Source: Bacteroidota bacterium (lineage in GTDB: Bacteria; Bacteroidota; Bacteroidia; Bacteroidales; VadinHA17). Taken from it: DNA of 64,000 nucleotides. Positions 1 to 64,000 of the stretch are shown one piece after another; position 1 is the stretch's first letter; each line of letters starts with the position of its first letter. The position numbers and the translations under genes are program-made. A model generated the notes under the pieces. That model saw only the letters and a list, made by a program, of their open reading frames with translations. It was not told where the DNA came from and ran no database searches. The DNA is taken from assembly GCA_018262715.1 (NCBI GenBank), contig JADFDS010000011.1:227760-291759 (forward strand). The letters run 5' to 3'.

Positions 1-180
1 GTAAAGCCTGACATATTCGTCGAACATGGCCATGTACCTCAATACCTGCTCATTACTCAGGTGTTTTGCCAGGAAAAGCCTGACAATGTCCCTTCCCCTG
101 CCTGATATCTCAGGATCATCGTGAACATCACCTATCAGTGCGAAAAGCTGAATCAGGGCTTTCAGAATGGGTTCACTCAT
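1..180 (-). CDS. N-terminal fragment of a CDS running off the left edge (MSEPILKALIQLFALIGDVHDDPEISGRGRDIVRLFLAKHLSNEQVLRYMAMFDEYVRLY...); resembles the N-terminus of large Bacteroidota ABC-ATPase/TerB-like proteins
   Basis: Open frame on the minus strand from ATG at 180 to the window edge, read manually; family resemblance only from memory. Confidence 0.45.
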   Translation of the reverse strand, partial: MSEPILKALIQLFALIGDVHDDPEISGRGRDIVRLFLAKHLSNEQVLRYMAMFDEYVRLY

Positions 181-382
181 CCCGGTTGATTTATTTTATA
201 AACCGCCGCTTCTTTTAGTGCTGCTCCCCCCCTCAAATCCGTCCGGAATCTTATCTTTGTTCAAGATATTCAAGTTACTAATAAAAAAATACATGAAGGG
301 AGAATTTCAGATTAATCCTGTTGCGATGCCCGGAAAGGCTGCGGACCGTGTATTTTCCCGGGCGACTTAATGAGGAACTCCT

Positions 383-784
383 ATGGACAAGCTGATTCTC
401 AGCCCGACTGTTTTCACGCCCAGGGTCATTCTTGATCATGAAGAGCATTATCTTGAAATCTCAGGAGAGTCAAGGCCAAACGACGTACGCGAGTTCTTCG
501 GACCTATCATTCAGTGGATGAATGATTACAGCGAGTCGCTTCAGAGATCAGGCAACCTCGGCAAACCTGTTGTCTCGCATTTTAACTTCAATTACTTCAA
601 TTCTGCATCTGCGAAATGCATTCTCGATATTTGCAAGATACTTGCCAGGATAAAGTCAGGAGGAACGGACATCTCAGTTAAATGGTATTATGTCATGGGT
701 GATGATGACATGAAGGAGACAGGCAGGGAGATGGAAATGATTGTAAACCTACCCTTCGAACTGATAGAGATTCAGAGTCAATGA
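383..784 (+). CDS. SiaC-family (DUF1987) regulatory phosphoprotein
   Basis: Protein MDKLILSPTVFTPRVILDHEEHYLEISGESRPNDVREFFGPIIQWM... has the DUF1987/SiaC pattern; stop overlaps the ATG of the next gene (ATGA). Confidence 0.85.
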   Translation: MDKLILSPTVFTPRVILDHEEHYLEISGESRPNDVREFFGPIIQWMNDYSESLQRSGNLGKPVVSHFNFNYFNSASAKCILDICKILARIKSGGTDISVKWYYVMGDDDMKETGREMEMIVNLPFELIEIQSQ

Positions 785-2607
785 CAGCAGACGGAGGACA
801 GGCTGACCCGGTCTGGTTCAGTGAGCAACTTGCCCCATTGGTCGCGGCCAGCCTTTGCAGACATTTCAAAAGAGTTTCCGCGGGCGGCAGGGGTCACCCA
901 GTAAGGACCCGCCATGATCACGCAATGCCAGAAAAGGGATTCTGGCAGGTATATGCAGAAGGGATTCCCTCAAAGTATAATTCTCTGGGGCTTATCATAA
1001 AACCTTTCGGAGAATTCTGCAGGACCTGCATCATTACCGAAGAGGAGATAAATGCCATGGTATCGACGGATATTGAAAGGTTCGCCGGTCAGTCTGGCAT
1101 CGCGGAGCGAAGAGGTTTCTTTCTCACCCTGAATTATCTCATCCCGGCCTGCCTGAAGGAGGCCGGCTGTGAGATCGTCGGACAGGAAGAGGCAGAGGGT
1201 GTGACCGTCTCACTGGCGCGGAAGATAGCCCGGGCGATTCATGCAGGATACCTGCGCGAGATGAACAGGCAGTCATCCTCAATACCCGGGGCAAATGCCG
1301 TCAGAGTTGCAGAATTTGATGATCTGCCGGGTGAGATCCGTGAGTCAAACATAAGCAATGCGCTTCATATACCTTCCAAACTGCTCGCCATAGGTTACAG
1401 GATAAGGCCTGTCAGGAAGGGCTATAAAGCAAAGGCTTTGCATCTTGATGACGAAGAAATTGAAACTATGGCCAGGGTGGAGCATCTCAGGTGGAGCTGG
1501 GAGAAAAGGCTCTGCGGGTGGACATACGGAAAGACAAGGGATGAGCGACATAAAAGGCATCCTAACCTGGTGCCTTACGGAGACCTGACTGATGATGAGA
1601 AGCAAAAGGATCGTGAGCTGGTACGGATGGTGCCGGGCATACTCCGGGACATAAGATTTGAAGCATACCCGGTATCATCCGGACATACGGCCAGGCTGGC
1701 GTATGCCCTTAAACCACGGAGCAGCATTCAGAAGCTTCTGCTGGGTACAAATGACCTCAGCGCAGAGATAAGCCTCCTTACCGGGAATTCGCCCTCAATC
1801 ATGGAAAAGCTGAGATCAATCGATGACAGGATCAGGCTTACGATAAATGAGGTGGAGGGCAGCTACAACTATGCCAGGTACATACAGGATGCTTTTCTGC
1901 CGGGTGACCTTGATATCAGGGAATGCTTCACCGACAGTTTTGTCCTGTTCGAGCCCAGAGATATCGTAAGCGGTGATTTCTACCTCTTCAGCAGGCAGGA
2001 GGGCATGGTTACCTTTGGTCTGGCTGATTGTACAGGGCATGGCATACCGGCGGCACTTATAAGCACAATCGGATACGGAATCCTTGACCAGTCAGTGAAT
2101 ATCCTGAAGATTGACGATCCCTCAGAGGCACTTTCAAATCTCTACTCCGGCATTCACAGGTTCCTGCGGAAAGATGACCGGGAATCAGGGCTGCCGGATG
2201 ATATGACAATCGTTCTGTGCAGGTTTGACCCGGTTTCGATGAGGCTGTACCATGCCGGTGCCGGAAATGCAATTTTTCATGTCACTGACGGGAAAATCTC
2301 GGGAAATCTCTCAGGGATGCTCTCCGGGGGCCAGCTCAGCAACGGAAACTATGGTTTTAAGACCAGGACACTTCAGCTTGACACGCATGACGTGCTCTAT
2401 CTCTGCTCTGACGGATTTGCAGATCAGTTTGGAGGCGGCAATCACCGGCGGTACGGCTGGAACCGGCTTCGTGACTTCCTGCTTGAAATAAGCGGGCATC
2501 CCATGGCTGAGCAGGGTGACATGCTGTATGAGGAACTTGAGCAATGGCGGGGCGAGACGGATGAAGACCAGACGGACGATATTACAGTCATCGGCATCAG
2601 GGTGTGA
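781..2607 (+). CDS. SpoIIE/PP2C-family protein phosphatase with internal RyR (ryanodine receptor) domain
   Basis: C-terminal SpoIIE motifs (FVLFEPRDIVSGDFYLF...FGLADCTGHGIPAALIS...DDMTIVLCRF...DDITVIGIRV); central RyR-like ARVEHLRWSWEKRLCGWTYGKTRDERHKRHPNLVPYGDLTDDEKQKDRELVRMVPGIL. Confidence 0.85.
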   Translation: MTADGGQADPVWFSEQLAPLVAASLCRHFKRVSAGGRGHPVRTRHDHAMPEKGFWQVYAEGIPSKYNSLGLIIKPFGEFCRTCIITEEEINAMVSTDIERFAGQSGIAERRGFFLTLNYLIPACLKEAGCEIVGQEEAEGVTVSLARKIARAIHAGYLREMNRQSSSIPGANAVRVAEFDDLPGEIRESNISNALHIPSKLLAIGYRIRPVRKGYKAKALHLDDEEIETMARVEHLRWSWEKRLCGWTYGKTRDERHKRHPNLVPYGDLTDDEKQKDRELVRMVPGILRDIRFEAYPVSSGHTARLAYALKPRSSIQKLLLGTNDLSAEISLLTGNSPSIMEKLRSIDDRIRLTINEVEGSYNYARYIQDAFLPGDLDIRECFTDSFVLFEPRDIVSGDFYLFSRQEGMVTFGLADCTGHGIPAALISTIGYGILDQSVNILKIDDPSEALSNLYSGIHRFLRKDDRESGLPDDMTIVLCRFDPVSMRLYHAGAGNAIFHVTDGKISGNLSGMLSGGQLSNGNYGFKTRTLQLDTHDVLYLCSDGFADQFGGGNHRRYGWNRLRDFLLEISGHPMAEQGDMLYEELEQWRGETDEDQTDDITVIGIRV

Positions 2608-2667
2608 CGGTTTTTGCTGCGGGGGCTCCTGAAACCTGACCGGACCCCGGACGGTGCCATTACTTTA

Positions 2668-2699
2668 TTTGACATGGCCCTTTTAGTTTCCTAACTTTG
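2668..2699 (+). promoter_or_regulatory. Bacteroidota-type promoter TTTG-N20-TAACTTTG upstream of first TIR gene
   Basis: TTTG at 2668-2671 and TAACTTTG at 2692-2699, 20-nt spacer; matches the known -33 TTTG / -7 TAnnTTTG consensus. Confidence 0.65.
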
Positions 2700-2717
2700 A
2701 TAAAATGAATTTATTAG

Positions 2718-5105
2718 ATGGCCAGCCTTGTCCCGGGATATGAGTATGACATCTTCATCAGCTACCGGCAGAAAGATAACAGGTATGACGGCTGGGTCAC
2801 TGAATTTGTTGATCATCTTAAGAGCGAACTGGAAGCCACCTTCAAGGAAGAGATAAGTGTCTGGTTCGATCTGAATCCGCATGACGGTCTGCTTGATGCA
2901 CATGATGTGGATGAATCACTCAGGGAAAAACTGAAATGCCTCGTCTTTATTCCGGTAATATCCCGAACCTACTGTGACCCCAGATCCTTCGCATGGGAGC
3001 ATGAGTTCATGGCCTTTATGGGGATGGCTGCCGGCGACAGGTTCGGACTGAAGGTGAAACTCCCTGCCGGGAATGTGGCATCCAGGGTCTTGCCGGTTCA
3101 GATCCATGAGCTTAAACCTGATGACAGGTCTCTTGTTGAGGAGGCCCTGGGCGGATTTCTCAGGCCGATAGAATTTGTTTACGCCGAACCGGGCGTAAAC
3201 CGCCCTCTTACGCCGGGAGATTCTGCTGAAAAGAACCTTCACAAAATCAGTTACCGCAACCAGGTCAACAAGGTTGCCAATACAATAGATGAAGTTATCT
3301 CAGGCATTGTCAGGGCAGCAGCAGCCCAATCAGCGGATCAGTTGGCCGGAACCACACCGCCATCTGAGATCCGGGCAGAAAAACATGTCGGCGGCAGACT
3401 CAAGGCAAACCGGGAAAAATGGGTGTCAATAGGTTCAGGTTCCCTGATTATCGTCCTGGCGCTCATTTCCCTGTATCTGTTCTCGGGTGGAACCAGACTG
3501 CCGTTCTCCGAGCGCGACTGGATACTGATTTCAGATTTCGAGAACAACACCGGCAATCCTGTTTTTGACAAGTCGCTTTACACCGCCTTTTCCATCTCAG
3601 CCGGTCAGTCGAGGTATGCCAATGTTTTTACCAGGTCAAGGATGCTCGAAGCATTGTCAAGGATGAAAATGGCAGGTCTGAAATTCATCGACGAGCCTAC
3701 CGGCAGGGAGATCGCCCTGCGTGAAGGGATCAGCCTCATGATAGTGCCCGGCATAAGTGAAGCCGGGAATCAGTATGCCATCACGGCAAAAATCATTGAA
3801 ACGAAAACGGGCAATTCCCTGAGATCAGAAATCCTGTATGCTGCGAACGAGGCTGAGATACTGCCCGTGATCGACAAATTAAGCAGGAAGATCCGCAAAG
3901 ACCTTGGTGAGTCGAGATACGATATTTCTCTTCAGGACAAGCCCCTGACAAGAGTAACTACCTCATCTCTTCCAGCCCTGCAACAATATTCGCTGGGGCA
4001 TGAGAGCCATCTCTTTTCTGATTTCAGGAGGGCAAGGGAATTCTATGAGAATGCACTCAGGGCAGACACGGGATTTGTGGCAGCAAAAGCATCACTGGGC
4101 AATATTTTAATTCAGAAATTCAATGATTCTTCCGGGAAAGCGCTGGTGAGGCAGGCGGTAAGGGATGCCGGAAACCTGACTGACCGGGAACGGTACAGCA
4201 TACTTGCCTTTTATGCTGAAAATATTGAACATGACTTCGATAAGGCAATTGCCAATATGGAAATATTAAAGAGGCTCTATCCTGATGACCCTGTAATTCA
4301 TAATAATCTCGGCTGGTACCATCAGCAGAACGGGCAGTACGAACTGGCACTGCCGGAATACAAACAGGCAGTCAGGGTAAATCCTCACATGATCCTGACC
4401 TATTCCGGCATTCTCTGGATATACGGAGAGTACATCGGCAATGCTGATTCGGTGGATGTCTGGGCAAAAAAAATGGTTGCAGACAATCCCGACAGTCCAT
4501 GGGCATATTACTATATGGCATCGGCATGGTTGTTCCGTGACAGTATAGAGAAAAGCATAGAATGCCATCAAAAGGCCAGAGAGTTATCGCCGGGTTTAAT
4601 GATAAATAATTACCGGCTGGGCCACACTTACATGGATTCGGGGAGGTATGACGAAGCAATAGAGGTCTTTGAAGAAATCCTGGCCATTGATCCGGAAGAG
4701 TACTCTGCATATTATAATCTTGGTTGTTGTCATGAAGCCCTGGGAAATCAGCCGGACGCAAGAGCCTGCTTCCTGAAGTTCAGGAAAAATGCTGAGGAAA
4801 AATGGTTGAAACACTACCCTGACTATTACGCAACCTATACAACACTCGCCTCTGTGGCTGCCAGGCTTGACGAGATGGAACTGTCGCGGCAGCTGCTGAA
4901 TAAAGCAGTTGAACTTGATTCTGCACAGTATTTTTCCTTCGCAGAAGTGCTGTGTGTCCAGGGCGAAATCCCGGAAGCCATTGATAATTTTGAACTTGCC
5001 CTTGAGCATGGCTACAGGAGTCTATATGGGCTTAAAGGCAATCCCGAACTGGCAGCGCTCCGGTTTGACATCCGCCTTAAAAACCTGCTGGATAAATATT
5101 TCTGA
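2718..5105 (+). CDS. TIR domain - TM - FlgO/TolB-like - TPR protein (paralog 1)
   Basis: N-terminal TIR (YDIFISYRQKDNRYDGWVTEFVDHLKSELEATF...VISRTYCDPRSFAWEHEF); TM helix GSGSLIIVLALISLYLF; C-terminal TPRs. Confidence 0.85.
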   Translation: MASLVPGYEYDIFISYRQKDNRYDGWVTEFVDHLKSELEATFKEEISVWFDLNPHDGLLDAHDVDESLREKLKCLVFIPVISRTYCDPRSFAWEHEFMAFMGMAAGDRFGLKVKLPAGNVASRVLPVQIHELKPDDRSLVEEALGGFLRPIEFVYAEPGVNRPLTPGDSAEKNLHKISYRNQVNKVANTIDEVISGIVRAAAAQSADQLAGTTPPSEIRAEKHVGGRLKANREKWVSIGSGSLIIVLALISLYLFSGGTRLPFSERDWILISDFENNTGNPVFDKSLYTAFSISAGQSRYANVFTRSRMLEALSRMKMAGLKFIDEPTGREIALREGISLMIVPGISEAGNQYAITAKIIETKTGNSLRSEILYAANEAEILPVIDKLSRKIRKDLGESRYDISLQDKPLTRVTTSSLPALQQYSLGHESHLFSDFRRAREFYENALRADTGFVAAKASLGNILIQKFNDSSGKALVRQAVRDAGNLTDRERYSILAFYAENIEHDFDKAIANMEILKRLYPDDPVIHNNLGWYHQQNGQYELALPEYKQAVRVNPHMILTYSGILWIYGEYIGNADSVDVWAKKMVADNPDSPWAYYYMASAWLFRDSIEKSIECHQKARELSPGLMINNYRLGHTYMDSGRYDEAIEVFEEILAIDPEEYSAYYNLGCCHEALGNQPDARACFLKFRKNAEEKWLKHYPDYYATYTTLASVAARLDEMELSRQLLNKAVELDSAQYFSFAEVLCVQGEIPEAIDNFELALEHGYRSLYGLKGNPELAALRFDIRLKNLLDKYF

Positions 5106-5209
5106 CCTGACTCAATGGTTCACACCGGGGCGCAGCAGGTTAAGTTTATACAGCATTGACAATGAACTGATTTAATATATTTTGAGAAGGAGGGTAACGG
5201 CTGAAAATA

Positions 5210-5241
5210 TTTGGTTTGCCTTGTGCACTTTCGTAACTTTA
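5210..5241 (+). promoter_or_regulatory. Bacteroidota-type promoter TTTG-N20-TAACTTTA upstream of second TIR gene
   Basis: TTTG at 5210-5213, TAACTTTA at 5234-5241, 20-nt spacer; same layout as the promoter of paralog 1. Confidence 0.6.
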
Positions 5242-5259
5242 TAAAAATGGACGGATAAC

Positions 5260-7728
5260 ATGGCCTCACTTATAGCGGGATACGGGTATGATATCTTTAT
5301 CAGCTACCGCCAGAATGATAACAGGCACGACGGATGGGTCACCCGGTTCGTGGACCATCTGAAGGGAGAGCTTGAAGCCACATTCAAGGAGGAGGTCTCC
5401 GTTTACTTTGACCTGAATCCTCATAACGGCCTTCTTGATACTCATGACGTTGACGAATCGCTGAAGGAAAAGCTGAAATGCCTGATCTTTATTCCGGTTA
5501 TATCCCGGACCTACTGTGACCCCAAATCGTTTGCATGGGAACATGAGTTCAGGGCGTTTGCAGGGATGGCTTCCAATGACAGTCTCGGGCTGAAGGTTAC
5601 TCTGCACAGCGGCAACGTGGCAAGCCGGATACTGCCCGTACGGATACATGAGCTCGATGATGAGGACAACAGGCTGATTGAGAAGGAAACCGGAGGCGTA
5701 CTCAGGGCTATTGATTTTGTCTACCGGGAACCCGGAGTCAACCGACCTCTCACACCTGATGATGACGAGCACAGGAACCTGTCAGGAACCAGGTACCGCA
5801 ATCAGATCAATAAGACAGCCAATGCTGTCAGGGAGATAATCCTGGCCTTGCAGTCAGAACATCACCCGGCACACCGGGAAAAACTATCCGGGAAAGAACC
5901 GTGGGAAGAGCCTGTGAAGGCGCATGCCGGTAACGGGAAGCGGAAAATCAGCGAATTGTTGACGCCGAAACGTCTCCTCACTCTTCTGGTGCCGGTTCTT
6001 GCAATAGGATTGTCTCTGCTTTTGCTGTCGAGGTTTGCCGGCCGCCCCGGAAGACCGGCAGGAATCAATGAAAAATCAATAGCAGTGCTTCCGTTCGAGA
6101 TTATCGGGTCCGGAAACGGGAATATATGGCTGGGCGATGCACTTACAGATGAGATCATTTCGCAGCTGTGCAAGATCAATGACCTGGAGGTACGGCCCAG
6201 GACTTCCGTCATGAGGTACAGGGCAACAACCATATCAATACCTGCTATCGGGCGCGAGCTGGGCACAAATTATATCATTGAAGGTAACTGTCAGATATTC
6301 AATGAAGTTGTTAGGATAACGGTAAAACTCATAAATGCCCGGAAAGATCAGCAGCTCTGGAGTGACGTCTTTGAGGGTACATGGGACTCACTGCACGGGA
6401 TGCAGACAGACATAGCCATTAAGACTGCAGCCACCCTACAGGCGGTGCTCACCCCTGAAGAAAAAGCACGTATTGAGAAAAATCCTACCGGAAGTGCAGG
6501 GGCCTACCGTAATTTCCTGAAAGCCAATGTTCTTTCTGACAATGCCCAGTATTTTCTGCTCGCGGGTAACCGGTTTGTTGACTCCATAAGCTTTACTGCT
6601 GCCATCTCGATGTACGATAAGGCAATTGCAGAGGACCCTGGCTTTGCCCTTGCCTATGCCAGGAGGGCCATAGCACGTTCATGGGGATACTATTCAGGTC
6701 AGCTTGATGATTCGCACCTGCTAAAATGCAAGGCTGACGCTGACAGGGCGTTCGCACTTGACAATAACCTGCCTGATGCCCGCATTGCGCTGGGATTTTA
6801 CAACTACTACTGCATGAGGGATTACCGGGAAGCGCTCTCCCAGTTCAGCCGGGCAGCTGAGACAGACCCCGCAGATTATCAGCCTCCGTTCTATATGGCC
6901 ATGGTCTACCGCAGGATGGGCGAATGGCAGAAATCACAGGATCTCCTGAGGAAGGTAATGATGGAAGATCCACGGGATGCGATTGTGCTTATCAATATTG
7001 GAACATCATTTGTCTTTATGCACAGTTTCGATACTGCCCTTGTTCAGTTCAGCAAAGCAATAAATGTCATGCCGGAATGGCCCGGACCCTACATCAATGC
7101 GATAGATGCCTGCCTGCTGAAAGACGGGAATACCACCATGGCGCGGGAGATGCTTGACTCCCTCACGGCCAGGACCGGCCGGACAGATAATTATTTCAGG
7201 ATCTTCCTGAATATCTGCGATGGCAGGTACCGCGATGCCCTGAATGATTTACAGTCTTCATCCAATGATGACTTCGAGTCTCCGGGACTCCGGTACCTGT
7301 TGAGCGGGCTGTCATACGGCCTTATCAATGATGAGGCAATGACTACGGCGTACTATGATTCTGCACTGGTGACATACAAGAAGCTAATAATGGAGAACCC
7401 GGACGACTATTATTCTCACAGTTGCATCGGACTGGCATACGCCGGCCTGGGAAATGCAACTGACGCAGTCATTGCCGGAAAAACCGCAGTGCAGCTCGCC
7501 GGTGACAACTACCTGGTAAAACATGACATGATTGTCAACCTGGCCAAAATATATGCCATGACCGGAAACTATCCCGAGGCAATACGTCAGGTGGAATATC
7601 TTCTGACCAATCCCTCATGGTTCTCACTGAACATCATCCGGATTGATCCGTCATGGGGAAAGCTGTCAGAAACCCCTGAGTTCAGGACAATGGCAAGGGG
7701 GACAGGCAATTATAAAAAACCTCTTTAG
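5260..7728 (+). CDS. TIR domain - TM - TolB/FlgO-like - TPR protein (paralog 2)
   Basis: N-terminal ~200 aa near-identical in layout to paralog 1 (MASLIAGYGYDIFISYRQNDNRHDGWVTRFVDHLKGELEATFKEEVSVYFDLNPH...FAWEHEF); TM LTLLVPVLAIGLSLLLL; SIAVLPFEIIGSGNGNIWLGDALTDEIISQLCKI is TolB/FlgO-like; then TPRs. Confidence 0.85.
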   Translation: MASLIAGYGYDIFISYRQNDNRHDGWVTRFVDHLKGELEATFKEEVSVYFDLNPHNGLLDTHDVDESLKEKLKCLIFIPVISRTYCDPKSFAWEHEFRAFAGMASNDSLGLKVTLHSGNVASRILPVRIHELDDEDNRLIEKETGGVLRAIDFVYREPGVNRPLTPDDDEHRNLSGTRYRNQINKTANAVREIILALQSEHHPAHREKLSGKEPWEEPVKAHAGNGKRKISELLTPKRLLTLLVPVLAIGLSLLLLSRFAGRPGRPAGINEKSIAVLPFEIIGSGNGNIWLGDALTDEIISQLCKINDLEVRPRTSVMRYRATTISIPAIGRELGTNYIIEGNCQIFNEVVRITVKLINARKDQQLWSDVFEGTWDSLHGMQTDIAIKTAATLQAVLTPEEKARIEKNPTGSAGAYRNFLKANVLSDNAQYFLLAGNRFVDSISFTAAISMYDKAIAEDPGFALAYARRAIARSWGYYSGQLDDSHLLKCKADADRAFALDNNLPDARIALGFYNYYCMRDYREALSQFSRAAETDPADYQPPFYMAMVYRRMGEWQKSQDLLRKVMMEDPRDAIVLINIGTSFVFMHSFDTALVQFSKAINVMPEWPGPYINAIDACLLKDGNTTMAREMLDSLTARTGRTDNYFRIFLNICDGRYRDALNDLQSSSNDDFESPGLRYLLSGLSYGLINDEAMTTAYYDSALVTYKKLIMENPDDYYSHSCIGLAYAGLGNATDAVIAGKTAVQLAGDNYLVKHDMIVNLAKIYAMTGNYPEAIRQVEYLLTNPSWFSLNIIRIDPSWGKLSETPEFRTMARGTGNYKKPL

Positions 7729-7750
7729 TATAAACTTAAAAAAGCAAGTC

Positions 7751-7966
7751 ATGACAAGTTTCGATGACGGGGAAATGTTCAGGCCTTTTCCAAGACCTTT
7801 CCCGATGCATGCTGTGCAGTATTTCAGTCCGCAGGATCTTAATCCGGCGCAGCGGAAAGCTCTGGCGACCATGCTGCTTGAGTTTTATCAGAAATGTGCA
7901 ATGGAGGAACAGAAACTGATCACAGGTATGATCAGTGTAATAAACAACCTCGAGAGCAAGGGTTGA
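7751..7966 (+). CDS. 71-aa small protein of unknown function (MTSFDDGEMFRPFPRPFPMHAVQYFSPQDLNPAQRKALATMLLEFYQKCAMEEQKLITGMISVINNLESKG)
   Basis: ATG at 7751, 22 nt after the TIR2 stop; TGA overlaps a TTG start for the downstream radical SAM gene (TTGA). Confidence 0.65.
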   Translation: MTSFDDGEMFRPFPRPFPMHAVQYFSPQDLNPAQRKALATMLLEFYQKCAMEEQKLITGMISVINNLESKG

Positions 7967-9537
7967 ATCCTTCCTTGAAACCTGTTTTGTTAGTTGCCTT
8001 CGGCGAAGAAGAAAACCTGGGGGTGGGGTATCTTATGTCCGTGCTGCAGGGAGCAGGAATTACCAGCCGTATGATCGATATACGGTATGACAGTGAAGAA
8101 ATACTTGCAGCCATAAAAAGAGAGAGTCCTGTTGTGGTGGGATTCTCGGTGATCTATGAAACGTGCCTCGACGGTTTCACGGAGCTTGTCAGCTATCTCA
8201 GAAAGGGTGGTGTTGACTGTCACTTCACTGCCGGAGGCCATTACGCCAGCCTCTATCCCGAAGAACTCTTCGGATTTATTCCAGGCCTTGATTCTGTTGT
8301 CAGGTTTGAGGGCGAGTACACATTCCCTGAGCTTGTAAATTGCCTCGTGACAGCCTCTGACTGGAAAGGACTCAGAAACCTGGCGTACCGCGAAAATGGG
8401 AGGGTAATCAGAACACCTCTGCGGGAACCGGAGAAGAACCTTGACAATTTCCCGTATCCTTACCGGAGGCCCCTCCGGGAGTATGCGCTGGGTAAACGAT
8501 ACTCAACAATAATTTCCGGAAGAGGATGTACATATAGCTGTTCCTTCTGCAATACCGGGGAGTTCTACAGGCAGGCCGGCGGACCACTTAAGCGAATAAG
8601 GAGGCCGGAGGCTGTCGTGGATGAGATGTTGCGCCTCTACTCAGAAAGCGGATGCAGGATTTTTCTTTTTCAGGATGATGACAACCCGGTGAAAACTGCC
8701 GGCGGCAATCTATGGATAAAGTCGTTCTGCAGTGAAATAGAGCGGACAGGCCTTCTGGGCCGGGTAATCTGGAAGATGAACTGCAGGCCTGATGAAATTG
8801 AGCCGGAGATTTTTTCAATCATGAAAAGGCATGGACTCTTTCTCGTATTCATCGGATTGGAAGACGGGACCGACGAGGGGCTGAAACGGTTTAACAAGAA
8901 GATGACTGTGGAATCTGCAAGGTATGGCGTTGAGGTTCTCCGGCAGCTCGGAATCGGATTTGATTACGGTTATATTCTTTTCCAGCCTGAATCGACTTTC
9001 TCATCACTCAGGGAGAGCCTGCGTTTCCTTGAGGAGATCTGCAGGGATAACCTTGTTCCCATTACCTTTCTCAAGCTCATACCTTACTTCGGTACCCGGG
9101 TGGAAAGAGAATTAAGGGAAGCCGGCCGGCTGACCGGCAGGCCGGGGAATTTCGATTATAGTTACCTGACTCCGGCCCTTGACGCCTGCTGGGGTGCAGT
9201 TTTAAATTGCTTTGATGAGTGGCTGTGGGGCCGCAGGGGTGCAGTGAATCTTGCAAAATGGGTCAGGAATTGCCTTGCAGTCCGGGATCATTTCGGAAAA
9301 CCAGATGAAATTGTTGAGAGACAGAGGTCATCATACTGCGAGACCGTCGCTCAGGGCAATCAATTTCTGGCTGAGACCCTGTACGGATTGTTCGACTGTT
9401 TTGAGTCAGGCAGGCACCTTTCAGAAGGGCAGGAAAGAATCGAAAGAATAGCGCTGGAATCTGCCAGAAGACACGATATTATCTGCGGAACCTTCAGGGA
9501 AAACCTCCGGGCAATCCAGGAGGAATCATCGCGCTGA
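7963..9537 (+). CDS. B12-binding-domain radical SAM protein
   Basis: N-terminal cobalamin-binding-like domain (VLLVAFGEEENLGVGYLMSVLQGAGI...VVVGFSVIYE); CxxxCxxC motif GRGCTYSCSFCNTGEF. Probable TTG start at 7963 (the ORF track uses 7894). Confidence 0.85.
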   Translation: MNPSLKPVLLVAFGEEENLGVGYLMSVLQGAGITSRMIDIRYDSEEILAAIKRESPVVVGFSVIYETCLDGFTELVSYLRKGGVDCHFTAGGHYASLYPEELFGFIPGLDSVVRFEGEYTFPELVNCLVTASDWKGLRNLAYRENGRVIRTPLREPEKNLDNFPYPYRRPLREYALGKRYSTIISGRGCTYSCSFCNTGEFYRQAGGPLKRIRRPEAVVDEMLRLYSESGCRIFLFQDDDNPVKTAGGNLWIKSFCSEIERTGLLGRVIWKMNCRPDEIEPEIFSIMKRHGLFLVFIGLEDGTDEGLKRFNKKMTVESARYGVEVLRQLGIGFDYGYILFQPESTFSSLRESLRFLEEICRDNLVPITFLKLIPYFGTRVERELREAGRLTGRPGNFDYSYLTPALDACWGAVLNCFDEWLWGRRGAVNLAKWVRNCLAVRDHFGKPDEIVERQRSSYCETVAQGNQFLAETLYGLFDCFESGRHLSEGQERIERIALESARRHDIICGTFRENLRAIQEESSR

Positions 9538-9542
9538 ATGAA

Positions 9543-9575
9543 AAGATCCTGCAAACATACGGTTCGCAGGATCTT
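9543..9575. terminator. Hairpin AAGATCCTGC...GCAGGATCTT between convergent genes
   Basis: 10-bp perfect arms 9543-9552 and 9566-9575. Confidence 0.6.
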
Positions 9576-9617
9576 AACCTCATAAAATACTCAACAAGAG
9601 AATTATTTCAGCAGCAA

Positions 9618-11861
9618 TCACTGCCTGAGAACCAATATTGTTTCTGAATTGCTTCCCTGTTTGACTATTACAAAATAGCTACCCGGCATGAGGTCACTGC
9701 CAAAACTGATCGTCTCGTTATTCCTGACCTGGTATTTTGAGAGAACTCTCCCTGTAGCATCGCTAACCGAGACCTGAATGGGATTATCAGAATCTGACTC
9801 CACCTGCAGGTTAAAGTTGTAATCAGTCGGGTTTGGCCAGATGAAGGTTATGAAAGGCGCTTTCCCGTTAATGTCATGAGGTACCTTCACCACTATCTCA
9901 TTATATGAGAAATTCCATGACATGTCACGGCATTCGATGATAATATGGTACTCCCTCCCGGTACCGGTGCCGGATCTCTCGGCTCTCAGCATAACAGTTT
10001 GTCCGTCAATGATTTCCCAGTCAGGTGCTGTGTCTCCGTCTCCTGTTCCGTTGTCCGGTTCGCTGCTCCAGACATAGAGCTGACATTCTGTACTGCCGCA
10101 GTTGTCATAGACCTGGTAATCAAGCGGAACCTGCACCATATTATGGTCAGGCGGCCATAACGGATCATAGTTCTCCTTCAGGCCCGACACCACCGGTGCT
10201 TCGTTGTCCCAGACATAAACGTCAAAACTGCATGTTGCCGTAGCGCCTTCAGCATTTGTCAGAACAAATGTATTTGTCGTCATTCCTGCAGGGAAGAATG
10301 AACCGGAGGGCAGGCCGGTTGTCTGGGTCATTGTGACGCCCTCGCCTCCGCAATTCGGGGCAGGCATTACATCGGGGTAGTAGATCCAGGCGCCGCATAT
10401 CCCGGGATCGGATGGAGCATAGATGAAGGACGGACATATTATCCCGGGAACCTGACATGTTGTTGCCATGAAGGCGTATTCTCCTGTCAGTCTGTTGAAG
10501 GTCACCGTATAGGTTCCTGCGGGAACCTGGATGTTGGGTCCGTCCTGGTAGCCATAGCCTGTCGGGAATCCATAATCGCCCCAATTGACATCCCATTCAT
10601 TCTCCATCCTGAATTTAACTTCACCCTGGTTGAACGGGTAATCGGTAAGGGTATAGATGATTCCGTCGGTGGTTGTCAGATCAATGTCGTCGTACCACCA
10701 TCCCGGCAATGCATCGCCCAGGATGCCGATGCTCGGAAATGCAAAATTGTATTCCCCGGTCAGGATATTAAAAGTGACTTTATAGTTGCCTGCCGTTACC
10801 GGAATGGGAGGACCATCAGGAATGGCAGTTCCGGAGGGGAAAGTATTGTTACTCCAGTTCTCTGTCCAGCTGTCATTTTTCCGGAACTTAGCCTCGCCGT
10901 CGGTAAACTGGTATGCTGTCAGCATATACGTTATACCGTCATACGTTATCATATTGACATCGGTATTCCAGTCCTGCCATGGAGGGACTGCGGTGCCGGC
11001 GATACCCAAAAAGGCAGAGCAGTTGTCAACACAGGTGAATGAATACTCCAGGGTTTCCCTGTTGAAAGTGATATCATAGGTTCCGGGATTGGTTACCATA
11101 ATGTCGGATCCGTAGAGGGAGCCTGTGCCTGCGGGAAACTCCGTACCGCCCCAGTTTATCCACCACAAGTCATCCTGCCTGAATTTGACCCTGCCGGTTG
11201 CCAGGTAAAGCTGAACAGCGTAATTGATTCCGTCGGCAGTCTGCATATCAACATCGTTGTCCCAGCCGCTCAGTGAAGATCCCAGGATGCCGACCGAAGG
11301 TGTATAGGGTCCCATGTCTGTAAGTGACACGTTGTCAAAATACATTGACACCGGAATTGCACCGACCTCGAAGCTGAGTTTGTGATAGGGGAAGATGAGC
11401 GTTGTTTTAAAGTCGATTACAACAGTCTTCCATTCGGTGGTGGCGTACTGAGTGTATTTGTCATATCCGATTAAGCTATTCCAATTTCCTCCCGCCTCTC
11501 CAAGAAACAAACCGTAGTCGCGCTCAGCATCAGCCATGACATCATAGGAAAGTCGATACATATGAGTTTGTTGCAGGACAAATCCTGACTGAATCAGCTG
11601 GATTTCCCATGCGTAGTCACCCGGGTATCCATCTGCCGGGATATTGTAGACGCAGATTCCGCTTTCGATATACGCTGATGCAGTCACATAAGGCGACTGG
11701 TACAGGTACCAGGCGTTATCGGGTGATGGATCACCCGTGACAAGCGGGATTTCAGCTGTGGTATCGAAACCGCCGTCGGTCAGAAGTTCCTGGGCATTTC
11801 CCGGCAGGAGAGCCATGAACAACATAACCGCGGCTACCTGTGTAAAGATCTTTGCTTTCAT
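9618..11861 (-). CDS. Secreted protein with CBM-like N-terminus, three SusE/SusF-type repeats, HYR-like domain and T9SS C-terminal sorting domain
   Basis: Signal peptide; repeats VGILGSSLSGWDNDVDM..., LGIAGTAVPPWQDWNTDVNM..., IGILGDALPGWWYDDIDL..., each with KFR..D.W..NW; C-terminal FIWPNPTDYNFNLQVESDS...GSYFVIVKQGS. Confidence 0.75.
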   Translation of the reverse strand: MKAKIFTQVAAVMLFMALLPGNAQELLTDGGFDTTAEIPLVTGDPSPDNAWYLYQSPYVTASAYIESGICVYNIPADGYPGDYAWEIQLIQSGFVLQQTHMYRLSYDVMADAERDYGLFLGEAGGNWNSLIGYDKYTQYATTEWKTVVIDFKTTLIFPYHKLSFEVGAIPVSMYFDNVSLTDMGPYTPSVGILGSSLSGWDNDVDMQTADGINYAVQLYLATGRVKFRQDDLWWINWGGTEFPAGTGSLYGSDIMVTNPGTYDITFNRETLEYSFTCVDNCSAFLGIAGTAVPPWQDWNTDVNMITYDGITYMLTAYQFTDGEAKFRKNDSWTENWSNNTFPSGTAIPDGPPIPVTAGNYKVTFNILTGEYNFAFPSIGILGDALPGWWYDDIDLTTTDGIIYTLTDYPFNQGEVKFRMENEWDVNWGDYGFPTGYGYQDGPNIQVPAGTYTVTFNRLTGEYAFMATTCQVPGIICPSFIYAPSDPGICGAWIYYPDVMPAPNCGGEGVTMTQTTGLPSGSFFPAGMTTNTFVLTNAEGATATCSFDVYVWDNEAPVVSGLKENYDPLWPPDHNMVQVPLDYQVYDNCGSTECQLYVWSSEPDNGTGDGDTAPDWEIIDGQTVMLRAERSGTGTGREYHIIIECRDMSWNFSYNEIVVKVPHDINGKAPFITFIWPNPTDYNFNLQVESDSDNPIQVSVSDATGRVLSKYQVRNNETISFGSDLMPGSYFVIVKQGSNSETILVLRQ

Positions 11862-11894
11862 AGGCTTTATATTTTTATGATTGGATTACCAGAA

Positions 11895-13100
11895 TCACTT
11901 TTTTACTGGGACGAGGGCTCCGCCGTCCACCAGCACATTCCCGTCAACTGTCAGGGTGCTGCCGGGAATATGGAAATTATATCCGAAAGTGGACTTGTTA
12001 TCCCCGCCTGCAAAGAGGTTATTACCGATTCCGATCGTAATCATCCCGGCAGGCATCCAGCAGGCAAGCTTGCTGCCAGGTATGATGCTCACATTGGGAT
12101 TGATGCCGATGTCAATGGAAGAAAACTCATCTTTTCTTTCTGCAGAAGCATCATATAGTTCCCTGAGGCGTTCAATACCTGACTCTGCTGTCATTGAGAC
12201 AAGCTTCCCTTTTTGAAAAATGAGGGTGATATTCTTCACCTCAACTCCTGACCCGAAGTCAGAGGCAATAACTATTTTCCCCTCTGCGGTACCGGGTACA
12301 GGTGCCAGGGCTACCTCACCGGCAGGAAGATAAACCTGTGTGGCCAGGACACCTTCTTTGATATCCTCGTCTGACACGATTCCGTCCAGGACTACAGTTT
12401 TCCTTCCTGTTATCTTTACTTTCAGGTCTGTCCCGTTGGGGTTGGTTATATGCACTTCATTACCGGCTTCCAATACTTTCTTGAATGAATTTCCCGTAGT
12501 TTCAAGCGCCTGGTAATCGACGTTCAATCCTTTCCAGAAGATGTCAGACAGTTCCTTGAATGTAATTCCGAATTGTTTTGCCCTGGCCTCCGTGGGATAA
12601 AGTCCGTTACCGATACTGACCTGCCTGATTTTACGGCTAAAAGCAAGATCGGTTACCGGTGCGTTTGCCTGGCTTATTGCCGCCAGGCGCTCAGCCGGAA
12701 TATCTGCAAGCAGGAGGGGATCTTCATTGTAATTAACCCCAATGGCTGCGTCAATGAAGCATAAGATTTTATAATCAAGATCAGGAGCGCGTAAATCATA
12801 TTTAACAGGCACTTCAGTGTAAAACATCCTGGTCAGCCTGTCGCTTCCGACAGTCAGAAGGGGGTAACCTCCCTTTTTTGCCACATTGATGGCGATGTCT
12901 TCAAGCAGCTCCATTTCACGCACTCCGCCCTGGATCAGGACGAATTCGCCTTCCTTTATGTTGGCGCACTGACTGACAATCTTTTGTGCAAGAGATTCTG
13001 TCTCGGCAGATTTAGTCTTGTCTGTCGTTACCTGTGCTTTTGCAACAAAGCCTGGCAACATAACTAGCAAAGTGGCAATTAAGATACCGGGGTTTTTCAT
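11895..13100 (-). CDS. Secreted M29-family (thermophilic) aminopeptidase-like protein
   Basis: Signal peptide; AmpS/M29-like C-terminus (DIGINPNVSIIPGSKLACWMPAGMITIGIGNNLFAGGDN). Confidence 0.65.
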   Translation of the reverse strand: MKNPGILIATLLVMLPGFVAKAQVTTDKTKSAETESLAQKIVSQCANIKEGEFVLIQGGVREMELLEDIAINVAKKGGYPLLTVGSDRLTRMFYTEVPVKYDLRAPDLDYKILCFIDAAIGVNYNEDPLLLADIPAERLAAISQANAPVTDLAFSRKIRQVSIGNGLYPTEARAKQFGITFKELSDIFWKGLNVDYQALETTGNSFKKVLEAGNEVHITNPNGTDLKVKITGRKTVVLDGIVSDEDIKEGVLATQVYLPAGEVALAPVPGTAEGKIVIASDFGSGVEVKNITLIFQKGKLVSMTAESGIERLRELYDASAERKDEFSSIDIGINPNVSIIPGSKLACWMPAGMITIGIGNNLFAGGDNKSTFGYNFHIPGSTLTVDGNVLVDGGALVPVKK

Positions 13101-13190
13101 TGTCGGGAGATTTTAGTTAGTTGAACAAAATGGTTTCATCCGCAATACTTCGTCTGTTTTTCATAACAAAGTTCTGTCACAGCAGCGAAG

Positions 13191-13235
13191 GCCATTTTGC
13201 TAATCGTCCCAAAGTTGTGTCTCTGTGTCCCCTGA
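13191..13235 (-). promoter_or_regulatory. Shared upstream motif, copy A (weakest)
   Basis: + strand cattttgctaatcGTCCCAAAGttgtgtctctgtgtcccc; aligns with copies B, C and D; about 90 nt upstream of the M29 gene start. Confidence 0.45.
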
Positions 13236-13247
13236 ATTGTTTTTTTG

Positions 13248-13436
13248 CTACTCGCAGGAATAACCTGAGCTTTCCCACATTTCGATTGCATCCTGGCTGC
13301 ACTCCCAGAATGTCTCATCTCCCATGGTGCATTTTTCGCAATAAAAAATTTCGCATGAGTTGAATCCCGGAATCAGCAGAAAGATGAGTGCAATGTAGAT
13401 CCTGCTGAGTTTTCTCTTTGCTGTCTTTGTTTTCAT
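13248..13436 (-). CDS. Small Cys-rich lipoprotein (62 aa)
   Basis: MKTKTAKRKLSRIYIALIFLLIPGFNSCEIFYCEKCTMGDETFWECSQDAIEMWESSGYSCE; lipobox-like NSC. Confidence 0.5.
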   Translation of the reverse strand: MKTKTAKRKLSRIYIALIFLLIPGFNSCEIFYCEKCTMGDETFWECSQDAIEMWESSGYSCE

Positions 13437-13500
13437 GGCCGTATGTCATACATGAAGCCCGGGGTCCCTGAAGACCGAAGGTCATATATGGCGCTATTAG

Positions 13501-14208
13501 TCAGTTTTTTATACAACGCACAGAAAATCCATAGCCTTTATCGAGATAGCCTCTGTAAACCTTAATGTCATTATCCCTGAGGTCACGTAACCATGCACTG
13601 CCATCATTGAACTCCGTAGCGGTCCACCACAGACCTCGGTATCCCATGTAGTAGAATGCATGCGGGTCTCCGATGTGGCAGTGTCCCCCTGGAAGACCGT
13701 TAAAGCCAGATTCGTTGGTTACTGATGTGCTCGTGGTTTTCCAGTGTGCAGTGCCAGTCTCTTTTAGTTTTCCACCAGCTGTTTCACTTTCAATTCCGGT
13801 AACGTTTTGTGCATTACCATCCAGATTCAAAATCAAGGTATGCCATTCAGCATCTGTTGGAACATGCCAGCCGGAAGGGCATAGCTTTTTGGTGTTTACC
13901 GCATACCAGTTGTACAGAGCCCCGTAGCTTTCCTTATATAAAGCGGCATCCTCCTCACACCAGGTATATCCGGGATTTTTAATATAAGAGTAGGTCATCA
14001 AAGGTATGGCGGTACCATCGTTGTACTTCGTGGTTTTCAGGTTTTCAGCCATCCATACCTGTGAACCAATGGTTAAGGAAGTATAGATGTTCCCATCCTT
14101 GTCTTTTATTTCAGAAGATTCTTCTTCTTTTTGGCACCCATTGATAAAAAGGAGTGAGATACCTGTTAAAATCAAGGGTAGCATACGGATTTTAGATTTT
14201 GTTTTCAT
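13501..14208 (-). CDS. FISUMP-domain lipoprotein
   Basis: IGSQVWMAENLKTTKYNDGTAIP...ALYNWYAV...LCPSGWHVPTDAEW...SGFNGLPGG...WWTATE...GFSVRCIKN; lipobox INGC; start taken at internal Met. Confidence 0.85.
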   Translation of the reverse strand: MKTKSKIRMLPLILTGISLLFINGCQKEEESSEIKDKDGNIYTSLTIGSQVWMAENLKTTKYNDGTAIPLMTYSYIKNPGYTWCEEDAALYKESYGALYNWYAVNTKKLCPSGWHVPTDAEWHTLILNLDGNAQNVTGIESETAGGKLKETGTAHWKTTSTSVTNESGFNGLPGGHCHIGDPHAFYYMGYRGLWWTATEFNDGSAWLRDLRDNDIKVYRGYLDKGYGFSVRCIKN

Positions 14209-14270
14209 TGTGGTGGATATTTTGGTTACAATCAATTATCAGTCAAAGCTAAATCATGATTATTTCACAG

Positions 14271-14315
14271 ACTTTTCCATTTGTCCCAAAGATTGGTCTA
14301 AAAGTGCCAAAATGG
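14271..14315 (-). promoter_or_regulatory. Shared upstream motif, copy B
   Basis: + strand acttttccatttgtcccaaagattggtctaaaagtgccaaaatgg, 63 nt upstream of the FISUMP gene. Confidence 0.6.
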
Positions 14316-14426
14316 CCCGAGATTGTGGCTGTTTGGTGGGGTTCACATACTTGTTTTAATCCCTGTAGAGTTGTATTTTTAACCCGAAGAAGTTCCCGGT
14401 TAATACCCCGGATAAATACAATAAAT

Positions 14427-14744
14427 ATGGTTGCAGCAAAAAAGTCAGGGAGATTTCCCTGGGGATGGATAGTACTAATCCTTGTTGTCGTACTGCTTTA
14501 TTCAACCAATCCGTCTGAACCGCAGTTCACCTCTTACCTGAAGGACAGGATCAGGGAGCAGGTGAAGGGTGATGAGACCATGTCCGGTGACCTTGCTAGG
14601 CTGCTTTCCGGACCTGCCGCCTCCCTGGCCGGACTGGGAACCGTCAGGAAAGACTATTTCCTGTGTTCAACATATGAGTTAAGCTTACCGGGTGAGGAAC
14701 ATCTTTTCCTGGGCATTATGGATCACTTTGTTAAACTTAAATGA
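14427..14744 (+). CDS. DUF4359-like small membrane-anchored protein
   Basis: N-terminal TM (WGWIVLILVVVLLY), then PQFTSYLKDRI...VRKDYFLCSTYELSLPGEEHLFLGIMDHFV. Confidence 0.55.
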   Translation: MVAAKKSGRFPWGWIVLILVVVLLYSTNPSEPQFTSYLKDRIREQVKGDETMSGDLARLLSGPAASLAGLGTVRKDYFLCSTYELSLPGEEHLFLGIMDHFVKLK

Positions 14745-14761
14745 ACAGATCAACCGGTGAA

Positions 14762-16099
14762 TCAGATGTACTCACCGGCAATGCTCAGGTTTTTGTGTGC
14801 ATCCTCAAGAAGGGAATGTATGGGCACTCCATAGGGGCATGCAGCTTCACAAAATCCTTTACAATTCCTGCAGTTTCCGGCATCAGGCCTTCCGAGCCCC
14901 AGGTATTGGCTGATGGCAAATTTTTCACGTGACTGTGCCATAAAATAGTGGTTGAACCGCATAATTGTATTGACCGGAACACCGGCGGGGCAGCTGCTCT
15001 CACAGATGCCGCATGCGTGACGGCAATAAAAGGGTCCGTATATATCACGCATTGAATCAACCATCGACTGGCTTTTCTCAGTCAGTCGCGATCCTGACAA
15101 ATTTATATAATCAGCTACTTCAGTGAAGTTTGAGAAAGAGATCAGGACAGTACTCACTGCCGGATGGTTCAGGACGAAACTTATTGCCGCCTCTTTCCTG
15201 GCGTTTATATCTGAAAGACCATGTTGTATCAGAAACGGCATCGCCTGTTCCTGGCTCTTCATTATCTTGGAGTAAACGTTCTGAATATTCGGGGGGATCT
15301 CCTTATTTTCCTTCTGGTAGTTTGTGACCATGTTCGTCACAATATTGTAAGCTCCACCGAAGGGATCGGTCTTCATAAGTGTTGTTCCGACGTTCTTTTT
15401 CTGGCATTGTTCCAGGATTTTATCACCCATCTCCTGCTGGACATAGTTATAAACGAACATTACAAGGTCAAAGCGCCCGCTGTCAACGGCTGCGCATATA
15501 ACCTTATCCATTGTCTCCGGCGGTTCTCCTGTAAAACTTGACCCGTGGCACGAAACGCCGCTGAATCTCACAATGCCCTCCTTCTTCATTTGCCTTACAG
15601 CACTATGGAATACTTTGTTCTCTGTTGCGATTACAGTGTTTGCAGACCAGAGCATCAACCCGTCAATATAGTGAGTGTCAAGTCTTTCCAGTGTCTTCTT
15701 TACCCTTGAGACAAGAGTCTCTCGTGTATCCTTTTCGGTAACGGCAATCTTTGAATTTATAAAGAGTGATTCCCTGGGACAGGTTTTTATTGCCCGCCCT
15801 ATGGTGACTTCACTGTTTCCTCCTCCATGCCCCTCAATTGAATCAATGAAATTAATTCCACCGGCAACAGCCGCTTTCAGGACACTTTCACTTGCCGTGC
15901 CAGGGAAGCCGCACCCGATGTCTGACACTTTGAATCCGGTTCTCCCCAGAGTCCTGTATTCCCTTATTTCCGGTTGCAGTTGTTCCCGGGGTGAAATCTC
16001 CCGGCCGAACATCGCACCAGAGCCTGCTATGCCTACTCCTGCCATACAGGCTGTTGATTTCGACAGGAATATCCTCCGGTTGACAGTTCTCTTATCCAT
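14762..16099 (-). CDS. Aldo/keto reductase with Tat-like signal and C-terminal 4Fe-4S motifs
   Basis: RRIFLSKSTACMAGVGIAGSGAMFG; AKR core YRTLGRTGFKVSDIGCG; Cys clusters CGICESSCPAGVP and CRNCKGFCEAACPYGVP. Confidence 0.85.
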   Translation of the reverse strand: MDKRTVNRRIFLSKSTACMAGVGIAGSGAMFGREISPREQLQPEIREYRTLGRTGFKVSDIGCGFPGTASESVLKAAVAGGINFIDSIEGHGGGNSEVTIGRAIKTCPRESLFINSKIAVTEKDTRETLVSRVKKTLERLDTHYIDGLMLWSANTVIATENKVFHSAVRQMKKEGIVRFSGVSCHGSSFTGEPPETMDKVICAAVDSGRFDLVMFVYNYVQQEMGDKILEQCQKKNVGTTLMKTDPFGGAYNIVTNMVTNYQKENKEIPPNIQNVYSKIMKSQEQAMPFLIQHGLSDINARKEAAISFVLNHPAVSTVLISFSNFTEVADYINLSGSRLTEKSQSMVDSMRDIYGPFYCRHACGICESSCPAGVPVNTIMRFNHYFMAQSREKFAISQYLGLGRPDAGNCRNCKGFCEAACPYGVPIHSLLEDAHKNLSIAGEYI

Positions 16100-16332
16100 A
16101 TCGGGGTTTTAAGGAAATCAAAGTTATATCGCCGCGGAGCGGAAGTCAAATATATTTTCCGGCTAAAGACTGAATACACGCGTGTAACACATACGGGCAG
16201 TGTTTGAACTCAAACTGGATAAGGGAAGTAGAATACCCGTTCCACAGCATAAAAGAATGGTGATACATGATTATCCTGAAGCTGGCTCAGAAAAACATAT
16301 TTTTCAGTCTGCCGCTTGTTTGTCTTACAGTA

Positions 16333-16930
16333 TTAATCCCTTTTTTCAGCCGGGATATTGAAAACCACTCCCCCGGATAGATGAATCTCTTCGAAGGAAA
16401 AGTAACTGTGATCACCCAGGTACAGGGAACGGGATAACTGAGCCTGCAGCTTGATGTTTTCCCATCCCACGCGGAAAGTCACTGCCGGCTCAAACAGATA
16501 ATGGGCTTTATCATTAATGTGGTCAAGTTCTTCAATGCCCATATTATTGATTACGCGATAGTAGGAAAGGCGGCAGGTGCGAGCTGATGCCGGCACCCCC
16601 GTACACCTCGAAAACAAATGCTTGACCCAGAGGTGTAAAATATCCTATGGCTCCGTCAAGATAGATTCCTCTCCCGAAGTCGTTGTCTGATGCTTTTCCT
16701 CCCCAGGCTGTCATAAAATCTGCCATCAGCCCGATTTTCTTCCCGGCCGGATAAGCAGTTTGCGCCTCGATGGAAAATGACTCATCACCTGCTCCCAAAA
16801 ACGCTGAAATGTGCAGATCCTCCTTTTCCTGGAACAGGGGGACATTCTGGACATTTGCGACATAGTAATAATGGCTGCATCCACAATGGACTATTGCGGT
16901 AAGGATTGCGCCCAACAGTATTTTGTTCAT
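16333..16930 (-). pseudogene. Lipoprotein/outer-membrane-like protein broken by a frameshift
   Basis: N-terminal part (MNKILLGAILTAIVHCGCSHYYYVANVQNVPLFQEKEDL...FEVYGGAGISS) and C-terminal part (CRLSYYRVINNMGIEELDHINDKAHYLFEPAVTFRVGWENIKL...) lie in different frames that meet near 16565-16580. Confidence 0.6.
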
Positions 16931-17016
16931 CCTGTTCGTTTTTTCCCGTGTGGTAAGTTTTTTTATCCTGAACCCCACGGCAGTTATGTTAAAGCTCGGC
17001 TATTCAGCCGGAACCT

Positions 17017-17061
17017 GCTTTGCTATTCGTCTCAAAGATTGTTCTCTTTGTTCCAAAATGC
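17017..17061 (-). promoter_or_regulatory. Shared upstream motif, copy C
   Basis: + strand gctttgctattcgtctcaaagattgttctctttgttccaaaatgc, 87 nt upstream of the 16930 start. Confidence 0.55.
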
Positions 17062-17146
17062 GAAAAACAGTACCTCACTGTGCATGTAAATTCATTAGAT
17101 CTTCATCTGCAGGTTCCTTTATTACATCGGTAATAATGTTAAACCG

Positions 17147-17788
17147 GTGAACCAGCCTGACCAGAAAATATTTCAAAAGACTCATTCATCTGATTATATG
17201 AATCTTAACGTATCCGTTGGTAAGATATCTGACAGGATGCCGGAGGACTTTATAAACTACCTTTCGAGTGTAGGTCTTGTGATTGAATCAGGCTTGCTTG
17301 TCCTCCCTCACAAGAATCATTATTTCTACGATTTTGAAGAGCTGAAGAGGGTGAAAACGATTGTTAACCTGATGAAACTTAATCAGGTCAGGGAGCTGAG
17401 GGGCTTTGTACGTAAACTATCGGAGTTGTTGCATTACCAGGCCAATTTCGTCGGGTGTTTTATTGACAACAAAATCTACAATCCTTTTTCATTTAAATAC
17501 AGACGCCTTACTGAAGATCCCTCAGAATTACCAGAATTCTATGAAACTGGAATAGAGTCAAGGATACCTTTTGTCAACAGGATATATAATTTCATTGATG
17601 CAAAGACCGACAGATCTCTTTCAAGGAAAACCGTTACCAATCTCCTGAATGAATTTGGCTTTGAGGTTGTAATAATGACAGAGCAGAACGGGGTGACCTA
17701 CTTTCATTCGAGAAAAGTCGGCCATGAGCCACTGCAATTATCGCCTGAAAAGTTGCATTCCTTGAAAAGGAAGGAAATTCCTTCATGA
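17147..17788 (+). CDS. Conserved-looking hypothetical protein (213 aa)
   Basis: Long ORF with coherent composition (GIESRIPFVNRIYNFIDAKTDRSLSRKTVTNLLNEFGFEVVIMTEQNGVTYFHSRK); family not certain. Confidence 0.55.
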   Translation: MNQPDQKIFQKTHSSDYMNLNVSVGKISDRMPEDFINYLSSVGLVIESGLLVLPHKNHYFYDFEELKRVKTIVNLMKLNQVRELRGFVRKLSELLHYQANFVGCFIDNKIYNPFSFKYRRLTEDPSELPEFYETGIESRIPFVNRIYNFIDAKTDRSLSRKTVTNLLNEFGFEVVIMTEQNGVTYFHSRKVGHEPLQLSPEKLHSLKRKEIPS

Positions 17789-17941
17789 TGACAAATTCCC
17801 ATCCTGTAAACAGGGGAAAGAAATACAGTGATTTCGGGAAAATGAAGTGTCTCTCCGTTTCTCCAGTCATAGTACATACGCCGGACAATCTGACCACATT
17901 GTGCCGGCAATTTACACATTTTATATTTGCCTATAGATCAA

Positions 17942-18133
17942 TCAATTAATGTCGGCTCCTGGTAATATGTGTTGTCCGGTGGTTTCCTTATCAAAGTAAC
18001 TATACTCAATTTCCCCTATTATAAACTCACCAACAAGCCCGCCCACACCTTGACTTCCGGGTGATGAAACCTCCTGGTTTGGTGTGCCAGTCTGGTGGAC
18101 CGGCGCGCAAAAACCAGACGAAGCCAATGACAT
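17942..18133 (-). pseudogene. Remnant of a GLUG-motif surface protein
   Basis: GVGGLVGEFIIGEIEYSYFDKETTGQ matches the GGLVG...SY(W/F)D.ETSGQ pattern; no intact gene around it. Confidence 0.4.
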
Positions 18134-18160
18134 ATACCGACCTGTTATGCTGCGTGATTG

Positions 18161-18424
18161 TTACTTATCGTAGTGATATCGGCAGCTATAGATAAGTAAT
18201 TCATTTTCATTTACCTGATAAACTAATCTATGTTCATGGTCGATACGTCTTGACCATAACCCTGCCAGATCATATTTTAAAGGTTCAGGTTTGCCAATTC
18301 CAGAATGAGGTGTTGATTGAATGTCTTTTATTAAAGTGTTAATTTTCTTCAGAATCTTTCTATCCTCTGCTTGCCAGGACAGATAATCTTCCCAGGCATT
18401 TTTGGAAAAGGTAATCCTCTTCAT
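18161..18424 (-). CDS. yoeB: Txe/YoeB-family RNase toxin
   Basis: ITFSKNAWEDYLSWQAEDRKILKKINTLIKDI...GKPEPLKYDLAGLWSRRIDHEHRLVYQV...CRYHYDK. Confidence 0.92.
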   Translation of the reverse strand: MKRITFSKNAWEDYLSWQAEDRKILKKINTLIKDIQSTPHSGIGKPEPLKYDLAGLWSRRIDHEHRLVYQVNENELLIYSCRYHYDK

Positions 18425-18675
18425 TCTTCAATGAGATTGCCTTGGAAAGTTTTTCCAGATTGCATCTGTTCAATTGATTCGTAGAGTCTTTGAGCGTTCT
18501 TTTTTGAACTCAGCAGGTGTAATGTTTCCATAATAGAATTATACTCCTCCAGGGAGATCAATACAGCACCTTTTCCTGAACCACGTTTGATTATCAGGGT
18601 TTCATTGTTAAGTTCCACACTGTCAAGGTAGTCCTTAAGCTCTTTTCTGAATTCTGAATAGTTTGCTGCAATCAT
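18421..18675 (-). CDS. yefM: YefM/Phd-family antitoxin
   Basis: ANYSEFRKELKDYLDSVELNNETLIIKRGSGKGAVLISLEEYNSIMETLHLL; 4-bp overlap with the toxin gene. Confidence 0.92.
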   Translation of the reverse strand: MIAANYSEFRKELKDYLDSVELNNETLIIKRGSGKGAVLISLEEYNSIMETLHLLSSKKNAQRLYESIEQMQSGKTFQGNLIEE

Positions 18676-18710
18676 ACTTGAATTATTAAGATCTTGTTAG
18701 AGTACAAATA

Positions 18711-18728
18711 TACGTACTTAGATACGTA
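18711..18728. promoter_or_regulatory. Candidate YefM-YoeB operator: two TACGTA palindromes with 12-bp centre-to-centre spacing
   Basis: TACGTA at 18711-18716 and 18723-18728, 36 bp upstream of the antitoxin ATG. Confidence 0.5.
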
Positions 18729-18902
18729 ATTACAAATTTCGTGCAGAATATTTGTTCATGCAGCGTAACTTATTTATATGCTTACCAAAGATAAGCCAAA
18801 TACACCTAATATCAATGATAATGTATTATTTAGGATACAGCTGCTCGCCTTATTTGAAATTTCCGATTAGTAGAACTTATACCGGCTGTTCATTTCCATA
18901 GT

Positions 18903-19521
18903 CTAATTTCCTTCGATAAGAACAAAGTCATCTACGAGCAAAGGCAGTAGAGAATAGTTTTAATTGAGAACATAAGTGTTTTCCAAAGAATAAAAGAAAA
19001 AGTTACCAGTATCCGAGGGCTGAATTTCTTGTATCGTAGCATTTTTCTAATTATTCCCAGGGGAGACAGCCTTGACAAGTGAAAAGGCTTCATCCCAGGT
19101 TACTGGATCATAAACATATTCATAAAAAATGATGTAGTGGGTTACCATGTTTCCTTTTGCATTGATATGACCTACCCCGACATAAGGTACAGATGTAAGC
19201 GGGATCGAAATGCAGTCCGATATAAAAAAACCTCACCAGTTCCACTTTCCCAATCTAATCCTACACTTTCAACTTCCCCTTGAAAGACTCTTTTTTCCAA
19301 ACCGGAATGCCGTCTTTATAGTGGTACAATGAGTGGTAGGTTACTAATCCAACCAGCCAATCGATTTGTTCCCCGATTGATGTATAGACCGGAATATAAT
19401 ATCCATCCCAAACATAATCATTAGTAGAAGTTCCGTTCCCATTCTTGTCATTTTGGGCAAAAGGTTGGTTTATGCCAAAGCCTAATAAGAGGTATACAAT
19501 GATCAATGTTTTTGCTTTCAT
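18903..19521 (-). pseudogene. Degenerate secreted protein gene (MKAKTLIIVYLLLGFGINQPFAQ...)
   Basis: Signal peptide ORF stops at 19261, but coding-like sequence continues in another frame (SDCISIPLTSVPYVGVGHINAKGNMVTHYIIFYEYVYDPVTWDEAFSLVKAVSPGNN*KNATIQEIQPSDTGNFFFYSLENTYVLN*NYSLLPLLVDDFVLIEGN*), with in-frame TAG and TAA. Confidence 0.6.
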
Positions 19522-19583
19522 AGCTGAACAGTTTTGGTTAATACGAAATCTTTCAGAAAAGTTCTGCTTATATTTTGTGACAG

Positions 19584-19628
19584 ACTTTTCTATGCGTCCC
19601 AAAGATTGTTCGCAAAGGACCAAAATGA
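19584..19628 (-). promoter_or_regulatory. Shared upstream motif, copy D
   Basis: + strand acttttctatgcgtcccaaagattgttcgcaaaggaccaaaatga, 63 nt upstream of the pseudogene start at 19521. Confidence 0.6.
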
Positions 19629-19947
19629 AATAAAAATCCCCGGACCTGTCTGTATGTCCGGGGATGGTCATGTTGCAATCCTAAAATGAAATAATCATCA
19701 TATTGCCAGTCAAAAATATTTCCTGCCTGCTATAAAGTCAAGGTCATTCTGATTTGCTCTTTACTGGTTATGTCCTGTCACCGTTCACTGTAATTCTCAA
19801 CATTACCGGTGCTTCGAAGTTCTTGTGCAACTTCGTTCTTCTGATAAAGAACATTAAGGAAAAGGTTCTTCTTCCGGTGATACTGATATTACTGGTTGAT
19901 AATTACAAATTACTGAATTGTAAGCCGGAGAATACCAGTACATTACA

Positions 19948-19996
19948 GCTTATTCGGTGGACAAATTCAAGATTTGAAAATTGCCACCGAATAAGC
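19948..19996. repeat. Nested inverted repeat (large hairpin)
   Basis: GCTTATTCGGTGG (19948-19960) pairs perfectly with CCACCGAATAAGC (19984-19996); inner CAAAT/ATTTG pair in the loop. Confidence 0.8.
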
Positions 19997-20101
19997 CGCA
20001 CAGGTAGGTATATTGCGGTGTAGATGAAGGGAATGGATGAAAAAAAGAATCCTGCAAACATTTGATTTACAGGACTCCAATTTTGTAACTAATTGAATTT
20101 G

Positions 20102-20175
20102 TGGAGATAAGGGGAATCGAACCCCTGACCTTGTGACTGCCAGTCACACGCTCTAGCCAACTGAGCTATATCCCC
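20102..20175 (-). tRNA. tRNA-Ala (GGC)
   Basis: GGGGATATAGCTCAGTTGGCTAGAGCGTGTGACTGGCAGTCACAAGGTCAGGGGTTCGAATCCCCTTATCTCCA; anticodon loop CTGGCAG. Confidence 0.95.
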
Positions 20176-20325
20176 ATGCTTAAATGAACAACCCCGGTGC
20201 CGGACAAAAAACTCCAAACGCCCGGAGCGGTGCAAATATAGAAATTTTTTCGAAATCACTTCATAACCCACAGTCGGAGATCACAAACAATTTTGTAACT
20301 TTGAACTGCCTATAACAACATTACA

Positions 20326-21012
20326 ATGGAACCGAAGAAATCAGAAAAGGCAAACCTCGAGAACAAGAAATCCATGTTCATCCAGGTAGGCCTTATAGTT
20401 GCCCTTCTTGTCTGCCTCGGTGCAATGGAATGGACCAGCGGCCAGAAAAAAGATTCGGCCTTCGCCGGAATGACCGAGGAGGCAATCGAGGAGGAACAGA
20501 TCCCCGTAACGGAAGAAACTCCCCCCGAAGAGATGCCCCCGCCTGAAGTGACTGTCACTGACCTCTTCGAAATCGTCGAAGACGACGTGGTCATTGACAA
20601 TGAGGTGAAATTCGAGGATGATGAAACATCCGAAGACAAAGTGGTTGAAATTTACGCCCCTGTCCTCCAGGCAGAGGAGGAAGAGGTGGAAGAGGAAATA
20701 TTCGTCATCGTTGAAGATATGCCCAAATTCAAGGGCGGTGACATTAACAAGTTCCGCGAATGGGTCCAGAAACGGGTCCGCTACCCCGAACTGGCAGCCG
20801 AAAACGGAATCCAGGGAAGAGTATTCATCACCTTCGTGGTTGAGACAAACGGCAACGTCAGCAACGTTACAATCTCCCGCAGCGTCGACCAGCTCCTTGA
20901 CGAAGCCGCCAAGGAAGCAGTGATGGCATCACCCAAATGGGAACCCGGCATGCAGCGCGGCCGGCCGGTGAGGGTGAGATATTCAATCCCCATCATATTC
21001 CAGCTGCAATAA
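20326..21012 (+). CDS. Energy transducer TonB-like protein
   Basis: N-terminal TM, acidic/Pro linker, C-terminal TonB domain (VRYPELAAENGIQGRVFITFVVETNGNVSNVTISRSVDQLLDEAAKEAV...W.PG.QRGRPVRVRYSIPIIFQL). Confidence 0.9.
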   Translation: MEPKKSEKANLENKKSMFIQVGLIVALLVCLGAMEWTSGQKKDSAFAGMTEEAIEEEQIPVTEETPPEEMPPPEVTVTDLFEIVEDDVVIDNEVKFEDDETSEDKVVEIYAPVLQAEEEEVEEEIFVIVEDMPKFKGGDINKFREWVQKRVRYPELAAENGIQGRVFITFVVETNGNVSNVTISRSVDQLLDEAAKEAVMASPKWEPGMQRGRPVRVRYSIPIIFQLQ

Positions 21013-21035
21013 TCTGACGTAACCAGCGTTAAATA

Positions 21036-21072
21036 TAAACCCCGCCTTCAATAAGAACAGCGGGGTTTTTTA
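21036..21072 (+). terminator. Rho-independent terminator after tonB-like gene
   Basis: aaccccgc cttcaataagaaca gcggggtt tttt. Confidence 0.8.
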
Positions 21073-21083
21073 AATCCATTGTT

Positions 21084-22256
21084 ATGAAACGGACCATCGG
21101 AATCTTATTTGTTGCAGCCATGCTCATGTCAGGCTGCGGATCGTCAAAAAAACAGCTTGAGACCGGCAACTATGACGCGGCTATTAACAAAGCCGTGGCT
21201 GAACTCAGAAAAAAGCCCGACAGCGAGAAGGACATCGAAACCCTCGAACGGGCAATGAACATCGCCCTCGAACAGGACAACGAACGGATTCGTTTCCTGA
21301 AGATCGAAGGCAGAGCCAACGCCTGGGATGAGATCTATGTGATCTATAAAAAGATGAGCGACCGCCAGGCAGCTGTTCGTACCGTAACCCCTATCAGGTA
21401 CCAGGGGAGAAGCATCGAATGGCCTTACGTTGATTACATGCAGGAGATGGTCATCGCAAAGAAGAAGGCAGCGGACTTCTACTACGCTCACGGCCAGGAA
21501 CTGATGAAAAACAACACCAAGGACTCATACCGCCAGGCATACGCCGAATTTGCCCGCGCCAGGGAATATGTGGGTGATTACCCGAATATTGACCAGATGA
21601 TGCAGGAATCACATTACCTCGGCATCAGCCGGGCCTGGGTAACAGTCAAAAACTATTCTGTCATTAAATTTCCCGAGGAGTTCGAGAAGGAACTGCTGGC
21701 CCTCGACCTGCCACGGCTAAACAGCGAATGGGTGGAATACTACACCACCATACCGAACAATGATACCCAGATCGATTACCAGATCAATATCAACCTTCGC
21801 ACCATAGCTGTCAGTCCCGACAGGCAGTTCCAGCGCGATACCCTTATGAAGGCAACGGTTGAGGACGGCTTTGACTATGTCAAGGACACCAGGGGCAACG
21901 TGATGAAGGATTCGCTTGGCAATGACATCAAGGTAAAGAAGTTCAGGGAGCTTCAGTGCGCCCTCATCCAGACGGTACAGGTCAAGGAATGTGTCATACA
22001 GGGCGATGTTGAGATGCTTTCTCTCTATCCCGAACGTACCATTAAAAAGGAGCCTATCGGAGCAAGGTCAGATTTTGAACATATCTCAGCCAGGGCAATA
22101 GGCGACGTAAATGCACTGTCAGCGGAGCAGAAGAAAATGCTGCAGTCACAGCCGGTTCAGTTCCCTCTGGATATAGACATGGTCATTATGTGCAGCGAAA
22201 ATCTTAAGACTGCCATCAGGGGCTTCATGGAGGCCAACAGGAGGTATATTAACTAG
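21084..22256 (+). CDS. Hypothetical lipoprotein
   Basis: MKRTIGILFVAAMLMSGCGSSKKQLETGNYDAAINKAV; lipobox MSGC; no family assigned. Confidence 0.75.
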   Translation: MKRTIGILFVAAMLMSGCGSSKKQLETGNYDAAINKAVAELRKKPDSEKDIETLERAMNIALEQDNERIRFLKIEGRANAWDEIYVIYKKMSDRQAAVRTVTPIRYQGRSIEWPYVDYMQEMVIAKKKAADFYYAHGQELMKNNTKDSYRQAYAEFARAREYVGDYPNIDQMMQESHYLGISRAWVTVKNYSVIKFPEEFEKELLALDLPRLNSEWVEYYTTIPNNDTQIDYQININLRTIAVSPDRQFQRDTLMKATVEDGFDYVKDTRGNVMKDSLGNDIKVKKFRELQCALIQTVQVKECVIQGDVEMLSLYPERTIKKEPIGARSDFEHISARAIGDVNALSAEQKKMLQSQPVQFPLDIDMVIMCSENLKTAIRGFMEANRRYIN

Positions 22257-22272
22257 ATTGTATTATTTTTGA

Positions 22273-22306
22273 CGCCCCGGCCCTGAAAGACCGGGGCGGT
22301 TTCTTT
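22273..22306 (+). terminator. Rho-independent terminator
   Basis: cgccccgg ccctgaaaga ccggggcg gtttcttt. Confidence 0.75.
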
Positions 22307-22438
22307 CCGTCACTTTTGTTACGGTATGACAGCCGCCCTAAGGCTACTGAGTCAGGGGAGCTCTTACCGGCTGCATAAGCCGGAAGAGCAGGGAATAATA
22401 CTAACTGAATAACCTTCTGAAAAATAGAAAGAGCGGTA

Positions 22439-23611
22439 TTGATAGGGGTCATCACCCCGGAGATCAGCGAGGCCAGCGCCCGCGATTACCTTGACGAGCT
22501 TGCGTTCCTGGCAGAGACGGCCGGAGCCGTGCCGGTCAGGAAGTTCCTGCAGCGCGTTGAACATCCCAATCCAAGAACCTTTGTCAACAAGGGGAAGATA
22601 GAGGAGATAGCTGCCTTTATTGCTGCCGGTGAGATCACACTCGCAATCTTTGACGATGAGCTCACCCCAAGCCAGATACGCAATATTGAAAAGGATCTCA
22701 ACTGCCGCATCATCGACCGCACCAACCTCATACTTGACATTTTTGCGGGAAGGGCCCGTACCTCGCATGCCCGAACCCAGGTGGAGCTGGCTCAGTACCA
22801 GTACCTTCTCCCGAGACTCACCGGCATGTGGACTCACCTCGAACGGCAGCGGGGAGGTATCGGATTGCGAGGACCGGGTGAGACTGAGATTGAGACCGAC
22901 CGCCGTATCATCCGTGACAAGATCACGAAGCTCAAGGAGCAGCTCAAGAAGATCGACACCCAGATGAACACCCGCCGCAAGGGGAGGGAAAAAATGGTCA
23001 GGGTTGCCCTTGTCGGTTATACCAACGTCGGGAAATCGACCCTGATGAACCAGATCAGCAAGACTGACCTGTTTGCGGAAAACAAGCTCTTTGCCACTCT
23101 TGACACCACAGTGAGGAAGGTGGTGCTGGGCAACCTGCCATTCCTGCTTTCTGACACGGTGGGTTTCATCCGTAAGCTGCCGCATGACCTGGTGGAGTCG
23201 TTCAAGTCAACCCTCGACGAGGTCAGGGAGGCCGACCTGCTGCTTCATGTCACTGATATTTCTCATCCCGGTTTCGAAGAGCAGTTGGCTGTGGTGAATG
23301 CCACCCTCCGGGAACTGGGGTCGCTCAACAAGCCGACTATTCTTGTCTTCAACAAGACAGACCTGTTCACTTTCACCCGGAAGGATGAAGATGATCTTAC
23401 CCCGTTGAAGCGCGAGAACCTGTCGCTCGAAGACCTGAAGAAGACATGGATGGCGGGTGCTGCTGACCAGCAGACAGTATTCATCTCAGCCAAAAAGCGT
23501 GATAATCTTGATGAGCTGAGGCGGATGCTGTACGCGGAGGTAAAAAAGATTCACGTAAAGCGTTACCCCTACAATGATTTCCTGTTTGAGTCTGAGGAGC
23601 CTGTCATTTAA
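22439..23611 (+). CDS. hflX: GTPase HflX
   Basis: VITPEISEASARDYLDELAFLAETAGAVPVRKFLQR...GGIGLRGPGETEIETDRR...ALVGYTNVGKSTLMN...DTVGFIRKLPHDLVESFKSTLDE; TTG start at 22439 (no upstream in-frame ATG before the stop at 22418). Confidence 0.93.
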   Translation: MIGVITPEISEASARDYLDELAFLAETAGAVPVRKFLQRVEHPNPRTFVNKGKIEEIAAFIAAGEITLAIFDDELTPSQIRNIEKDLNCRIIDRTNLILDIFAGRARTSHARTQVELAQYQYLLPRLTGMWTHLERQRGGIGLRGPGETEIETDRRIIRDKITKLKEQLKKIDTQMNTRRKGREKMVRVALVGYTNVGKSTLMNQISKTDLFAENKLFATLDTTVRKVVLGNLPFLLSDTVGFIRKLPHDLVESFKSTLDEVREADLLLHVTDISHPGFEEQLAVVNATLRELGSLNKPTILVFNKTDLFTFTRKDEDDLTPLKRENLSLEDLKKTWMAGAADQQTVFISAKKRDNLDELRRMLYAEVKKIHVKRYPYNDFLFESEEPVI

Positions 23612-24596
23612 TCAGGTTCGCAGACATCATGTATTCAGCTATCTGAACCGCGTTGGTTGCAGCGCCCTTGCGTATGTTATCAGCCACAACCCACATGTTG
23701 AGGGTCTTCTCCTGCGAGAAATCGCGCCTGATGCGTCCCACAAACACCTCGTCATGGTCATGAGCCGTGAGCGGCATGGGGTACTTGTTCTGTGAGGGAT
23801 CATCATACAGCACCACACCGGGGGTTGAGGCAAGCAGCGCTCTCACCCTGTCAAGGTCGAATTCGCGGGCAAACTCAATGTTTACAGACTCTGAATGCCC
23901 TCCCGTCACCGGGACTCTTACGGCCGTGGCGGTGACCCGTATCTCTTCATCGTTCAGTATCTTGCGTGTTTCGTTCACCAGCTTCATCTCCTCCTTCGTG
24001 TAGCCGTTGTCAAGGAAGACGTCGCACTGTGGTATACAGTTAAGGTCGATGGGGTAGGGATATGCCATTTCACCGCTCAGCCCGCGTCTCTCGTTTTCAA
24101 GCTGTGTCTTGGCCCTGATGCCGGTGCCGGTCACTGACTGGTAGGTTGAGATCACAAGCCGCCTTATGCCGTACTCCCTGTGAAGGGGAGCGATGGCCAT
24201 CAGCATCTGTATGGTAGAGCAATTGGGATTGGCAATAATGCGGGTTGCTGAAGTGATTGCAGCAGCGTTTATTTCGGGTACCACCAGCGGTATACCCTTC
24301 TCCATTCTCCATGCGGAAGAGTTGTCAATTACCGTGGTGCCATTTTCGGCGAAGACAGGAGCCCACTCCTTTGAAACCGATGCACCGGCGGAGAACAGCG
24401 CCACGTCAGGAACAGCCTCAACGGCTTCCATCACGCTAACCACCTTTGCCGGTTTGCCCCTGAATATCACCTCCTTGCCGGCTGAACGCTCCGATGCTGC
24501 CGGAAAAAGCCTGTCAACCGGAAATTGTCTCTCTTCGAGAACTTTCAGCATCATTCTGCCAACCATCCCGGTTGCACCGACAACTGCTACTTTCAT
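23604..24596 (-). CDS. asd: Aspartate-semialdehyde dehydrogenase
   Basis: MKVAVVGATGMVGRMMLKVLEERQFPV...NPNCSTIQMLMAIAPLH; start at internal Met 24596. Confidence 0.93.
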   Translation of the reverse strand: MKVAVVGATGMVGRMMLKVLEERQFPVDRLFPAASERSAGKEVIFRGKPAKVVSVMEAVEAVPDVALFSAGASVSKEWAPVFAENGTTVIDNSSAWRMEKGIPLVVPEINAAAITSATRIIANPNCSTIQMLMAIAPLHREYGIRRLVISTYQSVTGTGIRAKTQLENERRGLSGEMAYPYPIDLNCIPQCDVFLDNGYTKEEMKLVNETRKILNDEEIRVTATAVRVPVTGGHSESVNIEFAREFDLDRVRALLASTPGVVLYDDPSQNKYPMPLTAHDHDEVFVGRIRRDFSQEKTLNMWVVADNIRKGAATNAVQIAEYMMSANLIK

Positions 24597-24676
24597 TTCT
24601 TTCGTTTTTAAAAAAATTGTACGAACTTTATAAAGAGAAAAGTGCGACAAATTTAATCGTTTTTTAGTCCCGCTGC

Positions 24677-26377
24677 ATGAAAAAGATTATACTGTTGCCG
24701 CTATTGCCATTGTATCTGTCTGTTACGGCACAGACCGGCAGTGCTGCCTTTCCTTTCCCGGTCACAGGCGGCATTGTCATTTCCGAGATAATGGCCGATC
24801 CCACCCCGTCACGAGGCCTGCCTGAACGCGAGTATCTCGAGATATTCAGCCTGAGCAGGGATACCCTCGAACTTAAGGGGATCATGCTCATCGCAGGGAA
24901 TGACACTGCGTATCTTCCTGAAGGTGTGGCCGCTCCCGGAGAGCTGATCATACTGTGTTCCACCGGAAGCAGGGCTGACCTTCTTCCGTTTGGAAGGGTC
25001 ATGGCTGTGAAATCGTTCCCTTCGCTGAATGACGCCGGGGAGCTGATAGCCCTGCGTACCCCTGGCGGCTCCCTGGTACATTCGGTCAGCTACAGCCCGG
25101 AGTTCCTGGGTGACGGACCCCGCTCAGGCGGAGGCTGGTCAGCAGAGCTCACCGACACTGACAATCCGTTCCACGAGCCTGATGCCTGGAGTCCCTCGAC
25201 GGATCCATCAGGAGGCACACCGGGAAGGGTAAATTCAACCGTCACGGCAGTTGCAGACACGAGATGCCCTTCGGTAATCGCTGCCTGGCCTCAAACGCCC
25301 GGGGTGGTGGCAGTGCTTTTTGACGAAACAATTATCCTGGAGGAATCCGGGCCATGGCTGGCCGACGGCATTGAGACCATGCCTGCATTATCAGGCGATC
25401 CCGCTGACCGCACCCTTCTTGTGACCCTGGCAGGGGAGATTGACCCGGGTACTGTTCTGACCCTGCAGATCCCCCCGGGGCTGACCGACTTTGCCGGGAA
25501 TCAGCCCTGTACAGGCGATATCAGAACAGGTCTTCCTTCTGGTCCTGCGCCGGGTGAGATCATGTTCAATGAGCTAATGCCTGACCCTTCCCCCGGATGC
25601 AGTGAATACATGGAGCTGTTCAACAATTCGGGGAAGATATTTGACCTGTCCGCCCTGTTGCTTGCCGGAAGCAGCAAGGGGGCGGCAACGGCCATTACCG
25701 GCCTGCATCGTCAGCTTCTTCCCGGAGCTTTTGTGGCTCTCACTACAGGTAGGGAGGATTTCGCTTCGGTCTACCCCTGTGCCGATGAAAAGTCAGTGTT
25801 CCGGGCTGATCGGCTGCCTGCGCTGCCTGATGACGGCGGCACCCTGGTGCTCTATGACAGGAGCCTCAACGTCATCGACCGGGTCGACTTCAGTCCCGGC
25901 ATGCATATGATCTTTCTTTCAGGAACCGAAGGGGTGGCGCTAGAGAAAGTCTCACCCGGCATGCCATCTGATGTTGCGTCCGGCTGGCATTCAGCCTCCG
26001 GCGTATGTGGTTTCGGCACTCCGGGAGCGCCAAATTCAGTTTTAACCGGAGATACAGGTGAATCAGGCGGTCTCTCCCTCTCTACAGGCAGGATTTCGCC
26101 TGACGGCGACGGATTTGAGGATGTGATCTCGGTGGGTGTTTTCCCGGGAGGGGAGGGGAATGTCATTACTGTGACGGTATTCACTGACCGGGGTTATCCG
26201 GTAAGGCGGCTGGCTGAGAAGGTCACTGCTGATGCAGGAGCACAGTTCGTCTGGGACGGGGTGTCGGACAGCGGTGCCAGGCTGCCGGCAGGATTATACA
26301 TGATAATTGCTGAGTCATTCAATACTGCCGGCTCATCGCGCAGGTGGAAAAAGGTATGTGCCCTGCTTTACAGGTAA
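24677..26377 (+). CDS. Lamin-tail-domain (two LTD) secreted protein with gliding-motility/CHU_C-like C-terminus
   Basis: GGIVISEIMADPTPSRGLPEREYLEIFSLS and IMFNELMPDPSPGCSEYMELFNNSGK; FlgD-like FVWDGVSDSGARLPAGLYMIIAES. Confidence 0.8.
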   Translation: MKKIILLPLLPLYLSVTAQTGSAAFPFPVTGGIVISEIMADPTPSRGLPEREYLEIFSLSRDTLELKGIMLIAGNDTAYLPEGVAAPGELIILCSTGSRADLLPFGRVMAVKSFPSLNDAGELIALRTPGGSLVHSVSYSPEFLGDGPRSGGGWSAELTDTDNPFHEPDAWSPSTDPSGGTPGRVNSTVTAVADTRCPSVIAAWPQTPGVVAVLFDETIILEESGPWLADGIETMPALSGDPADRTLLVTLAGEIDPGTVLTLQIPPGLTDFAGNQPCTGDIRTGLPSGPAPGEIMFNELMPDPSPGCSEYMELFNNSGKIFDLSALLLAGSSKGAATAITGLHRQLLPGAFVALTTGREDFASVYPCADEKSVFRADRLPALPDDGGTLVLYDRSLNVIDRVDFSPGMHMIFLSGTEGVALEKVSPGMPSDVASGWHSASGVCGFGTPGAPNSVLTGDTGESGGLSLSTGRISPDGDGFEDVISVGVFPGGEGNVITVTVFTDRGYPVRRLAEKVTADAGAQFVWDGVSDSGARLPAGLYMIIAESFNTAGSSRRWKKVCALLYR

Positions 26378-26407
26378 CAGTAATACAATCAATGACATAT
26401 TTGCAGA

Positions 26408-27217
26408 TCAGAGAGCTGCGATGAGCTCTTTCATGATCCTTGTCATCTTCTCTTCGCTGTGTTCTGCCGCTGCCTGGACCGATTCATGAGTGGTGTACTC
26501 GATCTTCCCTTCAACGCCCAGGTCTGTGATTATGCTGACGGCAAACACCGGGATGCTCATATGCCTGGCAGTGATAACCTCCGGCACTGTTGACATACCA
26601 ACTGCGTCTGCCCCGATGATCCGGAAGAACCTGTATTCGGCAGGAGTCTCAAAAGTCGGGCCTGTGGTCGAGAGATATACTCCACTGGTGACAGGTATAT
26701 TCAGTCCTGTGGCAATCGCCTTTGCCTTCTCAATGAGCTTTTTGTCATAGGGTTCACTCATATCCGGGAAGCGGGGACCGATGCGGTCATCATTGGGGCC
26801 GATCAACGGATTGTCAACAAGGCATATATGATCGTCTATTATCATGATATCGCCAATCCTGAAGTTCGGGTTGACTCCACCTGCTGCATTGGAGAGGAAC
26901 AGCGCCCTGATGCCCAGTTCCTTCATGACCCTGATGGGGAATGTAACCTGTTCGGAGCCGTATCCCTCGTAATAATGAAAGCGTCCCTTCATGGCAACCA
27001 CCTTCTTGCCACCGAAATCGCCATAGATGAGCTTGCCGGCATGGCCCTGAACCGTTGAAACGGGAAAATCGGGAATATCCTTGTAGGGGATTTCAACCTG
27101 GATGTCAATCTCTGCCGTCAGACCGCCCAGTCCTGTTCCTAAAACAATGCCGGCATCAGGATCCTTAATCCCTTTTGAAGCCAGGAATTCAGCGGTTTTG
27201 ATAATCTTTTCCAGCAT
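26408..27217 (-). CDS. punA: Purine-nucleoside phosphorylase
   Basis: VLGTGLGGLTAEI...VQGHAGKLIYGDFGGKKVVAMKGRFHYYEGY...FLSNAAGGVNP. Confidence 0.93.
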   Translation of the reverse strand: MLEKIIKTAEFLASKGIKDPDAGIVLGTGLGGLTAEIDIQVEIPYKDIPDFPVSTVQGHAGKLIYGDFGGKKVVAMKGRFHYYEGYGSEQVTFPIRVMKELGIRALFLSNAAGGVNPNFRIGDIMIIDDHICLVDNPLIGPNDDRIGPRFPDMSEPYDKKLIEKAKAIATGLNIPVTSGVYLSTTGPTFETPAEYRFFRIIGADAVGMSTVPEVITARHMSIPVFAVSIITDLGVEGKIEYTTHESVQAAAEHSEEKMTRIMKELIAAL

Positions 27218-28253
27218 ATGAGTAAACTTTATTTAGAAATAGTTCTTCATCTTCAATGAATTGCACCCTGACGGGCAGGTAATGTAACGCCTGCCTGACA
27301 TGGTCTGCAATATTAGTGATTTCTTTTAACCTGACGCCATCCTTGGCAGTGGTTACGATTATTTTGTCTGGCCCGCTCATTGCATTGAAGGCAGAGGTTA
27401 TTCTGCCGATATCTGCGGTGTTGTAAGCGTGGTGATCGGGGAAGGCAAGATGGTTAACGTGACCTGCGATGCTCCCGAGGTATTCTTCCAGTGGTGCCGG
27501 GTTGGCTATTCCTGTCACAAGGAGCACGGATGTGGTTCGCCGGATCGCGCCTGCGCTTTCGCTGTAAAGGTGAAGGGGCCGCCCGTAAGCGAGGGAGGTA
27601 AAGAAAATGGTCTCGCATGGACCTGCTGCAATCAGCTCTCTCCTGATCTCCTCCCTGACAGATGGTGAGGTCACTTCAGGAGTTTTGGTCACAATTACCG
27701 CATCGGCCCTTCTGACGGCTTTTATATGCTCGCGCAGCATCCCCAGGGGCAGCAGACGGTCACGTGTCATCAGCCTGTTGAAGTCGGTAAGTATGATATT
27801 CATTCCGGCTCTGACTGCCCTGTGCTGAAAGCCGTCATCAAGGACCACAACCCTGGTACCGGGGTCTGTCAGCATGATTTCCCTGATGCCGTTTACCCTG
27901 TCGCGGTCAACGAAGACCTGTGCCTGAGGAAGGCTCCGTGCCATCAGCAGCGGCTCGTCTCCTGAGGCGGCGGTGGTACTGTCAGCGGTGACCCTCATGA
28001 ATCCGCGGCTCCTGCGCAGGTACCCGCGGCTGAGCACGGCCACAGAGCCCGGTGATGAAAGTTTTTCAGCCAGGTAAATCACATGCGGTGTCTTGCCCGT
28101 ACCCCCGGCTGTGATATTCCCCACGCAGATAACCGGAACGCTGAATGAATGGCTCCGGAAGATACCGAGGTCATAGAGCCTGTTCCTCACTGCCACGGCC
28201 ATGCCGTAGATCTTTGAAACGGCCCACAGGAAAAGCTTCCCCGGCATTATCAT
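27189..28253 (-). CDS. lpxK: Tetraacyldisaccharide 4'-kinase
   Basis: VPVICVGNITAGGTGKTPHVIYLAEKL...VAVLSRGYLRRSRGF...DDGFQHRAV. Confidence 0.93.
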   Translation of the reverse strand: MIMPGKLFLWAVSKIYGMAVAVRNRLYDLGIFRSHSFSVPVICVGNITAGGTGKTPHVIYLAEKLSSPGSVAVLSRGYLRRSRGFMRVTADSTTAASGDEPLLMARSLPQAQVFVDRDRVNGIREIMLTDPGTRVVVLDDGFQHRAVRAGMNIILTDFNRLMTRDRLLPLGMLREHIKAVRRADAVIVTKTPEVTSPSVREEIRRELIAAGPCETIFFTSLAYGRPLHLYSESAGAIRRTTSVLLVTGIANPAPLEEYLGSIAGHVNHLAFPDHHAYNTADIGRITSAFNAMSGPDKIIVTTAKDGVRLKEITNIADHVRQALHYLPVRVQFIEDEELFLNKVYSYAGKDYQNR

Positions 28254-28254
28254 C

Positions 28255-30024
28255 CTAGCGGATTTCCAGGTAGTATGGCATTGCAGCCTGTATTCCTCCG
28301 GAGGAGATGATGTCCTTCAGGTCGAAGTAATACCTTGAGACTTCTCCCAGTTCCTGGCGGATGGCCTTCGCCCTGATACCGCCGGCAAGTTCCTTCAGCA
28401 GCTTTGTATAAAGGTCTGCGCTCTCCGGCTTTTCTATAGTTCTGTATTCCTCCAGCCCGGCAAGGGTGGCAGCTTCACTGATTGCGTCCCTGAGCCCGCC
28501 GAACGAGTCGACAAGGCCGATGGGAATTGCGTCGGCGCCGCTCCAGACGTGGCCCTGTCCTATGCTGTCAACTGCAGGCTGGCTCATCTCGCGGCCTGCG
28601 GCAACCACACCGGTGAAGGTGTTGTATGTCCGTTCCACATTGTCCTGAAGGGCATCCTTTTCAAAGGCACTGAGCGGACGGGTCAGCGAAGGTGAGTCAG
28701 AGTGTGCGTTTGTGCGCACCACATCGGAGCTTATTCCCAGCTTCTTGTCAAGGAGTGTCTGTGCGTTGGGGATAAGGCCGAAGACGCCTATCGATCCGGT
28801 TATGGTAACGGGTGATGCAATTATCTTCCGCCCGGCGGCAGCGATATAGTAACCTCCGCTGGCGGCATAGTTGCCCATGGAGACCACAACAGGCTTGACT
28901 TTGTCAGTCAGCTCCACTTCACGCCATATCTGGTCGGAGGCTATGGCATTGCCGCCGCGCGAATTGACCCGGAAGACGATTGCCTTTACAGTGGAGTCTA
29001 GCCGGAGCTTGCGAAGCTCCTCCGCATACCTGTTGCCGCCGATGTTTGTATCATCGCCTTCACCCATGACTATGCTGCCCTCGGCGAAGAGAACCGCTAT
29101 CTTGTCTTTCCCTGTTACGGTGCTGTGCTTCACGGTAACGTTTGAATACTTTGACATTGAGACATAATTTATCTTCTTGCCACTGTCAATCCCTGCTGCA
29201 GTCCTGATACTGTCTTCGAGCTGATCACGATAAATGGTGCCGTCAATCAGCCCGGCGGCGGTCATAAGTGCAGCGTCATATCCCGCAAGTGAATCGGCGA
29301 GGCTCATTATCTTTTCGGCGGGTACGCCGCGGGTCTCAGAAACCGACTTCACCACATGTTCCCATATCGAGCCCATGTACCCGGATATCTGGAGGCGGTT
29401 CTCGTCGCTCAGCCTGTCGAGCATATAAGGTTCCACGGCCCCCTTGAATTTGCCGTGTCTTATTACCTGGACATCAACGCCCAGCTTTTCCAGGGCATCC
29501 TTATAAAAGGTGACTTCGGCGGCCAGCCCCTTGAAGTCGAACATTGAGGTGGGGTTGATCCAGATGGCGTCTGCAGCTGTTGAGATGAAATAGCTCTCCT
29601 GCATCAGCAAATAATCTGAATAGGAATAGATAAATTTCCCGCTCTTTTTAAATTCAAGCAGTGCGCTGCGCAGCTCGTCAGCTGTTGCCCATCCCGAGGG
29701 CATGGTTCCGTTCTCGATCAGAATGCCGCTCACCTTCTCATCTTCAGCTGCCTTCTTCAGGTTACTGAGCAACTCGTTGAGGCCCGGGGTCTGTGTAAAG
29801 GACATTGTCACCGGGTCAAGCATTGCCAGCGGATTGCTCTGTGAGCGGTCAGGGATCATAGCTCCGGTCTTTATTACGAGCACTGATTTTTCGGGGATTA
29901 CCACCGATTTCTTTCCTGCCGCTGCCATCCCGGAGAAGACCGAGAGCATGACCACAAAAAAGAGGATGCTGGTGATAATTATTCCTGCTATAACAGCCAG
30001 GACCATTTTAAGGAAGGTTTTCAT
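28255..30024 (-). CDS. sppA: Signal peptide peptidase SppA, 67K type
   Basis: N-terminal TM; VKPVVVSMGNYAASGGYYIAAAGRKIIASPVTITGSIGVFG. Confidence 0.93.
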   Translation of the reverse strand: MKTFLKMVLAVIAGIIITSILFFVVMLSVFSGMAAAGKKSVVIPEKSVLVIKTGAMIPDRSQSNPLAMLDPVTMSFTQTPGLNELLSNLKKAAEDEKVSGILIENGTMPSGWATADELRSALLEFKKSGKFIYSYSDYLLMQESYFISTAADAIWINPTSMFDFKGLAAEVTFYKDALEKLGVDVQVIRHGKFKGAVEPYMLDRLSDENRLQISGYMGSIWEHVVKSVSETRGVPAEKIMSLADSLAGYDAALMTAAGLIDGTIYRDQLEDSIRTAAGIDSGKKINYVSMSKYSNVTVKHSTVTGKDKIAVLFAEGSIVMGEGDDTNIGGNRYAEELRKLRLDSTVKAIVFRVNSRGGNAIASDQIWREVELTDKVKPVVVSMGNYAASGGYYIAAAGRKIIASPVTITGSIGVFGLIPNAQTLLDKKLGISSDVVRTNAHSDSPSLTRPLSAFEKDALQDNVERTYNTFTGVVAAGREMSQPAVDSIGQGHVWSGADAIPIGLVDSFGGLRDAISEAATLAGLEEYRTIEKPESADLYTKLLKELAGGIRAKAIRQELGEVSRYYFDLKDIISSGGIQAAMPYYLEIR

Positions 30025-30095
30025 CTCTGTACTATTGAATTAATTGACCAAATTATAAAAAAAACAGGCATCTTTAAAGGCCTGAACTACAAGTC

Positions 30096-30608
30096 ATGAA
30101 ATTATCAGCCTGTTCAGAGGTCATCGCGGGCCTCGGAAGCAACCTGGGAGACAGGTATGCAGCCCTTCAGCGGGCGCTGGAGCTGCTCGGGGAGGAGGCG
30201 GGAGAGATCACTGCGCTCTCCTCTGTCTGGGAGACCGAGCCATGGGGTTTTGATGCCGATGAAAAGTTTCTGAACATGGTTGCTGTGATAAAGACCAGCC
30301 GCAGGCCGGCACAGCTCATGCAGCTTTTCAGGTCAATCGAGGGGCGCATGGGGCGGAAGCGCAGCGGCGGAGGTAAATATGAGTCGCGTATCATTGACCT
30401 TGACATTCTCTTATGGGAGGAAAGGGTCATTTCCATTCCCGGGCTTGAGGTTCCTCATCCGAAGATAGCTGACAGGAGGTTCGTCCTGGAACCGCTCTCG
30501 GAGGTGGCCCCTGCAGCTGTTCATCCGGTCACAGGGCTGACGGTGGCTGAGATGCTACAGCTCTGTGCAGACAATTCCGATGTCAGGCTGGCTGCCCGTC
30601 AGTTATAA
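30096..30608 (+). CDS. folK: 2-amino-4-hydroxy-6-hydroxymethyldihydropteridine diphosphokinase
   Basis: AGLGSNLGDRYAALQRALELL...VWETEPWGF...RIIDLDILLWEERV...LEVPHPKIADRRFVLEPLSEVAP. Confidence 0.93.
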   Translation: MKLSACSEVIAGLGSNLGDRYAALQRALELLGEEAGEITALSSVWETEPWGFDADEKFLNMVAVIKTSRRPAQLMQLFRSIEGRMGRKRSGGGKYESRIIDLDILLWEERVISIPGLEVPHPKIADRRFVLEPLSEVAPAAVHPVTGLTVAEMLQLCADNSDVRLAARQL

Positions 30609-30697
30609 AGAAGGCCGCGGAATCAGCTGTCACCAGGGATGAATCAGGCCGGTTGCCAACCTGGTGCTGTGATGAACCAGCCGGATGCCGGCCGGTT

Positions 30698-31375
30698 TCA
30701 CATTGCCCCGTTGTCAGCAAAACTGTAATAATCCTTCCCGGCCACGATAAGGTGGTCAAGCAGCTGGATATCCATCAGCGCACCTGCCTCCTTAATCTTC
30801 TGGGTGATGCGGATGTCAGAGTCGCTTGGGCTGGTGTTCCCCGAAGGGTGGTTATGGCAGATGACGAGCCCGGATGCGAGTGTCTCGATCGCTTTTTTCA
30901 TGACAATGCGTACGTCGGTGACTGTACCGCTTACGCCTCCCTGGCTGATTTTCATCCTGCCTGTCACCCGGTTTGCCCTGTTGAGGAAGAGGATCCAGAA
31001 CTCCTCATGAGAGAGGTCTTCCATCAGGGGGCTGATAATGCTGAACACGTCGGCTGATGAGCGTATCTGCGGATTATCAGCGGCTTCAGCCATTTTTCGT
31101 CGTCGGCCCAGTTCGAGGGCTGCAGCGATGGTGACCGCTTTAGCTTCACCCATCCCTTTGATTTTCCGTATCTCGCCGGCGCTGAGTCTTCCCAGCTGGC
31201 CGAGTGAGTTACCGGCCATGGCCAGCAGTTCGCGTGCCAGGTCCAGGGCTGAGTTATTCCTGGTACCTGATCCTATGAGAATGGCTAACAGCTCAGCATC
31301 GCTGAGGCTTGAGGGGCCCTTGTTCCAGAGCCGTTCACGGGGCCTGTCCTCGACAGCCCAGTCTGTGATCTTCAT
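30698..31375 (-). CDS. radC: RadC-family JAB-domain protein
   Basis: WAVEDRPRERLWNKGPSSLSDAELLAILIGSGTRNNSALDLARELL...HNHPSGNTSPSDSDIRITQ; start at internal Met. Confidence 0.93.
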   Translation of the reverse strand: MKITDWAVEDRPRERLWNKGPSSLSDAELLAILIGSGTRNNSALDLARELLAMAGNSLGQLGRLSAGEIRKIKGMGEAKAVTIAAALELGRRRKMAEAADNPQIRSSADVFSIISPLMEDLSHEEFWILFLNRANRVTGRMKISQGGVSGTVTDVRIVMKKAIETLASGLVICHNHPSGNTSPSDSDIRITQKIKEAGALMDIQLLDHLIVAGKDYYSFADNGAM

Positions 31376-31411
31376 TGACATGCAGCAAAACAATTTATCC
31401 CGGCTGCAATA

Positions 31412-31447
31412 TAAAAAAAACAGCCGTCACAAGGAAATGACGGCTGT
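31412..31447 (-). terminator. Rho-independent terminator of rpsT
   Basis: acagccgtca caaggaaa tgacggctgt with a T-run in minus orientation (aaaaaaaa on +). Confidence 0.8.
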
Positions 31448-31467
31448 GAAATATTTGGAGTAGAACC

Positions 31468-31722
31468 CTATTTCAGGCTCTGAGCGTGTTTCGTTATTGA
31501 AGACTTGAGGTTGGAAGCCTTGTTCTTATGGATGACGTTTTTCTTTGCCAGCTTGTCAAGCATGGCATTAAGTTCGGGAAGCATCTTTTCTGCCTCTGTC
31601 TTCTCGGTGGTACTGCGCATCTTCTTGAGCGAGTTACGCATCGTACGGGCGTAGTACTTGTTGTCTTCCTTCCTTGTCTCGGCCTGTCTTACGGCTTTGA
31701 GTGCTGACTTATGGTTAGCCAT
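31468..31722 (-). CDS. rpsT: 30S ribosomal protein S20
   Basis: [35 protein letters not shown]...[22 protein letters not shown]. Confidence 0.96.
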
Positions 31723-31745
31723 TTTTGTTGTTTATTGTAATTTAG

Positions 31746-31817
31746 TAGTCCATAGGGGAATCGAACCCCTGTTACCAGGATGAAAACCTGACGTCCTAAC
31801 CACTAGACGAATGGACC
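31746..31817 (-). tRNA. tRNA-Glu (TTC)
   Basis: GGTCCATTCGTCTAGTGGTTAGGACGTCAGGTTTTCATCCTGGTAACAGGGGTTCGATTCCCCTATGGACTA. Confidence 0.93.
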
Positions 31818-31934
31818 TTAAAGAACTTAAAAAAGCGGATGCAAAGATCGCATCTTTTTTTTAATCTGCAAAAAAATATGCAGAAAAAATGCTTCTTATT
31901 CTGATCCGCTCCGAAATGACAATGCAGGGCCTTC

Positions 31935-32405
31935 TCAGAAGACGTACCTTACTGAGAATCCGCCGTTCCAGTAGAAGAAGCCCGGTCCGCTGGTGAGCTG
32001 AATGGAGGGGCCTACTCCGAAGCCGAGGTTCAGCGGTATGTCATCAAATGTGTACTCCAGTCCTATTATCCCGTCAACACCGAGAAGGATACCGGTGCTG
32101 TATTCATTCTTCCAGTAATCATTCCAGAATCCGACATGTGCTCCGGGACCGATGAACCAGTCGAGATTGGGAGTCCAGTCAGTAGGATTCTGCCACTGGT
32201 AGAATCCGGTTACTGCAAAGTTATGACCCCAGTAACCAGTTCCTGCAATCAGTTCAAGTGCGTTGGTGCTGTTGAGGAATGTCTTGAAGGTAATACCTGA
32301 AGGATCACCTCCCCTGAGGCCAATGGCTGATTTGTAACTCTGAGCCTGCACTCCGAAAGTCAGTGCTGCCAGTACCAGTATGACAGTCAGTGTTCTTTTC
32401 ATCAT
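31935..32405 (-). CDS. Small outer-membrane beta-barrel-like secreted protein
   Basis: Signal peptide (MKRTLTVILVLAALTFGVQAQ), aromatic/Gly-rich body ending in SVRYVF. Confidence 0.65.
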   Translation of the reverse strand: MMKRTLTVILVLAALTFGVQAQSYKSAIGLRGGDPSGITFKTFLNSTNALELIAGTGYWGHNFAVTGFYQWQNPTDWTPNLDWFIGPGAHVGFWNDYWKNEYSTGILLGVDGIIGLEYTFDDIPLNLGFGVGPSIQLTSGPGFFYWNGGFSVRYVF

Positions 32406-32471
32406 AATTTTGTTTAGTTTGTATTGAACTTGCAAATATATATTTATCTAACAGATTCGGGAAAATTTTGT

Positions 32472-33281
32472 TTATTTAAAGAGCAACAGACTGAGCGCCA
32501 TCACGGCCATACCTGAGACAAGGCCATATATAGAAAGGTGGTGCTCGCCGTATTTCTCTGCTGCCGGCAGCAATTCGTCGAGTGAGATAAATACCATGAT
32601 TCCGGCAACGAATGAAAAGAGCACGCCCATAAGCGTGTCCGTCATGATCGGGAGGAGCAGCAGATAACCTGCGAGGGCTCCTACCGGTTCGGCAATGCCG
32701 CTCAGAAAGGAGAGCCTGAATGCTTTTCTCTTGCTGCCTGTGGCATAATATACCGGCACTGAGACGGCTATGCCTTCAGGGATGTTGTGTATTGCCACAG
32801 CTACGGCAATAGCTATACCTATCTGAGGGTCAGAAAGTGCTGCAGTGAATGTTGCCAGCCCTTCGGGGAAGTTGTGTATCCCAATGGCGATGGCAGTCAT
32901 TGCTCCCATGCGAAGCAGCCTGCCACTTCTCTGTTCCTCCTCGCCTCCTTCGATCTTTTTGAACTCATGAGGGTTCTCCTGTGACGGGATGAGTTTGTCA
33001 ATGATGCCTATGAGGGCTATGCCGGCAAAGAAGGCGATTACGGCTGCCCACCATCCCTGGCGCATGCCCATTGCTTCGGTCAGCACTTCGCGGCCCTTGA
33101 CAAAGATCTCAACGAAAGCCACATATATCATCACACCGGCTGAGAAGCCCAGGCTAAGAGTGAGAAACCTGGTGTTGGTCTTCTTTGCGAAGAATGCAAT
33201 CGTACTGCCCACACCGGTTGACAGCCCGGCAAACAGAGTAAGCAGGAACGCAAAAAGTACTGTGTTGAAGTCGGGGTTCAT
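32472..33281 (-). CDS. zupT: ZIP-family zinc transporter (ZupT-like)
   Basis: [13 protein letters not shown]...[16 protein letters not shown]; multiple TM segments. Confidence 0.92.
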
Positions 33282-33357
33282 TGCTGTTTCAGCATTGCTA
33301 TATCATCAGTCAAAAATACCAAAATTGGTTATCTTGCATCCGTTAAAGGGCCATAAA

Positions 33358-34197
33358 ATGAAATTATCTCTTTTCAACATATCAAATTTCCGGGTTGATG
33401 GCGGGGCGATGTTCGGGGTGATCCCGAAGGCCCTCTGGAGCCGGCAGATGCAGTCAGACGAGTTGAATACCATTGAGTTGTCGCTCACCTCGCTTGTCAT
33501 TGAGGCCGAAAAGAGGGTCATTCTCGTTGATGCGGGTTGGGGTGACAAGCAGGATGAAAAGTTCTTCCGTCACGCCTATCTTCATGGCGGATCAGGGCTT
33601 GCCGGCGGTCTGGCGGAATGCGGTTACAGACCTGAGGATATCACGGATGTGATAATCACCCATCTGCATGCCGACCATTGCGGAGGTTGTTTTGTAAACG
33701 CACCGGGAGGCGGCACCGTACCTTTTTTCCCCAATGCCGCCTGGCACATAAGCCGTGCCCAGTGGGAATGGGCAAATGAATCAAACCTCCGTGAGGAGGA
33801 TGCTTTTCTTCCCGAGAACATCAGGCCATTCGGCGAAGGCGGAAGGCTGAACATTGTTGAGGAGCCCGGCGAACTGTGCCCGGGAGTGTCACTGAGGATA
33901 TGCTACGGCCATACTCCGGGAATGCTCATTCCTGTAATATACTATCGCGGCAGGACATGGGTATACACCGGTGACCTCATCCCCACGGTTGCGCATATCC
34001 CGTTACTTTGGAACATGGCTTATGATCTCCTTCCCCTCGTAACAATTGCCGAAAAACAGGAGATACTTCAGGAGGCCCTGGTGAATGACTGGATGCTGAT
34101 ATTCCAGCATGATCCGGCCTGTGAATGCTGTACTCTTACGGAAACACCGAAAGGGATCAGGGTGGGAAGAAAGGGGAGGCTTGCCGATTTTACCTGA
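33358..34197 (+). CDS. MBL-fold metallohydrolase
   Basis: MKLSLFNISNFRVDGGAMFGVIPKALW...VIITHLHADHCGG...YTGDLIP...FQHDP; start at the ATG at 33358 rather than the ORF-track start. Confidence 0.85.
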   Translation: MKLSLFNISNFRVDGGAMFGVIPKALWSRQMQSDELNTIELSLTSLVIEAEKRVILVDAGWGDKQDEKFFRHAYLHGGSGLAGGLAECGYRPEDITDVIITHLHADHCGGCFVNAPGGGTVPFFPNAAWHISRAQWEWANESNLREEDAFLPENIRPFGEGGRLNIVEEPGELCPGVSLRICYGHTPGMLIPVIYYRGRTWVYTGDLIPTVAHIPLLWNMAYDLLPLVTIAEKQEILQEALVNDWMLIFQHDPACECCTLTETPKGIRVGRKGRLADFT

Positions 34198-34203
34198 ACG
34201 GCA

Positions 34204-35217
34204 TTACCTGGTTGATGAAGAACCCCGTATCACCAGTTCTGAGGTGATGATCTTTTTCTGAACAGGACCGCGGCGGTTCTCAATGCGGTCAATCAGCAGC
34301 CTTGCAGCCAATTGTCCCATCTCAAACCCCTTCTGGTCAACGGATGTCAGGCCCGGATCTGTCAGGGTGGCAATCTGGCTGTTGGTGAATCCAACGACGG
34401 AAATATCTTCAGGGATCCTCAGTCCGTGCCTTTTGACTATCATGAGAGTTTGTGCTGCCGTCAGGTCATTTACGGCAAAAAATGCATCAGGTCTCGGGGT
34501 GCGTGTCAGTAATGCGGGGATAATCCTCTCGGCGCTTTGGATATCATCGCATTTGACGATATCTTCATCCTGAGGAGTGAGGCGGTACTCCTTCATTGCC
34601 TTCAGATAGCCGTTGAGCCTGTTACGGGCTATTGCCAGCCGGGGCGGGCCTGCAAGGTGAACGATGCGCTTCTTTCCCGTGCGGAGCAGATGGATCACAG
34701 CCTTGTATGATCCGGTCTCGTCATCAATGACAACACTGTCGGTGTCAATCTCTTCAGCGGCCCTGTCAAAGAAAACCAGCGGTATATCCTTTTCAGTTAT
34801 GCTCCGGTAATGCCTGAAGTCTGTAGTGGTCTTGGCAACAGATGCAAGGATGCCGTCAACGCGGCTGGAAAGAAGAGTCTTAATGTTCTTAACCTCATGC
34901 TCCCACATCTCATTGCTCTGGCAGAGAATCATGTTGTAATCACGCCGGTAGACCACATCCTCGATACCGCTGATGACTGTTGAGAAGAAATAATGTACGA
35001 CATCAGGGATGATCACCCCGATAGTTTTTGAGGATCCGCTCTTCAGGCTCAGGGCGATGGGATTGGGTCTGTAGTTCCAGCGTTCGGCAAGTTCATTGAC
35101 GGCATCGCGGGTAGCCTGGCTGATGTCAGGATGATCTTTCAGGGCCCTTGATACAGTTGAGGGAGAAATTCCGAGTTCGCGTGCGATGTCCTTTATTGTG
35201 ATGTTTTCCCTGCTCAT
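34204..35217 (-). CDS. LacI-family transcriptional regulator
   Basis: ITIKDIARELGISPSTVSRALKDHPDISQATRDAVNELAERWNYRPNPIALSLKSGSSKTIGVIIPDV. Confidence 0.95.
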   Translation of the reverse strand: MSRENITIKDIARELGISPSTVSRALKDHPDISQATRDAVNELAERWNYRPNPIALSLKSGSSKTIGVIIPDVVHYFFSTVISGIEDVVYRRDYNMILCQSNEMWEHEVKNIKTLLSSRVDGILASVAKTTTDFRHYRSITEKDIPLVFFDRAAEEIDTDSVVIDDETGSYKAVIHLLRTGKKRIVHLAGPPRLAIARNRLNGYLKAMKEYRLTPQDEDIVKCDDIQSAERIIPALLTRTPRPDAFFAVNDLTAAQTLMIVKRHGLRIPEDISVVGFTNSQIATLTDPGLTSVDQKGFEMGQLAARLLIDRIENRRGPVQKKIITSELVIRGSSSTR

Positions 35218-35297
35218 ATGAGACGGAGCTATTAGATGTTAAATATAATAAAAAATTTGCTATCCGGGGGATCATGAAAATATGCCTCGTCCTCAAT

Positions 35298-35311
35298 TCA
35301 AACGTTTGCGG
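35298..35311. promoter_or_regulatory. Candidate LacI-type operator TCAAACGTTTGCGG
   Basis: Contains CAAACGTTTG palindrome; 13/14 match to TCAAACGTTTTCGG at 53652. Confidence 0.6.
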
Positions 35312-35442
35312 TAACGATTGCGGAAAAAAGCTGAAAAAGAGTTGGTTAACTCTGAAAAAAGGTGGACTTTTATCGTCCCAAACCTGGACTATTAAATTTA
35401 GCAATAACAACAATTCTGAAAAGTAATTAAACTGATCTATTT

Positions 35443-38397
35443 ATGGAGAAACTAACTGGAAAACGGCTCTTCATGCTGACCTTCGGCATAATGATGAGTC
35501 TTGTTGTCTTCGGGCAACAGGTAAGAGTGTCAGGTACAGTTACCGACGCAGCCGACAGACAGACGTTACCCGGAGTTAACGTCGTTGTCAAGGGCTCACT
35601 GACGGGAACCATTACCGGCATAGACGGGGAATACTCCCTTTCGGCGAAGCCCGGGGATGTCCTCGTGTTCACCTTTATCGGATATCTTCCGCAGGAGATT
35701 ACCGTAGGTGAAAGCACTGTCATCAACGTAGCCATGCGTACTGATGTTCAGGCCCTTGATGAGGTTGTGGTCATCGGTTACGGAACCGTCAAGAAGAGTG
35801 ATGCCACCGGATCGGTGTCTGCCATCAGCTCAAAGGACTTCAACAAGGGTGCAATCACATCACCGCAGGATCTGCTGGTAGGCAAGAGTGCCGGTGTTGT
35901 TATCACCACCGCAGGCGGAGCGCCGGGCAGCAGCGCAACCATACGCGTTCGCGGAGGTTCATCCCTGAATGCTTCCAACGATCCTCTGATAATCATTGAC
36001 GGTGTACCCATCGACAACAACAATGTTTCAGGAAGCTCAAACATTCTGTCATTTGTAAACCCGAATGACATTGAGACTTTCACCGTACTGAAAGATGCAT
36101 CGGCAACAGCTATCTACGGTTCAAGGGCTTCTAACGGCGTAATTATCATAACTACCAAGAAAGGTAGCGCCGGCAGCCCGCTGAAAGTATCATATGATGG
36201 TAGCGTTTCCATCGCCAATCCCATAGCATTCGTTGATGTCTTTTCAGGTGACGAGATCAGGCAACTGGCTCTTGACAGGAAAGAACTCTTTGGAATAGAC
36301 AATCTCGGCCTCCTCGGAACGCAAAACACAAACTGGCAGAAGGAAATTTTCCGTAATGCCATTTCCCATGACCACAACCTGAGTCTTTCAGGTGCCGTCA
36401 AAACACTCCCCTACCGTTTATCAGTGGGTTATACAGATCAGGACGGTATTCTGAAGAACACTGATATGCAAAGAATCACCGGTTCATTAAGCCTCAATCC
36501 CACGTTCTTCAATGACAGGCTGAAGGTTAACCTGAACGTCAAGGGGATGAATACCCATCACAACTATGGTGATGCAGGTGCCATCGGATCAGCTGTCAAT
36601 ATGGATCCGACCCAGGCGATCTATGACGGCAATGTAAATTCTGCCGGTTACTTCCAGTGGACAAACTACGGTGCAAACCTGGGTACAGCCAACCCTGTTG
36701 AACAGGCATTGGTAGCTGACAACAAGTCAGTTGTTAACAGGCTGATCGGAAACATACAGTTTGACTATGCCATGCCTTTCCTTCCCGAACTGCGGGCCAA
36801 CCTTAACCTGGCAACAGACCAGACAAAGAGTGAAGGACACAATAACCGTCCCGGCACATCTCCTTCAGTGCTCACCGCCCCGCTTTACGGAAAGCTTTCT
36901 GATTACAGCGGAAATAACTACAACAACCTGCTTGACTTCTACCTGAACTACAATAAGAATCTGGAGAGCATAAACAGTAACCTTGATGCAACTGCAGGTT
37001 ATTCATGGCAGCATTTCGAAAGAAATGGCAAGACTTATACCCGTGGAATAGTGGATGAAGATCATGCTTATGCCAAATCAGACAGCTCATCATTCATTAC
37101 AGAGAATTACCTGGTTTCATTCTTCGGCCGTATCAACTACACGCTGGCTGACAAATATTTGCTTACAGTCACGGTGCGTCAGGATGGTTCGTCACGTTTT
37201 GACAAGGAAACCCGGTGGGGTACATTCCCCTCTGTTGCCCTTGCATGGAAGATCAAGGAGGAATCATTCCTGAAGAACGTAAAAGGTGTGACTGACCTCA
37301 AATTGAGACTCGGATGGGGTATCACCGGCCAGCAGGACATAGGCAAGGATTATCCTGCACAGCCTCTTTACATTGAGTCGTCTGAAGGATCATTTTATTA
37401 CATTGACGGCGAATGGGTACCGACCCTGAGGCCCGATCCGTATGACCCGGTAATCAAGTGGGAGGAGACAACCACGCTGAACGCAGGTCTTGACTTTGGT
37501 TTTGTGAATGACCGTATCACCGGTTCACTGGACGTCTACAAGAGGGTGACGGATGATCTTCTGAACACAGTTACAATCTCAAGCGGAAGCAACTTCTCCA
37601 ACACTCTGCTCACCAACGTGGGAAGTCTGGAGAACAAAGGGGTGGAGCTCACCCTGAACTTTATCCCGCTCTCAACAAATGACATGCTTCTCTCGGTAGG
37701 TTTCAATGCCACGTACAATATTAATAAGATTACGAAGCTGCTTCTTACTGATGATCCATCTTATATAGGTATTCTTTATGGTGATGCCTTCACCGGACAG
37801 AAGCAGGTTACAAGGGTTGGTTATCCGGGTTATTCCTACTTTGTCAATCGCCAGGTTTATGATAACAATGGCAACCCGATAGAGGGGCTTTATGTTGACG
37901 AATCAGGTGAAGGTGGCGTTGTCAACGGTGACAATGCTGACAAGTACATCTATCATAATCCTGTGGCAGATTATCTTCTTGGTCTATCCGCAAGGTTCGA
38001 GTACAGGAACTTTGATCTTTCCGCATCTGCAAGGGCAAGCGTAGGCAACTATGTTTACAACCAGGTTGCTGCTGGTGCTTCATATGACCAGATGCAACAG
38101 ATTGGTTACTGGAAGAACTTTACCAGGGCGCTGGCCGAAACCAATTTCGTCAAGCGTCAGTTCACCAGTGATTACTTTGTGGAGAACGCCTCGTTCCTGA
38201 AGCTTGACAACGTAAGTGCGGGTTACAGGTTTGAAAATCTCTTTGGTGCGGTGGGTGCCCGCCTCAGTTTCACTGTGCAGAATGCACTGATCCTGACAAA
38301 GTACAGCGGCCTTGACCCCGAAGTCTCCGGTGGTATTGACAACAACTTCTACCCCAGGCCTCGCACATATATGTTTGGTATAGGGCTTACCTTCTAA
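35443..38397 (+). CDS. susC: SusC/RagA-family TonB-dependent transporter
   Basis: Carboxypeptidase-like domain (VSGTVTDAADRQTLPGVNVVVKGS...), plug DEVVVIGYGTVKKSDATGSVS...RVRGGSSLNASNDPLIIIDGVP. Confidence 0.96.
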   Translation: MEKLTGKRLFMLTFGIMMSLVVFGQQVRVSGTVTDAADRQTLPGVNVVVKGSLTGTITGIDGEYSLSAKPGDVLVFTFIGYLPQEITVGESTVINVAMRTDVQALDEVVVIGYGTVKKSDATGSVSAISSKDFNKGAITSPQDLLVGKSAGVVITTAGGAPGSSATIRVRGGSSLNASNDPLIIIDGVPIDNNNVSGSSNILSFVNPNDIETFTVLKDASATAIYGSRASNGVIIITTKKGSAGSPLKVSYDGSVSIANPIAFVDVFSGDEIRQLALDRKELFGIDNLGLLGTQNTNWQKEIFRNAISHDHNLSLSGAVKTLPYRLSVGYTDQDGILKNTDMQRITGSLSLNPTFFNDRLKVNLNVKGMNTHHNYGDAGAIGSAVNMDPTQAIYDGNVNSAGYFQWTNYGANLGTANPVEQALVADNKSVVNRLIGNIQFDYAMPFLPELRANLNLATDQTKSEGHNNRPGTSPSVLTAPLYGKLSDYSGNNYNNLLDFYLNYNKNLESINSNLDATAGYSWQHFERNGKTYTRGIVDEDHAYAKSDSSSFITENYLVSFFGRINYTLADKYLLTVTVRQDGSSRFDKETRWGTFPSVALAWKIKEESFLKNVKGVTDLKLRLGWGITGQQDIGKDYPAQPLYIESSEGSFYYIDGEWVPTLRPDPYDPVIKWEETTTLNAGLDFGFVNDRITGSLDVYKRVTDDLLNTVTISSGSNFSNTLLTNVGSLENKGVELTLNFIPLSTNDMLLSVGFNATYNINKITKLLLTDDPSYIGILYGDAFTGQKQVTRVGYPGYSYFVNRQVYDNNGNPIEGLYVDESGEGGVVNGDNADKYIYHNPVADYLLGLSARFEYRNFDLSASARASVGNYVYNQVAAGASYDQMQQIGYWKNFTRALAETNFVKRQFTSDYFVENASFLKLDNVSAGYRFENLFGAVGARLSFTVQNALILTKYSGLDPEVSGGIDNNFYPRPRTYMFGIGLTF

Positions 38398-38417
38398 TAA
38401 AATAATGATAAGCAGAT

Positions 38418-40049
38418 ATGAATAAGAAGATTTTAATATTCGGAATTATACTTTCAGCGCTGATGATCTCATCGTGCGTGAAGGACCTGGATGTCACCCC
38501 GAAAGACCCGACAAAGATCCTTGCCGGTAACCTTGGCGACAATCCTGAATACATGAAAATGGCCCTTGGAAAGCTCTATGCCAGCTTCATAATCTCCGGG
38601 CAGGGTGCCAACGGGGGTGATGACATTGCCGCTTCTGACGGTAACTTCTTCACAACCATGAGGGCTCTCTGGAACCTCCAGGAGATAACCACTGACGAGG
38701 CCATTTGTGCATGGGGTGATGTTGGCATAGCCGACCTGAACACCCAGACATGGAGCCCCAGCAACCCGTTCCTTACAGCGCTCTATCAACGTCTGGCGCT
38801 CAGCATCACCTATGCCAATGACTTCATCAACAATGCACAGGAGTACGGTGGTGCAAATGCTGACAGGTATGTGGCTGAGGCAAGATTCCTCAGGGCTCTT
38901 GCATATTACTGGGCTATTGACCTCTTCGGGCAGTTCCCCTTCCTGACAGAAGCTGACGGTGTAGGTAAGTTCTTCCCGCAAATTGGTACGAGGGGTGACA
39001 TATTCAATTATGTCGAGTCTGAACTGCTTGACATTGAGAACAAGCTTGGTGCACCAAAGTCTTCATATCCTCAGGCAGACCAGGCATCTGCATGGATGCT
39101 TCTCGCAAGGCTCTACCTGAATGCTGAGGTTTACACAGGCACCCCCAGGTGGGATGACTGCAAGGAGTACTGTGACAAGGTCATCGCCAGCAACGTCTAC
39201 TCGCTGGCAACCAACTACAGGCAGAACTTCAGCGCTGACAACGACGGCCGCCACAACCCGGAGATGATCTTTGCATGGGAGCAGGACGGAATACACGTGC
39301 AGGGTTATGTAGGCACTACCTTTATCATTGAATCATCGAGTGATGCCACATATTTAAAGGCTGAAGATTATCACGGCCTTACCTCCAATACCAACTGGAA
39401 CGGCAACCGTGCAAGGATTCAGTTCCTGGCAAAAATGGTTGATACACTCGAAGTTTATGATAACCAGCCGATTCCGGCCAGCGATCCGACACTTTCACTC
39501 AGCCCTGACAAGAGGGTCTTCCTGAAGATCAAAAAGTCAAGGAACATTCCAAGCCCGTCAGCCAGCGGCGACTATGGCATTGGGGTCTACAAATTCACTG
39601 CACGCAACGCAGATGGCACTTTACCTTCCAACTATAATGCAGCCTATGCATGCACCGATTTCCCGGTATTCCGCCTGGCAGATGCATACCTGATGAGAGC
39701 TGAAGCTCTTTACAGGATGGGTGGTGAGGCCAACATTGCCGCAGCTGTTGCTGACATCAACAAGGTCAGGGAACGCGCCTACGGTAACACCAGCGGTAAT
39801 ATCACCGTTGCTGATCTTGACCTCGACTTCATCATTGACGAGCGTGGACGCGAATTCTACTATGAGGCTCAGAGACGCACTGACCTGGTACGCTTCGGTA
39901 AATTCACCGGTGGCGATTATCTGTGGCAGTGGAAGGGTGGTGCATACACAGGCGCCAGCACTTCGGAGCACCTCAATCTGTTCCCGATCCCCGGTGATGA
40001 ACTTTCATCAAACCCGAATTACAACGGAGTGAATAACCCGGGTTATTAA
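38418..40049 (+). CDS. susD: SusD/RagB-family lipoprotein
   Basis: Lipobox MISSC; RYVAEARFLRALAYYWAIDLFGQFPF; RERAYG...DERGREFYYEAQRRTDLVRFGKF. Confidence 0.96.
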   Translation: MNKKILIFGIILSALMISSCVKDLDVTPKDPTKILAGNLGDNPEYMKMALGKLYASFIISGQGANGGDDIAASDGNFFTTMRALWNLQEITTDEAICAWGDVGIADLNTQTWSPSNPFLTALYQRLALSITYANDFINNAQEYGGANADRYVAEARFLRALAYYWAIDLFGQFPFLTEADGVGKFFPQIGTRGDIFNYVESELLDIENKLGAPKSSYPQADQASAWMLLARLYLNAEVYTGTPRWDDCKEYCDKVIASNVYSLATNYRQNFSADNDGRHNPEMIFAWEQDGIHVQGYVGTTFIIESSSDATYLKAEDYHGLTSNTNWNGNRARIQFLAKMVDTLEVYDNQPIPASDPTLSLSPDKRVFLKIKKSRNIPSPSASGDYGIGVYKFTARNADGTLPSNYNAAYACTDFPVFRLADAYLMRAEALYRMGGEANIAAAVADINKVRERAYGNTSGNITVADLDLDFIIDERGREFYYEAQRRTDLVRFGKFTGGDYLWQWKGGAYTGASTSEHLNLFPIPGDELSSNPNYNGVNNPGY

Positions 40050-40055
40050 TCCTTA

Positions 40056-41114
40056 ATGCAAAGAAAAATGAAGAAGAATATCTTAATATATCTGACATTC
40101 ATCGGATTGGCAGCATTCTTCACCTCCTGTGAAAAGGACGGTGAGAAAGTGATCATGCTTTCAGATCCGACAGCTCCGGTGCTCACCACGGTTCCTGACC
40201 TTACGTTTCAAAGAGCCAACGGAATGAATGTGCTTGAATTTGTCGGCACACCTGTTGACCCTGGCTTCCAGGCCTCTGCAACCTATTATCTTGAGGCATG
40301 TGCTTCAGGAACGTCTTTCGCTGACCCCGTAACCCTCTGGACAGGGAACCAGTGCAAGTCAATGAAGGCCACCGTAAGTGACCTGAATGGTATCCTTATC
40401 AAGAAGTTTCCCGCAGATGCATCCTCTGCTCTTGACCTGAGACTCAGGGCTGTACTGGTGGTTGACGCCGGTACCGGAGCTCCCGGAACAGGTACCAATA
40501 CCTTCACTTACATCTCCGATTTGAAAAGCGCAACTGCAGCATTGTACGGTCTGCCGCGCCTTAACCTCATTGGTTCGGGTATGACCCAGAAGATCGAGTC
40601 AGCCCTCGGTGACGGCAAATACACCGGCCTTGTTAAGTTCGATATCACAAAGCCGTTTACCCTGAATGATCCGGATGCCGGAACCAATTATGGTGCCACA
40701 GGCACTACCCTGGCAGTAAACGGTGCAGCCATTGTTCCTACCGCTAACGGATGGCACATACTGACCGTAGATGTTAATGCCCTGACCTATGACATCTCGG
40801 AATACAGGATTGGCCTGGTAGGTTCAGCTACCCCGAACGGTTGGGATTCTCCGGACCAGGCAATGGAATATAATCCTGCAACCGGCACATGGTCAATTAC
40901 AATAACTCTCGCGGATGGTGAGATCAAGTTCAGGTTTAATAATGCATGGGCATGGAACCTCGGTTACCGTCCGGGTGGCAAAGATCCCGCTGACCTGTTC
41001 CATAACGGTGATAACATTGCGGTCACTGCAGGTAATTACACCATCACCCTGACGATTACCCAGCCCAACGGTCCTGACGAAGCCGGTTCATGCATTATTG
41101 TGAAGAATAACTGA
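40056..41114 (+). CDS. SusE/SusF-type outer-membrane starch-binding lipoprotein
   Basis: Lipobox FTSC; SusE-like N-terminus; repeat IGLVGSATPNGWDSPDQAMEYNPATGTWSITITLADGEIKFRFNNAWAWNLGY. Confidence 0.88.
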   Translation: MQRKMKKNILIYLTFIGLAAFFTSCEKDGEKVIMLSDPTAPVLTTVPDLTFQRANGMNVLEFVGTPVDPGFQASATYYLEACASGTSFADPVTLWTGNQCKSMKATVSDLNGILIKKFPADASSALDLRLRAVLVVDAGTGAPGTGTNTFTYISDLKSATAALYGLPRLNLIGSGMTQKIESALGDGKYTGLVKFDITKPFTLNDPDAGTNYGATGTTLAVNGAAIVPTANGWHILTVDVNALTYDISEYRIGLVGSATPNGWDSPDQAMEYNPATGTWSITITLADGEIKFRFNNAWAWNLGYRPGGKDPADLFHNGDNIAVTAGNYTITLTITQPNGPDEAGSCIIVKNN

Positions 41115-41142
41115 TTCAGGGACATTATAATAAACAAGATTT

Positions 41143-42708
41143 ATGAAAATGAAATCAATTTTGAAGATAATGATGCTCCCTGTAGCAGCGGTACTTATCC
41201 TTGCCGGTTGTACTCAGGAGACATCTGAAATAAGACTTGACCCCAAGCTTGGAACTACCAAGGTGTTCAATATCACTTCAAATTCAGCAACGGTAACAGG
41301 ATTTGTCGTGGCTGAAGGTGAGGGATTCACCACGAGAGGCGTTTGCTATGACAAGCAGCCTGCTCCTACCACTTCAAAGTCGACGGCTCCGTTTGCCGGT
41401 CCTGCGATCAATGCTGCGTATAACGTGACACTGACAGACCTGGATTTTGCACAGACCTATTTTGCACGTGCATTTGCCACTGGTCCCGCCGGCACTGTCT
41501 ATGGAGAGGAACTGACATTCACCACTCTGCCTGTCGTGGCAACCGTCACCACAGTTGATGCAACTGATGTTGAGGGTACAACCGCAGTCTCAGGCGGCAG
41601 CGTCACTGCTGACGGAGGGTCTGCTGTCACTGCCCGCGGTGTCTGCTTCGGAACGACAACCAAACCGACAATTGACGCCCCCAACGGCAAGACTGTTGAT
41701 GGTGCAGGGCTGGGATCATTTGTAAGCAATCTTTCGGGTCTTAAGGGACTGACCAAGTACTATGCACGCGCTTATGCCACCAACAGCGCAGGCACAGCCT
41801 ACGGAAACGAGATAACCTTCACCACGCTGGTGAGCGTTCGCGAATGGTACGTTCCGGGTGATTATGTGGCTGCCAGCTATCCGGGCTCAGGCCTGGCCGA
41901 CTGGGCACCTGACAAGTCACCTATGGTCAAGAGCAATGAGGCTAATCCAAACAATGTTGAAGGGTATGTCTATATGGCTAACGCCAGTAACAATTTCAAG
42001 TTTGCCTCACAGCCCAACTGGGACGGACCGAATTACGGTGCAAGCGGAACGGCAGGAGTACTTAGCTCGGATCCGAACGCAGGAAACAACAACCTGCCTC
42101 AGGGATTCTACAAGTTGAATGTCAATGCCGGTGTTGACCCGATGACCTACACGGCAGTTGCAATGACCTGGGGTGTGATAGGTGATATCAACGGATGGAG
42201 CGCCCAGGTGCCACTGACCTATGATCCGGCATTACACGTCTGGAAAGGTGCCATGCATATGCCTGTAGGAGGATGGAAGTTCAGGGCCAATGACAACTGG
42301 GATTACAACTATGGAAAAGGCACCGGCAGCAATGACCTGGTAGCAGGTAGCCAAGACAACCTCAGCATTACAGTTGCTGATGACTATGCCATAACCCTTG
42401 ATCTCAGCCAGCCGCTGGCTTACACATACCGTGCTGACAGGTGGGGTATAGTAGGAAGTGCTACAGGTAGCTGGGACGTAGATCAGAACATGTCATGGGA
42501 TGCCGTAAATAAAGTTTTCATTGCCACTATTGACCTTACTGCAGGTGAAATTAAGTTCAGGGCAAATGATGACTGGGGCTATAACTTCGGTGGAAGTCTC
42601 ACTGATCTCAGCTCTGACAATGCACCTAATATCCCGATTGCCGAAGCTGGTAACTATAAAATTACTCTTGACCCGTGGGCAAGAGTGGCAACAGTGACCA
42701 AGAACTAA
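41143..42708 (+). CDS. SusF-like lipoprotein with FN3-like N-terminal repeats and C-terminal SusE/F modules
   Basis: Lipobox LAGC; VTGFVVAEGEGFTTRGVCYDKQPAPT and ARGVCFGTTTKPT repeats; WGVIGDINGWSAQVPL... and WGIVGSATGSWDVDQNM... Confidence 0.82.
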   Translation: MKMKSILKIMMLPVAAVLILAGCTQETSEIRLDPKLGTTKVFNITSNSATVTGFVVAEGEGFTTRGVCYDKQPAPTTSKSTAPFAGPAINAAYNVTLTDLDFAQTYFARAFATGPAGTVYGEELTFTTLPVVATVTTVDATDVEGTTAVSGGSVTADGGSAVTARGVCFGTTTKPTIDAPNGKTVDGAGLGSFVSNLSGLKGLTKYYARAYATNSAGTAYGNEITFTTLVSVREWYVPGDYVAASYPGSGLADWAPDKSPMVKSNEANPNNVEGYVYMANASNNFKFASQPNWDGPNYGASGTAGVLSSDPNAGNNNLPQGFYKLNVNAGVDPMTYTAVAMTWGVIGDINGWSAQVPLTYDPALHVWKGAMHMPVGGWKFRANDNWDYNYGKGTGSNDLVAGSQDNLSITVADDYAITLDLSQPLAYTYRADRWGIVGSATGSWDVDQNMSWDAVNKVFIATIDLTAGEIKFRANDDWGYNFGGSLTDLSSDNAPNIPIAEAGNYKITLDPWARVATVTKN

Positions 42709-42756
42709 GCGGAATAGTTCCCCATGTTACGGCCGCGGCCGTAGCGTTCATTGAAA

Positions 42757-42793
42757 TCAAAAACCTCTTCTGTGACAGGAAGAGGTTTTTGAT
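42757..42793 (+). terminator. Strong hairpin between susF-like gene and GH13 gene
   Basis: tcaaaaacctctt ctgtgacagg aagaggtttttga. Confidence 0.75.
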
Positions 42794-42829
42794 TATATTT
42801 AGCAAGATTCACACTTTCAATCAGAAACA

Positions 42830-45649
42830 ATGAAAATCAAGATTCCTGTACTGGTACTGATTTTTGCAGGGTGGAGCCTGGCCGTGTCATCACAGGTGAT
42901 TACCACAGATCCGGTCTTCGCCCTTGCCTCAGCGCCGGTGGTGATTACGTTCCACGCTGACAGGGGTGACATGGGAATGAAGGATTACACCGGAGACGAT
43001 GTATACGCTCATACAGGCGTTATCACCAACCTGAGCTCAGGCCAGTCTGACTGGAAGTATGTTGTCTCAGGAACCTGGAGCACCACGGTGCCGCCGCCTG
43101 ACAAAGTAAAGCTGACGCGTGTTGACGCCAACACATATACACTTACCATTTCGCCTTCAATAAGGGCATTTTACGGCGTCCCGGAATCGGAGACGATTCA
43201 GAAAATGGCTTTTGTGTTCCGCAACGGCAACGCCTCGCATACCGGCCGTGACAACAATGGTGCGGATATTTTCTACAACGTCACGGTGGAAGGCAGTTAT
43301 GAAATCCTGCTTTCACAACCTGCCCTTTATACTTCCCTGGTGAATACAGGAGATGTGGTGCCTGTTTCATTTTCTGCTTCTGTATGTGATTCGCTTATTC
43401 TCTACCAGAACGGAGTACAGCTTAAGAAAGTGACCGAGACAACCCTGAGTCATACTGTTACCGCCGGCGGATCAGGAAGCTACAAACTGCTCGTAAAGGC
43501 ATGGCACAACAATGTCATGAAAGCTGATTCCGCCTACTATTTCATACGTACTCCAACTGCGGTGGCACCTGTTCCGGCAGGGCTGAAACCAGGAGTGAAC
43601 ATCACGGGAGACAACTCGGCGGCATTCCTTCTTTATGCCCCCTACAAGAGCAGCGTCTTTGTCATTGGCGACATCAACAACTGGATTCACAGCAGCGAGG
43701 GTTTCATGAAGAGAAGTCCTGACGGCAACTGGTACTGGCTTGAGGTGACAGGACTTGATCCTGACGAGGAGTACGGATTCCAGTACCTTGTTGATGAGAC
43801 GCTCCGGATTCCTGATCCTTATACCACAAAGGTGCTTGACCCATGGAATGATAAGTTCATTGACGAATCTGTTTACCCTGGCCTCAAACCCTACCCGGAG
43901 GGATTGACAAATGAACTTGTGTCAGTCTTCCGGACACGCCCTCCGGAATACCCCTGGAAAAACAACGACTTTACAGTTCCTGCAAGGGATACCCTGGTAA
44001 TTTATGAGATGCTGGTGCGTGATTTTGTGGCGACACACACATTCAAGACTGTGCGTGACACGCTTGATTACCTGAAGCGCCTGGGAGTTAACGCCATCGA
44101 GCTGATGCCTGTGAATGAGTTCGAGGGCAACAGCAGCTGGGGATACAACCCTTCAATGTATTTCGCAGTGGATAAGTATTACGGTACCCCTGATGACCTG
44201 AAAGAGCTGATTGATGAATGTCATGGAAGAGGAATAGCTGTAATTATGGACATTGTCCTCAACCATTCATACAATTCCAATCCGCTCGTAAGGCTCTACT
44301 GGAACAGCACGAACAATCAACCTGCAGCGAACAATCCGTGGTTTAATGTCACGACACCCCATTACTACAGTTTCGGAGGTTCCGATTTTAACCATGAGAG
44401 CAATGCTACAAAAGCACTCGTTGACAGTGTATGTCATTACTGGATTGACGAGTTCAGGTTTGACGGTTTCAGGTTCGACTTTACCAAAGGGTTTACCAAT
44501 AAGACCAGTAACAGCGATTATTCGGTATCGGCGTATGACCCCTCACGGATAGCCATTCTTAAACGGATGGGTGACAGGATCAGGGCTTACAAGCCTGATG
44601 CCCTGCTGATACTGGAACACTTTGCCGACAACGCCGAGGAAAAGGAACTGGCAGCATATGATTTTTTCCTTTGGGGCAATGGAAAGTGGAGATACGAAGA
44701 CGCCTCAACCGGCAACTCTTCAGACATCTCTGATGCATCCTGGAAACTTCTCGGTTTTGACAGGCCGGGGGTGATTGATTACATGGAGAGCCATGACCAG
44801 GAGAGGATTATGTACCTCAATCTTACCCAGGGGAAAGCTGAAGGAGGATATAATATCAGGGATTTCAACACTGCCATTAAAAGGGTAAAGCTTACAGCCA
44901 CGTTCTTCCTGACAATACCAGGCCCGAAGATGCTCTGGCAGTTCCAGGAACTGGGGTATGACGTCATCCTCGGTGATGGCTACCAGAGACTTGAGGAGAA
45001 GCCTGTAAGATGGGATTATTATACTGTTGCCGTCAGGAAGAATCTGTTCGACAACTTCGCCGGTCTGATAGAACTTAGAAAGAAGTATCCTGCCTTCTCC
45101 TCGGACAACTTCACTCTCTACCAGAGCGGGATGACGAAGAGGCTGAACATTGTTCATTCTGACATGGATGTGGTGGTTCTGGGCAACTTTGACTTTTTCC
45201 CCCGGACGATTGATCCTAATTTCACCCGCACCGGCAATTGGTATGAGTTCTTCCGCGGCACCCAGGTTGAGGTGAACGCTTCTAACCAGAATACACCCAT
45301 CTCCCTCGTGCAGGGAGAATACCGGATCTATACTTCAAAACAGGTTACCAGGCCGTCGTTCCTGCTTGGTATGGAGGATCCGCTTGCCGACGACGGTGAA
45401 GGCCTGATGTTTGATGTCTACCCGAATCCCTTCCGTGAGAGGGCAGTGATTAAATTCGCCGGTGACGACCAGTATCAGCCGCACACGGTTGAGGTGATCT
45501 CCGCCACCGGAGCTGTGGTTCAGATAATGAACACGCCCGCGGGCATAGATGATGTTATCCTGGATGGTTCTGCACTTGACGCGGGAGTATATTACCTGAA
45601 GGTGACAGCAGGAAGGGTGTCTGCCGTAAAAAGGGTGGTAAGGTACTAG
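42830..45649 (+). CDS. GH13 alpha-amylase with N-terminal starch-binding/CBM48-like modules and T9SS C-terminal domain
   Basis: GVNAIELMPVNEFEGNSSWGYNPSMYFAVDKYYGTP; FRFDGFRFDFTKGF; ESHDQERIMYLNL; C-terminal FDVYPNPFRERAVIKFAG...AGVYYLKVTAG. Confidence 0.92.
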   Translation: MKIKIPVLVLIFAGWSLAVSSQVITTDPVFALASAPVVITFHADRGDMGMKDYTGDDVYAHTGVITNLSSGQSDWKYVVSGTWSTTVPPPDKVKLTRVDANTYTLTISPSIRAFYGVPESETIQKMAFVFRNGNASHTGRDNNGADIFYNVTVEGSYEILLSQPALYTSLVNTGDVVPVSFSASVCDSLILYQNGVQLKKVTETTLSHTVTAGGSGSYKLLVKAWHNNVMKADSAYYFIRTPTAVAPVPAGLKPGVNITGDNSAAFLLYAPYKSSVFVIGDINNWIHSSEGFMKRSPDGNWYWLEVTGLDPDEEYGFQYLVDETLRIPDPYTTKVLDPWNDKFIDESVYPGLKPYPEGLTNELVSVFRTRPPEYPWKNNDFTVPARDTLVIYEMLVRDFVATHTFKTVRDTLDYLKRLGVNAIELMPVNEFEGNSSWGYNPSMYFAVDKYYGTPDDLKELIDECHGRGIAVIMDIVLNHSYNSNPLVRLYWNSTNNQPAANNPWFNVTTPHYYSFGGSDFNHESNATKALVDSVCHYWIDEFRFDGFRFDFTKGFTNKTSNSDYSVSAYDPSRIAILKRMGDRIRAYKPDALLILEHFADNAEEKELAAYDFFLWGNGKWRYEDASTGNSSDISDASWKLLGFDRPGVIDYMESHDQERIMYLNLTQGKAEGGYNIRDFNTAIKRVKLTATFFLTIPGPKMLWQFQELGYDVILGDGYQRLEEKPVRWDYYTVAVRKNLFDNFAGLIELRKKYPAFSSDNFTLYQSGMTKRLNIVHSDMDVVVLGNFDFFPRTIDPNFTRTGNWYEFFRGTQVEVNASNQNTPISLVQGEYRIYTSKQVTRPSFLLGMEDPLADDGEGLMFDVYPNPFRERAVIKFAGDDQYQPHTVEVISATGAVVQIMNTPAGIDDVILDGSALDAGVYYLKVTAGRVSAVKRVVRY

Positions 45650-45732
45650 GTCTGAAGGTCTGAAGGTCTGAAGGTCTGAAGGTCAGGAAAATTCTATCGA
45701 CCTTCAGACCTTCAGACCTTCAGACATCAGAC
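45649..45732. repeat. 8-bp tandem repeat GGTCTGAA x4 plus inverted copies
   Basis: 45649-45680 four perfect GGTCTGAA units; 45701-45725 CCTTCAGA units form the opposing arm. Confidence 0.9.
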
Positions 45733-45733
45733 A

Positions 45734-45767
45734 TAAAAAACCCGGACTTTGGATCCGGGTTTTTTTG
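45734..45767. terminator. Bidirectional rho-independent terminator
   Basis: aaaaaacccgga ctttgga tccgggttttttt between convergent genes. Confidence 0.85.
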
Positions 45768-45787
45768 TCTGGGGGAAGCCTGTCTGT

Positions 45788-47158
45788 TTACTTTACCAGT
45801 ACCATATATCCCCACGGCTCCAGCTGCATCTTCCTGCCCTGGGCGATCTCCACGCTGCCATCGGTGAAAAGATCCCTGTAGGTTCCTGCGGTGGCTCCGT
45901 CCTTCAGCGCCACAGTCACCGGCTTACTGCTGATGTTGAGGATAGTCAGAACCTCATTCTCACCCTTTACCCTCTTGTATGCGACCACATTCTTCTGGCT
46001 TGTCTTCAGCACATCGTATGATCCGCCTTCAATGCCATGACGAAGTGCCGGATGTGAAGTGCGCAGGTGAACCAGCTTCGTGTAGAAGGGAGTAAGTTCG
46101 GTCTCCTTCCACTCGATCGGGTCGCGCTTGAAGAACTCCAGTCTCTTGTCAAGGTCAGCCTCCTGGCCGTTGTAGAGAAGAGGTACGCCGGGAACGGTAA
46201 AGAGATAGCAGGCGAATGCCTTCTGTGCTTCACCCATCTTCTCGTCGATTGTGCCGTTCCACGAGTTTTCGTCATGGTTGGTCATGAAGCGCAGCCTGTA
46301 TGACTCGGGAGCATAACGCTTCAGCTCATACTGAATAATGCTGTCGAGGGCAGACGGTCTGCGCTGGCCTCCTGCCACGGCGTTCATCAGGTGATGATGC
46401 GCCCAGCCGTAGTTCATGTCAAAGGCACGCTCGAGCAGGTATGAATGCTCCTCATCCTCTGCTAGCATCAGCACCGGCCTGACCGAGTTGAGCTCGGTAG
46501 TGGCCCTGAACCAGAACTCCTCAGGTACCAGTCCCGGGAAGTCACAACGGTAGCCGTCAATGCCAACCTCTTCGACCCAGTACCTCATGGCACCAACCAT
46601 GTAATCCCAAAGCGGCTCTGCAGTGTAGTCGAACTGGATCACATCGGTCCAGTCAAACGGCGAGATAAATTTCCCTAAAGAATCCTTTTCATACCACTCC
46701 GGGAATTCGGTGGCAAGAGGATTATCCCATGCCGAGTGATTTCCTACCCAGTCGAGAATCACGTGGAAGCCCATGGCATGGGCAGTGTCAACAAGCGCTT
46801 TAAAGTCGTCTATAGTCCCGAACTCGGGATTGATCCCTTTATAATCACTGATGGAATAGTAACTGCCGAGTTCTCCCTTCCTGTTTAATTCGCCGATGGG
46901 ATAGATGGGCATGAACCACAGAACGTTCACTCCCAGTTCCTTCAGCTGAGGAAGTCTCTCCTGCACTCCGGCAAAGGTCCCCTCATCGGAGAACTGCCGG
47001 GTATTAATCTCATAGAGAACCATGTTACGGGTCCAGTCGGCATGGACGACAGTGGTCTTCAGAGGCTCAATCACCGCGGCCGGTTTCGGCCGGCAGGCTA
47101 CCATCAGTGTTGCTGCACCGATGAACAGAATTAAAATCTTGAAAATGTGCTCTTTCAT
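45788..47158 (-). CDS. GH13 alpha-amylase (lipoprotein-like)
   Basis: VNVLWFMPIYPIGE; GIDGYRCDFPGLVP; FMTNHDENSWNGT; lipobox VAC. Confidence 0.92.
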   Translation of the reverse strand: MKEHIFKILILFIGAATLMVACRPKPAAVIEPLKTTVVHADWTRNMVLYEINTRQFSDEGTFAGVQERLPQLKELGVNVLWFMPIYPIGELNRKGELGSYYSISDYKGINPEFGTIDDFKALVDTAHAMGFHVILDWVGNHSAWDNPLATEFPEWYEKDSLGKFISPFDWTDVIQFDYTAEPLWDYMVGAMRYWVEEVGIDGYRCDFPGLVPEEFWFRATTELNSVRPVLMLAEDEEHSYLLERAFDMNYGWAHHHLMNAVAGGQRRPSALDSIIQYELKRYAPESYRLRFMTNHDENSWNGTIDEKMGEAQKAFACYLFTVPGVPLLYNGQEADLDKRLEFFKRDPIEWKETELTPFYTKLVHLRTSHPALRHGIEGGSYDVLKTSQKNVVAYKRVKGENEVLTILNISSKPVTVALKDGATAGTYRDLFTDGSVEIAQGRKMQLEPWGYMVLVK

Positions 47159-47168
47159 TGTGATAAGG

Positions 47169-49013
47169 TTATTTTAGTTCAATAATCATTGCTGTCTGCG
47201 GGGCTATGGTAAACGATTTCAGATCGTCGATCTTCCGACCTGAGATGATATCAGTTCCGGAGGTGAATCCTTCCAGTGACCCGGCATATTTCTCACCGCT
47301 GATGGCACGGTTCTCCTTGCTGTTGGCGTTGATTATCACCATTACGCTTTCGCTGCAGTCATATCTGAAATAGACATAGACGCCGTCTGAAGGGATATAG
47401 TGTTTCAGTTTGCCGGTATGTATCACCTCCTTATTCTTCCTCCAGTTCAGGATAAGCGTTGTAAAATCAAGTGCTTCCTTCTCCTGTTCAGTAAGGCCGG
47501 TGCCTGTGAATACATTTCTGGCATCGCCGGGCCATCCGCCCGGGAAGTCATCTCTCAGCCGCCCGTCACCAAGGCTCTTGTCGCCTTCCATGACTATCTC
47601 CGTGCCGTAATAGAGCTGTGGTATGCCCCTTGTGGTCATGATGAAGCTCAGCCCCAGCTTGTACGCTTCGAGGCTTTTGCCGGTCTGGGTGTAGAACCTC
47701 GTCATGTCATGGTTGTCAAGGAATATGACGTTCCTGAGCGGTTCGGGGTAGAGGTAGTCCTGCGACAGGGCATTATAGATCTTCGAGAGTCCGTCGGTGG
47801 GATTGGTCTTGCCTTCGAAGGCCCTGTGAGTTGCAAAGCAGACGGGGAAATCGGTCACCGATGGCAGATTTGACCTGTACCCGTCGCTGTTTTTCTTGTT
47901 ATATGCCCAGTAAGAGATCTGAGCCGGGTCATCATACCACACTTCGCCTACAATGAAGAAACCGGGGAACTCATCGGTAACCCGCTTTGCCCATCTTGAC
48001 ATCATGTCAGGCTGGGGGTAAGGGTAGGTATCCATTCTGATGCCGTCGAGATCGCTGAAGGCAATCCACCACAGGCTGGTCTGGATAAGATAGGTCTCTA
48101 CAAGGGGATTGCTCTGGTTGAGGTCAGGCATGGTCACGTCAAACCATCCTTTTTCCATCAGCATCCTGTCGCTCTCCGCGGCGTACGGGTCCATGTAGGT
48201 GGAAGCCCTGTAATTGGTGCGGGTGAACTCATCGAACTGATGTATCCAGTCCTTTGACGGAAGGTCCTTCATCCACCAGTGGAAAGATCCTGTATGATTG
48301 AATATCATATCCATTACCACTTTCATTCCTCTTTTGTGCGCTTCGGTCACCAGGTTTTTGAACTCGTCATTGGATCCGTAGCGCGGATCAGATTTGTAGA
48401 AATCAGTTGTTGAATAGCCATGGTAGGAGGAGTGCTGCTGGTTATTTTCAAGGAACGGGTTCAGCCATATTCCTGTAACCCCCAGCATATGGAGGTAATC
48501 GAGGTGATCCTCTATTCCCTTCAGGTCGCCTCCGTGCCTGCCTCCCGGCTTGCTGCGGTCAGCCTGTTCCGTCATACCCGCAACGTTGTCATTGGAGGTG
48601 TCGCCGTTGGCGAAACGATCTGGCATCAGCAGGTAGATCACGTCTGAGGAGTTGAATCCTCTTGCCGGTCCGTCCGGCCTGGCCAGGAGGGGATAGCTGT
48701 GTGTAAGCTTCTGCCTGCCGTGGGTGAATGTCAGGGTCACGATTCCCGGAACGGCCTCATCTGAGATATTCAGGTTGACAAAGAGGTAGTTCGGGTTTTC
48801 AGTCCGGACCAGAGTACTGACGTCAACTCCCGGATAATCAGTTTTCACGTCGTATGATCCGATCTCCCTGCCGTAGACCATCAGCTGAAGGGCATCATTC
48901 TTCATCCCCGTGAACCATGATGGCGGGTCAACGCGTTCGATAACCTGTCCCTTCGCCGGCAGAAGTACCGGAATCATGAATAAAACAAGCGCCTGAAATA
49001 TTCTTTTCATCAT
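47169..49013 (-). CDS. GH13 neopullulanase/cyclomaltodextrinase-like (SusA-like)
   Basis: GVTGIWLNPFLENNQQHSSYHGYSTTDFYKSDPRYGS; DGIRMDTYPYPQPDMM; VIFLDNHDMTRFYTQ; signal peptide. Confidence 0.9.
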   Translation of the reverse strand: MMKRIFQALVLFMIPVLLPAKGQVIERVDPPSWFTGMKNDALQLMVYGREIGSYDVKTDYPGVDVSTLVRTENPNYLFVNLNISDEAVPGIVTLTFTHGRQKLTHSYPLLARPDGPARGFNSSDVIYLLMPDRFANGDTSNDNVAGMTEQADRSKPGGRHGGDLKGIEDHLDYLHMLGVTGIWLNPFLENNQQHSSYHGYSTTDFYKSDPRYGSNDEFKNLVTEAHKRGMKVVMDMIFNHTGSFHWWMKDLPSKDWIHQFDEFTRTNYRASTYMDPYAAESDRMLMEKGWFDVTMPDLNQSNPLVETYLIQTSLWWIAFSDLDGIRMDTYPYPQPDMMSRWAKRVTDEFPGFFIVGEVWYDDPAQISYWAYNKKNSDGYRSNLPSVTDFPVCFATHRAFEGKTNPTDGLSKIYNALSQDYLYPEPLRNVIFLDNHDMTRFYTQTGKSLEAYKLGLSFIMTTRGIPQLYYGTEIVMEGDKSLGDGRLRDDFPGGWPGDARNVFTGTGLTEQEKEALDFTTLILNWRKNKEVIHTGKLKHYIPSDGVYVYFRYDCSESVMVIINANSKENRAISGEKYAGSLEGFTSGTDIISGRKIDDLKSFTIAPQTAMIIELK

Positions 49014-51322
49014 TTTTCAAATCTCCTTTCTTCCCCGGTTTTCAGCGTGACCTGCTCTCCGTAAACGGCAAGAGGTATCTCAGCCTGTGAGAGGTTGACC
49101 ACTATCACCTTTGTGCCGTTGACCTCAACCCTGAATGGATTGTTCCGGTATCTGATTATAAATGAGTATGATTCCCACGCTGCTGGAATGACCGGATTAA
49201 GACAGACACGCTCATTGCGTATCCGCATCCCGCCGAATCCCTCCACTATGGCGAGCCATGTCCCGGCCATGCTGGTTATGTGGAGTCCGTCCTTCACCTC
49301 ACGGTTGTAGTCATCAAGGTCGAGCCTGGCGGTGCGGAGGTACAGGGTATAGGCACTCTCCGTGTCATGCAGCCTGGCTGCCAGCACGGAGTGGATGCTT
49401 GCCGAGAGTGATGATTCATGCACGCAGCGCGGCTCATAGAAGTCGAAATTGCGCCTGATGGTATCCTCGTCGAAATCATCCTCGAAGAAATAGATCCCCT
49501 GGAGCACATCGGCCTGTTTGATGAAGACCGACCGGAGAATTCGGTCCCATGACCAGTGCTGGTTCAGAGGCCGTTCAGCGGGGTCAAGGTCTTTGACCGT
49601 CTGCTGCAACTTGTCCATGAATCCGTCCTGCTGCAAAAAGATTCCAAGATCATGGTGCGCAGGCAGGTACATGTTATCAATTATCTCCTTCCAGTGATTC
49701 AGTTCTGCCTGTGTATCAAGATGTGTGCGGGTGACAACGGCGTTATACTTCACCTTGCTGGCTGACCGGAGCCAGTCGAGGATGTCAGAGGTGTATTTCA
49801 GTGTCCAGCGTGCCAGCGTGTTTGTATACCAGTTATTGCTGACGTTGTTCTCATACTCATTTGGACCGGTAACGCCAAGGATGACATACCTGTTTTTTTC
49901 CTGTGACCAGTTGCTCCTCTGCGCCCAGAAGCGCGAAAGGGCTATCAGCACCTCGAGGCCGTATTCCGAAAGATAATCCTGGTCGCCTGTGTGCCTCACA
50001 TAGTTGAAGATAGCATAGGCGATGGCGCCGTTGCGGTGTATCTCCTCGAAGGTTATCTCCCATTCATTGTGGCACTCCTCGCCGTTCATCGTGACCATCG
50101 GGTACAGGGCTGCCCCGCCCGTGAATCCCAGTTTCTTCGCGTTCTCAATGGCTTTGCCCAGGTGTTTATACCTGTAAAGCAGCAGGTTGCGTGCCACGTG
50201 TGTGTCTGACGTGCTCAGGTAGAAGGGAAAGACGAAAGCCTCTGTGTCCCAGTAGGTGCTTCCACCGTACTTTTCGCCGGTGAATCCCTTGGGCCCGATG
50301 TTCAGCCTGGGATCCTCACCGGTATATGTCTGGTTCAGCTGGAAGATGTTGAACCGTATTCCCTGCTGTGCTGCTATATCACCACGGATGACGATATCAC
50401 CATGTTCCCACTTCTGGGCCCATGCATTACGGTGGGCCTCAAGTAATGCGTCAAAGCCCTTTGCGGCGGCCTTGCCGGCCGTAGCCATTGCCTTCGCCGC
50501 GATCCCGTCCACGGGATGGTTGAAAGAGGAAAGTACCGCGGCATATGTGGTCACCGTGAAGGTGTCTCCGTCAGCACAGGCGGATGTGAATGCACAGTGA
50601 GCGGTTTTGTCGGTTGTGGTAATAACCGGTTCGCCCTTTACCGGCTTACCGTTCATGGTGAATATATTTTCCATCGCAGTGGCAACCACGAAAGCTGTTT
50701 TTCGCGTCTGCGCAACAACAACTGAGCGTCTGCCATCACGTGAAGCCGATTCGTTCTCCCAGAACTTCTCGTCGTAATTGGCATCCTCATTATATACATC
50801 GGCGTTCAGCCAGGGAATAAGTTCCAACTTACCGCCACCCCTTTTGATCCGCACGCTGTAACTGATTGCGGCCAGTTCGGGCTCATCCATCGAGAGGAAA
50901 CGCCTGGCGGTCACCTCTGCCTCCCTGCCCGAGGGCATCACCGCTGTGAACATTCGCGTCAGCACCCCTTCCTTCATGTCAAGCTCCCTGCGGAAACTCT
51001 TCACTTTGCACTTTACAAGGTCAAGCTCCTCATCATCAATGCGTACTATTATGTTTGTCCATGAAGGCGCGTTGGGAACCTTGGCAAAGTATTCCGGGTA
51101 ACCGACTTTCCACCATCCGACAACGGTCTTGTCAGGATAATAAACACCGGCCACGTAGTTGCCCCGGAGTGAGTCGCCGGTATATGTTTCTTCAAAGTTT
51201 GCCCTCTGTCCCATCATTCCGTTACCCAGGGCAAATATGCTCTCCGAATCGCGGCCTCTCACGGGATCAAACCGTGTCTCGATGATTTTCCACTCATCGG
51301 GCTGAAAACGTGAATCAGTCAT
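49010..51322 (-). CDS. GH65 family glycoside phosphorylase/hydrolase (maltose phosphorylase-like)
   Basis: ALGNGMMGQRANFEE; KYGGSTYWDTEAFVFPFYLST; VTGPNEYENNVSNNWYTN; KQADVLQGIYFF. Confidence 0.92.
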   Translation of the reverse strand: MTDSRFQPDEWKIIETRFDPVRGRDSESIFALGNGMMGQRANFEETYTGDSLRGNYVAGVYYPDKTVVGWWKVGYPEYFAKVPNAPSWTNIIVRIDDEELDLVKCKVKSFRRELDMKEGVLTRMFTAVMPSGREAEVTARRFLSMDEPELAAISYSVRIKRGGGKLELIPWLNADVYNEDANYDEKFWENESASRDGRRSVVVAQTRKTAFVVATAMENIFTMNGKPVKGEPVITTTDKTAHCAFTSACADGDTFTVTTYAAVLSSFNHPVDGIAAKAMATAGKAAAKGFDALLEAHRNAWAQKWEHGDIVIRGDIAAQQGIRFNIFQLNQTYTGEDPRLNIGPKGFTGEKYGGSTYWDTEAFVFPFYLSTSDTHVARNLLLYRYKHLGKAIENAKKLGFTGGAALYPMVTMNGEECHNEWEITFEEIHRNGAIAYAIFNYVRHTGDQDYLSEYGLEVLIALSRFWAQRSNWSQEKNRYVILGVTGPNEYENNVSNNWYTNTLARWTLKYTSDILDWLRSASKVKYNAVVTRTHLDTQAELNHWKEIIDNMYLPAHHDLGIFLQQDGFMDKLQQTVKDLDPAERPLNQHWSWDRILRSVFIKQADVLQGIYFFEDDFDEDTIRRNFDFYEPRCVHESSLSASIHSVLAARLHDTESAYTLYLRTARLDLDDYNREVKDGLHITSMAGTWLAIVEGFGGMRIRNERVCLNPVIPAAWESYSFIIRYRNNPFRVEVNGTKVIVVNLSQAEIPLAVYGEQVTLKTGEERRFEK

Positions 51323-51328
51323 TTTGAA

Positions 51329-51982
51329 TTATAAGTTTCTCAATTGTTTCAAACTAATTTTATTAAGACCGGGAATGACGAGATCAGCCCTGCCAAGCAG
51401 CTCGGGGCTGCCTACTCCCACACACTTCATTCCGCCGGCGATTGCCGCCTCTATACCTGCCTGCGCATCCTCGAAAACAATGCACTTCGAGGGCGACAGC
51501 TTCATTTCCTGTGCGCCCCTGAGGAATACCTCGGGGTCAGGCTTGGCCTTCGATATCTTGTTTCCGTCAATGATCACATCAAACATATCACGAAGGTTAA
51601 TGCCGTCAAGGATTGTTCCGGCGTTTTTGCTGGCCGAGCCGATGGCTGTCAGGATGCCCTCTTTCCTGAGCGTTTTGAGGAGCTTCACGCTGCCCGGGAG
51701 GATCTCATCCGGTTTCATGCCGGAGATGAACTCAACATACCAGCCGTTCTTCCTTGCCGCCAGCTCCTCCTTTTCCTGTATGGTGGCATGGATGTTTCCC
51801 TTGCTGAGAAGGATCTCCAGTGAAGCCATCCGGCTGACTCCCTTGAGAGCCTCATTATCTTCGAGGGTGAATATAAAACCGAGCTCCTTTGCCAGGCGTC
51901 TCCAGGCCATGAAGTGATATTTGGCAGTGTCGACGATAACGCCGTCGAGATCAAAAATGCACCCTTTCAGATCCATCATCAC
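51329..51982 (-). CDS. pgmB: Beta-phosphoglucomutase (HAD family)
   Basis: GCIFDLDGVIVDTAKYHFMAWRRLAKELGF; KISKAKPDPEVFL; FEDAQAGIEAAIAGGMKCVGVG. Confidence 0.93.
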   Translation of the reverse strand: MMMDLKGCIFDLDGVIVDTAKYHFMAWRRLAKELGFIFTLEDNEALKGVSRMASLEILLSKGNIHATIQEKEELAARKNGWYVEFISGMKPDEILPGSVKLLKTLRKEGILTAIGSASKNAGTILDGINLRDMFDVIIDGNKISKAKPDPEVFLRGAQEMKLSPSKCIVFEDAQAGIEAAIAGGMKCVGVGSPELLGRADLVIPGLNKISLKQLRNL

Positions 51983-53520
51983 CTCCTGTCGTCAACGTCT
52001 TTGACAAAATTAACCGCAAGAGCCGCAATTATCATTGAGATCCCTCCGGTCACCAGGGCCAGCATCGTGTTGCCTGAGAAAAGGTGCTTGACCATGCTTC
52101 CGAGGATGCTGGCTGCAAGTATCTGCGGGATAACGATGAAGAAGTTGAAGATGCCCATATAGATGCCCATCTTGTTGTGAGGCAGTGATCCCGTCAGTAT
52201 GGCGTAAGGCATTGACAGGATACTTGCCCATGCCAGTCCGATGCCAAGCATCGGGAGGATCAGCATGCCGGGTGAATTGATCAGGCTGATTGACATCAGG
52301 CTCACCCCGCCCACCAGGAGGCAGATGGCATGAGTGACCCTGCGTGATGTGTATTTTGCCAGGACCGGGAGCAGGAAGGCAACCAGTGCTGCAAATCCGT
52401 TGTAAACCCCGAAGAGCACTCCCACCCAGTTGGCGCCTTCGTTATAGGCAAGGGAGGCGGTGTCACTCGTGCCGTATATTTTTGAGGTGACAGCCGATGT
52501 TGTGTAAATCCACAGGGAGAAGAGGGCAAACCATGTAAAGAACTGCACCACGGCAAGCTGCCCCATGGTGGCGGGCATATGCTTGAGGTCGGTGAGGATG
52601 CTGTTCAGCCCGTTGCTGCCCTTGCCGCCGGCCTTCAGGAATCCTGCAATTATCTGGAGCAATCCGAAGAGGGAGATACCTCCGGTAACAACGTAAAGTT
52701 CCTTCTCGAGGTTAACCTGCGAGAGGATGATGGTAAGCACCAGGCCTACGGAGAACCATATGATGCCGGGACGGTAAAAATTGATGTCCCTGACTGTTTC
52801 TGTCTGCCCTGACACGGTTTTCTCTGCGAGAGGCTCTCCCCTGGCTGTCTTTTCGCCTTTTTCAAACTCCTCGAGTTCGGCAGGTGAGTATTCTTTTGTA
52901 CGGATTATGGTCCAGAGTACTGCAAGGAGCAACACTGCAGAACCGATGTAGAATGAAAGTTTCAGGTTGAATGGTATCAGCTTGCCCTCGGCGGGAACCT
53001 CAGGTACATTGAACCAGTTGGCCAGTATCCAGGGCAGGAAGCTGCCTATTACGGCGCCAACGCCGATGAAGAAGCTCTGCATTGCGAACCCTGATGTTCG
53101 CTGTTCCGATGAGAGCATGTCACCCACGAATGCCCGGAACGGTTCCATGGAAATATTTATAGAGGCGTCCATGATCCACAGCATCACAGTGGCAAAAATC
53201 CAGGTGGGTGAGTTGGTGATGATGGCCAGTGCGAGAGAGGCAAGAATGGCACCGGTAAGGAAATAAGGACGACGGCGCCCGAGACGGTTCCAGGTACGGT
53301 CACTCATGTGACCCACAATTGGCTGTACCAGCAGTCCCGTTACGGGAGCCGCTATCCAGAGTATTGGTATATTGTCAATCTCCGCGCCCAGAGTCTGAAA
53401 AATACGACTGACGTTGCCGTTCTGAAGGGCGAAACCAAACTGGATACCCAGGAATCCGAAGCTCATGTTCCAAATCTGCCAGCCTGACAACCGTGGCTTG
53501 CGTCTGTAGATCACATTCAT
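51979..53520 (-). CDS. MFS transporter (SLC45/maltose-type)
   Basis: WNMSFGFLGIQFGFALQNGNVSRIFQTLGAEIDNIPILWIAAPVTGLLVQPIVGHMSDRTWNRLGRRRPYFLTGAI. Confidence 0.92.
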   Translation of the reverse strand: MNVIYRRKPRLSGWQIWNMSFGFLGIQFGFALQNGNVSRIFQTLGAEIDNIPILWIAAPVTGLLVQPIVGHMSDRTWNRLGRRRPYFLTGAILASLALAIITNSPTWIFATVMLWIMDASINISMEPFRAFVGDMLSSEQRTSGFAMQSFFIGVGAVIGSFLPWILANWFNVPEVPAEGKLIPFNLKLSFYIGSAVLLLAVLWTIIRTKEYSPAELEEFEKGEKTARGEPLAEKTVSGQTETVRDINFYRPGIIWFSVGLVLTIILSQVNLEKELYVVTGGISLFGLLQIIAGFLKAGGKGSNGLNSILTDLKHMPATMGQLAVVQFFTWFALFSLWIYTTSAVTSKIYGTSDTASLAYNEGANWVGVLFGVYNGFAALVAFLLPVLAKYTSRRVTHAICLLVGGVSLMSISLINSPGMLILPMLGIGLAWASILSMPYAILTGSLPHNKMGIYMGIFNFFIVIPQILAASILGSMVKHLFSGNTMLALVTGGISMIIAALAVNFVKDVDDRR

Positions 53521-53651
53521 AATAGTTTTGCTGTTAGTTTATTACCCTGTTCCGATAACCTATTCAAAATTAGTCGAAAATCCGGTTCGGCAATAGCTTC
53601 ATCGTGCTTCTAAACGCTGATTTTTCGGGCATTTGCGTTGGTTCAGTTATT

Positions 53652-53665
53652 TCAAACGTTTTCGG
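53652..53665. promoter_or_regulatory. Candidate LacI-type operator TCAAACGTTTTCGG
   Basis: 13/14 identical to the site upstream of susC; about 130 bp upstream of the MFS start. Confidence 0.55.
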
Positions 53666-53861
53666 CCTGAGGCATAATTTTTACAGAGTCTGCTTATTTA
53701 GACGCGTTATAAATAATATATTTCACTGTTGCCTTCCCGAACCGCCAGTTGGCGGATACGGGATTGATCCGCCTCCTGTGTCAGCGTCTCAACTTGCTCT
53801 TGCTATTTGCCTCCTGCGTTCCTATCTTTGATAGAGTAAAGCCCTTAAAAACAAAACAGCC

Positions 53862-55472
53862 ATGGGAGATTTCAACTATGAAAAGCCATTCCAGCACAGC
53901 AGGGATGTGACAAAGTATCGCCGCATATCTGTTGATCATGTCAGGATGACCGAATGCTGCGGCAGGAAGATACTGCAGGTTCAGTCCGAAGCTCTCAGGA
54001 CACTGGCACGGCAGGCATTTGTCGATGTAAATTTTTACCTCCGTACGATGCACCTTGAAAAGCTCGCGATGATTCTTCGTGATCCGGAGGCCACGGACAA
54101 TGATCGCTTTGTTGCGTGGGTGATGCTTCGGAACTCGGTCATCTCGTCGGAAGGTAAGCTTCCGTGGTGCCAGGACACAGGTACAGCCATTGTGATGGCC
54201 TGGAAGGGAGAGGATGTGTATACGGGAATAGATGATGCACTCCATCTCAGCCGTGGCATATGGGAGACCTACAATGAAAAGAATCTGCGCTATTCACAGA
54301 TAGTTCCCTCTTCGATGTTCGCCGAGAAGAATACCGGAAGCAATCTCCCGGCACAGATTGACATCGCCTCGTGTCCGGGAGATGAGTATCGTTTCCTGTT
54401 CATCGCCAAAGGCGGTGGTTCTGCCAACAAGACCTTTTTATACCAGCAGTCGAAGTCGCTGCTGAACGAAGCTTCGCTCAGCAGGTTCATCCGGGAGAAG
54501 ATTGAGGATCTGGGCACCGCGGCCTGTCCGCCTTATCATCTTGCCATTGTCATCGGCGGCACCTCGGCCGAGATGACTCTCAAGACCGTGAAGCTGGCCT
54601 CTGCCGGTTACCTTGATGACCTGCCAACCTCGGGCAATTCTGCCGGCCGCGCATTCCGTGATTTGGAATGGGAGGAGAGGGTTGAGAAGATATGTCAGGA
54701 GTATGGTGTGGGTGCACAGTTTGGCGGAAAGTATTTTGTGCATGATGTCAGGGTAATCCGTCTGCCGCGTCATGCCGCATCATGCCCGGTTGGCATAGGA
54801 GTCAGTTGCAGCGCCGATCGCAATATCAAGGGGAAAATCACTGCCGAAGGCATCTTCATTGAGCAGCTCGAGACAGAACCCGGGAAATTCCTTCCGGAGA
54901 AGGCTCCGGAGCTTGACAAACCGGTGGTGATTAACCTTGAGCGCCCAATGAAGGAGATACTTGCCGAGCTGAGCAAATACCCGGTAAAGACGCGCCTTAG
55001 TCTCACCGGTACCCTGATTGTTGCACGCGACATGGCTCATGCGCGTATCAAACAGATGATCGATGAGGGCAAGCCGATGCCCGACTACTTCCAAAACCAC
55101 CCGGTATACTATGCCGGGCCGGCAAAGACGCCGGAGGGGATGGCCTCAGGCTCATTCGGACCCACGACGGCCGGCCGGATGGATCCGTATGTTGAACTCT
55201 TCCAGAGTCTCGGCGGATCAATGATCATGCTTGCCAAGGGGAACCGGTCGAAACAGGTGACCGATGCTTGCAAAAAGTACGGCGGCTTTTACCTTGGTTC
55301 TGTCGGAGGTCCGGCCGCAATTCTGGCTGCTGAAAACATAGTATCTGTTGAGGTGGTTGACTTCGAGGAGCTTGGCATGGAGGCTGTCCGGAAGATAGTA
55401 GTCAAAAATATGCCTGCTTTCATCCTGACGGATGATAAGGGGAATGATTTTTATTCGGGAATAAAACAATGA
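53862..55472 (+). CDS. fumB: Class I fumarate hydratase
   Basis: [101 protein letters not shown]. Confidence 0.92.
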
Positions 55473-55547
55473 GGAATTGCGAATTGCGATTTGCGATTTG
55501 GGATTTGGGGTTGCGAATTGCGAGTTGGGAATTGCGACCTGCGATAT
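55473..55547. repeat. Degenerate short tandem repeat (GAATTGCGA / GATTTGCGA type)
   Basis: gaattgcgaattgcgatttgcgatttgggatttggggttgcgaattgcgagttgggaattgcgacctgcga, starting at the fumarase stop codon. Confidence 0.85.
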
Positions 55548-55682
55548 TGATCTCAACGTTTCCCGGATAAGTATATAAATAATACAAAAAAGCGCAAACA
55601 GGTTAAAAAACATTACTAAAACGCCCCGCAAACAACAAAAAACAATTACATTTGCTCCCTTTAACTCATATTTCATTAAATT

Positions 55683-57347
55683 ATGTGTGGTGTTGTTGGT
55701 GTTTTTGACCTGAAAATCAGGGCGGGGGAGCTTCGGCAGCAGGTTCTGGGGATGTCCGGTAAACTGAGGCATCGCGGCCCGGACTGGTCAGGTATCTATT
55801 GTGGAGAAAAGGCAATAATTGCCCATGAGCGACTTTCAATAGTTGATGTGCAGTCGGGCCGCCAGCCCCTGTACAGCCGGAACCGCAAGCTTATACTCGG
55901 AGTAAACGGTGAAATCTATAATCACCGGGAGATCCGGGAGCGATACAGGGACAGTTATGATTTTACAACGAAGTCAGACTGCGAGGTGATTCTCGCACTC
56001 TACGCTGACAGGGGCTGTGATTTCCTGGATGAACTTAACGGAATCTTCGCATTTGTGCTATATGACGAGGAGAATGACTGTTACCTGGCAGCCCGTGACC
56101 ATATTGGCATCATCCCGTTCTATATGGGATGGGACATGTACGGCAACCTGTATTTCGCTTCTGAGTTAAAGGCGCTGGAGGGCGTCTGCAAGAAGATAGA
56201 GACTTTCCCGCCGGGCCATTACCTGTACAGCAGGGATGGCGTCATGAAAAAATGGTATAATCGTGACTGGACCTCCTATGATAAAGTGGAAGAGAACAGC
56301 ACTGACATCGTCGCCCTTCGCGAGGCGCTTGAAAAAGCTGTTCACCGCCAGCTGATGTCGGATGTACCGTATGGTGTGCTGCTGTCGGGCGGGCTTGACA
56401 GTTCAGTTATATCCGCTATCGCGAAGAAGTATGCCGCACGGCGCATTGAAACAGATGACCAGGCTGATGCATGGTGGCCGCAATTACACTCCTTCGCCAT
56501 CGGTCTGGAGGGATCGCCGGACCTGGCAGCGGCACGAAAAGTGGCTGACCATATCGGTACGGTTCACCATGAGATACATATAACGGTCCAGGAGGGCCTG
56601 GATGCGGTCCGCGACGTCATATATTACCTTGAGACATATGACGTAACAACCGTCAGGGCCTCAACTCCCATGTACCTCATGGCCAGGGTGATAAAATCCA
56701 TGGGAGTAAAGATGGTTCTCTCCGGGGAAGGGGCCGATGAGGTCTTCGGCGGGTACCTTTATTTTCACCGGGCGCCGGGCCCGCGCGAGTTCCATGAGGA
56801 GACAGTGCGCAAGCTCTCCAGGCTCCATCTCTATGACTGCCTTCGTGCAAACAAGTCGCTTGCTGCCTGGGGAGTGGAGGGGAGAGTGCCATTCCTCGAC
56901 AAGGAGTTTCTTGACGTGGCTATGAGGCTTAATCCGGCCGACAAGATGGCAGGTAACGGCAGGATGGAAAAATGGATTCTGAGAAAGGCTTTTGAGGATT
57001 ACCTGCCGGATGATATTGTGTGGCGTCAGAAGGAGCAGTTCTCTGACGGGGTAGGGTACAACTGGATTGATACCCTGAAACAGCTGACCTCCGAAAAGGT
57101 CACCGATGAGATGATGTCAACAGCCCGTTACCGGTTCCCCCTGAACACGCCAATGACCAGGGAGGAGTACTTCTACCGGTCGATTTTCACTGAGCATTTC
57201 CCGTCTGAAACGGCTGCCCTGACAGTGCCATCTGTGCCCTCGGTGGCATGCAGCACGGCAGAGGCGCTGGCATGGGACGAGGCATTCCGCAACCAGAACG
57301 AACCCTCGGGCCGTGCGGTGCGCAACGTGCATATCAAATCGTGGTAA
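55683..57347 (+). CDS. asnB: Asparagine synthase (glutamine-hydrolysing)
   Basis: MCGVVGVFDL; SGGLDSSVISAIAKK; VLSGEGADEVFGGYLYFHRAP. Confidence 0.96.
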   Translation: MCGVVGVFDLKIRAGELRQQVLGMSGKLRHRGPDWSGIYCGEKAIIAHERLSIVDVQSGRQPLYSRNRKLILGVNGEIYNHREIRERYRDSYDFTTKSDCEVILALYADRGCDFLDELNGIFAFVLYDEENDCYLAARDHIGIIPFYMGWDMYGNLYFASELKALEGVCKKIETFPPGHYLYSRDGVMKKWYNRDWTSYDKVEENSTDIVALREALEKAVHRQLMSDVPYGVLLSGGLDSSVISAIAKKYAARRIETDDQADAWWPQLHSFAIGLEGSPDLAAARKVADHIGTVHHEIHITVQEGLDAVRDVIYYLETYDVTTVRASTPMYLMARVIKSMGVKMVLSGEGADEVFGGYLYFHRAPGPREFHEETVRKLSRLHLYDCLRANKSLAAWGVEGRVPFLDKEFLDVAMRLNPADKMAGNGRMEKWILRKAFEDYLPDDIVWRQKEQFSDGVGYNWIDTLKQLTSEKVTDEMMSTARYRFPLNTPMTREEYFYRSIFTEHFPSETAALTVPSVPSVACSTAEALAWDEAFRNQNEPSGRAVRNVHIKSW

Positions 57348-57426
57348 CCATCTCCCGTACAGAAATCCCTGTAAACCAGAACGTAACGGCAGGTTTTAGA
57401 CCTGCCGCCACGTGGTCAAAACATAA

Positions 57427-58131
57427 TTATTTCTTCAATATGGTGTCCAGGATCTTTTGTTTGTCAAGTTTCTTGGTGCAGAAGAACCAGTCGTAGCACT
57501 TCATCTCCTCCTTGCTCTCCATGCGCTCTTTGGCAACGCCGCATGAACCGGCTGTGGGAACGATGACATCATCACCCGGCTGCCAGTCGGCGGGCAGAGC
57601 CACTGAGAACGCGTCTGCAGTCTGCAGGCCCAGGACCACCCTGTATATCTCCTCGAAATTGCGGCCGAGGCTCAGGGGATAGTAAAGAATGGTGCGGATA
57701 ACACCCTTGGGATCAATGAAGAAAACGGCGCGGACAGCCTTGGTGCTGCTCTCGCCCGGCATCATCATCCCGTATTTCTGGGCAACTGACATTGTAATAT
57801 CCTCGATAAGCGGGAATTTCACCTCCACATCCTTCATACCCTTGTACTCAATCTTCTCCTTGATTGTGCGGAGCCATGCAATATGGCTGTAAAGACCGTC
57901 AACAGACAGACCCACCAGCTTCGTGTTTGCCTTTTCGAACTTTGCTGCCATGGAGGCAAAGGTCATGAACTCCGAGGTACACACCGGTGTAAAGTCAGCC
58001 GGATGGCTGAAGAGGATCACCCAGCTGCCGGAATAGTCAGAAGGGAAATTGATCTCACCCTGTGTGGTTACTGCCTTGAATTCAGGAGCCTTGTCGCCAA
58101 TACGCGGCATTGAATAAATTTTTTCTTCCAT
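57427..58131 (-). CDS. 1-Cys/AhpC-TSA peroxiredoxin (Prx6-like)
   Basis: MPRIGDKAPEFKAVTTQGEINFPSDYSGSWVILFSHPADFTPVCTSEFMTFA. Confidence 0.94.
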   Translation of the reverse strand: MEEKIYSMPRIGDKAPEFKAVTTQGEINFPSDYSGSWVILFSHPADFTPVCTSEFMTFASMAAKFEKANTKLVGLSVDGLYSHIAWLRTIKEKIEYKGMKDVEVKFPLIEDITMSVAQKYGMMMPGESSTKAVRAVFFIDPKGVIRTILYYPLSLGRNFEEIYRVVLGLQTADAFSVALPADWQPGDDVIVPTAGSCGVAKERMESKEEMKCYDWFFCTKKLDKQKILDTILKK

Positions 58132-58172
58132 AATAAATTGATGTTTAGTTAATTAATTGTTATTGATAATTT

Positions 58173-58673
58173 TTATTTTCTTCTCTCAATCATCAGATCA
58201 AAGTCCTCCTTCAGTGCAACGAGGTCCTCTTCATGTTCAACCTCATCGGTGAGGATCTGAAGGATGATGTTGTAGGTTATCGGGTCTGCCTCCCTGGTAA
58301 GAGCAAGGAGCTTGTTATAAACCCTGATAGCGCACTGTTCTCCCTTGATGTTCTGGTCGAGTACCACTGATACGAAGGGGTCTTCCGGGGCGTCATAGCC
58401 GCAATTTGTGATTTTAGTCCACTCGTTGGGTGAAAGCACCGGTGTGCCGCCAAGCTGAATGATCCTGCCAACTAGCAGCTGTGCGTGTGTAAGCTCCTCC
58501 GTTGCGTGAAGCTCAAGCTCAGCTATTACCGCATCTTTCATTGGTCCCTTGACAACCTTTGCGCCGATCCAGTACTGGTAGTAGGCCAGCCACTCGTCAG
58601 CCAGGGCTTTGTTGAGTAGAGTAAGAAGCTCCTCAACGTCCATCCTTACGATTGATCTTCCGATTTCTGCCAT
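58173..58673 (-). CDS. Ferritin-like/Dps-like protein
   Basis: LLNKALADEWLAYYQYWIGAKVV...ELELHATEELTHAQLLVGRIIQLGG...ILTDEVEHEEDLVAL: ferritin E..H iron ligands. Confidence 0.9.
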   Translation of the reverse strand: MAEIGRSIVRMDVEELLTLLNKALADEWLAYYQYWIGAKVVKGPMKDAVIAELELHATEELTHAQLLVGRIIQLGGTPVLSPNEWTKITNCGYDAPEDPFVSVVLDQNIKGEQCAIRVYNKLLALTREADPITYNIILQILTDEVEHEEDLVALKEDFDLMIERRK

Positions 58674-58720
58674 AATTCTTTGAAATTTAAACGTTTAAAA
58701 GTTAATGTATTTTCATTGTG

Positions 58721-60193
58721 TCATTTAGCCCGGGGAAACTTGATGCCGAGACCTTTGGCCACCAGCTGTGCCAGTTCCTTGTCGGCCTTATGAAAGTGCT
58801 CAAGCTGCCGCATTAGTATTTCCTTCTTCTTCGGACCGGAAACCCCCTTGAGGGCGCAGACCAGGTTCCCAACGGTGTTGGCTCTCTCCTGGTCGGTCAT
58901 CACCTTCCTGAAGAGTGCGCCTGCCTGAGAGTAGTGGTCGTTGTCATTTTTATTGCGGTCGAAGTAGTCGGCCACATCAGAATCAAGAGCCATGGCAGCT
59001 TCCCTGTAATTCTTGTCAGCCTCGATGTTGTCAAAGCTGTTGGGGAAGTAGTTGGGGCCGGATCCCTGGTTGCCGTCAACCGTCATGTGCCCGTCGCGCT
59101 GATGATGGCTTACGGGCGCTATCGGTCTGTTGACCGGGATCTGCTGGTAGTTGGCTCCGAGCCTGTAGCGGTGGGCATCGGGGTATGCGAAGATACGTCC
59201 CTGGAGCATCTTGTCAGGCGAGAGGCCTATTCCGTCGACTGTATGCGCAGGGGCGAAGGCTGCCTGTTCCACATCGGCGAAGTAGTTTTCAGGTATCTCA
59301 TTCAGTTCCATGACGCCTGCCTCGATCAGCGGAAACTCCTTGTGCGGCCATACCTTGGTCACGTCAAACGGGTTCCACTTGAACTTCTTCGCCTGTGCGT
59401 CAGTCATCACCTGGATCTTCAGAGTCCATTTCGGATAGTCTTTGCCGGCGATTGCATTTACAAGGTCCCTCTGCGAGTAGTCGGGATCTTTGCCCTTAAT
59501 CTCCTCTGCCTGCTGGCGGGTGAGGGTTTTGTTGCCCTGCTGTGTCTTGAAGTGGAATTTGACCCAGACCCTTTCATTCTTTTTATTATACATTGAGAAT
59601 GTATGGCTGCCATAGCCGTTCATGAACCTGTAGCCGTCAGGAGTGCCCCTGTCACTGAAGAGGGTCATTAACTGGTGCAGACTTTCGGGGTTGAGGCTCC
59701 AGAAGTCCCACTGCATTGTGTCGCTCTTCAGGTTGGTTTTCGGGTCACGTTTCTGGGTGTGAATGAAGTCGGGGAACTTCTTTGCATCCTTGATGAAGAA
59801 GACCGGTGTGTTGTTGCCCACGAGGTCCCAGTTGCCCTCTTCGGTGTAGAACTTGACGGCGAAACCCCTGGGGTCGCGTTCGGTGTCGGCACTGCCCTTC
59901 TCACCGCCTACTGTCGAGAAGCGGACGAAGACGCGGCATTTATTGCCCACCTTGCTGAACAGTCTGGCGCGGGTGTATTTCGTTATGTCACCCGTTACGG
60001 TGAAAGTGCCGAAAGCACCTGTACCCTTGGCATGCACAACCCTCTCGGGTATGCGCTCACGATTGAAGTGAGCCAGTTTCTCGTGGAGATAATAATCCTG
60101 GAGAAGGACCGGTCCCCTCGGACCTGCGGTCATGCTGTCTTCGTTCTCGAAGTACGGCCTGCCGGCTGCTGTTGTAAGCTTCTTCTTTTTCAT
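58721..60193 (-). CDS. katA: Monofunctional heme catalase
   Basis: RPYFENEDSMTAGPRGPVLLQDYYLHEKLAHFNRERIPERVVHAKGTGAFGTFTVT; RIFAYPDAHRYRLGANYQQIPVN. Confidence 0.96.
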   Translation of the reverse strand: MKKKKLTTAAGRPYFENEDSMTAGPRGPVLLQDYYLHEKLAHFNRERIPERVVHAKGTGAFGTFTVTGDITKYTRARLFSKVGNKCRVFVRFSTVGGEKGSADTERDPRGFAVKFYTEEGNWDLVGNNTPVFFIKDAKKFPDFIHTQKRDPKTNLKSDTMQWDFWSLNPESLHQLMTLFSDRGTPDGYRFMNGYGSHTFSMYNKKNERVWVKFHFKTQQGNKTLTRQQAEEIKGKDPDYSQRDLVNAIAGKDYPKWTLKIQVMTDAQAKKFKWNPFDVTKVWPHKEFPLIEAGVMELNEIPENYFADVEQAAFAPAHTVDGIGLSPDKMLQGRIFAYPDAHRYRLGANYQQIPVNRPIAPVSHHQRDGHMTVDGNQGSGPNYFPNSFDNIEADKNYREAAMALDSDVADYFDRNKNDNDHYSQAGALFRKVMTDQERANTVGNLVCALKGVSGPKKKEILMRQLEHFHKADKELAQLVAKGLGIKFPRAK

Positions 60194-60207
60194 ATTTGCG
60201 GAGGTTT

Positions 60208-60582
60208 TTAATGATTGCTGTCTGCCTTATTATTTCTCTGGCTGAAAAAATACCTTATCTTGAAGATTGTTCCTGTTACTCCGACCGCAATCAGCGCTGT
60301 TTTCAGCCATATGTTGCTTACCCAGAGGAAGAAGGTAAGAAGGATCATTGTCCACATGATGGCCATCGCCCATATGCCGGCCTTCTTCTGTGCCCGTGGA
60401 GTAACGTAGGCCGATGTGATCCTGCCGTTGACAACCCTGCGGTAGAGTTCAGGGGAGCTCTTGACGTAGAGGCCTGCCGAGAGGAGCACGAAAGGGGTTG
60501 TGGGCAGCACGGGGATGAAAATCCCGATGATACCCAGTGCCAGTGATACTGTCCCGGCTGATATGAGCAGGAGCCTTATCAT
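60208..60582 (-). CDS. DUF454/YbaN-family inner-membrane protein
   Basis: GTVSLALGIIGIFIPVLPTTPFVLLSAGLYVKSSPELYRRVVN. Confidence 0.9.
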   Translation of the reverse strand: MIRLLLISAGTVSLALGIIGIFIPVLPTTPFVLLSAGLYVKSSPELYRRVVNGRITSAYVTPRAQKKAGIWAMAIMWTMILLTFFLWVSNIWLKTALIAVGVTGTIFKIRYFFSQRNNKADSNH

Positions 60583-61019
60583 CTCTTCCTGATCGTCTCC
60601 CTGTTATCAGTGTATTTTCCGACGATCTGCAGCTTGATATCCTCAATCCTGAAACCGGGAATACGATGGATTTCAAAATAATCATAGAGCATTTTCGTCA
60701 GCCCGGCGTCATAGTAATCCTCTATGCGGTCACAGTGGGTGCAGTAAATATGGTGATGCCTGTCGTCAACAGCATCATACCTGAGAAGGCCGCTGTCAGT
60801 CTTGACCCTCCTGAGGATGGCTTTTTCAGCCAGTGTCTCAAGAGTTTTATAGATGGTACCCAGTGCTATTTCAGGGTGTTTTTTCCTGATATACTGACTG
60901 ACCTCCTCGGCGGTGGGATGGTCATGAAGCACATCTACTGCCTCATAAACAGCGAGTCTCTGGGGTGTTACCCTCAGCCCGCTCTCCCTGAGCCTGGTTC
61001 CGTAGTCTTCAATTTTCAT
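60579..61019 (-). CDS. perR: Fur-family regulator, PerR-like
   Basis: MKIEDYGTRLRESGLRVTPQRLAVYEAVDVLHDHPTAEEVSQYIRKKHPEIALGTIYKTLETLAEKAILRRV...HHHIYCTHCDRIEDY; start at Met 61019. Confidence 0.88.
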   Translation of the reverse strand: MKIEDYGTRLRESGLRVTPQRLAVYEAVDVLHDHPTAEEVSQYIRKKHPEIALGTIYKTLETLAEKAILRRVKTDSGLLRYDAVDDRHHHIYCTHCDRIEDYYDAGLTKMLYDYFEIHRIPGFRIEDIKLQIVGKYTDNRETIRKR

Positions 61020-61023
61020 TAAG

Positions 61024-61038
61024 TAAGAATAATTCTTA
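61024..61038. promoter_or_regulatory. Fur/PerR-box-like palindrome TAAGAATAATTCTTA
   Basis: Perfect 15-bp inverted repeat (7-1-7) immediately upstream of the perR ATG. Confidence 0.65.
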
Positions 61039-61358
61039 ACAAAGAACAAACAAATATAAGCCGGAAAAGTTACAAAACAAAATATTTCTTGCCCCGTTCT
61101 GTTTAGAATGTCACTGCAGGGCAGCAATTCATCCGTTAAGCTAAACAGAATATAATTTATCGAGGACGTCCAGAATAATCTCGTCAACATTTTCCCGGTT
61201 GTCAATTGCCACGGTCCGGGAAACAGACAGCCCTCCTGTTCATGCTTTAACATTTTTGAAAATTGGTTGTTATGATCAAAGTTAGGCTATCATAAAGGCG
61301 ATGTCAAGTATCTGATTTATATATTTATCGTTATTTTTGTGGCCTGAAAAAACGAGAG

Positions 61359-63380
61359 ATGGCAAACAGAAAATCACTGGCACTTGCAGCGTTGCTGCTG
61401 ATACACACGGCGTTCGTCAATGCACAGGTCCTTGAACCGGTGGCGTGGAGCTTCAAAAGCGAGAAGACCGCGGAAAACAATTATGATATTGTCATGACAG
61501 CCACCATCGATAATACATGGCATCTTTACGCCATGGACCTCCCCGAGGGAGGGCCGGTCGCCACCAGTTTTACCTTTGAAACGCCCGTGGGCTATACCCT
61601 GGAAGGCAAACCTGTAGCTGTCAATCAGCCCGAAGTCAAGTTTGACAACAGTTTCGGGATGGATATAGGGATGCACAGCGGCACAGTTGAGTTCAGACAG
61701 AAGATAACCGTCAGTAAGCTGCCGGTAACTGTCAGCGGTTTCGTTACATTCATGTCATGCGATGACACACAGTGCCTCCCCCCGCGCGATGTCGAGTTCT
61801 CGGTCAATATAGGGGGTGAGGTTGCAGCATCCGCCGCTTCAGCCGAACAGGCAGCAGGCACCACCGTACCGGCTGACAAACCCCGCAAGGGTTTCCTGAA
61901 GTTCTTCCTTCTTTCGATGCTGGCCGGCTTCGCCGGGATACTCACCCCGTGCGTATTCCCGATGATACCCATGACAGTGGCATTCTTCTCACAGGGAACC
62001 GGATCAAAGGGTTCCGCTATCGGGAAGGCGCTCATATTCGGACTCTCCATAATACTTCTTTACTCGTCTCTGGGCATAATAGTATCACTCACCAGCGCCG
62101 GCGCCGGGTTTGCAAATACTCTCAGCACACACTGGATCCCCAATCTTCTTTTCTTTACACTCTTCCTGGTATTTGCCGCTTCGTTCTTTGGCGCATTCGA
62201 GATTGTTCTTCCCTCAAAATGGGTCAGCACATCTGACTCCAAAGTGGACAGGGGAGGCGCACTGGCCGCCTTCTTCCTCGGACTGACAACAGTGCTGGTA
62301 TCATTCTCATGCACCGGACCGATCGTTGGCGCACTGCTCGTTGAGGCAGCATCTGGTGATGTCCTCCGTCCCACGATAGGGATGTTCGGATTCGGCCTCG
62401 CCTTTGCATTGCCTTTCACCCTTTTTGCCCTGTTCCCCTCATGGATGCAGAAGATGCCAAAGTCTGGCGGATGGCTCAACTCGGTTAAGGTGGTGCTTGG
62501 ATTCATCATGCTGGCCTTCAGCCTCAAGTTCGCATCAACGGTCGATACAGTCTATAACCTTGGCATCCTCTCAAGGGATATCTACCTGGCAATCTGGATC
62601 GTGCTGTTCGTGCTGCTTGGCATGTACCTGATGGGTAAAATCAAATTTTCGCATGACAGTGACGTGCCACATATCGGTATCTTCAGGCTGGTGCTTATCA
62701 TCGCCTCATTCACCTTCGCCCTCTACCTTGTACCCGGTCTTTTCGGTGCACCGCTGACGCGAATCTCTGCTCTTCTTCCCCCCAGGGAGACATCAGGCTT
62801 CAACCTGCTCAAGGCCATCGGCGAAAACAGGGGGACAGCCGCACCGGGAGCCCTTGTACCGGGAACCCTGGCGCCGGGGACTCTTGCAACAGCCGGAGCA
62901 GCCCTCTGCGAGGAACCAAAATACGGCGATTTCCTTCATTTCGAATACGGCCTGCAGGGCTATTTTGACCTGGAACAGGGTCTCGCATGCGCGAAGAAAC
63001 TGGGCAAGCCGGTGCTGATCGATTTCAAGGGGCATGCCTGCGCCAACTGCAAGGAGATGGATGCACGGGTATGGTCTGATCCCGGAGTGCAGCAGAGACT
63101 GCGCGACAACTTTGTTCTGGTGGCGCTGTATGTCGATGACCGCACTAAATTGCCTGAGAGCGAGGTTTATGTTTCAAAGGTTGACGGCAAGCAAAAAAAG
63201 ACAATGGGCAAGAAGAACGAGGATATTGAAATCTCAATGTTCAATACCAACACCCTTCCGCTCTATGCCATCGTTGACCCGGACGGTAAGCCGCTCACAG
63301 AGACCCGCGGAACCAATTTCGACATCCAGGCTTATATCGACTGGCTCGACAGGGGGGTGAAGGCATTCAGGAATCAATAA
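61359..63380 (+). CDS. DsbD-like thiol:disulfide interchange protein (DsbDalpha-like, TM, thioredoxin)
   Basis: Signal peptide; FVTFMSCDDTQCLPPRDVEF; AGFAGILTPCVFPMIPMTVAFF; DFKGHACANCKEMDARVW. Confidence 0.93.
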   Translation: MANRKSLALAALLLIHTAFVNAQVLEPVAWSFKSEKTAENNYDIVMTATIDNTWHLYAMDLPEGGPVATSFTFETPVGYTLEGKPVAVNQPEVKFDNSFGMDIGMHSGTVEFRQKITVSKLPVTVSGFVTFMSCDDTQCLPPRDVEFSVNIGGEVAASAASAEQAAGTTVPADKPRKGFLKFFLLSMLAGFAGILTPCVFPMIPMTVAFFSQGTGSKGSAIGKALIFGLSIILLYSSLGIIVSLTSAGAGFANTLSTHWIPNLLFFTLFLVFAASFFGAFEIVLPSKWVSTSDSKVDRGGALAAFFLGLTTVLVSFSCTGPIVGALLVEAASGDVLRPTIGMFGFGLAFALPFTLFALFPSWMQKMPKSGGWLNSVKVVLGFIMLAFSLKFASTVDTVYNLGILSRDIYLAIWIVLFVLLGMYLMGKIKFSHDSDVPHIGIFRLVLIIASFTFALYLVPGLFGAPLTRISALLPPRETSGFNLLKAIGENRGTAAPGALVPGTLAPGTLATAGAALCEEPKYGDFLHFEYGLQGYFDLEQGLACAKKLGKPVLIDFKGHACANCKEMDARVWSDPGVQQRLRDNFVLVALYVDDRTKLPESEVYVSKVDGKQKKTMGKKNEDIEISMFNTNTLPLYAIVDPDGKPLTETRGTNFDIQAYIDWLDRGVKAFRNQ

Positions 63381-63382
63381 CC

Positions 63383-64000
63383 TTATTTTGACATGTAGAA
63401 GACCAGGCTGCCGCCGTTCATTATCTCGTCATGGGTTATATAGTGGCGGTCAAGCTTTGTGCCGTTAAGTTCAGCTTTTTTAACGTATATGTTCTTCGAC
63501 CCCTGGTTCACAGCCGTCACCGTGAATTTCTTTCCGTTCTCAAGTGCTATGGTGGCTTCCTTTACGAGCGGGCTGCCGAGGTCATACCGGTCTGAGCCCG
63601 GAGCCACCGGGTAGAAACCCAGTGCGCTGAAGATGTACCACGCGCTCATCTGCCCGCAGTCGTCATTGCCGCTCAGACCGTCCGGTGCCGGCAGGTACTT
63701 GGTGTCCATGATCTGTCTCACCCGGTACTGGGTCTTTCGAGGTGCGCCGGCGTGATTGTACAGATAGGGTACATGGTGCGAGGGCTCATTTCCGTGAACA
63801 TAGTTGCCTATTATTCCCTCGCGGGTGATATCCTCGGTTTCCGCGAAGAAACTGTCAGGCAGGTACATGGTGAAGAGTGAATCGAGATGTTCCGTGAATC
63901 TTTTCTTCCCGCCGTGGAGGCGGATCAGCTCTGCCGGGTCATGGGGCACATAGAGGCTGTAGTTCCATGCATTTCCTTCGATGAATCCCTGACCGTGCGT
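63383..64000 (-). CDS. GH92 alpha-mannosidase, C-terminal part (runs off right edge)
   Basis: GNEPSHHVPYLYNHAGAPRKTQYRVRQIMDTKYLPAPDGLSGNDDCGQMSAWYIFSALGFYPVAPGSDRYDLGSPLVKEATI. Confidence 0.92.
   Translation of the reverse strand, partial: THGQGFIEGNAWNYSLYVPHDPAELIRLHGGKKRFTEHLDSLFTMYLPDSFFAETEDITREGIIGNYVHGNEPSHHVPYLYNHAGAPRKTQYRVRQIMDTKYLPAPDGLSGNDDCGQMSAWYIFSALGFYPVAPGSDRYDLGSPLVKEATIALENGKKFTVTAVNQGSKNIYVKKAELNGTKLDRHYITHDEIMNGGSLVFYMSK

Follow-up and report, generated by a model that had tools for sequence, protein, structure and literature searches.

In a window of 64,000 nucleotides from an uncultured bacterium of the Bacteroidales, by which we mean the whole stretch of DNA analysed, the genes for a SiaC protein, for a phosphatase that fuses RyR units to a PP2C domain (RyR-PP2C) and for two membrane-anchored TIR-TPR proteins very probably form a working unit. 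On balance, we also think that this unit is a second-messenger-controlled partner-switch module, in which a nucleotide from TIR would act through RyR on the PP2C phosphatase and thereby on Ser74 of SiaC. The linkage of the TIR and RyR-PP2C genes is well supported; the chemistry of the TIR-RyR-PP2C pathway we infer. The features of the locus, in window coordinates, are as follows:

1 to 180, minus strand: 5′ end of the gene for a divergent ABC-2 type transporter of 1019 amino acids with its own N-terminal region.
383 to 784, plus strand: SiaC (DUF1987) phosphoprotein, the predicted substrate of the phosphatase (Pfam SiaC, 3e-31; PDB SiaC 6kko, E 1.1e-10).
602 to 604, plus strand: codon of SiaC Ser74, which aligns with the phosphoacceptor Thr68 of Pseudomonas aeruginosa SiaC (alignment to 6kko).
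781 to 2607, plus strand: RyR-PP2C protein phosphatase of 608 amino acids, without a transmembrane segment (Pfam RyR and SpoIIE; AlphaFold model).
931 to 1692, plus strand: tandem RyR-like units, residues 51-304, comparable to Repeat12 of animal RyR (model and Foldseek).
1459 to 1626, plus strand: canonical RyR domain, residues 227-282 (Pfam, 7.6e-15).
1483 to 1485, 1492 to 1494, 1558 to 1560 and 1609 to 1611, plus strand: codons of the pocket residues H235, W238, H260 and D277, respectively.
1723 to 1896, plus strand: helical linker between RyR and PP2C, residues 315-372 (secondary structure of the model).
1936 to 2604, plus strand: SpoIIE/PP2C domain, SiaA-like (Pfam, 3.1e-21).
2668 to 2699, plus strand: match to the Bacteroidota-type promoter pattern, TTTG-20-TAACTTTG, 5′ of TIR1.
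2718 to 5105, plus strand: TIR1, with TIR at residues 1-205, one transmembrane segment (about residues 236-254) and then a TolB-like/TPR region.
3003 to 3005, plus strand: codon of the catalytic Glu, E96, of TIR1 (motif alignment).
5260 to 7728, plus strand: TIR2, with the architecture of TIR1; catalytic Glu codon at 5545 to 5547.
7894 to 9537, plus strand: B12-binding radical SAM protein (B12-rSAM), a conserved neighbour of TIR-TPR genes (Pfam B12-binding 1.4e-18, Radical_SAM 1.5e-14).

The coordinates, strand and order given for the SiaC, RyR-PP2C and two TIR-TM-TPR genes in a preliminary description of this DNA were all confirmed, as was the overlap of four bases (ATGA) between the 3′ end of siaC and the start of RyR-PP2C. 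The ABC-2 transporter gene (L031:11121-14180; Pfam ABC_tran 1.7e-31, ABC2_membrane 1.1e-19) extends to the left of the window, and the B12-rSAM gene adjoins TIR-TPR genes in the loci of many relatives.

How general is this arrangement? In a sample of 117 genomes of the family, RyR was found in 39 and, after sorting by architecture, RyR-PP2C in 31. The TIR family of the window is present in 30 of these 31 genomes, and the exception (G010) has another TIR gene directly downstream of RyR-PP2C, so the co-occurrence on which the preliminary description had relied holds (Fisher p 4e-17 in the family and 3e-5 within the genus, a statistic that ignores shared ancestry). A TIR gene lies no more than four genes from RyR-PP2C in 24 of the 27 loci with enough flank to be assessed; in the other three (G089, G042 and G029) TIRs are encoded elsewhere in the genome. 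The usual order is SiaC, RyR-PP2C, one to three TIR-TPR genes and B12-rSAM, and in the window's own genome this RyR is the sole one found and the two TIRs are the only matches found to the TIR family. TIR-TPR genes also occur without RyR-PP2C in 11-12 genomes, including G062, G033, G059 and G085 at 92-97% completeness, indicating that the TIRs also serve purposes that do not depend on this receiver. Two sister genera stably retain the ABC-SiaC-RyR block. The closest ABC gene is kept in G062, G033, G032 and G085, with other genes in place of SiaC-RyR, and in G062 and G033, where RyR-PP2C is absent, B12-rSAM is also kept beside the ABC gene. G084 has a TIR gene without its N-terminus directly after SiaC; this may be an assembly join and was left out of account.

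The link recurs with other TIRs. In a Bacteroidales genome of another genus (bin64, L122/G010), a different TIR-TPR gene lies directly downstream of RyR-PP2C and is the only TIR_2 match in 2.9 Mb. In two Spirochaetales MAGs (L125 and L126), a multi-TM TIR gene lies immediately upstream of RyR-PP2C, the two being joined by an ATGA overlap in L126; the 6.8 Mb of G506 have no TIR_2 match besides the TIR adjacent to RyR-PP2C, and G505 has 19 matches. The TIRs of G010 and the Spirochaetales share little sequence with those of the window, so that three dissimilar TIR types are found beside RyR-PP2C, and shared synteny alone is hard put to explain why such non-orthologous TIRs adjoin it in another Bacteroidales genus and in Spirochaetota. 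In a further Bacteroidales lineage (L123), the neighbour of RyR-PP2C is a DUF4062-NACHT-WD40 protein, not a TIR. For other RyR proteins, a regex-based comparison within their loci showed a modest excess of nearby TIR genes over expectation (p about 0.01). The RyR-PP2C fusion is rare beyond the family: among 393 genomes of the wider Bacteroidales, a full-length match was found in the window's own genome only, and among 299 genomes of the spirochaetal class RyR-PP2C was found in the two known genomes, with two further RyR matches. An archaeon-binned RyR-PP2C contig of 3.5 kb (L108; about 50% identical) was regarded as a probable mis-binning.

The Bacteroidota-type promoter pattern has four matches in the window versus 0.5 expected, and the match upstream of TIR1 is kept in four relatives (L094-L097). 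With a promoter match of its own for TIR1, the TIR genes need not share a transcript with siaC-ryr, and in the lineage of the window they may plausibly be transcribed separately. A single operon shared by all of the genes is not established: TIR1 has this conserved match, yet L104 and L106 have a gap of no more than 7 bp.

An internal RyR segment and a SpoIIE motif had been described in the product of 781-2607, and the Pfam matches bear out both (RyR, PF02026: 7.6e-15, 55.4 bits against a cut-off of 27.4; SpoIIE: 3.1e-21). The RyR segment is thus real, but the N-terminus of the phosphatase holds more than one RyR unit in tandem. In the AlphaFold model, which has middling confidence over its full length (pLDDT 75), helix-helix-strand-helix units are repeated over about residues 51-304, and the Foldseek matches of the N-terminal half (6uhi, 6uha, 6uhh and 9ls7; 168-205 columns, E about 1e-5) include human RyR3 Repeat12 and a Bacteroides/human chimera. 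The spirochaetal relatives have two separate RyR matches. The PP2C domain is SiaA-like with intact metal residues. Its best PDB match by both sequence and structure is the PP2C domain of SiaA, 6k4e (phmmer 1.3e-28; Foldseek TM 0.86 to target), and the acidic residues D399, D416, D544 and D599/D600 are invariant in the alignment of 31 relatives; the NCBIfam SiaA model is matched at 1.7e-48 with 165.7 of 700 bits, under the equivalog cut-off. The order of N-terminal sensor, helical linker and PP2C is that of sensor phosphatases of the RsbU/RsbP type, which have their usual sensors and STAS-domain substrates in place of an RyR sensor and a DUF1987 substrate. In RsbU-type phosphatases, the signal is transmitted by the linker and the dimer, and the helical linker here is comparable (PMC12143880).

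What might the RyR part bind? Phage RyR proteins (RyDEP) bind 2′/3′cADPR via H75, W78, H100 and D117, and nanomolar affinity has been measured for two such RyDEP-type RyR domains (2026 preprint, PMC13232231). The RyDEP of DyoEdafos cleaves 2′/3′cADPR, whereas eight other phage homologues tested did not despite high conservation, and linear ADPR stays in RyDEP after cleavage (PMC13232231). In the window protein, H235, W238, H260 and D277 are spaced identically to these four residues and are their equivalents, an alignment with animal RyR having been used as well, and each of them was found in 34 of 34 RyR-PP2C proteins. Their equivalents are also found in 61, 57, 47 and 53 of 62 other RyR proteins (in the order H, W, H, D); being common across the RyR family, the pocket residues do not single out cADPR as the ligand. 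Moreover, structures of RyR3 Repeat12 have been solved with ATP and AMP-PCP (6uhh, 9ls7), so that a common adenine nucleotide is also a possible ligand. As read from the alignments, then, the conserved residues would fit nucleotide binding and lend it support, and do not fix the ligand. The protein resembles the phage RyDEP/RyR Repeat12 family (PF02026) in its RyR fold, in tandem units like those of animal Repeat12 and in the four ligand residues; RyDEP acts in phage counter-defence, whereas the window protein is cellular, fused to PP2C and placed as a receiver for TIR.

In other organisms, NAD is the starting material from which TIR proteins form small messengers of immunity. For the TIR motifs noted in the preliminary description, the fold and the catalytic Glu stand, but the support from sequence is weaker than had been implied. 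In Pfam, TIR1 scores 16-19 bits against a TIR_2 cut-off of 28, TIR2 has no match, and 28 of the 29 relatives aligned match TIR_2 weakly (best E 1.3e-4). In the alignment of these 29, the FISYR box is kept and the column of the catalytic Glu (Glu96, assigned by motif alignment) is invariant. The TIRs are divergent, and because no PDB match for them was obtained by sequence, profile search included, folds were compared: the 21 best PDB fold matches of the AlphaFold TIR model (pLDDT 87) are TIR domains (probability 0.99-1.00), led by RUN1 with NAD, SARM1 with NAD and PdTIR. The TIR domain is long here (about 200 amino acids) and conserved beyond the usual TIR core. One transmembrane segment follows it in both TIR1 and TIR2, which are 70% identical in the TIR domain and 22% in the rest; between neighbouring TIR paralogues the median identity is 68% in TIR and about 24% in the rest. 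Such a conserved TIR with a diverged remainder is what one would expect were numerous sensors to converge on a common signal, and there are up to 27 TIR-TPR copies per genome in relatives. Residues 244-552 of TIR1 match the cyclase-TM-TPR family TIGR04510 (NCBIfam, 4.8e-64, under the curated cut-off). The likeness lies in the membrane-proximal and TPR region, and TIGR04510 proteins carry a nucleotide cyclase in the slot that TIR occupies in TIR1.

SiaC had been regarded as the partner of the phosphatase, and its family, the SiaA-like PP2C and the position of the phosphosite all agree with this; the output is not that of Pseudomonas. The phosphosite of P. aeruginosa SiaC is Thr68 (PMC8457831, PMC7647112), and Ser occupies the equivalent position in 26 of 26 SiaC proteins aligned, although the window SiaC scores 60.9 of 150 bits, below the cut-off, against the NCBIfam SiaC equivalog. 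A SiaB kinase gene is absent from the window locus, and three DUF6272 (SiaB-like) copies are encoded elsewhere in the genome. In a sister genus, SiaB-like DUF6272 and SiaC are usually fused in this gene, a call made by Pfam for one member and by length for the others, and in L051 the two are probably separate adjacent genes. No GGDEF protein was found in the window's genome, and a Pseudomonas-type c-di-GMP output (SiaD) was therefore rejected. At another site of this genome, a paralogue of the ABC-2 gene adjoins the genes of a SiaB-like/SiaC pair, and in about ten relatives one lies next to SiaC, which makes the divergent ABC-2 protein a candidate output or co-regulated SiaC partner. Thus the locus shares with SiaABC(D) of P. 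aeruginosa a SiaA-like PP2C, SiaC with its phosphosite position and a SiaB-like DUF6272 protein in the genome (SiaC-fused in sister genomes), and differs in that SiaB is not in the locus, SiaD output is missing and TIR genes are attached; SiaA has its own N-terminal region, and the window phosphatase instead has a soluble tandem-RyR sensor.

The course of events that we propose is as follows. The TIR-TM-TPR membrane proteins would be receptors. Upon a stimulus, the cytoplasmic TIR would convert NAD+ to an ADP-ribose-type messenger, possibly 2′- or 3′cADPR, which would enter the RyR pocket of RyR-PP2C. The helical linker would relay the signal to the SiaA-like PP2C, altering its activity on SiaC phosphorylated at Ser74, and altered phosphorylation may cause SiaC to change its binding partner. 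The kinase side would be a SiaB-like DUF6272 protein, whose gene lies outside this locus in the window's genome and in sister genomes is found here as a fusion with SiaC; the ABC-2 transporter is a candidate output. In this scheme the membrane topology, the product of TIR, the ligand of RyR, the direction in which the switch turns and its output are proposed. We put forward tentatively that the messenger is a dedicated one of the ADP-ribose type, made by membrane-bound TIR receptors and read by RyR so as to switch the phosphatase and the SiaC partner switch. The chain from TIR through RyR and PP2C to SiaC, already suggested in the preliminary description, is in part supported, by the co-occurrence, the RyR HMM match and the invariant pocket and catalytic residues. 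It is to be amended in two points, the other uses of the TIRs and an output unlike that of Pseudomonas; the occurrence of TIR-TPRs without RyR-PP2C weighs against it.

It is also conceivable, if unlikely, that what RyR detects is a common adenine nucleotide or a product of NAD breakdown (ATP, ADP-ribose or NAD), with the TIR NADases altering NAD metabolism and the phosphatase reading that state without a dedicated cyclic messenger. Sensing of this kind would agree with the RyR3 Repeat12 structures holding ATP and AMP-PCP, with the linear ADPR held by RyDEP after cleavage and with the family-wide pocket residues, yet it has no need for an adjoining TIR, and three dissimilar TIR types adjoin RyR-PP2C. 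Alternatively, RyR might end the signal by hydrolysing or soaking up the TIR product as RyDEP does, PP2C being tuned as feedback. The catalytic H75 and D117 of RyDEP correspond to the invariant H235 and D277 (34 of 34), and one RyDEP, that of DyoEdafos, does cleave 2′/3′cADPR; we nevertheless consider this improbable, as the eight other phage homologues lacked cleavage despite their conservation (PMC13232231) and the fusion of RyR with a linker and PP2C matches the build of phosphatases under the control of a sensor (PMC12143880).

Slightly more improbable is direct protein contact between TIR and RyR, in which TIR would serve in signalling or as a scaffold and not as an enzyme. Oligomerisation is the way in which many TIR domains signal, and the length and conservation of the TIR past its usual core would be in keeping with such a role. 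However, the catalytic Glu is invariant, and a shared small molecule fits better than a shared interface where three TIRs of little similarity partner RyR-PP2C. Inherited synteny without a working link between TIR and phosphatase is very improbable and already disfavoured: the stable ABC-SiaC-RyR block in two sister genera and the occurrence of TIR-TPRs alone would be in keeping with it, but not the dissimilar TIRs that G010 and the Spirochaetales have in the corresponding position, nor the ATGA overlap in L126.

The proposed messenger-controlled switch is reminiscent of the anti-phage defence Thoeris, in which a TIR protein (ThsB) is paired with a second protein, a cADPR-reading effector, that has the nucleotide pocket. 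In Thoeris, the readers are of the SLOG or macro type and the output is an NADase or other killer, whereas here the reader is RyR and the output a protein phosphatase; unlike in Thoeris, the window TIR is membrane-bound with a TPR part. PADLOC gave no match for the SiaC, RyR-PP2C or TIR proteins of the window, and no SIR2/SLOG or macro effector was among the Pfam matches of the five proteins scanned; with neither a PADLOC match nor a ThsA-type effector, membership in Thoeris was rejected. A literature search for the TIR/RyR/SpoIIE wiring and for an RyR/Thoeris link found no such system described in the library searched, in line with the earlier statement that none was known. A 2015 comparative study of nucleotide-centred systems reportedly discusses prokaryotic RyR domains.

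TIR messengers are mainly known as death or immune signals, and the gene evidence here points to the setting of a phosphorylation switch; its recurrence with unrelated TIRs in other bacteria suggests a new messenger-controlled switch of this kind. RyR-PP2C is a soluble bacterial protein, with a known substrate type and a simple readout, on which the reading of cADPR-type molecules by RyR domains could be tested directly. If the proposal is true, these bacteria would possess an NAD-derived second-messenger pathway that ends in protein phosphorylation and leads from many TIR sensors to one receiver, and would provide a cellular counterpart to the connection of cADPR with RyR that is debated for animals.

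Two genes of the window neighbour the SiaC, RyR-PP2C phosphatase and TIR-TM-TPR genes:
1-180 (L031:11121-14180), ABC-2 transporter of about 1020 aa with an undescribed N-terminal region, adjoining SiaC
7894-9537, B12-binding radical SAM protein (subfamily unassigned), often adjoining TIR-TPR genes

The pairing of the ABC-2 transporter with SiaC is found again in about ten relatives, and a second SiaB-like/SiaC locus (L187, on contig C40 of G000, the window's own genome) likewise carries a transporter of about 1020 aa alongside SiaC. This transporter may be the output of SiaC. The radical SAM protein adjoins TIR-TPR genes even at loci without RyR-PP2C (L180 and L181). Genomes of genus g13 (L034-L089) carry an expanded TIR-TM-TPR family of up to 27 members, frequently in tandem, whose TPR parts have diverged and whose TIR parts are conserved.

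At locus L123, a DUF4062-NACHT-WD40 protein directly follows RyR-PP2C (9791-15834), and that genome has two TIR genes away from the locus. Relatives lacking RyR-PP2C share a recurrent cassette in which TrkA-N-RyR precedes DUF4062-NACHT-TPR and an AAA protein (L064 and L067-L069; the DUF4062-NACHT-TPR assignment is by Pfam for L064 and by similarity for the others). In a 902-aa protein (L066:6856-9564), the C-terminal RyR domain is combined with a RelA/SpoT-type synthetase region and a weakly matching SLOG-like segment.

RyR-like matches occur in 139 phage records (including H8 and H19), several of them annotated solely as "RyR domain protein"; these phage proteins are candidates for counter-defence of the RyDEP type. 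Since RyR proteins without PP2C lie near TIR genes in methanogens and Chloroflexi (L129, L134, L136, L147, L159 and L173), there is a hint that the association of RyR with TIR extends beyond the RyR-PP2C module.
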